A stretch of 42,070 nucleotides of DNA from Jatrophihabitans sp. (GTDB taxonomy: Bacteria; Actinomycetota; Actinomycetes; Mycobacteriales; Jatrophihabitantaceae). Where the stretch lies: assembly GCA_025924515.1 (NCBI GenBank), contig JAICIE010000015.1, positions 1 through 42,070 of the forward strand, in the 5' to 3' direction. The notes below the pieces were generated by a model. It worked only from the letters and a program-made list of their open reading frames with translations. It ran no database searches and was not told where the DNA came from. Below are positions 1 to 42,070 of this stretch, piece by piece; the stretch's first letter is position 1; each line of letters opens with the position of its first letter. A program made the translations under genes and the position numbers.

Positions 1-236
1 GCCGATCACATAAGAGGACCGATCACATCAGACGGGACCGCCAAATACACACACACACACATAAGAGGACCGACCACGAAAGGGACCAGCCAAAGGGACG
101 AGACAAAACGGACCAGACCAGGAAAGCGACCGACCCAGAAACAAGGAACTGACAGAAAAGGACGGACCAAAGAAGGGACCGACCAGAACAGACGACCGAC
201 CAGGGGCGGAGATCCGCTACCAAGGCCGACCGACTA
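1..236. repeat. T-depleted, GACC-rich low-complexity tract
   Basis: This tract runs from the window edge to the stop codon of the first SDR gene. On the plus strand only one T (position 150) occurs between 63 and 212. The short word GACC (GGTC on the other strand) recurs more than ten times, often doubled as GACCGACC. A 16-bp direct repeat, CACATAAGAGGACCGA, lies at 7-22 and 58-73. Composition is unlike the GC-rich coding DNA around it. A 66-codon open frame on the minus strand is a by-product of the repeats. The tract is downstream of the six-gene minus-strand operon; I see no clear terminator hairpin in it. Its full extent is unknown because it reaches the window edge. Confidence 0.75.
47..60. 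repeat. (AC)7 microsatellite
   Basis: Seven perfect AC dinucleotides followed by one more A. It sits directly before the second copy of the 16-bp direct repeat inside the T-depleted tract. Confidence 0.9.
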
Positions 237-1013
237 CTACAGCGGCGTCACGTACGCCCCGCTGATCCCGCCGTCGACGAGGAACGTCGACGCGGTGATG
301 AACGACGCATCATCGCTGGCGAGAAACGTGACGGCAGCGGCAATCTCCTCGGCCTCGGCGAAGCGACCCATCGGCACGTGCACCAGCCGGCGGGCCGCCC
401 GCTCGGGATCCTTGGCGAAAAGCTCACGAAGCAGCGGCGTGTTCACCGGGCCCGGGCACAGCGCGTTCACCCGGATCCCCTCCCGGGCGAACTGCACGCC
501 GAGTTCGCGGCTCATCGCGAGCACACCACCCTTGCTGGCGGTGTAGGAGATCTGCGACGTCGCCGAACCGAGGACGGCAACGAAAGACGCCGTGTTGATG
601 ATCGAGCCGCCGCCGGTGGTTCGCATGTGCCCGATGGCGTGCTTGCAGCACAGGTACACCGAGGTCAGATTGACCTCCTGCACCCGCCGCCAGGCGTCGA
701 TGCCGGTGTCAAGGATCGAGTCATCGTCGGCCGGCGAAATGCCCGCGTTGTTGAAAGCGATGTCCACCCGGCCGTACTGCTGCACGATGCCGTCGAACAT
801 GGCGCGCACGCCGTCCTCGTCCGTGACGTCGACCTGCACCGCCGTCCCCCCGATCTCGGCGGCCGCCTTCTCGGCGGCGTCGACATCGATGTCGGCGCAG
901 AAGACCGTCGCGCCCTCACCGGCGAACCGCCGGACCGTGGCCAGGCCGATTCCGCTGCCGGCCCCGGTCACCACGGCGACCTTTCCGGCAAGACGTCCGG
1001 TCGCTGCTGTCAT
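237..1013 (-). CDS. SDR family NAD-type oxidoreductase
   Basis: A classical short-chain dehydrogenase of 258 residues, the normal length. The cofactor motif TGAGSGIG is at residues 16-23, NNAG at 88-91, and the catalytic set is Ser143, Tyr157 and Lys161 (YTASK). An Asp at the end of the second strand (Asp41) favours NAD(H) over NADP(H). It is the last gene of the six-gene minus-strand operon. Its ATG overlaps the TGA of the aldehyde dehydrogenase gene by one base (TGATG), so the two are probably translationally coupled. In this context it most likely oxidises an alcohol or hydroxyacid intermediate of the amine pathway, but the substrate cannot be read from the sequence. The family call is firm; the role is inference. 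Confidence 0.93.
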   Translation of the reverse strand: MTAATGRLAGKVAVVTGAGSGIGLATVRRFAGEGATVFCADIDVDAAEKAAAEIGGTAVQVDVTDEDGVRAMFDGIVQQYGRVDIAFNNAGISPADDDSILDTGIDAWRRVQEVNLTSVYLCCKHAIGHMRTTGGGSIINTASFVAVLGSATSQISYTASKGGVLAMSRELGVQFAREGIRVNALCPGPVNTPLLRELFAKDPERAARRLVHVPMGRFAEAEEIAAAVTFLASDDASFITASTFLVDGGISGAYVTPL

Positions 1014-2383
1014 CAGGACTCCTTACCAGTAGGGACGGTCGAGATGAAGACGTTCTTCGTCTCGGTGAAGGCGAGCGCAGCGTCGGGTCCTAGCTCGCGC
1101 CCGAGCCCGGACATTTTGAACCCGCCGAACGGTGTCCAGTACCGGACCGACGAGTTCGAGTTGACCGACAGGTTTCCTGCCTCTATCCCCCGGCTGACGC
1201 GGATGGCGCGGCCGACGTCGCGGGTCCAGATCGACCCGGACAGCCCGAAATCGCTGTCGTTCGCGATGCGGATCGCGTCATGCTCGTCGTCGAACGGCAC
1301 CACCGCCACAACCGGACCGAAGATTTCCTCGCGGAGCAGTGGGTCGGCCGGGTCGGACGGGGTGACGATCGTCGGCGGGTACCAGAAGCCGGCGCCGTCG
1401 GGCGCGGACCCGCGGAATGCGACCGGCGCGTCCTCGGACACATAGGAGCGCACGCGTTCGCGGTGCTGCGCGCTGATGAGCGGACCCATCTCGGTCTTCT
1501 CGTCGGTGGGATCACCGACGACGACGGCGGCCACGGCCGAGCGCAACAACTCGAGGAACCGGTCGTAGACCGCGCGTTCGACGAGGATCCGTGACCGGGC
1601 GCAACAGTCCTGCCCGGCGTTGTCGAAGACCCCGTACGGCGCAGCGCACGCGGCGGCCTCCAGATCGGCGTCGGCGAAGACCACGTTGGCGCTCTTGCCC
1701 CCGAGTTCGAGGGTGACCGGCTTGACCCGCGCGGCACATCCGGCCATCACCGAACGCCCCACCTCGGTCGACCCCGTAAATACGATCTTCGCCACGTCGG
1801 GGTGTTCGACCAGGCGCTGGCCGACCACGCTTCCCTTGCCGGGGACCACCTGGAACAGATCCTCGGGCAGCCCGGCCTCGAGCGCCAACTCGGCCAGCCG
1901 CAGCGCGGTCAGCGGCGTCAGCTCGGCCGGCTTCAGCACGACCGCGTTGCCGGCGGCGAGCGCCGGACCGAACGCCCACGAGGCAATGGGCATCGGGAAG
2001 TTCCACGGCACGATGGCGCCGACCACTCCCAGCGGCTCGTGGAACGTGACATCGAGCCCGTCGGCAACCGGGATCTGCTGGCCGATCAGCCGTTCCGGCG
2101 CGCCGGAGTAATAGGCGAGGACGTCACGGACGTTGCCCGCCTCCCACCGCGCGTTGCCGATCGGGTGCCCGGAGTTGCGGACCTCGAGCGTCGCGAGTTC
2201 CTCGTTCGCCGCGTCGACGACGTCCGCGAACCGGCGCAGCAACCGCGCCCGGTCGCCCGGAGACAGGGCCTGCCACCGCGGGGCTGCGCGCCGGGCGCGG
2301 GACACAGCCGCGTCGACCGCCTCGGCGTCGAGCGGCTCGACCTCGGCGACGAGCTCCTCGGTGGCGGGGTTGATCACCTTCAT
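1013..2383 (-). CDS. NAD(P)-dependent aldehyde dehydrogenase
   Basis: Aldehyde dehydrogenase superfamily enzyme of 456 residues, slightly short for the family because the N-terminus is compact. Visible motifs are PWNFP (126-130), VFTGSTEVG (201-209), LELGGK with the general-base Glu226, and GQDCCARSR with catalytic Cys260. The ATG at 2383 is chosen because the homologous region starts there (MKVINPATEE) and it lies 4 bp after the stop of the glutamine-synthetase-like gene; the open frame continues upstream without family similarity. By analogy with PuuC in putrescine breakdown it would oxidise the gamma-glutamyl aldehyde, or a free aminoaldehyde, to the acid. It is coupled to the downstream SDR gene. 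Confidence 0.95.
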   Translation of the reverse strand: MKVINPATEELVAEVEPLDAEAVDAAVSRARRAAPRWQALSPGDRARLLRRFADVVDAANEELATLEVRNSGHPIGNARWEAGNVRDVLAYYSGAPERLIGQQIPVADGLDVTFHEPLGVVGAIVPWNFPMPIASWAFGPALAAGNAVVLKPAELTPLTALRLAELALEAGLPEDLFQVVPGKGSVVGQRLVEHPDVAKIVFTGSTEVGRSVMAGCAARVKPVTLELGGKSANVVFADADLEAAACAAPYGVFDNAGQDCCARSRILVERAVYDRFLELLRSAVAAVVVGDPTDEKTEMGPLISAQHRERVRSYVSEDAPVAFRGSAPDGAGFWYPPTIVTPSDPADPLLREEIFGPVVAVVPFDDEHDAIRIANDSDFGLSGSIWTRDVGRAIRVSRGIEAGNLSVNSNSSVRYWTPFGGFKMSGLGRELGPDAALAFTETKNVFISTVPTGKES

Positions 2384-2387
2384 CGCG

Positions 2388-3743
2388 TCACATCCGTTCG
2401 AAGCACCGGACTCGCTCCCAGTCGGTGACCGCGGCGTCGAAGGAGGCGAGCTCGACGCGCGCGGCGTTGGTGTAGTGGTCGACGACGTCCTTGCCGAACG
2501 CTGCCCGGGCGAGCTCGCTGGCCTCGAACAGGTCGGCGGCCTCGCGCAGGGTGGTCGGTACGTGCGCCAGGTCTGCGGCGTAGGCGTTGCCGGTGACGGG
2601 CTCCGGCAGCGGCAGCTCCTCCTCGACACCCCACAGCCCCGCCGCGATCATCCCGGCGACCGCCAGATAAGGGTTGACGTCTCCGCCCGGAAGCCGGTTC
2701 TCGAAGCGAAGGCCCGATCCCGCGCCGACGACCCGGAGTGCACAGGTCCGGTTGTCCGGACCCCACGCCACGGCGGTGGGCGCGAACGTCCCCGGCTGGT
2801 ATCGCTTGTAGCTGTTGACGTTGGGCGCGAACAGGTAGGCCAGCTCGCGCAGGGCCGCGAGCTGACCGGCGAGGAAGTGCTCGAACAGCTCCGACGTCCC
2901 GCCGGCACGGTCTCCTGCGAACACCGGCGTCCCGTCCTCATCGCGCAGGGACAGGTGCACGTGGCAGGAATTCCCCTCGCGGGCGTCGAACTTGGCCATG
3001 AAGGTGAGGGCGCAGCCGTGCGCCGCTGCGATCTCCTTCGCGCCCGTCTTGTAGATCGAGTGGTTGTCGCAGGTCGTCAGCGCGTCGGCGTAGCGGAACG
3101 CGATCTCGTGTTGGCCGAGATTGCACTCCCCCTTCGCGGACTCGACGTACATCCCGGCGTCCCGCATGCCCAGCCGGATGTCCCGCAGCACCGGCTCCAC
3201 CTTGCTGGTGCCGAGAATCGAGTAGTCGACGTTGTAGAGGTTCGCCGGGCGCAGCTCGCTGTAGTTCTTGCTCCAGGCGCTTTCGAAGGACTCGGCGAAC
3301 AGCATGAACTCCAGCTCGGTGCCGACGTAGGCCGTCCAACCCCGCTCGGCCAGCCGCTCGAGCTGTCGCCGCAGCACCTGGCGGGGTGAGGCTACGACCG
3401 GCGTGCCGTCGAGCCACTCGAGGTCCGCGAGCAGCATCGCGGTTCCCGGTTGCCACGGGATCCTGCGCAACGTCGCCAGGTCGGGAACGAGGACGAAGTC
3501 GCCGTACCCCCGCTCCCAGGACGACATCGCATAACCGCCGACCGTGTTCATCTCCACGTCGACGGCGAGGAGGTAGTTGCACCCCTCGGTGCCGTGGTCG
3601 ACGACCTCCTCGAGGAAGTACCGGGCGTCGAGCCGCTTGCCCTGTAGTCGTCCCTGCATGTCGGTGAGCGCCAACACGACGGTGTCGATCTCGTCGCGGC
3701 TGACCATCTCGCGTAGCTCTTCGACCGTCAACGACGGCGGCAT
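2388..3743 (-). CDS. Glutamine-synthetase-like gamma-glutamyl-amine ligase
   Basis: GlnA-superfamily ATP-dependent ligase of 451 residues. Recognisable catalytic elements are the metal-binding Glu pair in GTELEF (141-146), the segment with GE and GQHE (205-213), the His of CHVHLS (260-265), NSYKRYQPG (310-318), the Arg-containing NRTCALR (331-337) and FENRLPGGDVNPYLA (347-361). The neighbouring gamma-glutamyl hydrolase, aldehyde dehydrogenase and permease point to ligation of glutamate to an amine (PuuA, GlnA3 or GlnA4 type) rather than ammonia assimilation. The ATG start has a strong AGGAGGTG ribosome site 7 bp upstream. GlnA4 of Streptomyces is a known gamma-glutamylethanolamide synthetase; assignment to that branch is inference. 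Confidence 0.92.
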   Translation of the reverse strand: MPPSLTVEELREMVSRDEIDTVVLALTDMQGRLQGKRLDARYFLEEVVDHGTEGCNYLLAVDVEMNTVGGYAMSSWERGYGDFVLVPDLATLRRIPWQPGTAMLLADLEWLDGTPVVASPRQVLRRQLERLAERGWTAYVGTELEFMLFAESFESAWSKNYSELRPANLYNVDYSILGTSKVEPVLRDIRLGMRDAGMYVESAKGECNLGQHEIAFRYADALTTCDNHSIYKTGAKEIAAAHGCALTFMAKFDAREGNSCHVHLSLRDEDGTPVFAGDRAGGTSELFEHFLAGQLAALRELAYLFAPNVNSYKRYQPGTFAPTAVAWGPDNRTCALRVVGAGSGLRFENRLPGGDVNPYLAVAGMIAAGLWGVEEELPLPEPVTGNAYAADLAHVPTTLREAADLFEASELARAAFGKDVVDHYTNAARVELASFDAAVTDWERVRCFERM

Positions 3744-3750
3744 CCGCGGT

Positions 3751-3758
3751 CACCTCCT
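3751..3758 (-). promoter_or_regulatory. Strong ribosome binding site
   Basis: AGGAGGTG on the minus strand, 7 bp before the ATG of the glutamine-synthetase-like gene. It lies in the 47-bp gap after the regulator gene and fixes this start. It is the strongest SD seen in the operon, suggesting high expression of the ligase relative to the regulator. Confidence 0.8.
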
Positions 3759-3790
3759 CTTAAAGGCCTGCTCAACCTACCTTCAAACCG

Positions 3791-4528
3791 TCACTTGAGG
3801 AAGCCGCGCAGCAGCGCGGCGGTCCCGTCGACGTGGTCCTCCATCTCGCCGCGCGCACGCTCGCTGTCACCAGCGAGGATGCTCTGCACGATGGCGGCGT
3901 GCTGCGCATCCGAGTGCGCGATGTTGGTCCGCAGCACCGGAATGGCGCGCAGCAACTCGTCCATCCGCAACTGCACGTCGCCCACCAGCGCTGTCACCGA
4001 AGGGCTCCCGCCCACCGCGGCGATCGCCATGTGCAGCCGCGAGTCGGCCAACCGGCGGCGCTTTGGCGGCGCTTCGGTGGCGTCCTCGAGATAGCGGCGC
4101 AGGCTCGACCGGTCGCCCGCGGTGAGCGTGCGGCGTGCGGCGAGGGCGGCGGCGCCCGGCTCGACGACACGGCGGAGGTCGAGTGTGTCTTCCAGCGTCT
4201 CGCGCAACGCCGCCTGACCCGAGGCCGTGCGTCGCGGCGAGCGCACGCGCGGGCCGACGACGAAGGTCCCGCCGCCGCGCCCGCGCCTGGACTCGGCGAG
4301 CCCGGCCTCGCGCAACGCCCGGATGGCCTCCCGAAGCGTCTCGCGGCTGACGCCCAGCGTGTCGGCGAGTTCGCGTTCCGGCGGCAGTCGCGACCCGTCG
4401 ACCAGCACACCGAGCCGGATGCTCTGGGCGAGCCGCTCGACCGTCACCTCGAACGCGTTGCGGACCGGGACGGGCGAGAAGACGGCGCGGCGCCAGAGCG
4501 CCTCGACATTGCCGGACGGCGCCGTCAC
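3791..4528 (-). CDS. GntR/FadR-family transcriptional regulator
   Basis: A regulator of 245 residues. An N-terminal winged helix-turn-helix spans about residues 22-93, with the signature PPERELADTLGVSRETLREA, followed by a wing GRGGGTFV. The helical FCD ligand-binding domain follows from about 115 to 240. The GTG at 4528 overlaps the TGA of the upstream amidotransferase gene by 4 bp (GTGA), so it is chosen over upstream in-frame codons that overlap that gene. FCD regulators usually bind small carboxylates or amine-derived intermediates and repress their own catabolic operon. Here it is encoded inside the operon between hydrolase and ligase, so autoregulation at the 7704-7845 promoter region is likely but not shown. 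Confidence 0.93.
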   Translation of the reverse strand: MTAPSGNVEALWRRAVFSPVPVRNAFEVTVERLAQSIRLGVLVDGSRLPPERELADTLGVSRETLREAIRALREAGLAESRRGRGGGTFVVGPRVRSPRRTASGQAALRETLEDTLDLRRVVEPGAAALAARRTLTAGDRSSLRRYLEDATEAPPKRRRLADSRLHMAIAAVGGSPSVTALVGDVQLRMDELLRAIPVLRTNIAHSDAQHAAIVQSILAGDSERARGEMEDHVDGTAALLRGFLK

Positions 4529-5244
4529 GGTGCGTCCCGGCTCGCGCAGGCGGCCAGGAACCCGGCGAACAACCGAGCGCCGTCGTGCACCTCGGGATGC
4601 CACTGCACCCCGACGGCCCATCCGTCCTCCAGCTCCACCGCCTCGACGATCCCGTCGTCGGTCCAGCCGGTCGCGCTGAGCCCGGACCCGAGGTCGGCGA
4701 CGGCCTGATGGTGATAGGTGGCCACCGTGGCCGACGATCCCAGCAACGCGCCGATCCGGCTGCTGGGCTCGAGCCGAACGTCGTGGCGGCCGTGCACCCC
4801 CGGGGTCGGGCAGTGCTGCTCCGAACCGACGACGTCCGGCAGATGCTGCACCAACGTGCCGCCGAGGGCCACGTTCAGCACCTGCATGCCCCGGCAGATC
4901 GCGAGAACGGGCAACCGCTTGGCCAGCGCGCTCCGTACCAGCAGAAGCTCCCACGCGTCGCGGTCCCCGCGGGGCGCACCGGTGTGCGGGTCGGCCGGCG
5001 CGCCGTAGCGGGCCGGATCCACGTCGGCCCCGCCGGTCACTACCAGACCGGCGAGCGCGTCGGTGATCCGGGCGGCCGCCGCGTCGTCGATCCGCGCCGG
5101 CGGCAGCAGCACGGGAATGCCGCCCGCCTCGGCGACCTCGGCGCTGTACGTCACCGGCAGCAGGTCGGCGGGCTGCCGCCACACGCCCCACGCCGCCGGC
5201 TCCCGATATGTCGTCAGCCCGATCAGGGCCGGGGCCGGACTCAC
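4525..5244 (-). CDS. Class I amidotransferase, gamma-glutamyl-amine hydrolase type
   Basis: Peptidase C26 family protein of 239 residues, like gamma-glutamyl-gamma-aminobutyrate hydrolase (PuuD). The nucleophile is Cys117 in LAICRGMQ, and the charge relay His216 and Glu218 are in WHPE. The oxyanion-side motif VTGGADVDP is at 69-77. In the Puu scheme this enzyme releases glutamate from the gamma-glutamylated end product, recycling the carrier used by the glutamine-synthetase-like ligase. The GTG start overlaps the stop of the FAD oxidoreductase gene by 4 bp, and its own stop overlaps the GTG of the regulator by 4 bp, so three consecutive genes are translationally coupled. Confidence in family is high; the substrate is inferred. 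Confidence 0.92.
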   Translation of the reverse strand: MSPAPALIGLTTYREPAAWGVWRQPADLLPVTYSAEVAEAGGIPVLLPPARIDDAAAARITDALAGLVVTGGADVDPARYGAPADPHTGAPRGDRDAWELLLVRSALAKRLPVLAICRGMQVLNVALGGTLVQHLPDVVGSEQHCPTPGVHGRHDVRLEPSSRIGALLGSSATVATYHHQAVADLGSGLSATGWTDDGIVEAVELEDGWAVGVQWHPEVHDGARLFAGFLAACASRDAP

Positions 5245-7703
5245 GAGTCCGCCCGGATCCGCGCACCGGACGGGTCGAACAGCGGTTCAGCGGCCACCGT
5301 CCCGGGCGTCCAGGTTCCGAAGAGGTCGAGCTCGACCGGGGTGCCGGGACCGGCGTCGACGGGCAGATAGGCGTAGGCGACCGACGCGTCCAGGCTGTAT
5401 GCCGATCCGGCGGATGTGACCCGGCCGCGCACCGCGCCCTCGATGCGCACCGGCTCGCTGCCGAGCGCCACGGCCCGCGGGTCGGCCACGACGATCGGAC
5501 GCAGCCGGCGGCGGGGTGGGCGCTCGCCCGCTGCGAGCAGCGCGTCGCGCCCGCAGAAGCCGCCCTCCTTGTCCGGTTTGACGCAGAAGGCCAGCCCGGC
5601 CTCGTACGGGTCCGTCTCCGCGGTGAGGTCGCTGCTCCAGGCCCGGTAACCCTTTTCCAGCCGCATGCTCTCGATGGCGCGGTATCCGCCAAGGACGAGG
5701 CCGAGCGGCCGCCCGTGCTCGCTCAGCGCGGACCACAGGGCCGCCCCGTACTCGCAGGACGCGTAGAGCTCCCAGCCGAGCTCGCCGACGAAGGTGACCC
5801 GCTGCGCGCGTACCGGAACGTCGGCAACCGTCAACTCCTGCGCCGTCATGAAGGGGAACGCGGCGTTGTCGAGCTCCTCCGGTGTGAGGCCGGTGAGGAT
5901 GCGGCGCGCCTGCGGGCCCCACAGCGCGAAGCAGACCGACGCTCCGGTCACGTCCTCGAGGCTCACCGCGGAACGGCGGCGCCGAGCCTGCCGGCGCAGC
6001 CAGGACAGGTCGTGACCGCCGAACGCCGTGCCCGTGACGATCAGGAACTCGTCCTGTCCGAGGCGGGTGACGGTGAAGTCGCACTCGATGCCGCCCCGGT
6101 CGTTGAGCGCCTGGGTGTAGGTCACATCGCCGATGCGCCGGGCGACGCGGTTGTCGCAGACCCAGTCGAGGAATTCTGCGGCGTCGGGGCCGCTGACCTG
6201 GAGCTTCGCGAAGGAGGACTCGTCGAACAGTCCGGCCGCACTTCGTGTGCCGAGATGCTCGGCGGCGATCGCCGACGACCAATCCCGGCCTGCCCATCCG
6301 CTCGGACGCAGGTGCTCGAGATCGGCCGACTCGTTGGGCCGGTAGTAGTCGACCCGCTCCCACCCGGCTTTCTCAGTGAATACGGCGCCGGCTGCCACAT
6401 GTGCCGGATAGGCGGGCGACATCCGCAGCGGCCGCCCGGCCGAGCGCTGCCGGTTCGGATAGGCGATGTCGTAGTAGGTGCGGTAGGTCTCCAGGGTCCG
6501 CGCCAGCGTGTAGGACGGCGAGCGGTAATGCTTGCCGAATCGGCTCACGTCCATGTGCCAGACGTCGAGGCCAGGGTCGCCGTGCAGAACCCACGCGGCC
6601 ATGACCTGGCCGATCCCGCCGGCGCCGGCGATGCCGTGCGCGCAGAATCCCGCCGCGACGAAGAATCCGGCAACGTCGGTCTCGCCGAGGCAGAACTCGT
6701 TGTCCGGAGTGAACGCCTCCGGCCCGTTGATGACCTGACGGATGCCGAGCTCGCCCATGCGGGGCACGCGCACCGCAGCGTTGGCTGCGATCTCCTCCAT
6801 GCGCGCCCAGTTCTCCGGGAGCAACCGGCCGTTGAAGTCGTGGGGCACCGCATCGAAGCGCGTCGGCGTGGCCGTCCACGGCTCCGGCGTGCGCTCGTAA
6901 CCGCCCATGACCAGCCCGTCGACCTCTTGCCGGAAATAGACCAACAGGTCAGGATCCCGAAGAGTCGGCAGCGTCGTTCCCCGTGACAGGCACGGTTCGG
7001 TGATGACGTACTGGTGCGACATCGGAACGACCGGCACCCGCACACCGGCCATCCGGCCGATCTCCGCGGCGTACATCCCGCCGCAATCGATGACCACCTC
7101 GCAGTCGATGTCGCCGCGATCGGTGCGCACTGAACGGACCCGGCCCTGCGCCACGTCAATGCCGAGGACGCGGGTGTGTTGTTCGATCTGCACGCCGGCC
7201 GCGCGCGCCTCCCTCGCCAGCGCGTAGCACAGCTGCGCGGGGTCGAGATATCCGTCCGAGGGCAGGAACGCTGCGCCGACGACCCCATCGAGGTCGAGCG
7301 CGGGAAACAGATCCTTGGCCTCAGCGGGAGAAATCTCTTCGAGCGGCAGGTCGTAGGTGCGCGCCCAGCTGATCTGCCTGCGGATCTCCTCCAAGCGTTC
7401 GCGGCTGGACGCCAGTTTGATGCTCCCGCACTCGACCCAGCCGAGCCCGTGCTCGGACTGCTGAAGCTTGCGATACAGCTCCACCGAGTACATGTTCATG
7501 CGGGTCAGGGTGGGATCCGCGCGCAGCTGGCCCACGAGACCGGCCGAGTGGAAGGTCGAGCCGCTGGTCAGTTCCGACCGTTCCACCAGGAGGACATCGG
7601 TCTCGCCGGCCCGGGCAAGGTGGAAGGCGACACTTGCGCCGCCGACACCGCCGCCGACGATGACCACCCGTGCCGCCGACGGCAACTGTCTGTCACCAAG
7701 CAC
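5241..7703 (-). CDS. FAD-dependent dimethylglycine/sarcosine dehydrogenase-like enzyme with GcvT domain
   Basis: A two-part enzyme of 820 residues, the usual length of the DMGDH/SARDH family. The N-terminal half is a DAO-type FAD domain with VVIVGGGVGGASVA (residues 13-26) and GSTFHSAG, including a His in the region where the family attaches FAD covalently. An FAO_M-type linker leads into a C-terminal aminomethyltransferase (GcvT) half from about residue 430, with the folate-fold signature LNDRGGIECDFTVTRL. Known members oxidise N-methyl amines and pass the one-carbon unit to tetrahydrofolate. The GTG at 7703 follows GGGGGAGGA at a normal distance and gives the expected N-terminus; open frame further upstream runs into the promoter region. 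It is the first gene of the operon. Confidence 0.9.
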   Translation of the reverse strand: MLGDRQLPSAARVVIVGGGVGGASVAFHLARAGETDVLLVERSELTSGSTFHSAGLVGQLRADPTLTRMNMYSVELYRKLQQSEHGLGWVECGSIKLASSRERLEEIRRQISWARTYDLPLEEISPAEAKDLFPALDLDGVVGAAFLPSDGYLDPAQLCYALAREARAAGVQIEQHTRVLGIDVAQGRVRSVRTDRGDIDCEVVIDCGGMYAAEIGRMAGVRVPVVPMSHQYVITEPCLSRGTTLPTLRDPDLLVYFRQEVDGLVMGGYERTPEPWTATPTRFDAVPHDFNGRLLPENWARMEEIAANAAVRVPRMGELGIRQVINGPEAFTPDNEFCLGETDVAGFFVAAGFCAHGIAGAGGIGQVMAAWVLHGDPGLDVWHMDVSRFGKHYRSPSYTLARTLETYRTYYDIAYPNRQRSAGRPLRMSPAYPAHVAAGAVFTEKAGWERVDYYRPNESADLEHLRPSGWAGRDWSSAIAAEHLGTRSAAGLFDESSFAKLQVSGPDAAEFLDWVCDNRVARRIGDVTYTQALNDRGGIECDFTVTRLGQDEFLIVTGTAFGGHDLSWLRRQARRRRSAVSLEDVTGASVCFALWGPQARRILTGLTPEELDNAAFPFMTAQELTVADVPVRAQRVTFVGELGWELYASCEYGAALWSALSEHGRPLGLVLGGYRAIESMRLEKGYRAWSSDLTAETDPYEAGLAFCVKPDKEGGFCGRDALLAAGERPPRRRLRPIVVADPRAVALGSEPVRIEGAVRGRVTSAGSAYSLDASVAYAYLPVDAGPGTPVELDLFGTWTPGTVAAEPLFDPSGARIRADS

Positions 7704-7845
7704 GGCTGCATCCTCCCCCGCGCCTCGAGCTCCGACAAGGTTGACCGATCGTGCACCTGACGATGCCGCAAAGGTATGCCCTCTAGACCTCTGGGAGCAG
7801 GCGGGCCTACCATCCGTCCACGATCGCTCACGCGAGAGGAGGACG
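7704..7845. promoter_or_regulatory. Divergent promoter region of the amine catabolic locus
   Basis: The only gap large enough to hold promoters for both arms of the locus. It contains an inverted repeat ATCGT-N7-ACGAT at 7748-7764, a possible -35 hexamer TTGACC (plus strand, 7741-7746) and GAGAGGAGGA before the GTG of the phosphotransferase gene. The inverted repeat is a candidate site for the FadR-type regulator encoded in the operon, although it does not match the classical TGGT/ACCA FadR box. No convincing -10 is seen. Confidence 0.5.
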
Positions 7846-8817
7846 GTGACCGCGCAGCGGCAACCCGCTTCGGAGCCGACGGCCGACGACCCGGTGGCCG
7901 CCGACCGCGTTCGGCTGACGGCCGCACTGCCCGGATTGCCCGCGCTCGGACGGACCGTCCCCGGACTCTCGACGCTGCCCGGCGGACTCACCAACCACAA
8001 CTACCGGGTGATCCTGCCGTCCGGCGGCTCGGCGGTCGTGCGGATGAGCACCGATTCCGACTCCGCACTGGCGATCGACCGCTACGCCGAGTTCCGCAAC
8101 GCGACGACCGCCGCCGACCAGGGCGTCGCGCCTCGGGTGCTCGGTTGCGACCCGGATGCCGGGATCTCGGTGGTCGACTGGGTGGAGGCCCGAACACTGA
8201 GCGCCGCGGACATCGACGACAGCGCCCTGCTGGAGCGGATCGCGGAGACTTGTCGGCAACTGCACGCAGGTCCGCGGTTCGGCAATGACTTCGACATGGC
8301 GGCCGTCCAGCAGCGCTACCTCGCAATGGTGCAGTCAAGCGGCTACCGGTTACCGGCGACCTATCGCGACTTCCTGACGATCTCCGAAGACATCCGCGCA
8401 GCCTTGAATGTCCGACAGCCGCGGCGGACCCCGTGTCACAACGATTTGTTGCCCGCCAACATCCTGGACGACGGCGCGCAGCTGTGGTTCATCGACTACG
8501 AGTACGCCGGGAACAACGATCCGTATTTCGAGCTCGGCAACCTGTGGAGCGAGGCGGAGTTGCCGCTGCCACGGCTCGGCGAGCTCGTCGCCTATTACGT
8601 CGGCGCGGACTCGCCTGAATACACGGCTCGGGCACGGCTCTGGGCAGCCCTCACCCGCTACGGCTGGACCCTGTGGGCGTCTATCCAGCATGCCGTGAGC
8701 CCGGTCGACTTCGACTTCTGGTCCTGGGGACGCGCCAAGTACGAGCTGGCGGTCGCCGAGTTCCAGGGCCCGGATCTACCCCGACTGCTGCAGGACGTCA
8801 CTGGCACGATCAGGTAA
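7846..8817 (+). CDS. Choline/ethanolamine kinase-like phosphotransferase
   Basis: Protein-kinase-like fold phosphotransferase of 323 residues (APH/choline kinase group). The catalytic loop CHNDLLPANIL has His198, Asp200 and Asn205; the metal-binding segment FIDYEYAGNN (Asp217) followed by YFELGNL is the choline kinase variant rather than the aminoglycoside variant. The nucleotide lobe shows GGLTNHNY at 47-53. The GTG at 7846 is preceded by a strong AGGAGGA, and the preceding in-frame sequence overlaps the divergent promoter. It heads a two-gene plus-strand unit with the permease gene 16 bp downstream. The likely substrate is an amino alcohol brought in by that permease. It is probably cytoplasmic; an aminoglycoside kinase is unlikely. 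Confidence 0.88.
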   Translation: MTAQRQPASEPTADDPVAADRVRLTAALPGLPALGRTVPGLSTLPGGLTNHNYRVILPSGGSAVVRMSTDSDSALAIDRYAEFRNATTAADQGVAPRVLGCDPDAGISVVDWVEARTLSAADIDDSALLERIAETCRQLHAGPRFGNDFDMAAVQQRYLAMVQSSGYRLPATYRDFLTISEDIRAALNVRQPRRTPCHNDLLPANILDDGAQLWFIDYEYAGNNDPYFELGNLWSEAELPLPRLGELVAYYVGADSPEYTARARLWAALTRYGWTLWASIQHAVSPVDFDFWSWGRAKYELAVAEFQGPDLPRLLQDVTGTIR

Positions 8818-8833
8818 CGGGAAGGACATCGAC

Positions 8834-10504
8834 GTGGCCGACACACTTCTGGACGAGGACGAACGACGGCTGGCCGAGCTCGGCTACAAGCAGGAGCTCA
8901 GCCGGAGCTGGTCGGGTTTCTCCAACTTCGCCATCTCGTTCTCCATCATCTCGATCCTCGCCGGCTGCTTCACCACCTTCGGGGTCGGATGGAACAACGG
9001 CGGTCCGGCGGCGATCGCCTGGGGCTGGCCGATCATCTCGCTGTTCATCCTCGTCATCGGCATGTGCATGTCCGAACTGGTGTCCGCCTTCCCGACGTCG
9101 GGCGGGATCTATTGGTGGGCGTCGAAGCTCGGTGGACCCAAGGCGGGGTATTACACCGGCTGGCTCAATCTCATCGGACTGCTGGCCATCGACGCGTCGG
9201 TTGCGTACGGCTGCGCCACGTTCCTCGACTCGACCATCGGCACGTACAGCCAATCCTGGGCCGCCAACTACAGCCTCACCCGGGTGTTCGTCGAATTCCT
9301 GATCGTGCTGGCGCTGGCAGCGGGCGTCAACATCTTCTCCAGCCATCTGCTGGCGCTGTTGAACAACATCTCGGTGTGGTGGCACGTCATCGGCGCCGCG
9401 GCCGTGGTCGTCATTCTCTTGGCCATTCCGGCGCACCACGCCAGCATCGGGGCGGTCTTCACCCACACCGTCAACAACACCGGGTTCTTCGGCGGGCGCA
9501 GTGGCGGCGCCGAATTCCTGCTCGGCGTTCTGCCGCTGTCGTTCATCCTCACCCAGTACACGATCACCGGCTACGACGCGTCCGCACACCTGTCCGAGGA
9601 GACGCGGTCGGCCGCCAACTCGGCCGCGAAGGGCATCTGGCGCTCGATCTTCTACTCCGGCATCGGCGGCTGGATCATCCTGCTCGCCTTCCTGTTCGCA
9701 GTACAGAGCGAGTCCGGTGTCACGAAGGGCGGGGGCGCCGTCGCAGTCATCTTCAACCAGGCCTTGACGACACACTGGGCGGCCCTCGTCCTGCTCATCT
9801 CCAGCATGGGCCAGTTCTTCTGCACGGTCGCCTGCATGACGAGTACGACCCGGATGCTGTTCGCGTTCAGCCGGGACGGAGCGGTGCCCGGCGCCCGGCT
9901 CTGGTCGCACCTCAACCACAAACGAGTGCCGGTCTACGGGGTGGTGCTGTCCGCCGTCGTCGCGGTCGTGCTCACCTCTCCCGCTCTCGTCAAGGTCGAT
10001 ATCGGCGGCGCGCCCGTGCCGGTCGCATTCTTCGCGGTCGTGTCGATCGGCGTGATCGGCCTCTACGTCGCCTTCGCCATCCCCATCTGGCTACGCTGGC
10101 GCGCCGGCGCCCGCTTCCGGCCCGGTGGGTGGACCACCGGTCGCCACTACCGGTGGATGAACCTGGTAGCGGTTGCCGAGATCGTGATCACGTCGATCAT
10201 CGCGCTGCTGCCCACGTCGTCGCTCGGCGCGCCTTGGTACAAGGGTTTCGGCTGGTCGAGCCTCAAGTACGTGAACTACACCCCGGTCGTGGTGCTCGGC
10301 GCGATGCTCGTCCTGTGGATCGCGTGGCATGCCAGCGTGAAGCACTGGTTCACCGGACCGAAGACGACGGTCGACCTGCCGTCGGGGATGTCCTCATCCG
10401 ACGAGATGGCGCTGGAGCACTCGCGGGGCGGCCATCTGCACGGCGCAGCGGCGGCGGTTCCGCCGGCCGAGCCGGAGGAACCGCCTGCGCTGCCGGTGAG
10501 CTGA
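8834..10504 (+). CDS. APC-superfamily amino acid/choline-type permease
   Basis: Integral membrane transporter of 556 residues with about 12 hydrophobic segments. The start of the membrane region (SWSGFSNFAISFSIISILAG) and the loop FPTSGGIYWWASKLGGPKAG are typical of the amino acid/choline transporter subgroup of the APC superfamily (TC 2.A.3.4), which includes GABA and choline permeases. TQYTITGYDASAHLSEETR is the conserved segment around helix 6. A roughly 50-residue hydrophilic tail rich in Pro and Glu follows the last helix. It starts with GTG 16 bp after the phosphotransferase gene, behind GAAGGACA. It probably imports the substrate of the divergent catabolic operon. Confidence 0.92.
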   Translation: MADTLLDEDERRLAELGYKQELSRSWSGFSNFAISFSIISILAGCFTTFGVGWNNGGPAAIAWGWPIISLFILVIGMCMSELVSAFPTSGGIYWWASKLGGPKAGYYTGWLNLIGLLAIDASVAYGCATFLDSTIGTYSQSWAANYSLTRVFVEFLIVLALAAGVNIFSSHLLALLNNISVWWHVIGAAAVVVILLAIPAHHASIGAVFTHTVNNTGFFGGRSGGAEFLLGVLPLSFILTQYTITGYDASAHLSEETRSAANSAAKGIWRSIFYSGIGGWIILLAFLFAVQSESGVTKGGGAVAVIFNQALTTHWAALVLLISSMGQFFCTVACMTSTTRMLFAFSRDGAVPGARLWSHLNHKRVPVYGVVLSAVVAVVLTSPALVKVDIGGAPVPVAFFAVVSIGVIGLYVAFAIPIWLRWRAGARFRPGGWTTGRHYRWMNLVAVAEIVITSIIALLPTSSLGAPWYKGFGWSSLKYVNYTPVVVLGAMLVLWIAWHASVKHWFTGPKTTVDLPSGMSSSDEMALEHSRGGHLHGAAAAVPPAEPEEPPALPVS

Positions 10505-10510
10505 CGCGGC

Positions 10511-11017
10511 CTACGGGAACGCCGGGTGCCGCTCGCGGGCTTTGCGGGTCGCGCCGATCTCGTCGAGCCGCGCGGCCAGGGTCGGCCGACGGCGCAGGAG
10601 GTCGCTGAGATCCGGGTACTCGACGCGCAGCAGTCGCACCCGGTCGGTGCTGGTCACCGTGGCGGTGCGGACGCCCGGCGTGCGCATGCCGAGTTCGCCG
10701 ACCACCTCGCCGGCGCGAACCCGACCGAGGATGCGGCGGTCGCGCGACACGGCGGCCGAGCCGTCGAGCAGGACGTACAGGTCGTGCGCCGGCGTGAACT
10801 CCTGGATGAAGGCCCACTGCGACGGGAGCACGAACTGGCGTCCGGCGTTCATGAACGCCACCACCTCGCGCTCGGAGCAGCCGGCGAACGCACCGCTGAG
10901 CAGGGTGGACAGAACGTCGTCCGTGCGCATCTGCAGCGCGATCCGCGGCATGCGGCCGTAGTTTGTGCGAACGGTGGTACGGCTGTCGAGCTCGACCCGG
11001 TACGGCGTGAGCTTCAT
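10511..11017 (-). CDS. Small cyclic-nucleotide-binding domain protein
   Basis: A 168-residue protein made almost entirely of one CRP-like cNMP-binding domain. The phosphate-binding cassette reads VVGELGMRTPGVRTATV, keeping the Gly-Glu pair and the Arg that contacts the cyclic phosphate. There is no DNA-binding helix-turn-helix, membrane segment or enzymatic domain, so it is a single-domain sensor or adaptor rather than a CRP regulator. An ATG start with GAGGGAG upstream is reasonable. It is convergent with the permease gene (6 bp apart) and lies 127 bp downstream of the CoA-transferase genes, on the same strand as them. The partner is unknown. Confidence 0.85.
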   Translation of the reverse strand: MKLTPYRVELDSRTTVRTNYGRMPRIALQMRTDDVLSTLLSGAFAGCSEREVVAFMNAGRQFVLPSQWAFIQEFTPAHDLYVLLDGSAAVSRDRRILGRVRAGEVVGELGMRTPGVRTATVTSTDRVRLLRVEYPDLSDLLRRRPTLAARLDEIGATRKARERHPAFP

Positions 11018-11144
11018 CGAGAACGACTCCCTCGGCAGCGCGACCCTTCCGTCCTGACGAGGAAGTTCTACGGGCCGGCGGTGGCGCTCGCTGTCACGGA
11101 CGCGACAGGACCGCAGCGCGAGGTCGAGATCCCTGCTGCACCCC

Positions 11145-11813
11145 TCAGTCGTGCGCCGGGATCGTCATCTCGCGCAGGTCGTCGGCCTCCACGACATCCG
11201 GCTCGGTCGCCTCGCGCACCCGCTGCACGGTGACGCCGGGAGCCACCTCGCGCAGCACCAGGCCGGCGTCCTCTATGTCGAGGACGGCCAGGTCGGTGAC
11301 GATCCGGCCGACGCAGCGCTCCCCCGTCAGTGGGAGGGAACATTCGCGCAAGATCTTCGGCGAGCCGTCCTTGGCGACGTGTTCCATCATCGCGATCACC
11401 CGCTTGGCGCCGTGGACCAGATCCATCGCCCCGCCCATCCCTTTGATCATCTTGCCGGGAATGGTCCAGTTCGCCAGATCACCGCGCTCGGACACCTGCA
11501 TCGCACCGAGGATCGCGACGTCGATATGTCCGCCGCGGATCATCCCGAACGATGTCGCCGAGTCGAAGAACGACGCCCCGGGCAACAGTGTCACGGTCTC
11601 CTTGCCGGCATTGATCAGGTCCGGGTCGACGTCCTCGTCGTAGGGATAGGGACCGACGCCGAGGATCCCGTTCTCGCTCTGCAACACCACGTGCACGCCC
11701 TCGGCAACGTAGTTGGGGACCAGCGTGGGCAGTCCGATACCCAGGTTCACGTACTGGCCGTCGTGCAGCTCAGTGGCGACGCGCGCTGCCAGCTCGATAC
11801 GGCTGAGGGCCAT
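11145..11813 (-). CDS. scoB: 3-oxoacid CoA-transferase subunit B
   Basis: Beta subunit of a two-subunit 3-oxoacid (succinyl-CoA:acetoacetate type) CoA-transferase, 222 residues, typical length. The active-site Glu lies in [12 protein letters not shown] (Glu47), which forms the glutamyl-CoA thioester in this family; [13 protein letters not shown] is at 23-35. It transfers CoA to acetoacetate or a related 3-oxoacid, feeding thiolysis to acetyl-CoA. The ATG overlaps the stop of the subunit A gene by one base (TGATG), so the subunits are coupled. With the acyl-CoA dehydrogenase pair upstream it forms a four-gene fatty or branched-chain acid degradation unit. The exact acyl substrate is not determinable here. 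Confidence 0.93.
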
Positions 11814-12601
11814 CAGGAGCCCGCCTCGTCTCCCGCGCCGGTCTGCGTCGCGCGGCGCTGCCGAGTCGTGCGCTTCTCGATCAGCTTTCCTTCGGTGCCG
11901 ACCTCGACCACGCGCTGCACGAAGACGCCGGGAGTGTGCACGTCGTTCGGGTTCAGCAGTCCGGGCTCGACCAGCTCCTCCACCTCCGCGATGGTGATGC
12001 GCCCCGCCATGGCGCACAGCGGATTGAAGTTGCGCGCCGACTTCTCATAGATCAGGTTTCCGTGTCGGTCGCCGCGGGCCGCCCGGACCAGGGCGAAGTC
12101 GGTGACGATTCCGTGCTCCAGGACGTACTCCCGTTCACCGAAAACCCGCACCTCCTTGGGACGCGAGGAGACCGCCACCGATCCGTCGGTGTTGTATCGC
12201 CAGGGCAGGCCGCCGTTGGCGACCAACGTGCCCACCCCGGCGGGCGTGTAGAAGGCCGGAATGCCGGACCCGCCGGCGCGTAGCCGCTCGGCGAGCGTGC
12301 CCTGCGGCGTGAGCTCCAGTTCCAACTCGCCGGACAGGTACTGCCGCGCGAACTCCTTGTTCTCGCCGACGTAGGACCCGATGGTGCGTCGGATTCGCCG
12401 CGCGAACAGCAATACGCCCAGCCCTGCGTCGTCGACGCCGCAGTTGTTCGAAACCGTCTCGAGGTCCGTCGCGCCCTGCTCGTGCAGCGCGGCGATGAGG
12501 ACGAGCGGGATGCCGCAGAGCCCGAAGCCACCAACCGCGATCGACGCGCCGTCCGGGATGTCGGCGACCGCCTCGGTCGCCGAGGCCACCGTCTTGTCCA
12601 C
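11813..12601 (-). CDS. scoA: 3-oxoacid CoA-transferase subunit A
   Basis: Alpha subunit of the CoA-transferase, 262 residues. The CoA-binding loop [13 protein letters not shown] is at residues 20-32 and the segment [17 protein letters not shown] is characteristic of the family. The start is GTG, giving the usual beginning [20 protein letters not shown]-terminal stretch rich in Arg, Thr and Ala (about the last 25 residues, after [12 protein letters not shown]) is longer than in many subunit A proteins and looks disordered. It lies 20 bp after the second acyl-CoA dehydrogenase gene and overlaps subunit B, so the four genes are probably one transcript. Confidence 0.93.
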
Positions 12602-12621
12602 GGTCTCGGACCCTAGCCGTC

Positions 12622-13743
12622 TCAGGACGCCGAGATCAGCCCGCCCTCGGTGCCGACCGACTCGAGTAGCTCGTCGAGGTCGCCGAAGGTCCGGGCGATG
12701 ACGGCCGTTCGCTTCAGATAGTGACCGACCGGATACTCCCAGGTCATCCCTATCCCGCCGTGCAGTTGGACCGCCTCCTGTCCGATGTGCCGGGCGGACA
12801 GGTCGACCTGGATCTTGGCCGCCCGGACCGTCCGCCGCCGCTCCCCGACGTCGTCACCGCCGAGCGCCAGTCGGGCGAGCAGCGCCATGCTGCGGGCCTG
12901 CTCGAGCGCGACGAACATGTCCGCCGCCCGGTGCTGCAGCGCCTGGTTGGCGCCGAGAGGCTGCCCGAACTGCACCCGGGTCTTCAGGTACTCGACGGTC
13001 AGCCACAGCATTCGCTCCATCGCCCCGACCGCCTCGGCGCAGAGCACCGCGATCGCGCTGTCCAGCACGGACGCCATCGCGTCGGCCGCCGCCAGCGTGC
13101 TGCCCAGCGGCTCGGCCGGCGCGCTGCGCAGCAGCAGGTCGGCGCCGCGCAGCCCGTCCTGGAAGGCGTACGGCGCGCGGCGCAGCGCGGCGCCCTCGAC
13201 CAGGAACAGCCCGATCTCGCCGTCGGGGGTCTTGGCGCTGACCACGACCTTGTCGGCGCTGTCTCCCCCGAGGACCGCGATCTTCTGACCGGTCACCGTC
13301 CAGCCCCCGTCGACCCGGACCGCGACGGTGCCGAGGTCGGTGGACGACCAGCGGGCTGCGGCCTCCGTGTGCGCGAATGCCAACAGCAGGTCGCCGGCGG
13401 CGACTCGGGGCAGGATCGCGGCCTTCTGCTCCGGGCTGCCGGCCCGGGCGACGAGCTGAGCGCCCAGCACCACGCTCGCCACGTACGGCTCCAGGACCAG
13501 CGCGCGACCGAAGGACTCCAGGACGACGGCGAGCTCCGCCGGGCCTCTCCCGGCGCCGCCATACGCCTCGTCGAAGGGCAGCCCCAGCAGGCCGAGCTCG
13601 GCGTACCGCGCCCACAGCTCGCGGCTCCAACCGGGCTCGCGGTCGAGCAGGCGCAGCCGGGTGTTGGGGTCGTACTGCTTCTCGAGCAGGTCGTCGATGG
13701 TGTCCGAGAGCAGCCGCTGTTCGTCGGTGTACTCGAGTTCCAC
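12622..13743 (-). CDS. Acyl-CoA dehydrogenase, small-subunit type
   Basis: An acyl-CoA dehydrogenase of 373 residues. The N-terminal helical domain ends in [13 protein letters not shown], the beta domain contains the segment [15 protein letters not shown] in place of the canonical FAD-contact loop, and the C-terminal helical domain carries [18 protein letters not shown] and [18 protein letters not shown]. It resembles the smaller partner of two-gene dehydrogenases such as pimeloyl-CoA dehydrogenase or the FadE pairs of steroid degradation, where subunits form an alpha2beta2 complex. The GTG at 13743 gives the family N-terminus VELEYTDEQ; the open frame upstream is inside the preceding gene. 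Only 13 bp separates it from its likely partner. Confidence 0.9.
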
Positions 13744-13756
13744 GATCCGTCCCGTC

Positions 13757-14953
13757 TCAGAACTTGAGGATTGCCTTGGCGATGATGCCGCGCTGGATCT
13801 CGTTCGACCCGCTGTAGATCGAGGCCTTGCGCCAGTTGAAGTACGTGGGCAGCGCGTCGAGCGCACCCTCGGGCAGTGGGGCGAAGCGGTCCGGCATGTC
13901 GGCGGTTTCGCGATAGGCGAGCGCGGCGGGGCCGAGGACGTGGACTAGGAGTTCGGTCGCCTCCTGCTGCAACTCCGATCCCTTGATCTTGAGGACCGAC
14001 GAGACCGGGTCGGGCTTGCCGGGACCGACCCGGCCTTCGCGTGCCAGTACGCGGAGGACGGACATCTCCAGCGCGGTGGTCTCGACCTCGAGGCGGGTCA
14101 GCCGGGCCCGGAACAACGGATCGTCGACCAGCGGCCGGCCGTGCGCAGCGGCCTGGCCGGCGAGGCGCTTGATCCGTGCGATGCGCGTCTTGATCAGTCC
14201 CACGCCGGCGACGCCGGTGCGCTCGTTGCCGAGGAGGAACTTCGCGTAGTCCCACCCCCGGTTCTCCTCACCCACCAACTGGTCTGCAGGAACTCTGACG
14301 TTGTCGAAGAAGACCTCGTTCACTTCATGACTGCCGTCGATGAGGCGGATGGGGCGCACGGTGACGCCCGGGGCGCTGAGATCCACCAGCAGGAAGGAAA
14401 TACCCTGCTGCTTCTTGACGGTGGGATCCGTGCGGACGAGGCAGAATATCCAGTCGGCGTACTGCGCCAGAGTCGTCCAGATTTTCTGACCGTTCACGAC
14501 GTAGTGAGCACCGTCGCGAACCGCCGACGTCTTCAGAGCGGCCAGGTCGCTGCCGGCGTTGGGCTCCGAGAAGCCTTGGCACCACCAGATGTCCGCGTTC
14601 GCGGTGGGCGGCAGGAACCGCTGCTTCTGCGCGTCGGTGCCGAAATTGGCGATCACCGGACCGACCATCGCGGTGTTGAAGCTGATCGGCATCGGAACGT
14701 GGGCCAGCGCGATCTCCTCGGACCACAGGTGGCGCTGAAGCGGAGTCCAGTTCTGCCCGCCCCACTCGACCGGCCAGTGCGGCACCGCCAGCCCGTGCGC
14801 GTTGAGGATGCGCTGGCAGGTTACGACCTCGTCCTTCGTCGGGTGTTCCCCGCGCGCCAGTCGCGCGCGGATATCGGCGGGGACCTCCTCGGCGAAGAAC
14901 CCGCGCAGCTTCTCGGCGAACGCGCGGTCTTCCTTGCTCAGGGCGATGTCCAT
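13757..14953 (-). CDS. Acyl-CoA dehydrogenase, large-subunit type
   Basis: An acyl-CoA dehydrogenase of 398 residues and first gene of the fatty-acyl unit. WWCQGFSEPNAGSDLAALKT is the FAD/substrate loop, NGQKIWTTLAQYADW the beta-domain core, and IYSGSNEIQRGIIAKAILKF the C-terminal FAD-contact motif. In many single-gene family members this last motif reads YEGTNEIQ with the catalytic Glu; here that position is Ser, as in large subunits of heteromeric enzymes whose base lies elsewhere. The ATG at 14953 is followed by a normal N-terminus, MDIALSKEDRAFAEK. An inverted-repeat operator lies about 40 bp upstream. The specific acyl-CoA is unknown. Confidence 0.92.
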   Translation of the reverse strand: MDIALSKEDRAFAEKLRGFFAEEVPADIRARLARGEHPTKDEVVTCQRILNAHGLAVPHWPVEWGGQNWTPLQRHLWSEEIALAHVPMPISFNTAMVGPVIANFGTDAQKQRFLPPTANADIWWCQGFSEPNAGSDLAALKTSAVRDGAHYVVNGQKIWTTLAQYADWIFCLVRTDPTVKKQQGISFLLVDLSAPGVTVRPIRLIDGSHEVNEVFFDNVRVPADQLVGEENRGWDYAKFLLGNERTGVAGVGLIKTRIARIKRLAGQAAAHGRPLVDDPLFRARLTRLEVETTALEMSVLRVLAREGRVGPGKPDPVSSVLKIKGSELQQEATELLVHVLGPAALAYRETADMPDRFAPLPEGALDALPTYFNWRKASIYSGSNEIQRGIIAKAILKF

Positions 14954-14990
14954 GCGGTCTCCGCTCGGGCGACGGGGTTGTTCGCACGAT

Positions 14991-15008
14991 ACCTACCGAC
15001 CAGTAGGT
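14991..15008. promoter_or_regulatory. Inverted-repeat operator candidate
   Basis: ACCTAC-CGACCA-GTAGGT, perfect 6-bp arms with a 6-bp spacer, 7 of 9 pairs matching over 18 bp. It lies 38 bp before the ATG of the acyl-CoA dehydrogenase gene, where a repressor would block the promoter. It also resembles the TACCGACC-GGTCGGTA type of palindrome seen for TetR-family regulators of acyl-CoA genes in actinobacteria. No such regulator is encoded in this window. Confidence 0.6.
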
Positions 15009-15031
15009 CCGGCCGGATGCGCGACGTCAGC

Positions 15032-15050
15032 AGCCCCGCAGCACGGGGCT
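15032..15050 (-). terminator. Hairpin terminator after amylosucrase
   Basis: AGCCCCG-CAGCA-CGGGGCT: perfect 7-bp GC-rich stem with a 5-nt loop, touching the last base of the amylosucrase stop codon. It has no T-run, as is common for actinobacterial terminators. It separates the amylosucrase unit from the acyl-CoA dehydrogenase promoter. Confidence 0.7.
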
Positions 15051-16957
15051 CACCGGGCGACGAGCCACAGGGCCGTGTAGGCGCCCACCACGAGGTCGGA
15101 ATCCGCCCGTACTTCGAGGCTGGCGCCGCTGAGCGTGTCGGAGATCCGCTCGAAGCCGAGGTCGAGCGTCCGCCCGCCCGGCCACGTGCGCGCGGACTCC
15201 GTGACGTTGTAGAGGGCCAGGAGGTCCCCCTCGGGATGCTGCCGGAGCACGGCCAGCACGCCGGGATCCGAGGGGTCGAGGACCTGCGGCGCCACCGATG
15301 CGTGGAAATGCGGCAGCGTGCTGCGAACCGCGGCCAGGTGCCGCAGGGCGGCGTAGACGGTGCCGGGGACGGTCGCGACGTCGTGGCGCTGCGCGGCCCG
15401 CTCCCAGTCCATCCGCGGGCGGTGCGACCAGCGGTTGTCGTCCTCGTGGCCGGGTTCGCCGGCCCAGTCCGGGTCGTCCGGAAGCGCGATCTCGTCGCCC
15501 ATCCAGAGGACGGGCACGCCGCCCCAGCCGAGCACGATCGCGTGCGCCAGCACGATGCGGGCCACCGCGCGGCGCTGGTCCTCCTCGGTGGAGGCTGCCG
15601 CCAGCCCCGCCAGCGAGAAGGTCATGCCGCTGACCCGCCGGTCGCCGGTCGCCGGATTGGCCTGGAAGACGAGCCCGCGGGAGAGCGAGCCGGGAAAGGC
15701 GCCGGTGTAGAAGTCCGAGAGGAAGGCCCGGTGCGCCGGACCCGAGAGCCCCACCGAGCCCGCGTCGGCGTCGTCGATGGCCCAGCCGATGTCGTCGTGA
15801 CAACGCAGATAGGTGATCCAGGCTGTGGTGGGCGGGATCGCGGGCAGCCGCTGCAGCGTGCGGGTCGCCAGAAGAACGTCGCGGGTGGCCAGCATCGACC
15901 ACACCTGCACCATCAGCGTGTTGTGATAGGCGAGGTCGCTCACCTTGCCGCGATGGCGGCCCTTGCCGAGGTAGTGCACGAGATCGTCCGGGGCGACGAT
16001 CGCCTCGGCCTTCAGCACGACGGCCGGGCAGGCGATGCGCACGACCGCGCGCAGCGCCTGCGTAAGCGCGTGCACCTCTGGCTGGTTCTGGCAGTTGGTG
16101 CCGAGCCGCTTCCACAAGAACGCGATCGCGTCGAGGCGCAGCACCTCCACGCCCGCGTTGGCCAGGAACAGGACGAGATCGGCGAACTCGGCGAAGACGG
16201 CCGGATTCGACCAGTTGAGGTCCCACTGGAACTCGTTGAACGTCGTCCACACCCAGGCCTCGAGGCTGTCGTCCCAGGTGAAGGTCCCGGGCGCGAAGTC
16301 GGGAAAGACCTCGGGGAGCGTGCGCTCGTACTCATCGGGTAGCTGACGATCAGCGAACCAGTGGAAATAGTCCCGGTAGCGACGGTCACCTTCGCGGGCG
16401 GCGACCGCCCACCGGTGCTCGCGCGCCACATGGTTCAGCACCAGGTCGAGGACGAGGCTGATCCCGGCCGACCGCAATTGCTTCGCCAGTGCGCGCAGGT
16501 CGGCCATCGATCCGAGATCGCCGCGGACCGAGCGGTAGTCGGCCACCGCGTAACCACCGTCACTGTCGCCAGGACGAGGCTGCAGCAGCGGCATCAGGTG
16601 CAGGTAGGTGACCCCGAGCTCGCGGAGGTAGTCGAGTCTCTCGGCAATACCCGCGAGCGTGCCCGCGAAGCGATCGGCGTATGCCGCATAGCCGAGCATC
16701 CGCGGCGACTGGAACCAGTCCGGCTCAAGGGTCCGCGCCTCGTCGAGCCGGCGCAGCTCGGGGTTCCGCTCGGTGTAGGCCCGCGCCGCCAGACGCAGCA
16801 GCCGGGACTCGAGTACGCCGGCCTCGTCCTCGCGGTACACGCCGGCGAGGCCCGAACGCAGGTCGGGCCACCAGCGCTCGACCCGCAGCTCGAAGGTCTG
16901 CCGCAGTTCAGCCGGCAGTTCCCGCACAACCGCCGGCAGGTCGAGCGGGGCGCTCAC
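15050..16957 (-). CDS. Amylosucrase (GH13 subfamily 4)
   Basis: A 635-residue GH13 enzyme that splits sucrose and transfers glucose to an alpha-1,4-glucan. The long helical N-terminal domain (about 1-85) is typical. Catalytic residues in family order are Asp276 (nucleophile, RLDAIAFLWK), Glu318 (acid/base, LKAEAIV) and Asp388 (transition-state stabiliser, RCHDDIGW). GGYAVADYRSV at 134-144 and VLDLVLNHVAREH are the conserved regions before the active site; the last 80 residues form the beta-sandwich C-domain. No signal peptide is seen, so it acts on cytoplasmic sucrose. The GTG start overlaps the stop of the F420-type oxidoreductase gene by 4 bp. Sucrose hydrolase is the alternative within the subfamily. 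Confidence 0.92.
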   Translation of the reverse strand: MSAPLDLPAVVRELPAELRQTFELRVERWWPDLRSGLAGVYREDEAGVLESRLLRLAARAYTERNPELRRLDEARTLEPDWFQSPRMLGYAAYADRFAGTLAGIAERLDYLRELGVTYLHLMPLLQPRPGDSDGGYAVADYRSVRGDLGSMADLRALAKQLRSAGISLVLDLVLNHVAREHRWAVAAREGDRRYRDYFHWFADRQLPDEYERTLPEVFPDFAPGTFTWDDSLEAWVWTTFNEFQWDLNWSNPAVFAEFADLVLFLANAGVEVLRLDAIAFLWKRLGTNCQNQPEVHALTQALRAVVRIACPAVVLKAEAIVAPDDLVHYLGKGRHRGKVSDLAYHNTLMVQVWSMLATRDVLLATRTLQRLPAIPPTTAWITYLRCHDDIGWAIDDADAGSVGLSGPAHRAFLSDFYTGAFPGSLSRGLVFQANPATGDRRVSGMTFSLAGLAAASTEEDQRRAVARIVLAHAIVLGWGGVPVLWMGDEIALPDDPDWAGEPGHEDDNRWSHRPRMDWERAAQRHDVATVPGTVYAALRHLAAVRSTLPHFHASVAPQVLDPSDPGVLAVLRQHPEGDLLALYNVTESARTWPGGRTLDLGFERISDTLSGASLEVRADSDLVVGAYTALWLVAR

Positions 16958-17823
16958 CAGTCGGCTATCTCGGGAACGACCTTCTCGCCGAGGATCTCGA
17001 TCGGGCGCAGCGTGTACACGTCCTGCAGCCGGGATTGCACGTGCTGCACCCCAAGATCGGCCATCGCACGCAGTCGTTGCAGCAGGGCGTCGACGCTGCC
17101 GTCCGGCGCGGGGTCCAGCGGCATCATGACGGTCTTCTCGATCTCGTCGTAGTCGCGCCCGAGGTCGTCGCAGTGCGCCCGCAGGACGTCGAGCTTGTGC
17201 GCGACGTCCGGGCCGCCGAACAGGTTGCAGGCCTGGGCGTACTGCGCCACCAGCCGCAGCGTCTTCTTCTCCCCGCCTCCGCCGATGAGGATCGGCGGGT
17301 GCGGCCTGCGCAGGGCCTGCGGCGAGTTGAGCGTGCGCTCGAGCGTGTAGTGCTTGCCCCGGTAGCCGCTCTCGTCACCGCGCCACATCTGCAGGCAGAT
17401 CTGCAAGGTCTCCTCGAGCCGCTCGAACCGCTCGGCGGTAGGCGGGAAGAACAGCCCGAGGCCGCGTGACTCCTCCTCGTTCCACGCAGCACCGATGCCG
17501 AGCATGGCGCGCCCCTCGGACAGCACATCGAGCGTCGTGACGGCCTTGGCGAGCAGGCCCGGATCCCGATAGGTGACCGCGGTGACCCACGCCAGCAGGT
17601 CGACCCGTGACGTCCGCGCAGCGAGGAACCCCAACGTCGTGTAGGCCTCCAGCATGTCCATTTCCGGGTTGCCGACCGTCTGGATCTGGAAGACGTGGTC
17701 CATCACGCTGAGGCGGGCGAACCCTGCGTCCTCGGCCGCCGCGGCGATGCGAGTCAGGTCTGCGGCCAGCGCCGGCGGGCCACCGGGATAGCTGAAGTTG
17801 GGCAGGTGGAGTCCTATCCTCAT
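16954..17823 (-). CDS. LLM-class F420-dependent oxidoreductase
   Basis: A luciferase-like monooxygenase-fold protein of 289 residues. It begins MRIGLHLPNFSYPGGP and has the typical SVMDHVFQ, the segment VTAVTYRDPGLLAKAVTTLDVLS with the LLM barrel pattern, and GRAMLGIGAAWNEEE before RFERLEETLQI. This pattern is that of the TIGR03560-like F420-dependent group. The predicted cofactor is reduced deazaflavin F420; the substrate is unknown. It is the first gene of a two-gene unit overlapping amylosucrase by 4 bp, a surprising pairing. The ATG is preceded by AAGGTGAGGG, and that ribosome site lies in the arm of a strong hairpin (17828-17858). Confidence 0.88.
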   Translation of the reverse strand: MRIGLHLPNFSYPGGPPALAADLTRIAAAAEDAGFARLSVMDHVFQIQTVGNPEMDMLEAYTTLGFLAARTSRVDLLAWVTAVTYRDPGLLAKAVTTLDVLSEGRAMLGIGAAWNEEESRGLGLFFPPTAERFERLEETLQICLQMWRGDESGYRGKHYTLERTLNSPQALRRPHPPILIGGGGEKKTLRLVAQYAQACNLFGGPDVAHKLDVLRAHCDDLGRDYDEIEKTVMMPLDPAPDGSVDALLQRLRAMADLGVQHVQSRLQDVYTLRPIEILGEKVVPEIADW

Positions 17824-17827
17824 GCCC

Positions 17828-17858
17828 TCACCTTAGGGAGCGGCGCCCCCTAAGGTGA
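17828..17858 (-). promoter_or_regulatory. 11-bp inverted repeat overlapping a ribosome binding site
   Basis: TCACCTTAGGG, nine bases, then CCCTAAGGTGA: a perfect 11-bp stem. The arm nearest the gene contains the AAGGTGA that serves as ribosome site for the F420-type oxidoreductase gene, whose ATG begins 5 bp away. It could be an operator, a translation-masking hairpin, or the terminator of the upstream MpaB-type gene, which ends 63 bp before it. There is no T-run. Confidence 0.65.
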
Positions 17859-17920
17859 CGCTGTGGCGACCCGGACAGCGGGAAGCTCGCGCTGGTCGCC
17901 GAGCACCCGCACCGACGTGA

Positions 17921-18824
17921 TCACCGAGGCACGGCTGGCCCGTGCTCCCCAGCGGTTGAGTCGCGACCACCTCGCTCGGGGAAGGTCCCCAGCTCCCTGA
18001 TGTCGTAGCCGTCGGGGTAGCCGCGCACCTGGGGCAGTTGGCGGGCATAGAGCGGCTCCATGCGCGGCTGCCGGGCCCGTACGTAGCGGCTTCGGGCACG
18101 CAGCGCGGCACGCGCGACTGCTCGATCGGCCCGCGACGGCCGCGGATACCGGAAGGCGTCGAGAAGCCGGTCGTCCATCAGCGCGAAGGCGAACCGGTGC
18201 ACCAGCCGCCGCGGGGCCAGGCGGTTGAGCGGGAAGGTCGTCAGCAGGTCGAGGGTGGCGTCGGCGACGGTCCGACCGGCGGCGTCGTAGCGGAAATGGT
18301 CGATCTCGTACCGCTCCAGGAGCTGTGCGAAGTCGCCGAATGTCTCCGGCATGTCCCGGATCCTCATGTGGCGGCCGAGGTTGCGGTAGTAGTTGGCGCT
18401 CGCGGCGCGCTCACGGTCGGTGAGCCGCCGCCAGCCGTAGTCGCTCAACCAGCGGTCCGGCATGACGACGAACGTGGCGAGGACGTAGCGGAGGTCGTCG
18501 GTCGCGATGGAGTAGGCCCCGTGCATCTGATTCATCCGGCGCACGGCCTGGCGTCCTCGAGCGGCGTCCAGGCTGTGTTCCAGGATCGTGTCCAGCAGGA
18601 TCACCGTGTCGTCGTACCGCTTCTGCGGTCGGCTTCAGGAATTCCCCGGTCCGGTACAGCAGCGAGCCGATGGACGGGACGGCGTAGGTGCGGAACAACG
18701 CGAATGACAGCGACTGGTTGAAGTCCCACGGGAACTCGTGCGTCACCAGCACCCAGTACATCTCGTGGTACTCGGTCGCCGGATCGAGCGCGCCCAGGTA
18801 GCGCTGCCAGTACTGGCGGTCCAT
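17921..18824 (-). pseudogene. MpaB-type (DUF2236) oxygenase gene with frameshift
   Basis: Two overlapping reading frames together make one protein of about 300 residues of the MpaB/latex-clearing-protein-like oxygenase family. The first frame runs from the ATG at 18824 to about 18635 (MDRQYWQRYLG up to LLYRTGEFLK). The second continues with RPQKRYDDTVILLDTILEH, then NQMHGAYSIATDDLRYVL and the His-rich core to the stop at 17921. The join needs a one-base correction near 18632-18638 (AAGCC context). The total of 904 bp is one more than a multiple of three, consistent with a single extra base. The family binds heme b. It is either a decayed gene or a sequencing error. Confidence 0.8.
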
Positions 18825-18893
18825 AGGCGCGAGGATCGCAGCAGGCGCACGCGCCGTCGAGAGCCGAGCGGACGGGGAGGATACGGTCGGGCT

Positions 18894-20120
18894 GTGGCCG
18901 AACTGAAGCAGGAGGTTGATCCCGCCGAGGTCGGGCTGGACGCCGACCGCTTGACCCGCATCGACCGCTACCTGCAGCGGTATGTGGACGACGGCCTACT
19001 GCCGAACTTCGTCGTGGCCGTCACCCGGGACGGTTCGGTGGCGCACGTCTCGTCGGCGGGCTGGCAGCACGTGGAGGACGCCGTCCCCGTCCGCACGGAC
19101 ACGCTGTTCCGGATCTACTCGATGACCAAACCGGTGACCTCCGTGGCCGCGCTCATGCTGTACGAGCAGGGTGCGTTCCAGCTCAGCACGCCGGTGGGCG
19201 AGTTCATCCCGTCCTTCCGCGACCTGCGGGTCTACTCCGGCGGATCCGACCTGAAGCAGGTCACCGAACCTGCGCTGCGCCCGGTGACGGTGGGACAGCT
19301 GTTGACCCACACCTCGGGACTCACGTACGGCTTTCACCGCAATCACCCGGTCGACGCCCTGTACCGCGACCGTGGGTTCGAGTGGGCGTCCCCGCGGGGG
19401 ACGGATCTCGCGGCCTGCTGCGATATCTGGGCGTCGCTGCCGCTGGTGTTCCAACCCGGCGCGGAGTGGCTGTATTCAGTCGCTACCGATGTTCTGGGCC
19501 GTGTCGTGGAGGTGGCCAGCGGCGAGTTCCTCGACGACTTCTTCGCACAGCAGATTTTCGGCCCGCTCGGGATGCGCGAGACGACCTTCGGGGTTCCCGA
19601 CGGCCAGCGCAGCCGCTTGGCGCGGCTCTACGTGCGAACGGCCAACCGGACGGCTCCGGGTGACGCACTCGGCGCCGCGCCGGTCGAACCGCACATGCTG
19701 TCGGGCGGCGGCGGGCTCATCGCGACGCCCTACGACTATCACCGGTTCAGCCAAATGCTGCTCAACGGCGGCGAACTCGACGGTGTGCGGCTGCTCAGTC
19801 CGCGCACGGTCGCCTTCATGACCCGCAACCACCTCCCGGACGGTAAGGATCTCGAATCGTTCGGTCGTCCGCTGTACGCAGAGGCACCTCTGCGCGGGGT
19901 CGGATTCGGCCTCGGGGTGTCGGTGGTTCTCGACCCGGTCCGCGCCGGAGCGCTGGGCAACGCGGGCGAGTACGGATGGGGTGGCGCCGCAAGCACCTAC
20001 TTCTTCGTCGATCCCGTCGAACGCACGACCCTGCTCCTGTTCACCCAGCTGCTGCCGTCCTCGGCCTATCCGATCCGGTTGGTCCTCCGGCAGCTGGTGA
20101 ACCAGGCGATCATGGCCTGA
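18894..20120 (+). CDS. Serine beta-lactamase-fold esterase/hydrolase
   Basis: Beta-lactamase-related protein (class C/family VIII carboxylesterase group) of 408 residues. The nucleophile motif SMTK gives Ser76 and Lys79; the YxN-equivalent Tyr194 is in WLYSVATD; LLTHTSGLTYGF is a conserved family signature. No signal peptide or transmembrane helix is visible, which argues for a cytoplasmic esterase rather than a secreted antibiotic-resistance enzyme. The GTG at 18894 follows GGGGAGGA with a 12-base spacer and begins near the domain boundary; upstream in-frame sequence overlaps the divergent oxygenase gene. It is first in a plus-strand run reaching 22743. The substrate is unknown. Confidence 0.9.
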   Translation: MAELKQEVDPAEVGLDADRLTRIDRYLQRYVDDGLLPNFVVAVTRDGSVAHVSSAGWQHVEDAVPVRTDTLFRIYSMTKPVTSVAALMLYEQGAFQLSTPVGEFIPSFRDLRVYSGGSDLKQVTEPALRPVTVGQLLTHTSGLTYGFHRNHPVDALYRDRGFEWASPRGTDLAACCDIWASLPLVFQPGAEWLYSVATDVLGRVVEVASGEFLDDFFAQQIFGPLGMRETTFGVPDGQRSRLARLYVRTANRTAPGDALGAAPVEPHMLSGGGGLIATPYDYHRFSQMLLNGGELDGVRLLSPRTVAFMTRNHLPDGKDLESFGRPLYAEAPLRGVGFGLGVSVVLDPVRAGALGNAGEYGWGGAASTYFFVDPVERTTLLLFTQLLPSSAYPIRLVLRQLVNQAIMA

Positions 20121-20127
20121 CGCTGCG

Positions 20128-20745
20128 ATGCCACGCCGGGTGAGCGTGCCGCCGGAGCGGCTGGCGCGGTGGATCGACGGGTTCACCGAGCGGCACGGGA
20201 CCGCCCGGGTCGAGGCAACCGCCGACATGGTGCGGATGCAGGCCGAGGACGGGAGCGTGGCGGTGCTGCATCCGCCCTTCCCGCCGCTGACCGCGGCGGC
20301 GGACCCGTCCGCCGCCCTGGTCGCGCACGCCGGCGCCGACCGCACGGTCGGTGTCGTCCTCGTGCGCCGGGGCGGTTACGCGGCGGGCGTGTTCGTCGGA
20401 CGGCGTCTCGTCGACTCGAAGGTCGGCGCGGCGTACGTGCAGTCGACGACGAAGGCCGGCGGCTGGTCGCAACACCGCTACGCCAACCGGCGCGCGAACC
20501 AGGCGCGCGCGGCGTTCGGCGAGGCCGCGGACGCAGCATCCCGCGTGCTCGTGCACCATGAGCTGGACGCGGTGGTGACGGGAGGTGACCGGTCCGCGGT
20601 CGACGCCGTGCTCGCCGACCCTCGCCTGCAATCGCTGAGCCGGCTGGTGGCCGACCGGTTCCTCGCCGTGCCGGACCCGCGGCTGCGGGTGCTGCAAGCG
20701 GCGCCCGATCAGTTCCGTGCCGTCCTCATCGATCTGGAACCCTGA
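20128..20745 (+). CDS. acVLRF1-family peptidyl-tRNA hydrolase
   Basis: A 205-residue actinobacterial member of the VLRF1 family, relatives of eRF1 and of eukaryotic Vms1/ANKZF1, which cut nascent chains from tRNA on stalled ribosomes. The key loop TTKAGGWSQHRYANRRANQ has Gln115 in the position of the catalytic Gln of Vms1. The preceding segment VGVVLVRRGGYAAGVFVGRRL forms the core strands. There is no zinc finger or ankyrin region. The gene starts 7 bp after the esterase gene and 5 bp before the F420/PPOX gene, so it is probably cotranscribed. A ribosome rescue role in bacteria is a family prediction. Confidence 0.85.
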   Translation: MPRRVSVPPERLARWIDGFTERHGTARVEATADMVRMQAEDGSVAVLHPPFPPLTAAADPSAALVAHAGADRTVGVVLVRRGGYAAGVFVGRRLVDSKVGAAYVQSTTKAGGWSQHRYANRRANQARAAFGEAADAASRVLVHHELDAVVTGGDRSAVDAVLADPRLQSLSRLVADRFLAVPDPRLRVLQAAPDQFRAVLIDLEP

Positions 20746-20750
20746 TCGGT

Positions 20751-21182
20751 ATGAGCGCGATGACGCTGGACGACTTGCTCGGGATCGCCGCTCGGGATCA
20801 CTACCTGGCGATCGTGTCGACCCTTCGCGCCGACGGCTCGATCCACTCCTCGCTGGTCAACGCCGGCGCGCTGCCGCACCCGCGCACCGGAAAGCGTTGC
20901 CTGGCGTTCGTCACCTACGGCAGGACGAAGCTGGCCAACCTGGCCCGGCAACCGGCGTGCACGCTCGCCTTCCGGGCCGGATGGCAGTGGGCCTCGGCCG
21001 ACGGCCGGGCAGAGATCATCGGTCCCGCCGAGACGGACCCCGAGTCGTTGCGGCGGCTCCTGCGCGAGGTGTTCACCGCGGCCGGCGGCGCACACGACGA
21101 CTGGGACACCTACGACCGGGTCATGCGGGAGGAAGGACGGGTCGCGGTCGTGGTGACGATCGACCGGGTGTACGGCAACTGA
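20751..21182 (+). CDS. PPOX-class F420-dependent oxidoreductase
   Basis: A split-barrel protein of 143 residues of the pyridoxamine-phosphate-oxidase-like/FDOR type. It shows the strand pattern DHYLAIVSTLRADGSIHSSLVNAG followed by KLANLARQPACTLAF and a segment WQWASADGRAEIIGPAE, as in F420-binding members annotated TIGR03618. It would use F420, or less likely FMN or heme. It begins 5 bp after the VLRF1 gene and is probably in the same transcript. The small substrate cannot be deduced. Confidence 0.83.
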   Translation: MSAMTLDDLLGIAARDHYLAIVSTLRADGSIHSSLVNAGALPHPRTGKRCLAFVTYGRTKLANLARQPACTLAFRAGWQWASADGRAEIIGPAETDPESLRRLLREVFTAAGGAHDDWDTYDRVMREEGRVAVVVTIDRVYGN

Positions 21183-21240
21183 CCGCGGGCCCGTCCGTCC
21201 GCGCGGCGCGGTCGGCTGCGCGCTCGGTCAGAATGACGGC

Positions 21241-22371
21241 GTGATCGGGGGCGCCGTCTGCGGCCTGTCCGCGGCAGCGTGGGCCTACCTCCTGGCCGGG
21301 CGCGGGAGGTTCTGGACCACCTCGGTGCGGCTGCCGCCGGCGTCCGACCCGCCGTCCTGGCCGAGCGTCGCCGCGATCGTCCCGGCGCGTGACGAAGCCG
21401 ACGTCCTGCCGCAGACGCTGCCGTCCCTGCTCGGCCAGAGCTATCCCGGCCCGTTCAGCGTCCTCGTCGTCGACGACGACAGCCGCGACGGCACCTCGGC
21501 GATCGCCGCATCGGCCGGCGCCGCGGTCGTCAGCAGCGCCGGCCCGCCGCCGGGCTGGGCCGGCAAGGTCGCGGCCCTGGCGGCCGGGCTCGCTGCCGCG
21601 CCGCCCTCGGAATTCGTGCTGTTCACCGACGCCGACATCGCCTGGTCGCCGGACGCCCTCGCCGGTCTCGTCCGCGCCGCATGCGCCCACGACCTGGCGT
21701 TGACCTCGCAGATGGTGCTGCTTCGCGCGGCGTCCCCGGCTGAGCGCTGGCTGGTGCCGGCGTTCGTGTATTTCTTCGCGCAGCTGTATCCGTTCTCCCG
21801 GGTCAACCGTCCCGGCGCGCGGACCGCCGCAGCGGCCGGCGGCTGCATGCTCGTGCGCCGCGACGCGCTCGAGTCCGCGGGCGGTCTGGCCGGCATCGCC
21901 GGCGCGCTGATCGACGACGTCGCGCTCGGCCGGCTGCTGAAGGGGGCGGACGAGCGGATCTGGCTCGGTCTCAGCCATCGGCTGCGCAGCGTGCGCGCGT
22001 ACCCGCGGCTCGCCGACGTCTGGTGCATGGTGTCCCGCAGCGCCTACACGCAGTTGCGGCACTCGCCGGCGTTGTTGGCCGGCACGGTCGCCGGGCTCGT
22101 CCTCGTCTATGTCGTGCCACCGGTCGGCACGGTCGTCGGCCTGGTCAGGCGGAATCCCGCGACGGCATCGCTCGCGGCCGCCGGATGGGCGGCGATGACC
22201 GCGAGCTTCGTGCCGATGCTGCGCTGGTACCGCCTGCCGGTGTGGCGCGCGCCGACGCTTCCCGGAATCGCCGTCGTCTACCTCGGGATGACCGTGGACT
22301 CCGCACGGCGGCACCACCGCGGGATCGGCGCCACGTGGAAGGGACGGCCCGGGAGCGGGATGAAGGCCTAG
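21241..22371 (+). CDS. HpnB-like family 2 glycosyltransferase
   Basis: Membrane-associated GT2 enzyme of 376 residues, similar in layout to the hopene-associated glycosyltransferase HpnB. One N-terminal hydrophobic helix precedes the GT-A domain with IVPARDEADVLP, VVDDDSRDG (Asp78-80) and FTDADI (129-133). The segment LVPAFVYFFAQLYPFSRVN, then AAAAGGCMLVRR and GALIDDVALGRLLK, matches HpnB well. Two or three C-terminal hydrophobic segments follow. The GTG is used because a nearby ATG is followed at once by a stop. No squalene-hopene cyclase or other hpn gene is in the window, so a different lipid acceptor is possible. Confidence 0.85.
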   Translation: MIGGAVCGLSAAAWAYLLAGRGRFWTTSVRLPPASDPPSWPSVAAIVPARDEADVLPQTLPSLLGQSYPGPFSVLVVDDDSRDGTSAIAASAGAAVVSSAGPPPGWAGKVAALAAGLAAAPPSEFVLFTDADIAWSPDALAGLVRAACAHDLALTSQMVLLRAASPAERWLVPAFVYFFAQLYPFSRVNRPGARTAAAAGGCMLVRRDALESAGGLAGIAGALIDDVALGRLLKGADERIWLGLSHRLRSVRAYPRLADVWCMVSRSAYTQLRHSPALLAGTVAGLVLVYVVPPVGTVVGLVRRNPATASLAAAGWAAMTASFVPMLRWYRLPVWRAPTLPGIAVVYLGMTVDSARRHHRGIGATWKGRPGSGMKA

Positions 22372-22407
22372 CGGCAACCCGCGTCCGCGCGGAAACGCCC
22401 GGTCCTC

Positions 22408-22434
22408 GTTTGGTCGCCGCCGTGCCGCGGGTAG
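22408..22434 (+). promoter_or_regulatory. Possible SigB/SigF-type promoter
   Basis: GTTT at 22408-22411 and GGGTAG at 22429-22434 with 17 bases between them, close to the GTTT-N15-17-GGGTA pattern of actinobacterial general-stress sigma factors. It lies about 60 bp before the ATG of the 82-residue protein gene. Confidence 0.5.
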
Positions 22435-22494
22435 CTACGCGGGCGCGGGCGGTCGACCGACCGTCCCGGAAGTCGAGCAGGACGGGAGAGCGCA

Positions 22495-22743
22495 ATGGCG
22501 ACGGGCGAGACCGGCTTCGACGACGTCACGTTCGACCTGATCTCGGTGCAGTACCACTCCCTGAAGGCGGGGCACGACTACGGCCAGTATGTCCGCGACG
22601 CCCGCAACGCCGGACAGGACGAGATCGCGCAGTTCTTCGAGCAGGTCATGCAGGAGGACAGCGACCGGGCGCACCGCTGCCACGAGTTCCTGCGCCGGCT
22701 CGGCGGCACGGACAACACCAGCCCGCAGGGCGGAACGGCCTGA
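22495..22743 (+). CDS. Small conserved actinobacterial protein, helical
   Basis: An 82-residue acidic, mostly helical protein. I recognise it only as a type of small protein recurring in actinobacteria, not by function. The core DDVTFDLISVQYHSLKAGHD and the later segment containing EIAQFFEQVMQEDSDRAHRCHE have spaced Glu, His and Asp residues, reminiscent of one helical pair of a ferritin-like bundle. The tail is disordered (NTSPQGGTA). The ATG is preceded by GGGAGAG. A candidate stress-sigma promoter lies upstream, so it is likely a separately expressed stress gene. Function unknown. Confidence 0.75.
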   Translation: MATGETGFDDVTFDLISVQYHSLKAGHDYGQYVRDARNAGQDEIAQFFEQVMQEDSDRAHRCHEFLRRLGGTDNTSPQGGTA

Positions 22744-22819
22744 CCCGGACGGGCGTCTGCGCGGGAGCGCGACGCGGCTCGTAGCGGGCCGTGAGCGCTC
22801 CGCCTGCAGCCGTGAGGCG

Positions 22820-23554
22820 CTATCCGAACCGCAGGGCCAGCCGGCGGTAGAGTCCCGGCGCGAAGGCGCGCAGGGCCGGCGCGACGGCCAGCCAGCGCGG
22901 GATGACCCGGCGCGGTACTTCGTCCTCGATCACGTCGACGACGGTCCGGCCGACGCGATCGGCCGCCAACATGGCCGGGATGCGCCGCTCGTAGTGCCGT
23001 TGTTTCCAGAAGTCGGTGTCCACCGCACTCGGCGCGGTCGTCGACACCGTGATGCCCCGCCGGGCGACTTCGAGGCGCAGGCTGTCGGCGTAGGTCAGCA
23101 ACCCGGACTTCGTCGCCGCGTAGACCGCCTCGTGGGCGACGGGGGTCAACCCGGCGATCGATCCGACGAAGGCGATGTGTCCGCGGCCGGCGGCGAGCAT
23201 CCCCGGCAGCACGCTCGAGGTCAGCAGCATCGGCGCGGTCAGGTTCAGCCGAACCAGCCGGTCGATGTCCTGCTCGGTCATCGCGGCGATGTCACCCGCC
23301 CAGCCGCTGCCAGCGCAGTGCACGACGATGTCGACCGGCCCGGCCTCGCACGCGACCCGCCGGGGCGCCTCCGGGTCGAGCAGGTCCGCGGTGATCGTGC
23401 GAGCACCGAGGACGTCGGCCAGGGCCCGCAGCCGCTCGCAGTCGCGTCCGTGCAGGATGACGTGCGCGCCGCGCCGCGACAGTTCGCGGGCGACTTCCGC
23501 GCCGATACCGCGGCTGGATCCCGTTACCAGGGCGATGGAGTCACGCAACCGCAT
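22820..23554 (-). CDS. SDR family oxidoreductase
   Basis: Short-chain dehydrogenase of 244 residues with TGSSRGIG (11-18) and the catalytic VGSIAGLTPVAHEAVYAATK (Ser, Tyr, Lys). The C-terminal 30 residues (PRWLAVAPALRAFAPGLYRR) are hydrophobic and basic and may anchor it to the membrane, as in SDRs acting on lipids. The ATG at 23554 lies inside the end of the deacetylase gene, a 14-bp overlap; the longer open frame upstream is a shadow of that gene. It is the last gene of the three-gene glycolipid-like unit. A lipid or sugar-lipid substrate is suggested by context only. Confidence 0.9.
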   Translation of the reverse strand: MRLRDSIALVTGSSRGIGAEVARELSRRGAHVILHGRDCERLRALADVLGARTITADLLDPEAPRRVACEAGPVDIVVHCAGSGWAGDIAAMTEQDIDRLVRLNLTAPMLLTSSVLPGMLAAGRGHIAFVGSIAGLTPVAHEAVYAATKSGLLTYADSLRLEVARRGITVSTTAPSAVDTDFWKQRHYERRIPAMLAADRVGRTVVDVIEDEVPRRVIPRWLAVAPALRAFAPGLYRRLALRFG

Positions 23555-24257
23555 GGTCGCCTCCTGGCTGCGCCGTGGTTCCGTCGACGCGGCACAGCGG
23601 CCAGCCCCGCGCCCGGCACGCCGCGACCAGCGGGTCCAGCACAGCCAGCGCCGTCCGCCACGACCCCGGTGCGGAGGTCCTGTCGCTGTCGTGCAGCAGC
23701 ACCACGCCCCCGGCCGACAGGCGTTGCGAGATCCGCTGCAGGACGGACGTCGGCGTGGCGCTCGCCGACCAGTCCGCACCGTCGGCGGTCCACAGCACTG
23801 GGGACATCCCGAGCCACCCGCCTGCGGCCAACCCGGCCCCGGTCACCACTCCGTGCGGCGGGCGCCAGTGCCGCGGACGCGTACCGCTCGCCTTGGTCAC
23901 GGCCCGCTGCGCGCGCCGGAGGTCCCCTGCCACCGCGGCCGGGCTGCGTAGGACGTGGGTGCGGTGGCTCCAGCCGTGCACGGCGATCTCGTGTCCCTCC
24001 GCCGCGATGCGCCCTGCCAGCCCGGGACTGCGGGTGACCTGTTCGCCCAGGACGAAGAAGGTCGCCGGGACCTGGAGCCTGCGCAACGCCGCCAGGAACT
24101 GCGGTGTCGACTCCGGGTCCGGGCCGTCGTCGAACGTCAGGGCGACGGACGGCCGATGCACGGCGCCGCTGAACAGTGGCCGGAACACAGGAATGCTGAG
24201 CACCGAGGGAAGCAGGTGCCCGGCGGCAGCGGTGCCGACGACCGCTCCCAGCCTCAT
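23541..24257 (-). CDS. Polysaccharide deacetylase (NodB domain, CE4)
   Basis: CE4 metal-dependent N-deacetylase of 238 residues. TFDDGPDP (Asp43, Asp44), HGWSH (His94, His98) and RPPHG (132-136) give the full base and metal-binding set, and GGVVLLHDSD carries the late His motif. The first 20-30 residues are hydrophobic (LGAVVGTAAAGHLLPSVLSI), a likely signal anchor, so it may act at or outside the membrane. The ATG overlaps the stop of the glycosyltransferase gene by 4 bp, and its end overlaps the SDR gene by 14 bp. Probable substrate: an N-acetylated sugar on a lipid made by the preceding enzyme; this is inference. Confidence 0.92.
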   Translation of the reverse strand: MRLGAVVGTAAAGHLLPSVLSIPVFRPLFSGAVHRPSVALTFDDGPDPESTPQFLAALRRLQVPATFFVLGEQVTRSPGLAGRIAAEGHEIAVHGWSHRTHVLRSPAAVAGDLRRAQRAVTKASGTRPRHWRPPHGVVTGAGLAAGGWLGMSPVLWTADGADWSASATPTSVLQRISQRLSAGGVVLLHDSDRTSAPGSWRTALAVLDPLVAACRARGWPLCRVDGTTAQPGGDHAVA

Positions 24258-25300
24258 TGCGCTGCCGACTCGGTCCGGGCCACGACGTCCATCACGACAT
24301 CGGCCGGATCCGGTCCTTCGAAGACCGGAACCCGGCCAGGGTTCGTGATCGCTGAGGCGAGCTCGTCGGGATTCCTGGCGTAGGTCGCGAACCCCGCCGC
24401 GGCCATCGCCTCGGCGTTGATGCGGCCGTGGCCGGGAAGCGGCCGGTAGAGGACGACGGGCGTGCCGCTCGCGAGAGCCTCGAAGCAGGTCTGGCCGCCG
24501 GCATTGTCGACGAGGACGTCAGCGGCGGCGAGCCACTGCGGGACATCCGTCGTCCACGGCACCGCGATGACGCCGGGCATGGAACGCACCCGGCCCTGCA
24601 GGGACCTGTCCCGCCCGCACAGGACGACCGGAAGACACCGACCCGTCGAGAGCAGCACCCGCACCGTGTCGAGCAGCCGGCCGGCCGCCCAGGATCCGCC
24701 GTTCACCACGCACAGGGCCCTGCCCTGCGGCAACTGCAGCCGCGCCCTGGCGTCGGCCCGCGTCGGCGGGTGCGCGAATTCGGGCCGCAGCACCGGCCGC
24801 ACGACCTGCACCCGGCGCGCTCCGTACCGTCGCAGGCCGTCGGCAGTGGGACCGCTGAGCACCAGGTGCAGCACCGCGCGCTCGCTGACCCAGTACGGAT
24901 GCGGGCCGGGGTCGGTGACGTAGGTCAACAGCCCGACGTCGCCGGGCCGCCCGGGCAGCAGCCGTCCGACTTGTTGCGCGGCGAGGTTGTAGGTCGCCAC
25001 CACGAGGTCGGGCTGCGTGCGCGACAGCGCAGCCGCCAGCGCGCGCTCGAAGGGCCGGCTCGAGGCGGCCATGCCCGCCTCGGCCAGCCGCGGCGCCCGC
25101 GCCCACAGCCGCATGGCGGCGTCGTAGAGCCACGGCGCGGTCGTCAGCACCCGCTGGTAGGTCCTGCGCAGCCGGTCGCCCGCGTCGCCGGCGAGCTCGA
25201 TCAGATCGGCGACCTGGCAGTCGGCCCCGCGCGCCCGGAGCCGCCGGGCGAGTTCCTCCGCGACGACCGTGTGGCCCGCGCCCATGGCCGCGCCGATCAC
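24254..25300 (-). CDS. GT28-type glycosyltransferase (MGDG-synthase-like)
   Basis: GT-B glycosyltransferase resembling monogalactosyl/processive diacylglycerol glucosyltransferases. The lipid-binding N-domain starts VIGAAMGAGHTVVAEELARR and the C-domain carries WLAAADVLVDNAGGQTCFEAL with the donor-binding Gly-Gly-Gln, then RPLPGHGRINA. The start is uncertain: between the divergent ATG at 25395 and the Gly-rich loop, the only in-frame candidates are GTG at 25300 (348 residues, used here, which clips the first strand) and ATG at 25285. It is first in the unit GT, deacetylase, SDR with overlapping ends. Likely role: adding a sugar to a lipid anchor at the inner membrane face. Confidence 0.82.
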   Translation of the reverse strand: MIGAAMGAGHTVVAEELARRLRARGADCQVADLIELAGDAGDRLRRTYQRVLTTAPWLYDAAMRLWARAPRLAEAGMAASSRPFERALAAALSRTQPDLVVATYNLAAQQVGRLLPGRPGDVGLLTYVTDPGPHPYWVSERAVLHLVLSGPTADGLRRYGARRVQVVRPVLRPEFAHPPTRADARARLQLPQGRALCVVNGGSWAAGRLLDTVRVLLSTGRCLPVVLCGRDRSLQGRVRSMPGVIAVPWTTDVPQWLAAADVLVDNAGGQTCFEALASGTPVVLYRPLPGHGRINAEAMAAAGFATYARNPDELASAITNPGRVPVFEGPDPADVVMDVVARTESAAQ

Positions 25301-25312
25301 AAGGATCTTCGG

Positions 25313-25342
25313 CGCGGGTACCGGCGAACAACCCGCGGGTAC
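25313..25342. repeat. CGCGGGTAC direct repeats 21 bp apart
   Basis: CGCGGGTAC occurs at 25313-25321 and 25334-25342, exactly 21 bp (two helical turns) apart, in the 94-bp divergent gap between the glycosyltransferase and DMT exporter genes. The second copy is part of a palindrome, ACCCGCGGGT. This is a possible tandem operator. Confidence 0.45.
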
Positions 25343-25394
25343 GGCAGCCTCGGACGGCGAGTGGCCGGCGAGCGAGAGGACGGACGGACGACCG

Positions 25395-26282
25395 ATGGAG
25401 GTGTTGGCGCTCGTGCTGGCAGCCCTGGCCGCGGGCTGCAACGCGCTGTCGAGCGTCCTCCAGCGCCGGGCGAACCGAGCCGAGTCGGAGGACGCGTCCT
25501 TCGGGCTGCGCCTGCTGGCGTCGGTCGTCCGGCGGCCGGCGTGGCTGCTCGGTCTGCTGGCGATGGTCGCCTCGTTCCTGTTGCAGGCGTCGGCGCTCGG
25601 CCTCGGGACGCTGTCGTCCGTCGAGCCGGTCCTCGCGCTGGAGTTGCCCGCGACCCTGTTGATCGCGGCCTGGCTGCTGCCGGTCGTCCTGACCGGGCGC
25701 GACTGGGCGCTGGCGACCATGATGGCCGCCGGACTCGCTGTGTTCATCACGGCGCTGTCGCCGTCGGGCGGTGATGCAGCGCACGTGTCGGATCTGCGGG
25801 TGCTCACCGCCGCCGGGTTCACCGCCTGCGGGATCGCGGTGCTCGTCGTGGCCGGCAAGGGAGGGCCCCGCCGAGCGCGGGCTGCCGCGTACGGCGCTGC
25901 AGCGGGCAGCGGTTTCGGGCTGACCGCGTCGATGCTCAAGGTGGCCGTGACCGCGTTGGCCGACGGCGGTGTCGCGGCGCTGCTGCGGACCTGGGAGACG
26001 TACGCCGCCGTAGCGGCCGGAATCGGCTCGGTCGTCCTGGTGCAAGCGGCGCTGCACGCAGGAACGCTCGTTGCCGCCCAGCCCGGTTTCACGCTGATGG
26101 ACCCGCTCGTGTCGGTCGTGTGGGGAGTCGGCGTGCTCGGCGAGCATGTCCGCACCGGCGCCGCACTCGTCTTCGCCGGGCTGGGGGCGGCGTCGGTCGT
26201 CCTGGCCGTCCTGCTCCTGGCGCGCTCACGCGCGCTCGTCGCCGACGACCGCGACCCCAGTACCGCGCAACGCACGTCCTGA
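25395..26282 (+). CDS. DMT-superfamily (EamA-like) transporter
   Basis: Integral membrane protein of 295 residues with about nine or ten hydrophobic helices arranged as two halves, typical of drug/metabolite transporters. The start MEVLALVLAALAAGCNALSS and the segment LGLGTLSSVEPVLALELPAT match actinobacterial DMT family members, with a second conserved piece AAQPGFTLMDPLVSVVWGV in the other half. The ATG at 25395 follows GAGAGGACGGACGG. It is divergent from the glycolipid-like unit and could export or flip a related product, but nothing in the sequence shows the cargo. Confidence 0.87.
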   Translation: MEVLALVLAALAAGCNALSSVLQRRANRAESEDASFGLRLLASVVRRPAWLLGLLAMVASFLLQASALGLGTLSSVEPVLALELPATLLIAAWLLPVVLTGRDWALATMMAAGLAVFITALSPSGGDAAHVSDLRVLTAAGFTACGIAVLVVAGKGGPRRARAAAYGAAAGSGFGLTASMLKVAVTALADGGVAALLRTWETYAAVAAGIGSVVLVQAALHAGTLVAAQPGFTLMDPLVSVVWGVGVLGEHVRTGAALVFAGLGAASVVLAVLLLARSRALVADDRDPSTAQRTS

Positions 26283-26315
26283 GCCTCCCCCGACCTACCA
26301 AGGTATTCTCATTCT

Positions 26316-26326
26316 GCAACTGTTGC
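26316..26326. repeat. Short palindrome in AT-richer promoter gap
   Basis: GCAAC-T-GTTGC in the 95-bp gap before the membrane-anchored protein gene, a gap clearly less GC-rich than its surroundings. A TATTCT (26304-26309) that could be a -10 element precedes it. A second palindrome, GTCCG-AA-CGGAC, lies just downstream around 26348. Confidence 0.4.
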
Positions 26327-26377
26327 GCTCTTTTCGGGTAGTGATCTGTCCGAACGGACGACGGGCAGCTCAGCGAA

Positions 26378-26968
26378 ATGGCCACCGCAGAGCAGGGACG
26401 TTCGGCCGGCACCCGGCGGGTTCCGGCCGACCCCACCCTGGGGGGAGTCAGGCCCCGACTTCCGGCCGACTCCACGCTGCGTGACGTGAGAGGGGCGAGA
26501 CGACGGGCCCTCGTTGCGCGGCGGATCGGGATCGCCGTGCTGTTCATCGTGGTCGTCTGCGGCGCAGCCGGACTGTTCGGCGTGCGGTCGGCGACGCTGT
26601 CCTCGTCTCACCAGGGCTACGAGATGACGCTGACGTATCCGCGCATCGCCCGTGCAGGTCTCGACGTGCCGTTCCGCGTACACGTCCACCATCCGGACGG
26701 ATTCTCGTCCGACCTCAGCATCGCCATCAGCAGCCACTACTTCGAGATGTTCGAGAGGCAGGGCTTCTTTCCGGAGCCAGACAGCGAGACCAACGACGGA
26801 CGATTCGTAACCCTGATCTTCTCGAAAGCACCGGGCGAGGACTTCCAGCTCGAATACGACACCTACATCCAGCCGGCCGCGCAGATCGGCAAGTCCGCCG
26901 TCGTCCAGGTGCGGGAGAAGGGCAAGGTCGTCGCGCAAACCTCCATCCACACCTGGCTGCTTCCCTGA
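26378..26968 (+). CDS. Membrane-anchored protein of unknown function, YetF partner
   Basis: Not recognised by function. The 196-residue protein has a cytoplasmic N-tail of about 45 residues, one transmembrane helix (about 50-67, IGIAVLFIVVVCGAAGLFGV) and an extracytoplasmic beta-rich domain of about 125 residues without Cys. The tail contains two copies of PAD-TL--VR (16-25 and 29-38) with a 13-residue period; at DNA level 18 of 20 bases match (26421-26440 and 26460-26479). The ATG has only a weak ribosome site. The YetF-domain gene starts 8 bp after its stop, behind GAGGA, so the two are cotranscribed and probably form one membrane complex. Confidence 0.8.
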   Translation: MATAEQGRSAGTRRVPADPTLGGVRPRLPADSTLRDVRGARRRALVARRIGIAVLFIVVVCGAAGLFGVRSATLSSSHQGYEMTLTYPRIARAGLDVPFRVHVHHPDGFSSDLSIAISSHYFEMFERQGFFPEPDSETNDGRFVTLIFSKAPGEDFQLEYDTYIQPAAQIGKSAVVQVREKGKVVAQTSIHTWLLP

Positions 26969-26975
26969 GGACGAA

Positions 26976-27452
26976 ATGGAAATCGTCTACCGCGCGCTGT
27001 TCATATTCGGCTTCCTGTGGTTCGTCACTCGGGTCACCGGCCGGGCGACCCTCGGCGAGCTGAGCACGTTCCAGCTGCTCCTGTACGTGACCATGGGCGA
27101 CCTCATCCAGCAGGCGGTGACCCAGCAGGATTACTCCGTCACGGCGAGCGTCCTCGGCATCGGCGTGTTCTCGCTGCTCACCGTCGCGGTGTCGTGGTTC
27201 AACAGCAGGTATTCCAAGCTGCGTCCGGTGACGCACGGCACCCCCGTCGTCATCGTGGAAGACGGCGAGCCACTGGTCGACACCTTGCGCAGCCTGCGGG
27301 TCAGCCTCGACGACCTCATGGCTGCGGCCAGGGCCCAGGGCATCGAGCGGTTCCGCGAGATCCGGCTCGCGGTCCTCGAGACCAACGGCACCATGTCGTT
27401 CTTCACGGGGGACGCCAAGTCGGGCGCGGGCCACCCGCCCGCGGCGGGCTGA
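26976..27452 (+). CDS. YetF/DUF421-domain membrane protein
   Basis: A 158-residue protein with two or three N-terminal transmembrane segments (residues about 5-80) and a soluble C-terminal YetF-type domain. FGFLWFVTRVTGRATLGELS followed by LLLYVTMGDLIQQAV is the conserved membrane part, and GTPVVIVEDGEPLVDTLRSL the soluble core. Bacillus members are linked to spore germination and membrane stress, but function is poorly known. The ATG is preceded by GAGGACGA overlapping the end of the upstream gene, indicating coupling. The C-terminal tail is Gly/Ala/Pro-rich and likely disordered. Confidence 0.87.
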   Translation: MEIVYRALFIFGFLWFVTRVTGRATLGELSTFQLLLYVTMGDLIQQAVTQQDYSVTASVLGIGVFSLLTVAVSWFNSRYSKLRPVTHGTPVVIVEDGEPLVDTLRSLRVSLDDLMAAARAQGIERFREIRLAVLETNGTMSFFTGDAKSGAGHPPAAG

Positions 27453-27515
27453 CGCAGCCGGCTCGGATGTGGGATCGTTTGCGGCCGTCCGCTCTCGCGT
27501 CCTGGGGAGGCCGCC

Positions 27516-28256
27516 GTGCAGGTGCAATTGCGTCACAACCCGTCGTTCACCGTCGCCCGCTGCCAACTCGCCGGAGGTGAACCGGTGCGGGTGGAGGGCG
27601 GCGCGATGATCGCGCACAGCGCCGGTGTCCAGCTCGAGGCGAAAACCGAGGGGGGCATCATGGCCGGGCTCAAGCGCAGCCTGCTCGGCGGCGGGTCCTT
27701 CTTCGTCACCACGTACACGGCCCCGCCGCAGGGCGGCTGGGTCGACGTCGCGGGCGTCCTACCCGGCGACGTGGTGCCGATCGATGTGACTCCCGACCGT
27801 CCTTTCTTCCTGCGCCGCGGCAGCTGGATCGCCAACTCCCACGGCGTGCAGATCGACACGCAGTGGGGCGGGATGGCCAACCTGTTCGGCGGGGAGGGCG
27901 GCTTCGGTTTCCGCGCCAGCGGACAGGGCGAGGCATTGGTCAGCATCTACGGCGCGATGGACATCCTCGACCTCGAGCACGGCGATCAGGTGACCATCGA
28001 CACCGGCCACGTGGTCGCCTACGAACTCACCGTCCGGTTCTCGATGCGCCGAGCCGCGCAAGGACGCTCCATCCAGTCGATGAAAACCGGCGAGGGCTGG
28101 GTCTTCGACTTCTGGGGACCCGGCCGTGTGCTGCTGCAATCGCGAAATCCCGACTCGTTCCAGCAGTGGGTCGCGGCCGCAGTGCCCGGCGAATCGCCTC
28201 GGGAGGGGCTCGGCGGACTCGGCGGCCTGGGCGGCCTGGGCGGCTTCGGCAGGTGA
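27516..28256 (+). CDS. AIM24/TIGR00266-family protein
   Basis: A 246-residue beta-rich protein of the AIM24 family (PF01987). Conserved elements are VRVEGGAMIAHSAGVQLEAK, LGGGSFFVTTYTAP and GGWVDVAGVLPGDVVPIDV, then FLRRGSWIANSHGVQID. Yeast AIM24 is mitochondrial; bacterial members have no settled role. The GTG start follows GGGGAGG. The last 15 residues are a glycine-leucine repeat, LGGLGGLGGLGGFGR, encoded by near-perfect 9-bp units. It ends 4 bp from the convergent FUSC-like gene. Confidence 0.9.
   Translation: MQVQLRHNPSFTVARCQLAGGEPVRVEGGAMIAHSAGVQLEAKTEGGIMAGLKRSLLGGGSFFVTTYTAPPQGGWVDVAGVLPGDVVPIDVTPDRPFFLRRGSWIANSHGVQIDTQWGGMANLFGGEGGFGFRASGQGEALVSIYGAMDILDLEHGDQVTIDTGHVVAYELTVRFSMRRAAQGRSIQSMKTGEGWVFDFWGPGRVLLQSRNPDSFQQWVAAAVPGESPREGLGGLGGLGGLGGFGR
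28209..28253 (+). repeat. 9-bp tandem repeat coding Leu-Gly-Gly
   Basis: Five consecutive 9-bp units of the type CTSGGCGGC, two identical (CTGGGCGGC), directly before the stop codon of the AIM24 gene. It is a likely site of length change by replication slippage. Confidence 0.85.
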
Positions 28257-28260
28257 TCGG

Positions 28261-29544
28261 TCAGGGCGCGCGGCGGCGTGGACGCGTGAGCGGCGGCCGC
28301 TCCTGCACGACCCGGCGAGTCGTCGAGCGCAGCCGCTCGGCCGCGTAGGCGCCGGGCCGGCGGGCCGCCTCCGCCTCGCGCCGCCGCTGCTCCCGGCGGC
28401 GGGCGCGTTCCTCGACGTCGAGCTCGGCGAGGACGCGCTCGATCCCCGCGAGCAGCGAACCGTGCAGCTGCCACTGGCCGGGAGCGGCGCGGGGGTCCAC
28501 GAGCAGCAGTTCGGTGAGCCGCACCCGCGCCTCCCGGACCGCGTCGAGCGCACCGGCGAGCTCGGCGTTGTGCGGCTCGCCGGCTTCGTCCACTTCTGCG
28601 CGGATGAGCGCGCCGAAGGAGCGCACCGACTCCGCGAGATCGGCCATGAGGACGCCGAGCGCCTCGCGCAGGTCGTCGTCCTGAAACTCGTCGGGAATCC
28701 TGTCGACCTCGACGTCGCTCGCGAGCGCGCCGACACGGTCCGCGATCGACCGGAACACCGCCCGCAGCGCCACCGCCGAGTGTTCGAGCGAGTCCAGCCC
28801 GCTGCGCAGGTCGGGCATGGTGTCCGGCGTGCCCATGGCCCGTGGGTTCAACCGGCGACTGCGGACGGCCTCGGTGAGCGTCCGGTCGACACGGTCGATC
28901 GCCGTCGTCACCTGCCGGGACTCGTCCAGCCAGCCGCGCACGTCGTCGAGCGTGGGCTGGTGCTCCATCAGCGACTCGGAGACGCGGTCGAGCAAGGACG
29001 CGAGGCGCCTGGCGAAGCGCTCGACCGCGGCGCCGGCGCTGCGGCTCTGCACGGCCGGCGGAAACATCACGTTGACGAGCAGGCCGACGACGGCGCCGAT
29101 CACCGTTTCGGCGACGCGGTCGGCCGCCTGCACTCCCGCGCCGCCCACGGCGAGGATCAGCATGGCGCTGATCGGCACTTCGAGCAGGTGCGGTCCGAGC
29201 CGGAGCACCTGACCCAACAGGATCGACGCCGCGATGATCGCCGCCAGGCTCCACCAGGCGAACGGGACGAACGTCGAGAACACGATCGCGACCGCCACGC
29301 CTGCGACCACGCTGACGATCCGGCGCACCGTGTCAGTGACCGTTCCGACCAGCGTCACCTGCACGATGAGCAGCGCGGTGAGCGCGGCCGTCACCGGGCG
29401 TCGGTCGGCCACGAACGGAAGCGCGACGAGATAGGACGCGGTCGACGCGCCGGTGAGCCGGAGCGCGCGGCTGACCGCCTTCGGTCCGCGCTCGCGCACG
29501 TCGGCAAGGTGGACGGGAATCAGCTCCCGAGGATGGCTGGACAC
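28261..29544 (-). CDS. FUSC-like aromatic acid exporter family membrane protein
   Basis: A 427-residue protein with an N-terminal membrane half (six hydrophobic segments up to about residue 150, including VTAALTALLIVQVTLVGTV and ISAMLILAVGGAGVQAADRV) and a long helical cytoplasmic half rich in Arg, Glu and Leu. This layout and the repeated hydrophobic pattern fit the FUSC/ArAE group of putative exporters. The GTG at 29544 has GGAAGGG upstream; the longer open frame overlaps the next gene. The C-terminus is very basic (RRREQRRREAEAARR). The substrate is unknown. It is convergent with the AIM24 gene. Confidence 0.83.
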   Translation of the reverse strand: MSSHPRELIPVHLADVRERGPKAVSRALRLTGASTASYLVALPFVADRRPVTAALTALLIVQVTLVGTVTDTVRRIVSVVAGVAVAIVFSTFVPFAWWSLAAIIAASILLGQVLRLGPHLLEVPISAMLILAVGGAGVQAADRVAETVIGAVVGLLVNVMFPPAVQSRSAGAAVERFARRLASLLDRVSESLMEHQPTLDDVRGWLDESRQVTTAIDRVDRTLTEAVRSRRLNPRAMGTPDTMPDLRSGLDSLEHSAVALRAVFRSIADRVGALASDVEVDRIPDEFQDDDLREALGVLMADLAESVRSFGALIRAEVDEAGEPHNAELAGALDAVREARVRLTELLLVDPRAAPGQWQLHGSLLAGIERVLAELDVEERARRREQRRREAEAARRPGAYAAERLRSTTRRVVQERPPLTRPRRRAP

Positions 29545-29624
29545 CGTCGACCCTTCCGCGCCTCCGTGTTCCCCGACCGGCTGACCCCGACCGTAGTCAA
29601 CGGGCGGACCGAAGCCCCGCAGCC

Positions 29625-30077
29625 CTACGGTGCGAGCCGCGGCGCCGGGTCCGGCCGGCCGCCGTCGGCGACGGCGGCTGCAGCCTGCTCGGCCCAGGCG
29701 CACAGGTCCGCGACCGGCACGCCGTACGGCGGCTGCTCCCGGTAGGCGGCGATCGAGCAGGCGCCTCGACGCAGCAGCGCGGCGGCGCCCCGGCGGTTGC
29801 CGCGCTCGGCGTGCGTCAGCCCGACGGCGAGTTGCGCCAGACCGCGCCACAGCTCCCGCTCGTCGGGCAGCGCCGACTTCCAGGCGTCCTCGAGCACCTC
29901 GTGGGCCGCGAACGGGAACCCCGTGTCGAGGAGGTGCTGCGCCTCGGCCAGGGACTGCGGTGGCGTGCGGAGCACGCCTTCGGGAACCGGCGGAGAACCG
30001 TCGCTGCCGTACGGGAGCGGTCGGCCGAGCCGGTCGCGGGGGCGGGTGTTGCGCCGCGGTCGCGGAGTGGATGGCAC
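29625..30077 (-). CDS. DUF309 family protein
   Basis: A 150-residue protein with the DUF309 signature: LLDTGFPFAAHEVLEDAWK, then ELWRGLAQLAVGLTHAERGN and GAAALLRRG. The His-Glu of AAHEVLE and the following Trp are the conserved core of this helical domain. The GTG at 30077 is supported by AGGAGGA (30081-30087) on the minus strand. The first 30 residues are Arg/Pro-rich and probably disordered. Function unknown; some members are near metal or heme genes elsewhere, but nothing here adds to that. Confidence 0.87.
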   Translation of the reverse strand: MPSTPRPRRNTRPRDRLGRPLPYGSDGSPPVPEGVLRTPPQSLAEAQHLLDTGFPFAAHEVLEDAWKSALPDERELWRGLAQLAVGLTHAERGNRRGAAALLRRGACSIAAYREQPPYGVPVADLCAWAEQAAAAVADGGRPDPAPRLAP

Positions 30078-30245
30078 GGATCCTCCTGTGCAGCGCCTAC
30101 GGACTCGCTCTCGAGGATGGACTCTGCGGGCCTGGGCGTGATGGACTGAGGGCACCCGACGGCTGGCGACCTGCCGGCACGGCGGGTCGCTCGTGGCCGC
30201 ACCGCCGGCCGCCCGCGACCGCTCCGGATCGAGAAGGCGGCCGCA

Positions 30246-30572
30246 ATGCCCGCTTCTGTTCTCCCCTTCGAGGCGAGTCTCTCCCCCGAGCCCGGCGGAA
30301 CCCGCATCAACGTCTCCGGCGAGGTCGACCTCACCACCGCGCCCCACCTGCGCGGGCTGCTGCGCCAGGCGACCCGGTCGGCGAACGGTCCGGTCGAGGT
30401 CGATCTCAGCTCCGTGAGCTTCTGCGACGCCAGCTGCGTGAACGCGCTGGTCGGCGCCCGAAGCGCCTTGTCGTCGCTGGGACGGCAGCTGGTGCTCCTC
30501 AACGTGCCGACGCAGATTCGGCGGGTGCTGGTGCTGGCCTCCGGTAGGACGCTGTTCGAGCCGACCTGCTGA
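30246..30572 (+). CDS. STAS-domain anti-sigma factor antagonist-like protein
   Basis: A 108-residue single STAS domain. INVSGEVDLTTAPHLRGLL is the first half of the fold and VDLSSVSFCDASCVNALVGA the loop with the Ser that is phosphorylated in SpoIIAA/RsbV-like proteins (DAS). It would switch an anti-sigma kinase partner, but no such kinase or sigma factor gene is in the window. The ATG follows GAGAAGG. It is divergent from the DUF309 gene across a 168-bp gap containing two copies of GATGGACT (30116 and 30140). Confidence 0.88.
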   Translation: MPASVLPFEASLSPEPGGTRINVSGEVDLTTAPHLRGLLRQATRSANGPVEVDLSSVSFCDASCVNALVGARSALSSLGRQLVLLNVPTQIRRVLVLASGRTLFEPTC

Positions 30573-30587
30573 CCGGCCGCGGCCGGT
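30572..30587 (+). terminator. Perfect 16-bp palindrome after the STAS gene
   Basis: ACCGGCCGCGGCCGGT, beginning on the last base of the STAS stop codon. It can form a 6-bp GC stem with a CGCG loop and lies between convergent genes, so it is probably a bidirectional terminator. Confidence 0.6.
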
Positions 30588-30661
30588 TGGACGGTCCGGC
30601 GGCAGGTGAACCGCGGCGTGTCGCCCTGCTCCCGCTCCACCGGCGCCGGAACCAGCCTCGC

Positions 30662-31474
30662 TCACCGCAGCCGCAGCACGTTCCCCGTCACCAGCCGCGC
30701 GTCCTCGCTCACCAGGTAGCCGATCACTTCGGCTACGTCCTGCGGATCGGCGATGTTGAACAACTCGTCGCTGGCGGCGACCGCCGCCCGCACCGCGTCG
30801 GTGACCCAGCCGGTGTCGGTCACCGGCGGGTGCACGACGTTCGCGGTGATCCCGTGGTCGGCGAGCTCCCGCGCCGCCGACAGGGTGTAGTTCTCCTGCG
30901 CCGCCTTCGCCGCGCCGTACGACACCTCCTCAGGGAACCCGAACGGGCCGCCCGAGCTCAGCCCGACGATCCGGCCCCAGGACGCGCCGCGGGCCACGTG
31001 CCGTCGGGCGAACTCCGCGATCAACAGCGCGGCGGCACGCGCGTCGACGGCGAAGACGCGGTCGACCGTCGCTGCCGAGAGCGGGCTGATCCGGCGTCCG
31101 AACCGGTCGGCGGCGACCGGCTTGAACGTGTCCGCGAGCCAGCCGCTCGCGTTGTTGACCAGGATGTCCACGCTGCCGAACGCCTCCTCGGCGGCGTCGA
31201 AGACCCGGCGCACCGCGTCCGCCTCGGACAGGTCGGCCTCCACGGCCACCGCGCGGCCGCCCGAGGCCACCACCTGCTCGACGACGTCGTCGGCCGACGC
31301 GGCCCGACCCCGCCGATAGGCCTCCGGCGCCGCCGGGTCCGGCTCGTCGGCGACGCGCAGATAGGTGGCCGCCACCGCGGCGCCGCGCGCAGCCAGCACC
31401 CGCACCGTCGCCGCGCCGATGCCGTGGTTGGCGCCGCTGACCAGCGCCACGCGGCCGTGCAGTCCGGAATCCAC
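30662..31474 (-). CDS. SDR family oxidoreductase
   Basis: Short-chain dehydrogenase of 270 residues. The cofactor loop reads SGANHGIG (13-20) with Ser in place of the usual Thr; NNASGW, then GLSSGGPFGFPEEVSYGAAK supply the Ser, Tyr and Lys. An insertion of about 25 residues after the second strand (LRVADEPDPAAPEAYRR) is longer than usual and resembles 3-ketoacyl reductase-like members. The GTG at 31474 lies 6 bp after the stop of the disulfide-oxidoreductase-like gene, and family similarity starts there; upstream frame is inside that gene. The two genes are probably one transcript. Confidence 0.88.
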   Translation of the reverse strand: MDSGLHGRVALVSGANHGIGAATVRVLAARGAAVAATYLRVADEPDPAAPEAYRRGRAASADDVVEQVVASGGRAVAVEADLSEADAVRRVFDAAEEAFGSVDILVNNASGWLADTFKPVAADRFGRRISPLSAATVDRVFAVDARAAALLIAEFARRHVARGASWGRIVGLSSGGPFGFPEEVSYGAAKAAQENYTLSAARELADHGITANVVHPPVTDTGWVTDAVRAAVAASDELFNIADPQDVAEVIGYLVSEDARLVTGNVLRLR

Positions 31475-31479
31475 GAACG

Positions 31480-32979
31480 TCAGGGCCGACGCTGACCGGC
31501 CCGCTGCTCGCGCAGCGTCTCCAGCAGCCGCAACCAGATCTCGCTCACGGTCGGGTAGCTGGGCACCGCATGCCACAGCAGGTCGGCCGGAACCTTGCCG
31601 ATCACCGCGACGGTGGCCGAGTGCACCAGTTCGGCCACACCCGACCCGACGAACGTCGCGCCGACCACCGTGTCGGTCGCCTTGTCAAGGACGAGGTTCG
31701 CGCGGCCCACGTACCCGTCGCGCAGCAGCGCCGCGCCGGCCACCGAGGCGAGGTCGTACTCGACCGTCTCGACGTCGAGCCCGTCGGCGGAGGCCTGTTC
31801 GGCGGTCCGGCCGACCGACCCGACCTCCGGGTCGGTGAACGTCACCTGCGGCACCGCGCCATGATCGGCGAGATCGCGGAACCTGGTGCCGTCGAGCGGA
31901 CGGCCGGCGGCCCGCGCCGCGATCACGTCGCCGGCGACCCGGCCCTGGTACTTGCCCATGTGCGTGAGCAGCGCCCGCCCGCACACGTCGCCGATCGCGT
32001 AGAGCCAAGCGGTGGCCGGCACCGTCAGCTGATCGTCGACGTCGAGGTAGCCCGCCCGGTTCGGCTGCACCCCGACCCGATCCAGGCCGAGGTCGTCGCT
32101 GTTGGGCACGCGGCCGGTGGCGACCACGATCTCGTCAGCCGTGATCTCCGTACCGTCGCCGAGCCGCACCTGAACCGGACCGCCGTGCAGCTGTCCCTCG
32201 CCGGTGGCCTCGGCGTCCTTGCGGTCGACCCGCTCGACGGTGGCTGCGACGTGCACCGACACTCCCCGGGCCCGGAACCGCTCGGCGACGATCTCGCCGG
32301 CGAAGGGCTCGTTACGGCCCAGCAGCCTCGGCGCGGCTTCGACGATCGTGACCTGTTCGGCTCCCAACCCGTGCAGCCAGGTCGCCGCCTCGCACGCCAC
32401 CACCCCACCGCCGACCACCACCACGCGGCGCGGCAGCTGGTGCAGGTTCGTGACGTCCCGCGACGTCCAGGGCAGCGCGTCGAGCAGTCCCTCGACCGGC
32501 GGGACGGCCGCACGGGTCCCGGTCGCCAGCACCACCGCCGACCGCGCCGTGATCGTGCGCGTCGACCCGGATCCGTCCGTGACCTCGACCGTCCGCTCGC
32601 CGGCCAGCCGACCCCGTCCTCGAATCACGTCGATGCCCGCGCCGGTCGCCCACTGCACCTGCGAACGGTCGTCGTGATTGTGGGTGAACTGGGTGCGCCG
32701 TTCGAGGACGGCGTCCGGGTCGATCGTTCGCCCGGACAGCGCCTGCTCGACCCCCGGCATGTTGCGGCCGGACTCCATCAACTCCACCGGACGCAGCAGC
32801 GCCTTGCTGGGCATGCACGCCCAGTACGAGCATTCGCCACCCACCAGTTCCTGCTCGACGATCACCGCCGACAGCCCGGATCCCGCAGTCGCATAAGAGG
32901 CGGCGTTCTCCCCGGGCGGTCCGCCACCGACCACGACGACGTCCCACTCGCTCCGATCGGGGTTGACGGATCCGCTCAT
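31480..32979 (-). CDS. Pyridine nucleotide-disulfide oxidoreductase, MerA/lipoamide dehydrogenase-like
   Basis: A 499-residue flavoprotein with all three domains. FAD loop VVVVGGGPPGENAA (14-27), redox-active pair Cys50/Cys55 in GGECSYWACMPSK, NAD loop VVVVGGGVVACEAA and FAD segment LYAIGDVCGR. The C-terminal segment that in lipoamide dehydrogenase reads HAHPT with the catalytic His here reads VPSYPTVSE, so the base is missing, as in mercuric reductases. No C-terminal Cys pair is seen, so mercuric reductase is unlikely. The ATG start is normal. Its substrate is probably a small electrophile or quinone rather than lipoamide; that is inference. The Rieske gene is divergent from it. Confidence 0.87.
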   Translation of the reverse strand: MSGSVNPDRSEWDVVVVGGGPPGENAASYATAGSGLSAVIVEQELVGGECSYWACMPSKALLRPVELMESGRNMPGVEQALSGRTIDPDAVLERRTQFTHNHDDRSQVQWATGAGIDVIRGRGRLAGERTVEVTDGSGSTRTITARSAVVLATGTRAAVPPVEGLLDALPWTSRDVTNLHQLPRRVVVVGGGVVACEAATWLHGLGAEQVTIVEAAPRLLGRNEPFAGEIVAERFRARGVSVHVAATVERVDRKDAEATGEGQLHGGPVQVRLGDGTEITADEIVVATGRVPNSDDLGLDRVGVQPNRAGYLDVDDQLTVPATAWLYAIGDVCGRALLTHMGKYQGRVAGDVIAARAAGRPLDGTRFRDLADHGAVPQVTFTDPEVGSVGRTAEQASADGLDVETVEYDLASVAGAALLRDGYVGRANLVLDKATDTVVGATFVGSGVAELVHSATVAVIGKVPADLLWHAVPSYPTVSEIWLRLLETLREQRAGQRRP

Positions 32980-33043
32980 CCGGACACCCTCCCACGGGCA
33001 ACGGTTGGCTGTGAGGCCCGAAGCTGAACCGGCCAGATGTGGC

Positions 33044-33049
33044 TAGCGT
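33044..33049 (+). promoter_or_regulatory. Possible -10 element of a leaderless transcript
   Basis: TAGCGT ends 10 bp before the ATG at 33060, and no ribosome site is present. This spacing fits leaderless mRNAs common in actinobacteria. No clear -35 is seen. Confidence 0.4.
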
Positions 33050-33059
33050 TGTGAGCGTC

Positions 33060-33524
33060 ATGAACTGCGATCACGGCGCCGCCCGCTCCATCGACCGTCG
33101 CACCGCGCTCGCCGGCGCGGTCGCCCTCGCCGGAGCCGCGGGCCTCGCCGCGTGCAGCAGTTCCTCGACGTCGACGAGCCCGGCGACGTCCGGCGGCGGG
33201 TCGGGCAGCTCCGGGTCGTCCGGTGGCGGCGCCGTTTCCCTCGCGAAGCTCGATGCGATCCCAGTCGGCAAGTGCGTGTCGGCTCACCTCGGCGAACAGC
33301 CGGTCATCGTGTCCCGGCCGTCTGCGACGACCGCCGTCTGCTTCAGCGCCATCTGCACGCACATGGGCTGCACGGTCGCTCCCGCGGGAACGGAGCTGCA
33401 CTGCCCGTGCCACGGCTCGGTCTACAGCGCGACCACCGGCAAGGTGCTCGGCGGCCCGGCGCCACGGCCGCTGCCGCGGATCCCGGTGGACGTCAGCAAC
33501 GGCGAGGTCGTTACCAAGGCCTGA
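33060..33524 (+). CDS. Tat-exported Rieske [2Fe-2S] lipoprotein
   Basis: A 154-residue protein. A twin-arginine signal (SIDRRTALAGAVALAGAAGL, residues 10-29) ends in a lipobox LAAC with Cys32, so it is likely lipidated and anchored outside. A Ser/Gly-rich linker follows, then a compact Rieske domain with CTHMGC and CPCHGSVYS, giving two Cys and two His for a [2Fe-2S] cluster. It is a small soluble-type Rieske protein, not a cytochrome bc subunit. In-frame GTGs at 33039 and 33051 are alternative starts; the ATG is preferred because a -10 lies 10 bp upstream. The redox partner is unknown. Confidence 0.9.
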   Translation: MNCDHGAARSIDRRTALAGAVALAGAAGLAACSSSSTSTSPATSGGGSGSSGSSGGGAVSLAKLDAIPVGKCVSAHLGEQPVIVSRPSATTAVCFSAICTHMGCTVAPAGTELHCPCHGSVYSATTGKVLGGPAPRPLPRIPVDVSNGEVVTKA

Positions 33525-33530
33525 ATCCGA

Positions 33531-35123
33531 TCAGAGCGGCGGCAGCGTCTGCGTTGCGTTGAGGACGTCGCGGAACAGGTCGCCGCGTGCGGCGATGCGC
33601 GACGGGATCGTGCGGAGCGTCCACCGGTCCGGCCGCAGCTCCGGGTCGTCGAGCTCGTCCCAGTCGATCGGCGCCGACACCGGCGCGCCGGGCGCCGGGC
33701 GCGGGCTGTACGGAGCCACCAGCGTCTTGTTGATCGCGTTCTGGGTGTAGTCGAGCCGGGCCAGCCCCGAGCGGTCCTGCACCTGCCACTTCCAGCTCAC
33801 CAGCTCCGGAACGACGGCGCCGACGCTGCGCGACAGGCGCTCCACCCAGGCCCGCGTCTCGTCGAAGGACGGTCCCCGCGCGATCGGGACCCAGATCTGG
33901 ATGCCACGCCGGCCGGTGACCTTGGGCCGCGCCAGCACGCCGAGATGCTCGAACGCGGTGCGGTGCAGCCGGGCGAGGGCCAGCAGGTCCTCCCACCGTG
34001 TCGTGTTGCCCGGATCGAGATCCACCAGCGCATAGCTCGGGCGGTGCGGCGCGTCGATCGTCGACGTCCACGCGTGCCACTCCAGTGCACCGAAGTTCGC
34101 CGCCCACACCAGCGCCGCCGGTTCGTCGACGACCAGATAGGTGTGCGTCTCGTCCTCGTCTGCCTCGGGGTTGTCCCACCGCGGCAGCCAGTCCGGCGCA
34201 TGCGTCGGGACCTCCTTGTGCCAGAACCCCTTGCTGCCGGCGCCGTTCGGATACCGGTGCATGTTCAGAGCGCGGCGGGTCAGATACGGCAGCAGGGTCG
34301 GCGCGATCTGCGCTGCGTAACGGACCAGGTCGCGCTTGGTGACCGGATCTTCGCCGGGGCGGGCCGCGAAGAGCACCTTGTCGAGGTTGGTGACCCGCAG
34401 CTCCCGGCCGAAGATCTGCCACGGCCCGTCCTTCGTCATCGTGTCGAGCGCGGCCAACTCGTCCTCGGACGGTCCGGCGACGGCGGCCCCGGTCAGAGCG
34501 ATGGACGCGCGGGCAGCCGGCAGGTCGGAGCGCCAGAGCCGGTCCGGATCGGCCTTCACCTCGTCGTTGGTGCGGCCGCTGAGGACGGATCGGGGATGGT
34601 CCGCGGCGTCCCACCCGGCCACCGCGAACTCGTCGTTCTTGTGCAGCAGCAGCCACTCCTCCTTCCCGTCGCCGCCGACCTCGGTGCGGATCAGAACGAG
34701 CCGGCCGCGCAGCTTCGCCCCGAACAGGTCGACGTGCAGCTCGCCGCGGGCCAGACCCCGCGCGGTATCGGGTTTGTCGGCAGCCGGCTGCCAGGTTCCG
34801 GTGTCCCACACGGTGACGTCGCCGCCGCCGTACTCACCGGCCGGGATGACCCCTTCGAACAGCAGGTACTCGATCGGATGGTCCTCGGTGCGGAAAGCGG
34901 CACGGCGCAGCTTCGGATCCAGCGTGGGACCTTTCGGCACCGCCCAGCTGAGCAGGACGCCGTCGAGCTCGAGCCGGAAGTCGTAGTGCAGCCGCCGGGC
35001 CCGGTGCTTCTGCACGACGAAGCGGCGGCGTCCCTCGGGGTCGGGGGCGGGCGCGCCGGCAGGCTCGGGCGTCCGGGTGAAGTTCCGCTTGCGGCGGTAG
35101 GTGGCGAGCTTGTCCGGCGACAC
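33531..35123 (-). CDS. LigD-like phosphoesterase plus polymerase, no ligase domain
   Basis: A 530-residue protein with two LigD-type domains. Residues about 33-180 form the 3'-phosphoesterase domain with FVVQKHRARRLHYDFRLELD; His40, His46, Asp48, Arg50, His82 and Tyr86 match the catalytic set of bacterial LigD PE. Residues about 235-520 are the primase-polymerase domain with the metal Asp pair in LVDLDPG (368, 370) and Asp458 in RLDYTQN. The SGGKGLH-type loop, normally with His at the NTP site, reads TGRRGIQ. No ligase domain and no Ku gene are in the window. The GTG start has GAGGAG upstream. Role: end processing in nonhomologous end joining, inferred. Confidence 0.9.
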   Translation of the reverse strand: MSPDKLATYRRKRNFTRTPEPAGAPAPDPEGRRRFVVQKHRARRLHYDFRLELDGVLLSWAVPKGPTLDPKLRRAAFRTEDHPIEYLLFEGVIPAGEYGGGDVTVWDTGTWQPAADKPDTARGLARGELHVDLFGAKLRGRLVLIRTEVGGDGKEEWLLLHKNDEFAVAGWDAADHPRSVLSGRTNDEVKADPDRLWRSDLPAARASIALTGAAVAGPSEDELAALDTMTKDGPWQIFGRELRVTNLDKVLFAARPGEDPVTKRDLVRYAAQIAPTLLPYLTRRALNMHRYPNGAGSKGFWHKEVPTHAPDWLPRWDNPEADEDETHTYLVVDEPAALVWAANFGALEWHAWTSTIDAPHRPSYALVDLDPGNTTRWEDLLALARLHRTAFEHLGVLARPKVTGRRGIQIWVPIARGPSFDETRAWVERLSRSVGAVVPELVSWKWQVQDRSGLARLDYTQNAINKTLVAPYSPRPAPGAPVSAPIDWDELDDPELRPDRWTLRTIPSRIAARGDLFRDVLNATQTLPPL

Positions 35124-35226
35124 GGCGGCTCCTCTGAAGCGCGTTTGGATCCCGCTCTGTCAGTGTTTAGCCTGAACGGCCGCGACTGAACCCCAACGTC
35201 TGCCGATCCGATGATCGGAGCTTCCC

Positions 35227-37206
35227 GTGTCCCGCCCCCGCTTCCTGCCCGAGCTCGACGGCGTGCGGGCACTCGCCATCCTGGCGGTGCTCGCGGCCCA
35301 CGCCGGCGTCGCCGGGCTCTCGGGTGGGTTCATCGGGGTCGACCTGTTCTTCGTCCTCTCCGGATTTCTCATCACGTCCCTGCTCCTGGAGGAGCGGCGC
35401 CGCCAGGGACGCAACCGGCTCGCCGCCTTCTGGGCCCGCCGGGCCCGACGGCTGCTGCCGGCCGCGTTGGTCATGGTCGCGGCGGTGGTGGCGGCACGTC
35501 CGCTGCTTGCTCCCCAGGCGGTCGGCGGTCTGCGCGGCGATGCGATCGCCGCGGCCCTGTGGTCGAGCAACTGGCGCTGGGCGCTGGGGGGCACGGACTA
35601 CTTCGCGCAAGGCGGCACCGCCTCACCGCTGCAGCACACCTGGTCGCTGGCGGTCGAGGAGCAGTTCTACCTGTGCTGGCCGCTGCTGCTCGGACTGCTG
35701 TGGCTCGGCGCCCGCTCGGCCGCCCAGCTGCGGCGGCGCCTGCTGGTCGGCGCCGTGGCGGGAGCGGCGGTCTCCGCGGCGGTGAGCGCCATCCTGGCCG
35801 CCGGCGCGGCACCCGGCCGGGTCTACTTCGGCACGGACACCCGGGCGCAGGAGCTCCTGGTCGGAGCCGCCCTCGCCGCGCTGCTGCTGCCGACCTGGCA
35901 GGCGCGGGCCGGCGGCACTCCCGAACGCAGCCCGGCCTCCCGCGACGCCGCGGCGGCCGCGCTGGCCGGCGGCGGGCTGGTCGTGCTGCTCGGCGCGGTG
36001 CACCTGGCCGACGGCTCGCCGGCGGAGTTCCGCCGCGGGCTGATGACGCTGGTGGCGCTGGCGTCCGCGGCGCTGATCGCCGGACTGGTGCTGGCGCCGC
36101 ACATGTGGCCGGCGCGGCTCTTCGCGACCCGCCCGGCCGTCGCCCTCGGACGCGCGTCGTACAGCGTCTACCTGTGGCACTGGCCGGTCTTCGAGGTTCT
36201 CGACGGTGAGCGGACCGGGCTCTCGGGCGTCCCCCTGCTCTGCCTGCGGCTGGCGGCGACCGCGGCCCTGGCCACCGCGTCCTTGCTGTGGATCGAGCTG
36301 CCGACCCAGCGGCTGCGGGTGCGGCCGCGGCGGCTGCTGCCCGCGTCGGCGGGAGCGATCGCCCTCGTCGTCGCTTTCACCGCCTGCTCCGCGCCGACGC
36401 CGCAGCCCTCGCCGCTGGTCGCCGCGTCGGGCCCGCTCGATGCCCCTGCCTCGCTGCCGCGGTCGGCGGCGACCGCTCCGGCCGTGCACCGTGCGGCGCG
36501 GATGTCGTCTGCGTCGCCGTCCGGAACCCTGCGCCGGTCGTCGGGGCCGCTGCGCGTGGACGTCTTCGGCGACTCGATCGCCTGGACGCTGACGCACTAC
36601 CTGCCGGCGCTGCCGGGAATCGAGATCCGCGACCACACGGCGCTCGGCTGCGGGATCGCCCAGGGCGGGCCGTTTCGCTACTTCGGCCAGCAGTACGCCG
36701 ACAAGCCGCAGTGCGACCGCTGGCCGGCGAACTGGAGCAGGGACGTCCGGCACGACCGGCCCGACGTCGTCCTGTTGATCGTCGGCCGGTGGGAGACGAT
36801 GGACCGCGTCTACAACGGCGGCTGGACCCACGTCGGCCAGGCCGCGTTCGACGCCCGCCTGTCCGCGGAGCTCGATCGGGCCGTGTCGGTGCTGACGTCG
36901 ACCGGCGCCCACCTCCTGGTTTCCAACGAGCCGTACAACCGGCGCGGCGAACAGCCCGACGGGTCGCTGTATCCCGAGGACGACCCGGCCCGCGTCGACG
37001 CGTGGAACCGGCTCGTCACCGCGGAGTTGTCCCGCCGGCCCGGCGTGCGCCTGCTGAACCTGAACAAGAAGCTCTGCCCGGACGGCGGGTTCACCTGGGA
37101 CGTCGGCGGAATCCAGATCCGCAGCGACGGCGTGCACTTCACTCCGCAGGGGGTCCGCTGGCTCACCCCCTGGCTGATACGAGCCCTGCGGTCCGCGGCG
37201 GGGTGA
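35227..37206 (+). CDS. Acyltransferase 3 membrane protein with SGNH domain
   Basis: A 659-residue OafA/YrhL-type protein. The N-terminal acyltransferase half has about ten transmembrane segments starting FLPELDGVRALAILAVLAAH (conserved Arg14 and His25) and FFVLSGFLIT. A linker rich in Pro, Ala and Ser (about 390-435) leads to a periplasmic SGNH hydrolase-like domain with DVFGDSIAW (Ser block I) and SDGVHFTPQG (Asp/His block V). Such proteins O-acetylate cell-surface polysaccharide or peptidoglycan. The start is GTG; it overlaps nothing and ends 3 bp from the convergent MFS gene. Confidence 0.9.
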   Translation: MSRPRFLPELDGVRALAILAVLAAHAGVAGLSGGFIGVDLFFVLSGFLITSLLLEERRRQGRNRLAAFWARRARRLLPAALVMVAAVVAARPLLAPQAVGGLRGDAIAAALWSSNWRWALGGTDYFAQGGTASPLQHTWSLAVEEQFYLCWPLLLGLLWLGARSAAQLRRRLLVGAVAGAAVSAAVSAILAAGAAPGRVYFGTDTRAQELLVGAALAALLLPTWQARAGGTPERSPASRDAAAAALAGGGLVVLLGAVHLADGSPAEFRRGLMTLVALASAALIAGLVLAPHMWPARLFATRPAVALGRASYSVYLWHWPVFEVLDGERTGLSGVPLLCLRLAATAALATASLLWIELPTQRLRVRPRRLLPASAGAIALVVAFTACSAPTPQPSPLVAASGPLDAPASLPRSAATAPAVHRAARMSSASPSGTLRRSSGPLRVDVFGDSIAWTLTHYLPALPGIEIRDHTALGCGIAQGGPFRYFGQQYADKPQCDRWPANWSRDVRHDRPDVVLLIVGRWETMDRVYNGGWTHVGQAAFDARLSAELDRAVSVLTSTGAHLLVSNEPYNRRGEQPDGSLYPEDDPARVDAWNRLVTAELSRRPGVRLLNLNKKLCPDGGFTWDVGGIQIRSDGVHFTPQGVRWLTPWLIRALRSAAG

Positions 37207-37209
37207 GCG

Positions 37210-38862
37210 TCAGCCCGCGGCTCGCTCGTCGCGGGCGAGCCGGTCGCCGGCGAGACCGCGAGCGAGGCCGAGGCTGGCTTGGTTGCCGCTGACCGCCGCC
37301 AGGAAATCCTCGCGCGCGAAGCTCAAGGTCGTGAGTCCGCCGGCCGCGATGACGGTCGCGGTGCGCGGCACGTCCTGCAGCAGTGCGATCTCACCGAAGC
37401 CCTCTCCGCGCCGGATCGCAGGCCGCGGGCCGGCATGCACGGTCACAGCGGCCGTGCCGTCCTCGATCAGGTAGAACCTGTCCCCCCGCTCCCCCTCGAC
37501 GATGACCCGGGTGCCGTCCGGATGCACCTCCCGGCGAGCCGACGCGACCAGCCGCTCCACGGTGATCAGCGGCAGTGGCGCGAAGATCGGTGACGTCTGC
37601 ACGAGCGCGAGCTCTGCCCCGGGCAGTGGCGTCGTCCGGTCGACCCGCACGGCGTCGGCGGTCCAGGCAACGGCGAGAACGAGAAGGACGGCGCCGGCGA
37701 CGACGAGCACCTGCGTGGTCCCGGGCCAACTCACGAACGCGGGCGCCGTGACGGCTCCCAGCCCGACACCGGTGAACACGACAACCTCGAGTGCACCCAG
37801 AGCCATCGCCGCGTGCGCGGGGCCGGCGAGCCGCGGGATCAGGATGAACATCGACCCGTCCTCCAGGGCGTTGCCGAAGCCGACGAAAAACAGCGCGACG
37901 AACGCGGCCGGCGTGGACGGAGCCAGTCCCAGGACCGCCAGCGGCACGCCCCACAGCGCGACCCCGAGGACGAAGCTGCGAGCCAGCCGAGCCAGCCGCA
38001 GCAGGCGCCCTGCGAGGATCCCGCCGACCAGCCCACCGAGGCCGATCATGGCGTTGAGCCAGCCGATCGAGTCCGGATGCAGCCCCAGGACGTCGAGCGC
38101 CAACACCACAGTGAGGACGAGCAGCAGGCCGCGGGTGAACGTCTGGGCGAACGCGATGACCACCAGCCCGCCGCCACGCAGGACCCGCAGCAGCGCGCGA
38201 ACACCGGTGAGGACGTCCGAGAAGAAGTGGGAGCCCGCCCGGGCGTCACCGGACGCCACCGTCGGCTGCTCGGAGGTTCTGACGCCGATGAGGGCGGCCA
38301 GGCCGAGGCCCATTAGCGCGGCCGAACCGGCCAGGGCGACCGCGGGACTGGCGGCGCCGACCAGCGCTCCGCCGAGCGCCGGTCCGGCCAACCCGCCGGT
38401 GTTCTCGAGCATCGTGGCCCGGACGTTCGCCCTGCTGAGCTCCTCGGGGGTGCGGACGAGCCACGGCAGGCTGGCCGCCTGCAGCGGACGGTACGTCCCG
38501 GACAGTGCGGCCGCCGCAGCCGCCAGTGCGACGACGACCGCCGCGCCGAGCCCGACCGCCACTGCGCCGGCCGTCAGCGCGGTGAAGACGGCCCGGGCGA
38601 GCGCCGTCGCCCGGAGCAGCGTGTCGCCCCGCACCCGGCCGGCCAGCCCGGTGACGAGCGGCGTCACGGCAGCGGCGGGAAGAGTGGTGGCAACACCGTA
38701 GAGCGCCACCAACCCCGCGCCGCCGGCTTGGAACGTCCAGACGAGCATCGCGATTTGAGCGACCATCAGGCTGGTGACCGAGCAGCCCCAGCCGACGGTC
38801 AGTCGGCTCACTGGGTTGGCGGGCGAGAACGCGCGCCACATCCGCGCGCCGGTTTCCGCCAC
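37210..38862 (-). CDS. MFS transporter fused to a cyclic-nucleotide-binding domain
   Basis: A 550-residue protein: about 12 transmembrane segments (residues about 20-410) with MFS-type layout, including a conserved GPALGGALVGAASPAVALAG, followed by a C-terminal cNMP-binding domain (about 430-535). The cassette FGEIALLQDVPRTATV keeps the Gly-Glu and Arg that bind the cyclic phosphate, and GERGDRFYLIEDGTA is the conserved beta-strand segment. The domain is linked straight to the last helix by a short hydrophilic region. This suggests allosteric control of transport by cAMP or cGMP. The start is ATG or alternative GTG in the same region; ATG is preferred. Confidence 0.87.
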   Translation of the reverse strand: MAETGARMWRAFSPANPVSRLTVGWGCSVTSLMVAQIAMLVWTFQAGGAGLVALYGVATTLPAAAVTPLVTGLAGRVRGDTLLRATALARAVFTALTAGAVAVGLGAAVVVALAAAAAALSGTYRPLQAASLPWLVRTPEELSRANVRATMLENTGGLAGPALGGALVGAASPAVALAGSAALMGLGLAALIGVRTSEQPTVASGDARAGSHFFSDVLTGVRALLRVLRGGGLVVIAFAQTFTRGLLLVLTVVLALDVLGLHPDSIGWLNAMIGLGGLVGGILAGRLLRLARLARSFVLGVALWGVPLAVLGLAPSTPAAFVALFFVGFGNALEDGSMFILIPRLAGPAHAAMALGALEVVVFTGVGLGAVTAPAFVSWPGTTQVLVVAGAVLLVLAVAWTADAVRVDRTTPLPGAELALVQTSPIFAPLPLITVERLVASARREVHPDGTRVIVEGERGDRFYLIEDGTAAVTVHAGPRPAIRRGEGFGEIALLQDVPRTATVIAAGGLTTLSFAREDFLAAVSGNQASLGLARGLAGDRLARDERAAG

Positions 38863-38893
38863 CGCAACAGGCTAGAGGCCCCGATCCTGGCGT

Positions 38894-38912
38894 GTGAAAC
38901 TCGCGGTTTCAC
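38894..38912. promoter_or_regulatory. Perfect 7-bp inverted repeat before the MFS-cNMP gene
   Basis: GTGAAAC-TCGCG-GTTTCAC lies 32 bp before the ATG of the MFS-cNMP gene and 130 bp after the rhamnosidase gene. It could be an operator or terminator. The TGTGA/TCAC outer parts recall CRP boxes, but the 10-bp spacing is wrong. Confidence 0.45.
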
Positions 38913-39041
38913 CGGCGGCGCCGGCAGGAACGGGGCCGGTCGCCGACCCTCCGGTCCGACCTGTGGAGAAGGGGCCGACCGGTCAAGATGCCGGACCGCG
39001 ACGCCGCCGTGATGCGAGGCGCGCGCCCGCAGGCCGCAGCG

Positions 39042-41528
39042 TCAGCCGAGTGTCAGCGTGCCGGGCGGGTGTTCGTGCCCGGTGCCGTCCGGTCCGAGGA
39101 GGAGGAACGGGACCGGGGAGTCGACCTCGATGCGGCGGCCATCGACGGAGACGCGGATGAGGCCGGCCGGCGTCGGCGCGGCGCCCTCGAATCGGTCGAC
39201 AAGGCCAAGTGCGGGGGCGATCCGCGCTTTCGCGAAGCCCGGCTCAGCGGGGGTGACACCGAGCAAGCCGACGACCAGATCTCTCGTGGGGGTCGAGCTC
39301 CACCCGTGCACGGGTGTACCCCAGCCCCAGCATTCGCCGAAGGTGTCGTAGTCGTCCAGGAACACCGACCATCGCCGAATGCTCGCGAGCAAGAGGTCCG
39401 GCCGCCCGGCCAGCAGATACGCGTCGTGCACGACGTGCGCGGCGAACGGCTCGGCGACGACGGTCTCGCGCTCGGCATTCCAGTCGATGCGCTGTACGCC
39501 GCGCATCTGGTCCAGCATCTTCTGCTGGTCGTAGCCGCCGGCCCCACCGATCCAGGAGCGCACGGCCTGACGATCGGGGTCGCCGATCCAGTCCAGGATC
39601 CGGCTCCAGCGGTGCTGCGGCGCGAGCCCGGAGACTATTGCGAGTGCGCCGGCGAGCTGCGATGCGGGCGGCTGCGCTGTTCCGTCGAGCGCGTGATCGA
39701 CGTAGGTGCCGCGCGGCTGGTCCCAGAATCGCTCGAAGCCCCGGGCGCTGCGGGCATGCAGGTCCCTCGCCCAGGCGGCGTCGCCCGGGTTGTCGAGAAA
39801 GGCGGCGATGTCGGCGTAATCGCAGAGAGCTCGTGCCCACAGCCCGGTGAGGATTGCGCTTTGCCCGGTGAGGAAGATGCTCGACCAGTCGACCAGGTTC
39901 CACTCCGGCACGTTGGCGAGCACGCCGTCCTCGTCGATGTAGGGCAGGTACCAGTCGAGGATCCGTCGGACTGTTGGTGCGGCCGCCTCGACCGCGCGCC
40001 GGTCTCCCGTGTAGCGAAGCAGGTTATGGACACCGCGGACCCAGTAGAGCGACCAGTCCGGAATGGTCGTCGTGCCGCTGTATTCGATCTCGCCGACGAC
40101 GCTCATCGGCAGGATGCCGTCCGGCCGCGGCGAGTTGCCCAATTCGACGTACCAGCGGGCCATCCGCCAGTCGGTCGACGTCGTGAGGTGAACCGACTGA
40201 TGCACGACCCCGTCGCCCACCCAAGCGCGCTGTTCCCGTGTCGGGCAGTCGATGTATGCGTCGAGCGCGTTGAGCGTCACGGTGCGGCGACCCGCTGCGT
40301 AAAGGGCGTCGAGTTCCGGGTCGCTCGAGCGAAAATACGCTTCTCCGGTGATCGGGTAGACCCGCTCGCGGACGGTCAAACCCGTGATAGTGATCGCGGC
40401 CGGCGACGGTGCCGTCACCAGGGCGGTCACGTAACGGAAGCCGTTGACCTCCAGCGCCTCGAAGTGATCGCCGTTCCCGCGGGCGATGTAGCGGGCGCCG
40501 GTGCGTGGCGTGGAAACAACCGCGGCGTCGTCCTCGGTGGCGGGCTTTTCCCGATAGAGCAGATCGACGACGGTGCCCTCGGGCGCGCCGATCGTGAACT
40601 CGACCAGTCCTGCGACGACTCGGCCGAAGTCGATCAATACCGCGCGAGTCGCACCGGCGGCCGCATCGAAACAGATTCCGGACGAATCCGCCGACTCCAG
40701 TTCGTGCGTGAACCGGCGCCAGTTCGTGAGGACGTGGTTGACGGGGTGGTCGCCGGGCTCGGTTGCCCCCAACTCTTCGCGCCCGATCGCCGCGGACACC
40801 GGCGACACGCGCTCGTCACCATGAGCGCCGATGGGGCGTGGTAGCAGCGCGCCATACGGGTCAGTCGGCGGCTGCGACCGCGCCATCGAGCCCATGTGGG
40901 TCGCGGGCAGGATCGAGGCCGTCACCCACCCCTCGCCGGCACCCTCGCGCCAGTTGGCGTCGAGGAGCCGGGCGTCAAAGATTTCGACCGGAACTCCGTC
41001 GATGCCCGCAAGCGGCGCGGTCGTCCACGCCGGCGCCGCCTTTCCCTGCCACGACGCGTCGGTGGCGACCACGTCCCGCTCAAGGTTCGCCTCTGCCACC
41101 AGCGCACCGACTCGGCCGAGGCCCTCGTTGAACGCGGCGGGCTGCCAGAACGAGTTGGCCACGCCGTAGTACGTGACGAGCGCCAGCAGGGTGTTCTCCC
41201 CCGCGCGCAGCGCCGGGGCGAGGTCGTATTGGTCGTATCGCAGTCGACGCGGTTGCGAACGAACGGGGCCGCGACCGATCTCCTGACCGTTGACGAACAA
41301 CACATAGCGGGAATCCGCGGTGATCCTCAACGGGGCCACGGCCGGCACCACATCGAGCGTGAAGCGCTTGCGGAGGAAGCTCCGGGCGAAGCGGCCACCG
41401 CCGGGGCCGTGCCACTGGGGCTCGCCGCCCGCTGCCGGTACGGGGTCCTCCAAGCCGATCCACGACCCCGTCCAGGACCGAGGCCACACCTTGATCCCAT
41501 CGATCTGCGCACTCATTTCGGTCATCAT
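39042..41528 (-). CDS. Cytoplasmic GH78 alpha-L-rhamnosidase
   Basis: An 828-residue enzyme removing terminal L-rhamnose from glycosides. The N-terminal beta domains include the substrate-side segment SRYVLFVNGQEIGRGPVR and an internal beta-sandwich; the catalytic (alpha/alpha)6 barrel follows. Asp427, Glu432 and Asp439 in DCPTREQRAWVGD correspond to the catalytic and binding acidic residues of Bacillus RhaB, and Glu732 in GECWGWG fits the catalytic base position. The ATG at 41528 is chosen because GGAAGGAG lies before it; a longer in-frame start adds 16 residues. There is no signal peptide, so imported rhamnosides are cleaved inside. It lies downstream of rhamnulokinase. Confidence 0.9.
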   Translation of the reverse strand: MMTEMSAQIDGIKVWPRSWTGSWIGLEDPVPAAGGEPQWHGPGGGRFARSFLRKRFTLDVVPAVAPLRITADSRYVLFVNGQEIGRGPVRSQPRRLRYDQYDLAPALRAGENTLLALVTYYGVANSFWQPAAFNEGLGRVGALVAEANLERDVVATDASWQGKAAPAWTTAPLAGIDGVPVEIFDARLLDANWREGAGEGWVTASILPATHMGSMARSQPPTDPYGALLPRPIGAHGDERVSPVSAAIGREELGATEPGDHPVNHVLTNWRRFTHELESADSSGICFDAAAGATRAVLIDFGRVVAGLVEFTIGAPEGTVVDLLYREKPATEDDAAVVSTPRTGARYIARGNGDHFEALEVNGFRYVTALVTAPSPAAITITGLTVRERVYPITGEAYFRSSDPELDALYAAGRRTVTLNALDAYIDCPTREQRAWVGDGVVHQSVHLTTSTDWRMARWYVELGNSPRPDGILPMSVVGEIEYSGTTTIPDWSLYWVRGVHNLLRYTGDRRAVEAAAPTVRRILDWYLPYIDEDGVLANVPEWNLVDWSSIFLTGQSAILTGLWARALCDYADIAAFLDNPGDAAWARDLHARSARGFERFWDQPRGTYVDHALDGTAQPPASQLAGALAIVSGLAPQHRWSRILDWIGDPDRQAVRSWIGGAGGYDQQKMLDQMRGVQRIDWNAERETVVAEPFAAHVVHDAYLLAGRPDLLLASIRRWSVFLDDYDTFGECWGWGTPVHGWSSTPTRDLVVGLLGVTPAEPGFAKARIAPALGLVDRFEGAAPTPAGLIRVSVDGRRIEVDSPVPFLLLGPDGTGHEHPPGTLTLG

Positions 41529-41632
41529 CGATCTCCGCTCCTTCCGGTCGCCGCAAACATGCTGGCTGAACTCCATGCGCGTTCGATGAAATGTCTCGCG
41601 ATGTCACAGAGCATCAGCCCAAGATTGTGTGG

Positions 41633-41657
41633 CACGGCTTCAGGGGTTTCAGCCGTG
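41633..41657. promoter_or_regulatory. Inverted repeat between rhamnulokinase and rhamnosidase genes
   Basis: CACGGCT-N11-AGCCGTG, perfect 7-bp arms, in the 206-bp gap between the two minus-strand genes. It could be a rhamnose-responsive operator or an intergenic terminator. Nearby repeats of GATG/TGTC (41585-41606) may be part of a promoter. Confidence 0.45.
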
Positions 41658-41734
41658 GCATGGGATTGCTCGACACTTGTTCGCACGCGGGCACGCCTAC
41701 TAGCGACCACAGGCCCCGAGAAGGCGCACCACAT

Positions 41735-42070
41735 TCAGGTTCGCGGCCGATAGGTCACGGTGCGGGTGGCCGGGATGAACTGCCGCAGCTCACGCAGCGA
41801 CCCGTTGATGACCCCGGCAGCTCGGGCCTGAACGAGGACGTTGCCGTATGCAGCGGCCTCCACCGGGCCGGCGACCACGGGCAGGCCGCAGGCATCGGCG
41901 GTCAGCTGGCACAGCAGGGTGTTCTGCGCCCCTCCACCGACGAGGTGCAACACCTCGACGCTACGGCCGGTGATCGCACATGCGTCGTCGAGCGTGCGCC
42001 GATATGCGGCGGCGAGGCTGTCGACGATGCACCGGGCCAGCTCCGCCGGCGAGGTGGGCACCGGCTGACC
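41735..42070 (-). CDS. rhaB: Rhamnulokinase, C-terminal part (cut by window end)
   Basis: The last 111 residues or so of a FGGY-family kinase; the frame is still open at the window end. SPAELARCIVDSLAAAYR, then VLHLVGGGAQNTLLCQLTADACG and AGPVEAAAYGNVLVQA match the ATP-binding C-domain of rhamnulokinase RhaB, with the typical GGGAQN and the Gly-Pro-Val-Glu-Ala run. The enzyme phosphorylates L-rhamnulose. It lies upstream of the rhamnosidase gene on the same strand, so an L-rhamnose locus continues to the right of this window. Other FGGY kinases are less likely. Confidence 0.88.
   Translation of the reverse strand, partial: GQPVPTSPAELARCIVDSLAAAYRRTLDDACAITGRSVEVLHLVGGGAQNTLLCQLTADACGLPVVAGPVEAAAYGNVLVQARAAGVINGSLRELRQFIPATRTVTYRPRT

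Follow-up and report, generated by a model that had tools for sequence, protein, structure and literature searches.

A kinase-linked flavoprotein of the dimethylglycine dehydrogenase fold beside an ethanolamine gamma-glutamylation cluster: a predicted demethylase of N-methylated ethanolamines

Results

An ethanolamine-type gamma-glutamylation cluster lies beside the flavoprotein gene

The window examined in this study, meaning the whole 42,070-nucleotide stretch of DNA from the soil actinobacterium Jatrophihabitans sp., carries on its minus strand a short-chain dehydrogenase gene (SDR; 237..1013), predicted to encode a gamma-glutamylethanolamide dehydrogenase from its match to NCBIfam NF004713 (479 bits versus a cut-off of 404), and an aldehyde dehydrogenase gene (ALDH; 1013..2383; Pfam Aldedh, 9e-161) whose product is predicted to convert the gamma-glutamylated aldehyde to gamma-glutamylglycine. 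On the same strand are genes for a GlnA4-type glutamine-synthetase-like enzyme (2388..3743), an EpuRI-like GntR/FCD regulator (3791..4528; Pfam GntR and FCD), and a class-I glutamine amidotransferase of the peptidase C26 type (4525..5244; Pfam Peptidase_C26, 2e-61), which is a predicted gamma-glutamylglycine hydrolase. The Streptomyces ethanolamine cluster has this same combination of SDR, ALDH, ligase, regulator and C26-type hydrolase, and the layout is also found in sampled large genomes of the same class. In sampled genomes of one genus (g33), the arrangement is that of the S. coelicolor glnA4 cluster, and the GlnA4 copies are 69-73% identical to that of the window.

The bit scores and identity of the synthetase are those of a GlnA4-type enzyme. 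It scores 429 bits to 11zs and 415 to 5dm3, but only 89 to 4hpp, and it reaches 217 bits with the gamma-glutamylputrescine synthetase model, for which the cut-off is 650. The ligase is therefore predicted to make gamma-glutamylethanolamide. In the Streptomyces pathway, oxidation is carried out by alcohol and aldehyde dehydrogenases (S. coelicolor SCO1610-1615 cluster, PMC6529630), and a homologous ethanolamine route in Phaeobacter is induced by ethanolamine (PMC10132767). Because SDR and ALDH oxidise the alcohol in this type of pathway, there is no vacant step for an amine oxidase.

The flavoprotein has the domains, fold and key residues of folate-coupled demethylases

The adjoining minus-strand gene (5241..7703) encodes an FAD/tetrahydrofolate flavoprotein of the dimethylglycine dehydrogenase/oxidase (DMGDH/DMGO) fold, hereafter DMG, which we predict to be an N-methylated-ethanolamine demethylase. 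The reading frame is complete, starting with GTG at 7703 and reading to 5241 (820 amino acids). Its end shares 4 bp with the beginning of the C26 hydrolase gene, which has a GTG start, and the hydrolase stop overlaps the start of the GntR gene to the same extent, which indicates that DMG is a real operon member that is probably translationally coupled. A single chain carries the DAO (residues 12-371, 5e-68), FAO_M (374-429, 3e-19), GCV_T (432-706, 8e-76) and GCV_T_C (732-810, 4e-13) domains of Pfam. The best solved relatives over the full length are rat and human DMGDH and Arthrobacter globiformis DMGO (E 1e-147 to 1e-140; 4p9s and 1pj5 both at E<=1e-141). An AlphaFold model (pLDDT 81.5, pTM 0.82) matches the same rat, human and DMGO structures over its whole length with TM scores of 0.91-0.92.

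Alignment places H52 (codon 7548..7550, minus strand, as are all codons given here) at DMGO His48 and human DMGDH His91, the latter being the site of covalent FAD linkage (PMC5082570). This histidine is present in every group tabulated, and an 8alpha-covalent flavin is predicted for DMG. The catalytic dyad is represented by H230 (7014..7016; DMGO His225) and Y256 (6936..6938; DMGO Tyr259), and the putative folate-chemistry residue by D542 (6078..6080; DMGO Asp552). All four residues are kept in every window-clade and kinase-linked proteobacterial sequence examined. These features bear out the initial annotation, which described a DMGDH/GcvT-type flavoprotein with a folate-coupled C-terminal aminomethyltransferase half, and they support an architecture of the N-demethylase kind. 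Position 61 (R61; 7521..7523), a candidate anion-binding residue, is Arg in kinase-linked, phosphonate-linked and 4-methylaminobutyrate oxidase (MABO)-type enzymes and His, Asn or Asp in DMGDH/DMGO. The equivalent Arg is thus common to DMG and its aminoethylphosphonate-linked homologues.

DMG had also been described as the only FAD enzyme present. This holds for the window cluster, but not for the genome, in which there are seven matches in total. Among these is a DMGO-type paralogue within a separate betaine/dimethylglycine/sarcosine cluster on another contig (C6). In a quick tree, whose reference branches are long, the C6 paralogue joins 1PJ5 with a support of 100, whereas the window clade is separate from characterised DMGDH/DMGO. 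With a true DMGO-type enzyme in the C6 cluster, the window paralogue is free for another substrate.

DMG is tied more tightly to a kinase-like gene than to gamma-glutamyl genes

Divergent from DMG on the plus strand is a choline/ethanolamine-kinase-like phosphotransferase gene (KIN; 7846..8817, start codon tentative), with matches to Pfam Choline_kinase (3e-23) and 3dxq (2.5e-30). Its CHNDLLPAN and IDYEYAGNNDP segments match the HNDxxxxN and IDxEYxxxND motifs of the Choline_kinase/APH fold, and the enzyme may phosphorylate choline or ethanolamine. It is followed by an APC-family amino-acid/amine permease gene (PERM; 8834..10504, plus strand; Pfam AA_permease_2, 1e-42), which recurs with KIN-DMG and also with GlnA4 clusters that lack DMG.

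A KIN-like gene accompanies DMG in 74 of 80 loci (73 within 2 kb) and at all 8 DMG loci of a separate phylum sample, and linkage of DMG to GS/ALDH/SDR/C26 genes occurs in 15 of the 80. The tie of DMG to the kinase-like gene is thus much tighter than that to the gamma-glutamyl genes. GlnA4 is encoded in 3 of 8 DMG-bearing genomes of the phylum sample, adjacent in none, compared with 48 of 288 genomes without DMG. These counts indicate that the KIN-DMG and GlnA4 modules often live apart; the idea that DMG always goes with GlnA4 is false in this sample and was rejected, the kinase being the sole constant partner. Of 41 close relatives, 14 have a DMG homologue (E <= 1e-150), and 13 of these encode GlnA4, compared with 6 of the 27 that lack one; this difference is confounded by kinship. 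Nonomuraea carries a KIN-DMG unit with no pathway genes nearby.

Where the modules do meet, the KIN-DMG unit stands beside the ethanolamine cluster in at least seven gene orders, in Pseudonocardiales, Nakamurella, Actinomadura, Nocardioidaceae and Solirubrobacterales. Proteobacteria carry further arrangements, such as that of Salipiger plasmid pPABY1 (choline-type ABC-KIN-DMG-EtfB-EtfA-FolD-PurU-NFGA-GS-ALDH-ADH-GlyA-serine ammonia-lyase), which on paper constitutes a complete route. The order in Nitratireductor is EutH-DMG-KIN, and the DMG locus of Shinella includes a betaine/choline ABC transporter, a glutamine-synthetase-like gene and an N-formylglutamate amidohydrolase gene. These data support a recurrent link between DMG and the gamma-glutamyl pathway, in several arrangements and two phyla. 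Every annotated proteobacterial KIN-DMG cluster encountered has a DeoR/GlpR regulator gene. Genes of the inositol-monophosphatase family adjoin KIN-DMG in Ruegeria and Salipiger, as well as in a pair of Nanopelagicaceae-type MAGs; in Arthrobacter U41 the neighbours are a kinase gene and the GlnA4 cluster.

Discussion

A predicted route from methylated ethanolamines to glutamate and glycine

We consider it moderately probable that the genes of this locus serve the catabolism of ethanolamine and of its N-methylated forms, with DMG demethylating the substrate onto tetrahydrofolate (THF) ahead of the GlnA4 route. From the gene patterns, DMG most likely removes the methyl groups of methylated ethanolamine and keeps them as folate-bound one-carbon units. 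The sequences show the gene content, the domains, the retained catalytic residues and the repeated linkage; the substrate of DMG, its electron acceptor (ETF genes belong to the Salipiger cluster), the order of steps and the role of KIN are what we infer. The permease would import the amino alcohol, and DMG would use its covalent FAD and the His/Tyr dyad to oxidise an N-methyl group. The resulting iminium or formaldehyde equivalent would travel through the internal cavity of DMG to THF in the GcvT half, to yield 5,10-methylene-THF and ethanolamine, or phosphoethanolamine if KIN acts first. Ethanolamine would then be gamma-glutamylated by GlnA4, its alcohol oxidised by SDR and the aldehyde by ALDH, and the C26 enzyme would split gamma-glutamylglycine into glutamate and glycine.

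Ethanolamine has a single nitrogen, which is an amide once glutamylated, and an amine demethylase must therefore act before glutamylation or after hydrolysis. For the same reason, the gamma-glutamyl N-methylamides proposed earlier as substrates are poor candidates, being amides rather than amines. The broader proposal that N-demethylation with one-carbon recovery is part of the pathway is still the best reading, but with the step moved ahead of glutamylation and onto methylated ethanolamine. Several points count against this assignment. The two modules often live apart, Nonomuraea has KIN-DMG with no pathway genes nearby, and the true substrate of DMG may be a different N-methylated amino alcohol or an anionic amine. 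Known members of the DMGDH/DMGO fold act on carboxylates (dimethylglycine, sarcosine and N-methylaminobutyrate), and the KIN step is unexplained if ethanolamine must remain free for GlnA4.

A variant that we regard as possible, if doubtful, is that KIN first adds a phosphate to the hydroxyl group of N-methyl- or N,N-dimethylethanolamine. DMG would then demethylate the phosphorylated base in a folate-coupled reaction, with Arg61 holding the phosphate in place of the carboxylate that dimethylglycine carries. Ethanolamine would next be released by a phosphatase and gamma-glutamylated, or phosphoethanolamine would return to lipid synthesis. Hints of this are the near-obligate pairing with KIN, the neighbouring inositol-monophosphatase genes, the DeoR/GlpR regulators and the shared Arg61. 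The window cluster has no phosphatase gene, and the inositol-monophosphatase family has several members elsewhere in the genome.

Alternative explanations

One alternative is that the KIN-DMG pair serves some other amine, whether N-methylated, hydroxylated or anionic, and shares only regulation or transport with the ethanolamine operon. This would fit the frequent occurrence of the pair without a GlnA4 cluster, the lack of adjacent GlnA4 genes in the phylum sample, and the presence of a related, MABO-type flavoprotein on a nicotine-strain plasmid. We find this unlikely, because the linkage repeats in many gene orders and two phyla, and because the linked loci also encode transporters of the EutH and choline types, with a C1/glycine pathway downstream. 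Demethylation might instead follow hydrolysis: N-methylethanolamine, a secondary amine, would be glutamylated, oxidation would give gamma-glutamylsarcosine, and the hydrolase would free sarcosine for conversion by DMG to glycine and methylene-THF. The genes and end products would be identical, and DMGDH/DMGO do accept sarcosine, if poorly (PMC5082570). However, this order requires GlnA4 to take a secondary amine, DMG and the kinase also occur without any GS, and a separate sarcosine oxidase set is encoded on C6, so that we hold it to be quite unlikely.

It is very unlikely that DMG is an ordinary dimethylglycine dehydrogenase or oxidase of betaine catabolism that is adjacent by accident. Despite about 33% identity and a full fold match to DMGDH/DMGO, DMG lies outside the DMGO clade that holds the C6 paralogue, has Arg rather than Asn, His or Asp at position 61, and keeps a constant kinase partner, while the betaine route sits on C6; tree, neighbouring genes and C6 cluster together disfavour this assignment. 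Finally, the initial annotation had DMG replacing PuuB as the oxidase of gamma-glutamyl-polyamine breakdown. A GS-like ligase is indeed present, and the C26 hydrolase is distantly PuuD-like (90 bits, cut-off 266). This role is nevertheless rejected as extremely improbable on ligase type, cluster type and chemistry: the ligase is far nearer the GlnA4/5DM3 type, the cluster is an ethanolamine set in which SDR supplies the oxidation, and DMG has a GcvT half that PuuB lacks.

Significance and comparison with known systems

The literature searched holds no description of the KIN-DMG and ethanolamine-cluster combination and nothing relevant on N-methyl- or dimethylethanolamine demethylation, and the open papers that were searched yielded no genetic pathway for the breakdown of N-methylated ethanolamines. 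These compounds serve as head-groups in bacterial and eukaryotic lipids and are also industrial chemicals. With a demethylase beside the ethanolamine genes, a single cluster could therefore convert a methylated lipid head-group to usable nitrogen and carbon. If demethylation of methylated ethanolamine by DMG is correct, KIN-DMG would mark this breakdown in Actinomycetota and Proteobacteria, would connect nutrients of the choline family with the gamma-glutamyl route for ethanolamine, itself a recent discovery, while formaldehyde stays on folate, and would give a function to a widespread family whose present label goes no further than 'FAD-dependent oxidoreductase', beside a 'choline kinase family protein'.

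PuuB (gamma-glutamylputrescine oxidase) is likewise an FAD-dependent amine oxidase with the DAO fold that works in a gamma-glutamyl pathway, but it is a single-domain protein with no folate half, which DMG by its Pfam domains is not, and it attacks a free distal amine, a group that ethanolamine lacks. The S. coelicolor SCO1610-1615 cluster shares with the window the SDR, ALDH, GS-like ligase, regulator, C26-type hydrolase and permease; in contrast to the window, no THF flavoprotein or kinase is listed for the published Streptomyces GlnA4 cluster (PMC6529630). The Phaeobacter route also has a ligase, alcohol and aldehyde dehydrogenases and a gamma-glutamylglycine hydrolase, but its reported ethanolamine gene set is without a demethylase and its transporter is of the TRAP type (PMC10132767). 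The N-methyl-2-aminoethylphosphonate oxidoreductases PbfC and PbfD are FAD enzymes through which an aminoethyl compound with an N-methyl group enters a primary-amine pathway, but they cut on the other side of the nitrogen, release methylamine and are not folate-linked flavoproteins (PMC10590968).

The 4-methylaminobutyrate oxidase (MabO) of Arthrobacter nicotine plasmids is THF-linked and has the same fold, Arg at position 61 and 35.7% identity to DMG. The nicotine-plasmid gene, which we take from its context to encode MabO, has purU/folD adjacent. The MabO substrate is a C4 amino acid, and neither a kinase nor a GS cluster accompanies it. DMGDH/DMGO (rat 4P9S/4PAB, human 5L46, A. globiformis 1PJ5) are like DMG in domains, fold, covalent-FAD His and His/Tyr dyad. 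The folate-site residue is Asp in both DMG and DMGO and Glu in rat DMGDH. DMG differs from these enzymes in sequence (about 33% identity), in forming a separate clade, in having Arg61 where they have His or Asn, and in its neighbours, which are a kinase and ethanolamine genes rather than betaine genes.

A DMGDH/GcvT-type flavoprotein beside a GlnA4-type gene cluster

The flavoprotein gene in the window (7703–5241, minus strand) encodes 820 amino acids with DAO, FAO_M, GCV_T and GCV_T_C domains. DMGDH and DMGO match this protein over its full length, and its predicted model superposes on both with TM scores of 0.91–0.92. Alignment of the window's clade and its kinase-linked relatives indicates that the residues predicted to hold covalent FAD (H52), to assist amine deprotonation (H230 and Y256) and to serve folate chemistry (D542) are all retained. 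The flavoprotein gene overlaps the next gene by 4 bp, which in turn overlaps a regulator gene by 4 bp. Domains, full-length similarity, model, residues and gene overlaps therefore confirm the initial annotation of a DMGDH/GcvT-type flavoprotein at 5241–7703.

Downstream on the same strand are genes for a C26 protein of the gamma-glutamyl hydrolase type, an FCD/GntR regulator, a glutamine-synthetase-like (GS-like) ligase, an aldehyde dehydrogenase (ALDH) and a short-chain dehydrogenase (SDR). The ligase is nearest to PDB references 11zs (429 bits) and 5dm3 (415 bits) and distant from 4hpp (89 bits), and it scores 217 bits against a gamma-glutamylputrescine synthetase model whose cut-off is 650. 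The gene set equals that of the S. coelicolor glnA4 cluster, described as SDR, ALDH, glnA4, regulator, putative transporter and amidotransferase, the transporter being missing from S. coelicolor itself (PMC6529630). GlnA4 has been demonstrated to be a gamma-glutamylethanolamide synthetase (PMC6529630), and a homologous route in Phaeobacter is induced by ethanolamine (PMC10132767). At four loci from a large-genome genus of the same class, SDR, ALDH and GS genes occur with a divergent regulator and hydrolase, and the GS is 69–71% identical to that of the window.

The flavoprotein had also been proposed to stand in for the PuuB oxidase of gamma-glutamyl-polyamine breakdown. This proposal fails because dehydrogenases oxidise the alcohol in the GlnA4-type ethanolamine route, which thus contains no PuuB-like step open to replacement.

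The kinase-flavoprotein pair is the conserved unit

A scan of named genomes yielded 80 flavoprotein loci, 74 of which carry a choline/ethanolamine-kinase-like gene, within 2 kb in 73 cases. Among the six loci that lack it, four have a short flank on at least one side and two are genuinely without a kinase nearby. An APC permease gene is found near the flavoprotein in 32 of the 80 loci, and two or more of the GS, ALDH, SDR and C26 genes in 15. These gamma-glutamyl genes lie to the left, to the right or on both sides of the kinase-flavoprotein pair, in at least seven gene orders, a diversity that speaks against plain descent of a single arrangement.

When 297 genomes were sampled evenly across the phylum (threshold E ≤ 1e-220), the enzyme proved to be present in eight beyond the window's own. 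The kinase gene adjoins it in all eight carriers; GlnA4 is present in three of these, and adjoins the flavoprotein gene in none of the eight. The kinase-flavoprotein pair is thus the unit, and it has become linked to the ethanolamine cluster repeatedly without depending on that link.

At some loci (L176, L179, L180 and L104–L106), two flavoprotein-kinase pairs, or a DMGO-type and a kinase-linked flavoprotein with ETF genes, adjoin one another, and perhaps carry out stepwise demethylation of a dimethyl compound. Two other loci differ in further ways. A contig labelled as a Spirochaetaceae metagenome-assembled genome (L053) holds an actinobacterial kinase-flavoprotein-GlnA4 cluster (66–78% identity) and is probably misbinned. 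On a plasmid of Arthrobacter sp. U41 (L157:4698–14419), a GlnA4-type cluster occurs with choline-kinase-like, inositol-monophosphatase-family and amidase genes, and the flavoprotein is absent.

Related clusters in proteobacteria

According to PLSDB annotation, on which all plasmid loci described here rely, the Salipiger plasmid pPABY1 carries in one gene run a betaine/choline-type ABC transporter, the kinase, the flavoprotein, ETF beta, ETF alpha, FolD, PurU, N-formylglutamate amidohydrolase, a GS-like ligase, ALDH, an iron alcohol dehydrogenase, GlyA and serine ammonia-lyase. If the amidohydrolase is taken as the gamma-glutamylglycine hydrolase, this order may be read as uptake, demethylation, disposal of electrons and one-carbon units, gamma-glutamylation of ethanolamine leading to glycine, and conversion to serine and then pyruvate. 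In Nitratireductor, EutH is encoded alongside the kinase and flavoprotein, and in Ruegeria the order is transporter, kinase, flavoprotein and inositol-monophosphatase-family gene. In Shinella the pair is accompanied by genes for a betaine/choline ABC transporter, a glutamine-synthetase-like protein and N-formylglutamate amidohydrolase; this ligase is only ~31% like that of Salipiger, and its assignment is therefore weak.

At three Shinella and Roseateles loci (L155, L156 and L163), the flavoprotein gene is directly followed by one gene for a formaldehyde/metal-sensitive repressor and another for a DmeF-type efflux protein, an arrangement consistent with formaldehyde leaking during a putative demethylation.

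Predicted substrate and position in the pathway

Ethanolamine has only one nitrogen, which becomes an amide upon gamma-glutamylation, and DMGDH-type enzymes require a free amine. The flavoprotein would therefore have to act either before GlnA4 or after the hydrolase. We favour action upstream of GlnA4, on N-methyl- or N,N-dimethylethanolamine. This order also agrees with the kinase being present, with transporters of the choline type and EutH, and with kinase-flavoprotein pairs that lie without GS. Both the substrate and the order of steps are what we infer for this route. The kinase might salvage ethanolamine to phosphoethanolamine; alternatively, phosphorylation might come first, with the phosphate then acting as the carboxylate.

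Position 61 is Arg in kinase-linked, aminoethylphosphonate-linked and MABO-type (4-methylaminobutyrate oxidase) enzymes, and His, Asn or Asp in DMGDH and DMGO. From the alignment, Arg61 fits an anion that would lie farther from the nitrogen than in dimethylglycine, and shared ancestry accounts for the pattern equally well.

Another contig of the same genome (C6, 36000–60346; loci L118 and L119) carries a separate set, named by eye from translations except for ETF (Pfam), that includes MttB-like methyltransferases, a corrinoid protein, PurU, a DMGO-like enzyme, ETF, sarcosine oxidase (Sox) subunits and formate-THF ligase (Fhs). This set reads as one for betaine, dimethylglycine and sarcosine one-carbon catabolism. 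In a quick tree with long reference branches, its PDB reference sequences copied from the PDB-search alignments, the C6 enzyme clusters with A. globiformis DMGO (1PJ5; support 100) and that of the window is placed in a different clade. The window enzyme would thus be free for another N-methyl substrate.

Aminoethylphosphonate-linked homologues

DMGDH-fold THF flavoproteins are also encoded on S. meliloti pSymB (L160:7929–10406) and Aminobacter p2 (L161:7995–10472), each with a DeoR regulator near 2-aminoethylphosphonate genes and a Na/Pi cotransporter, and without the kinase. These proteins are candidate folate-coupled N-methyl-aminoethylphosphonate demethylases, distinct from the published PbfB, PbfC and PbfD enzymes.
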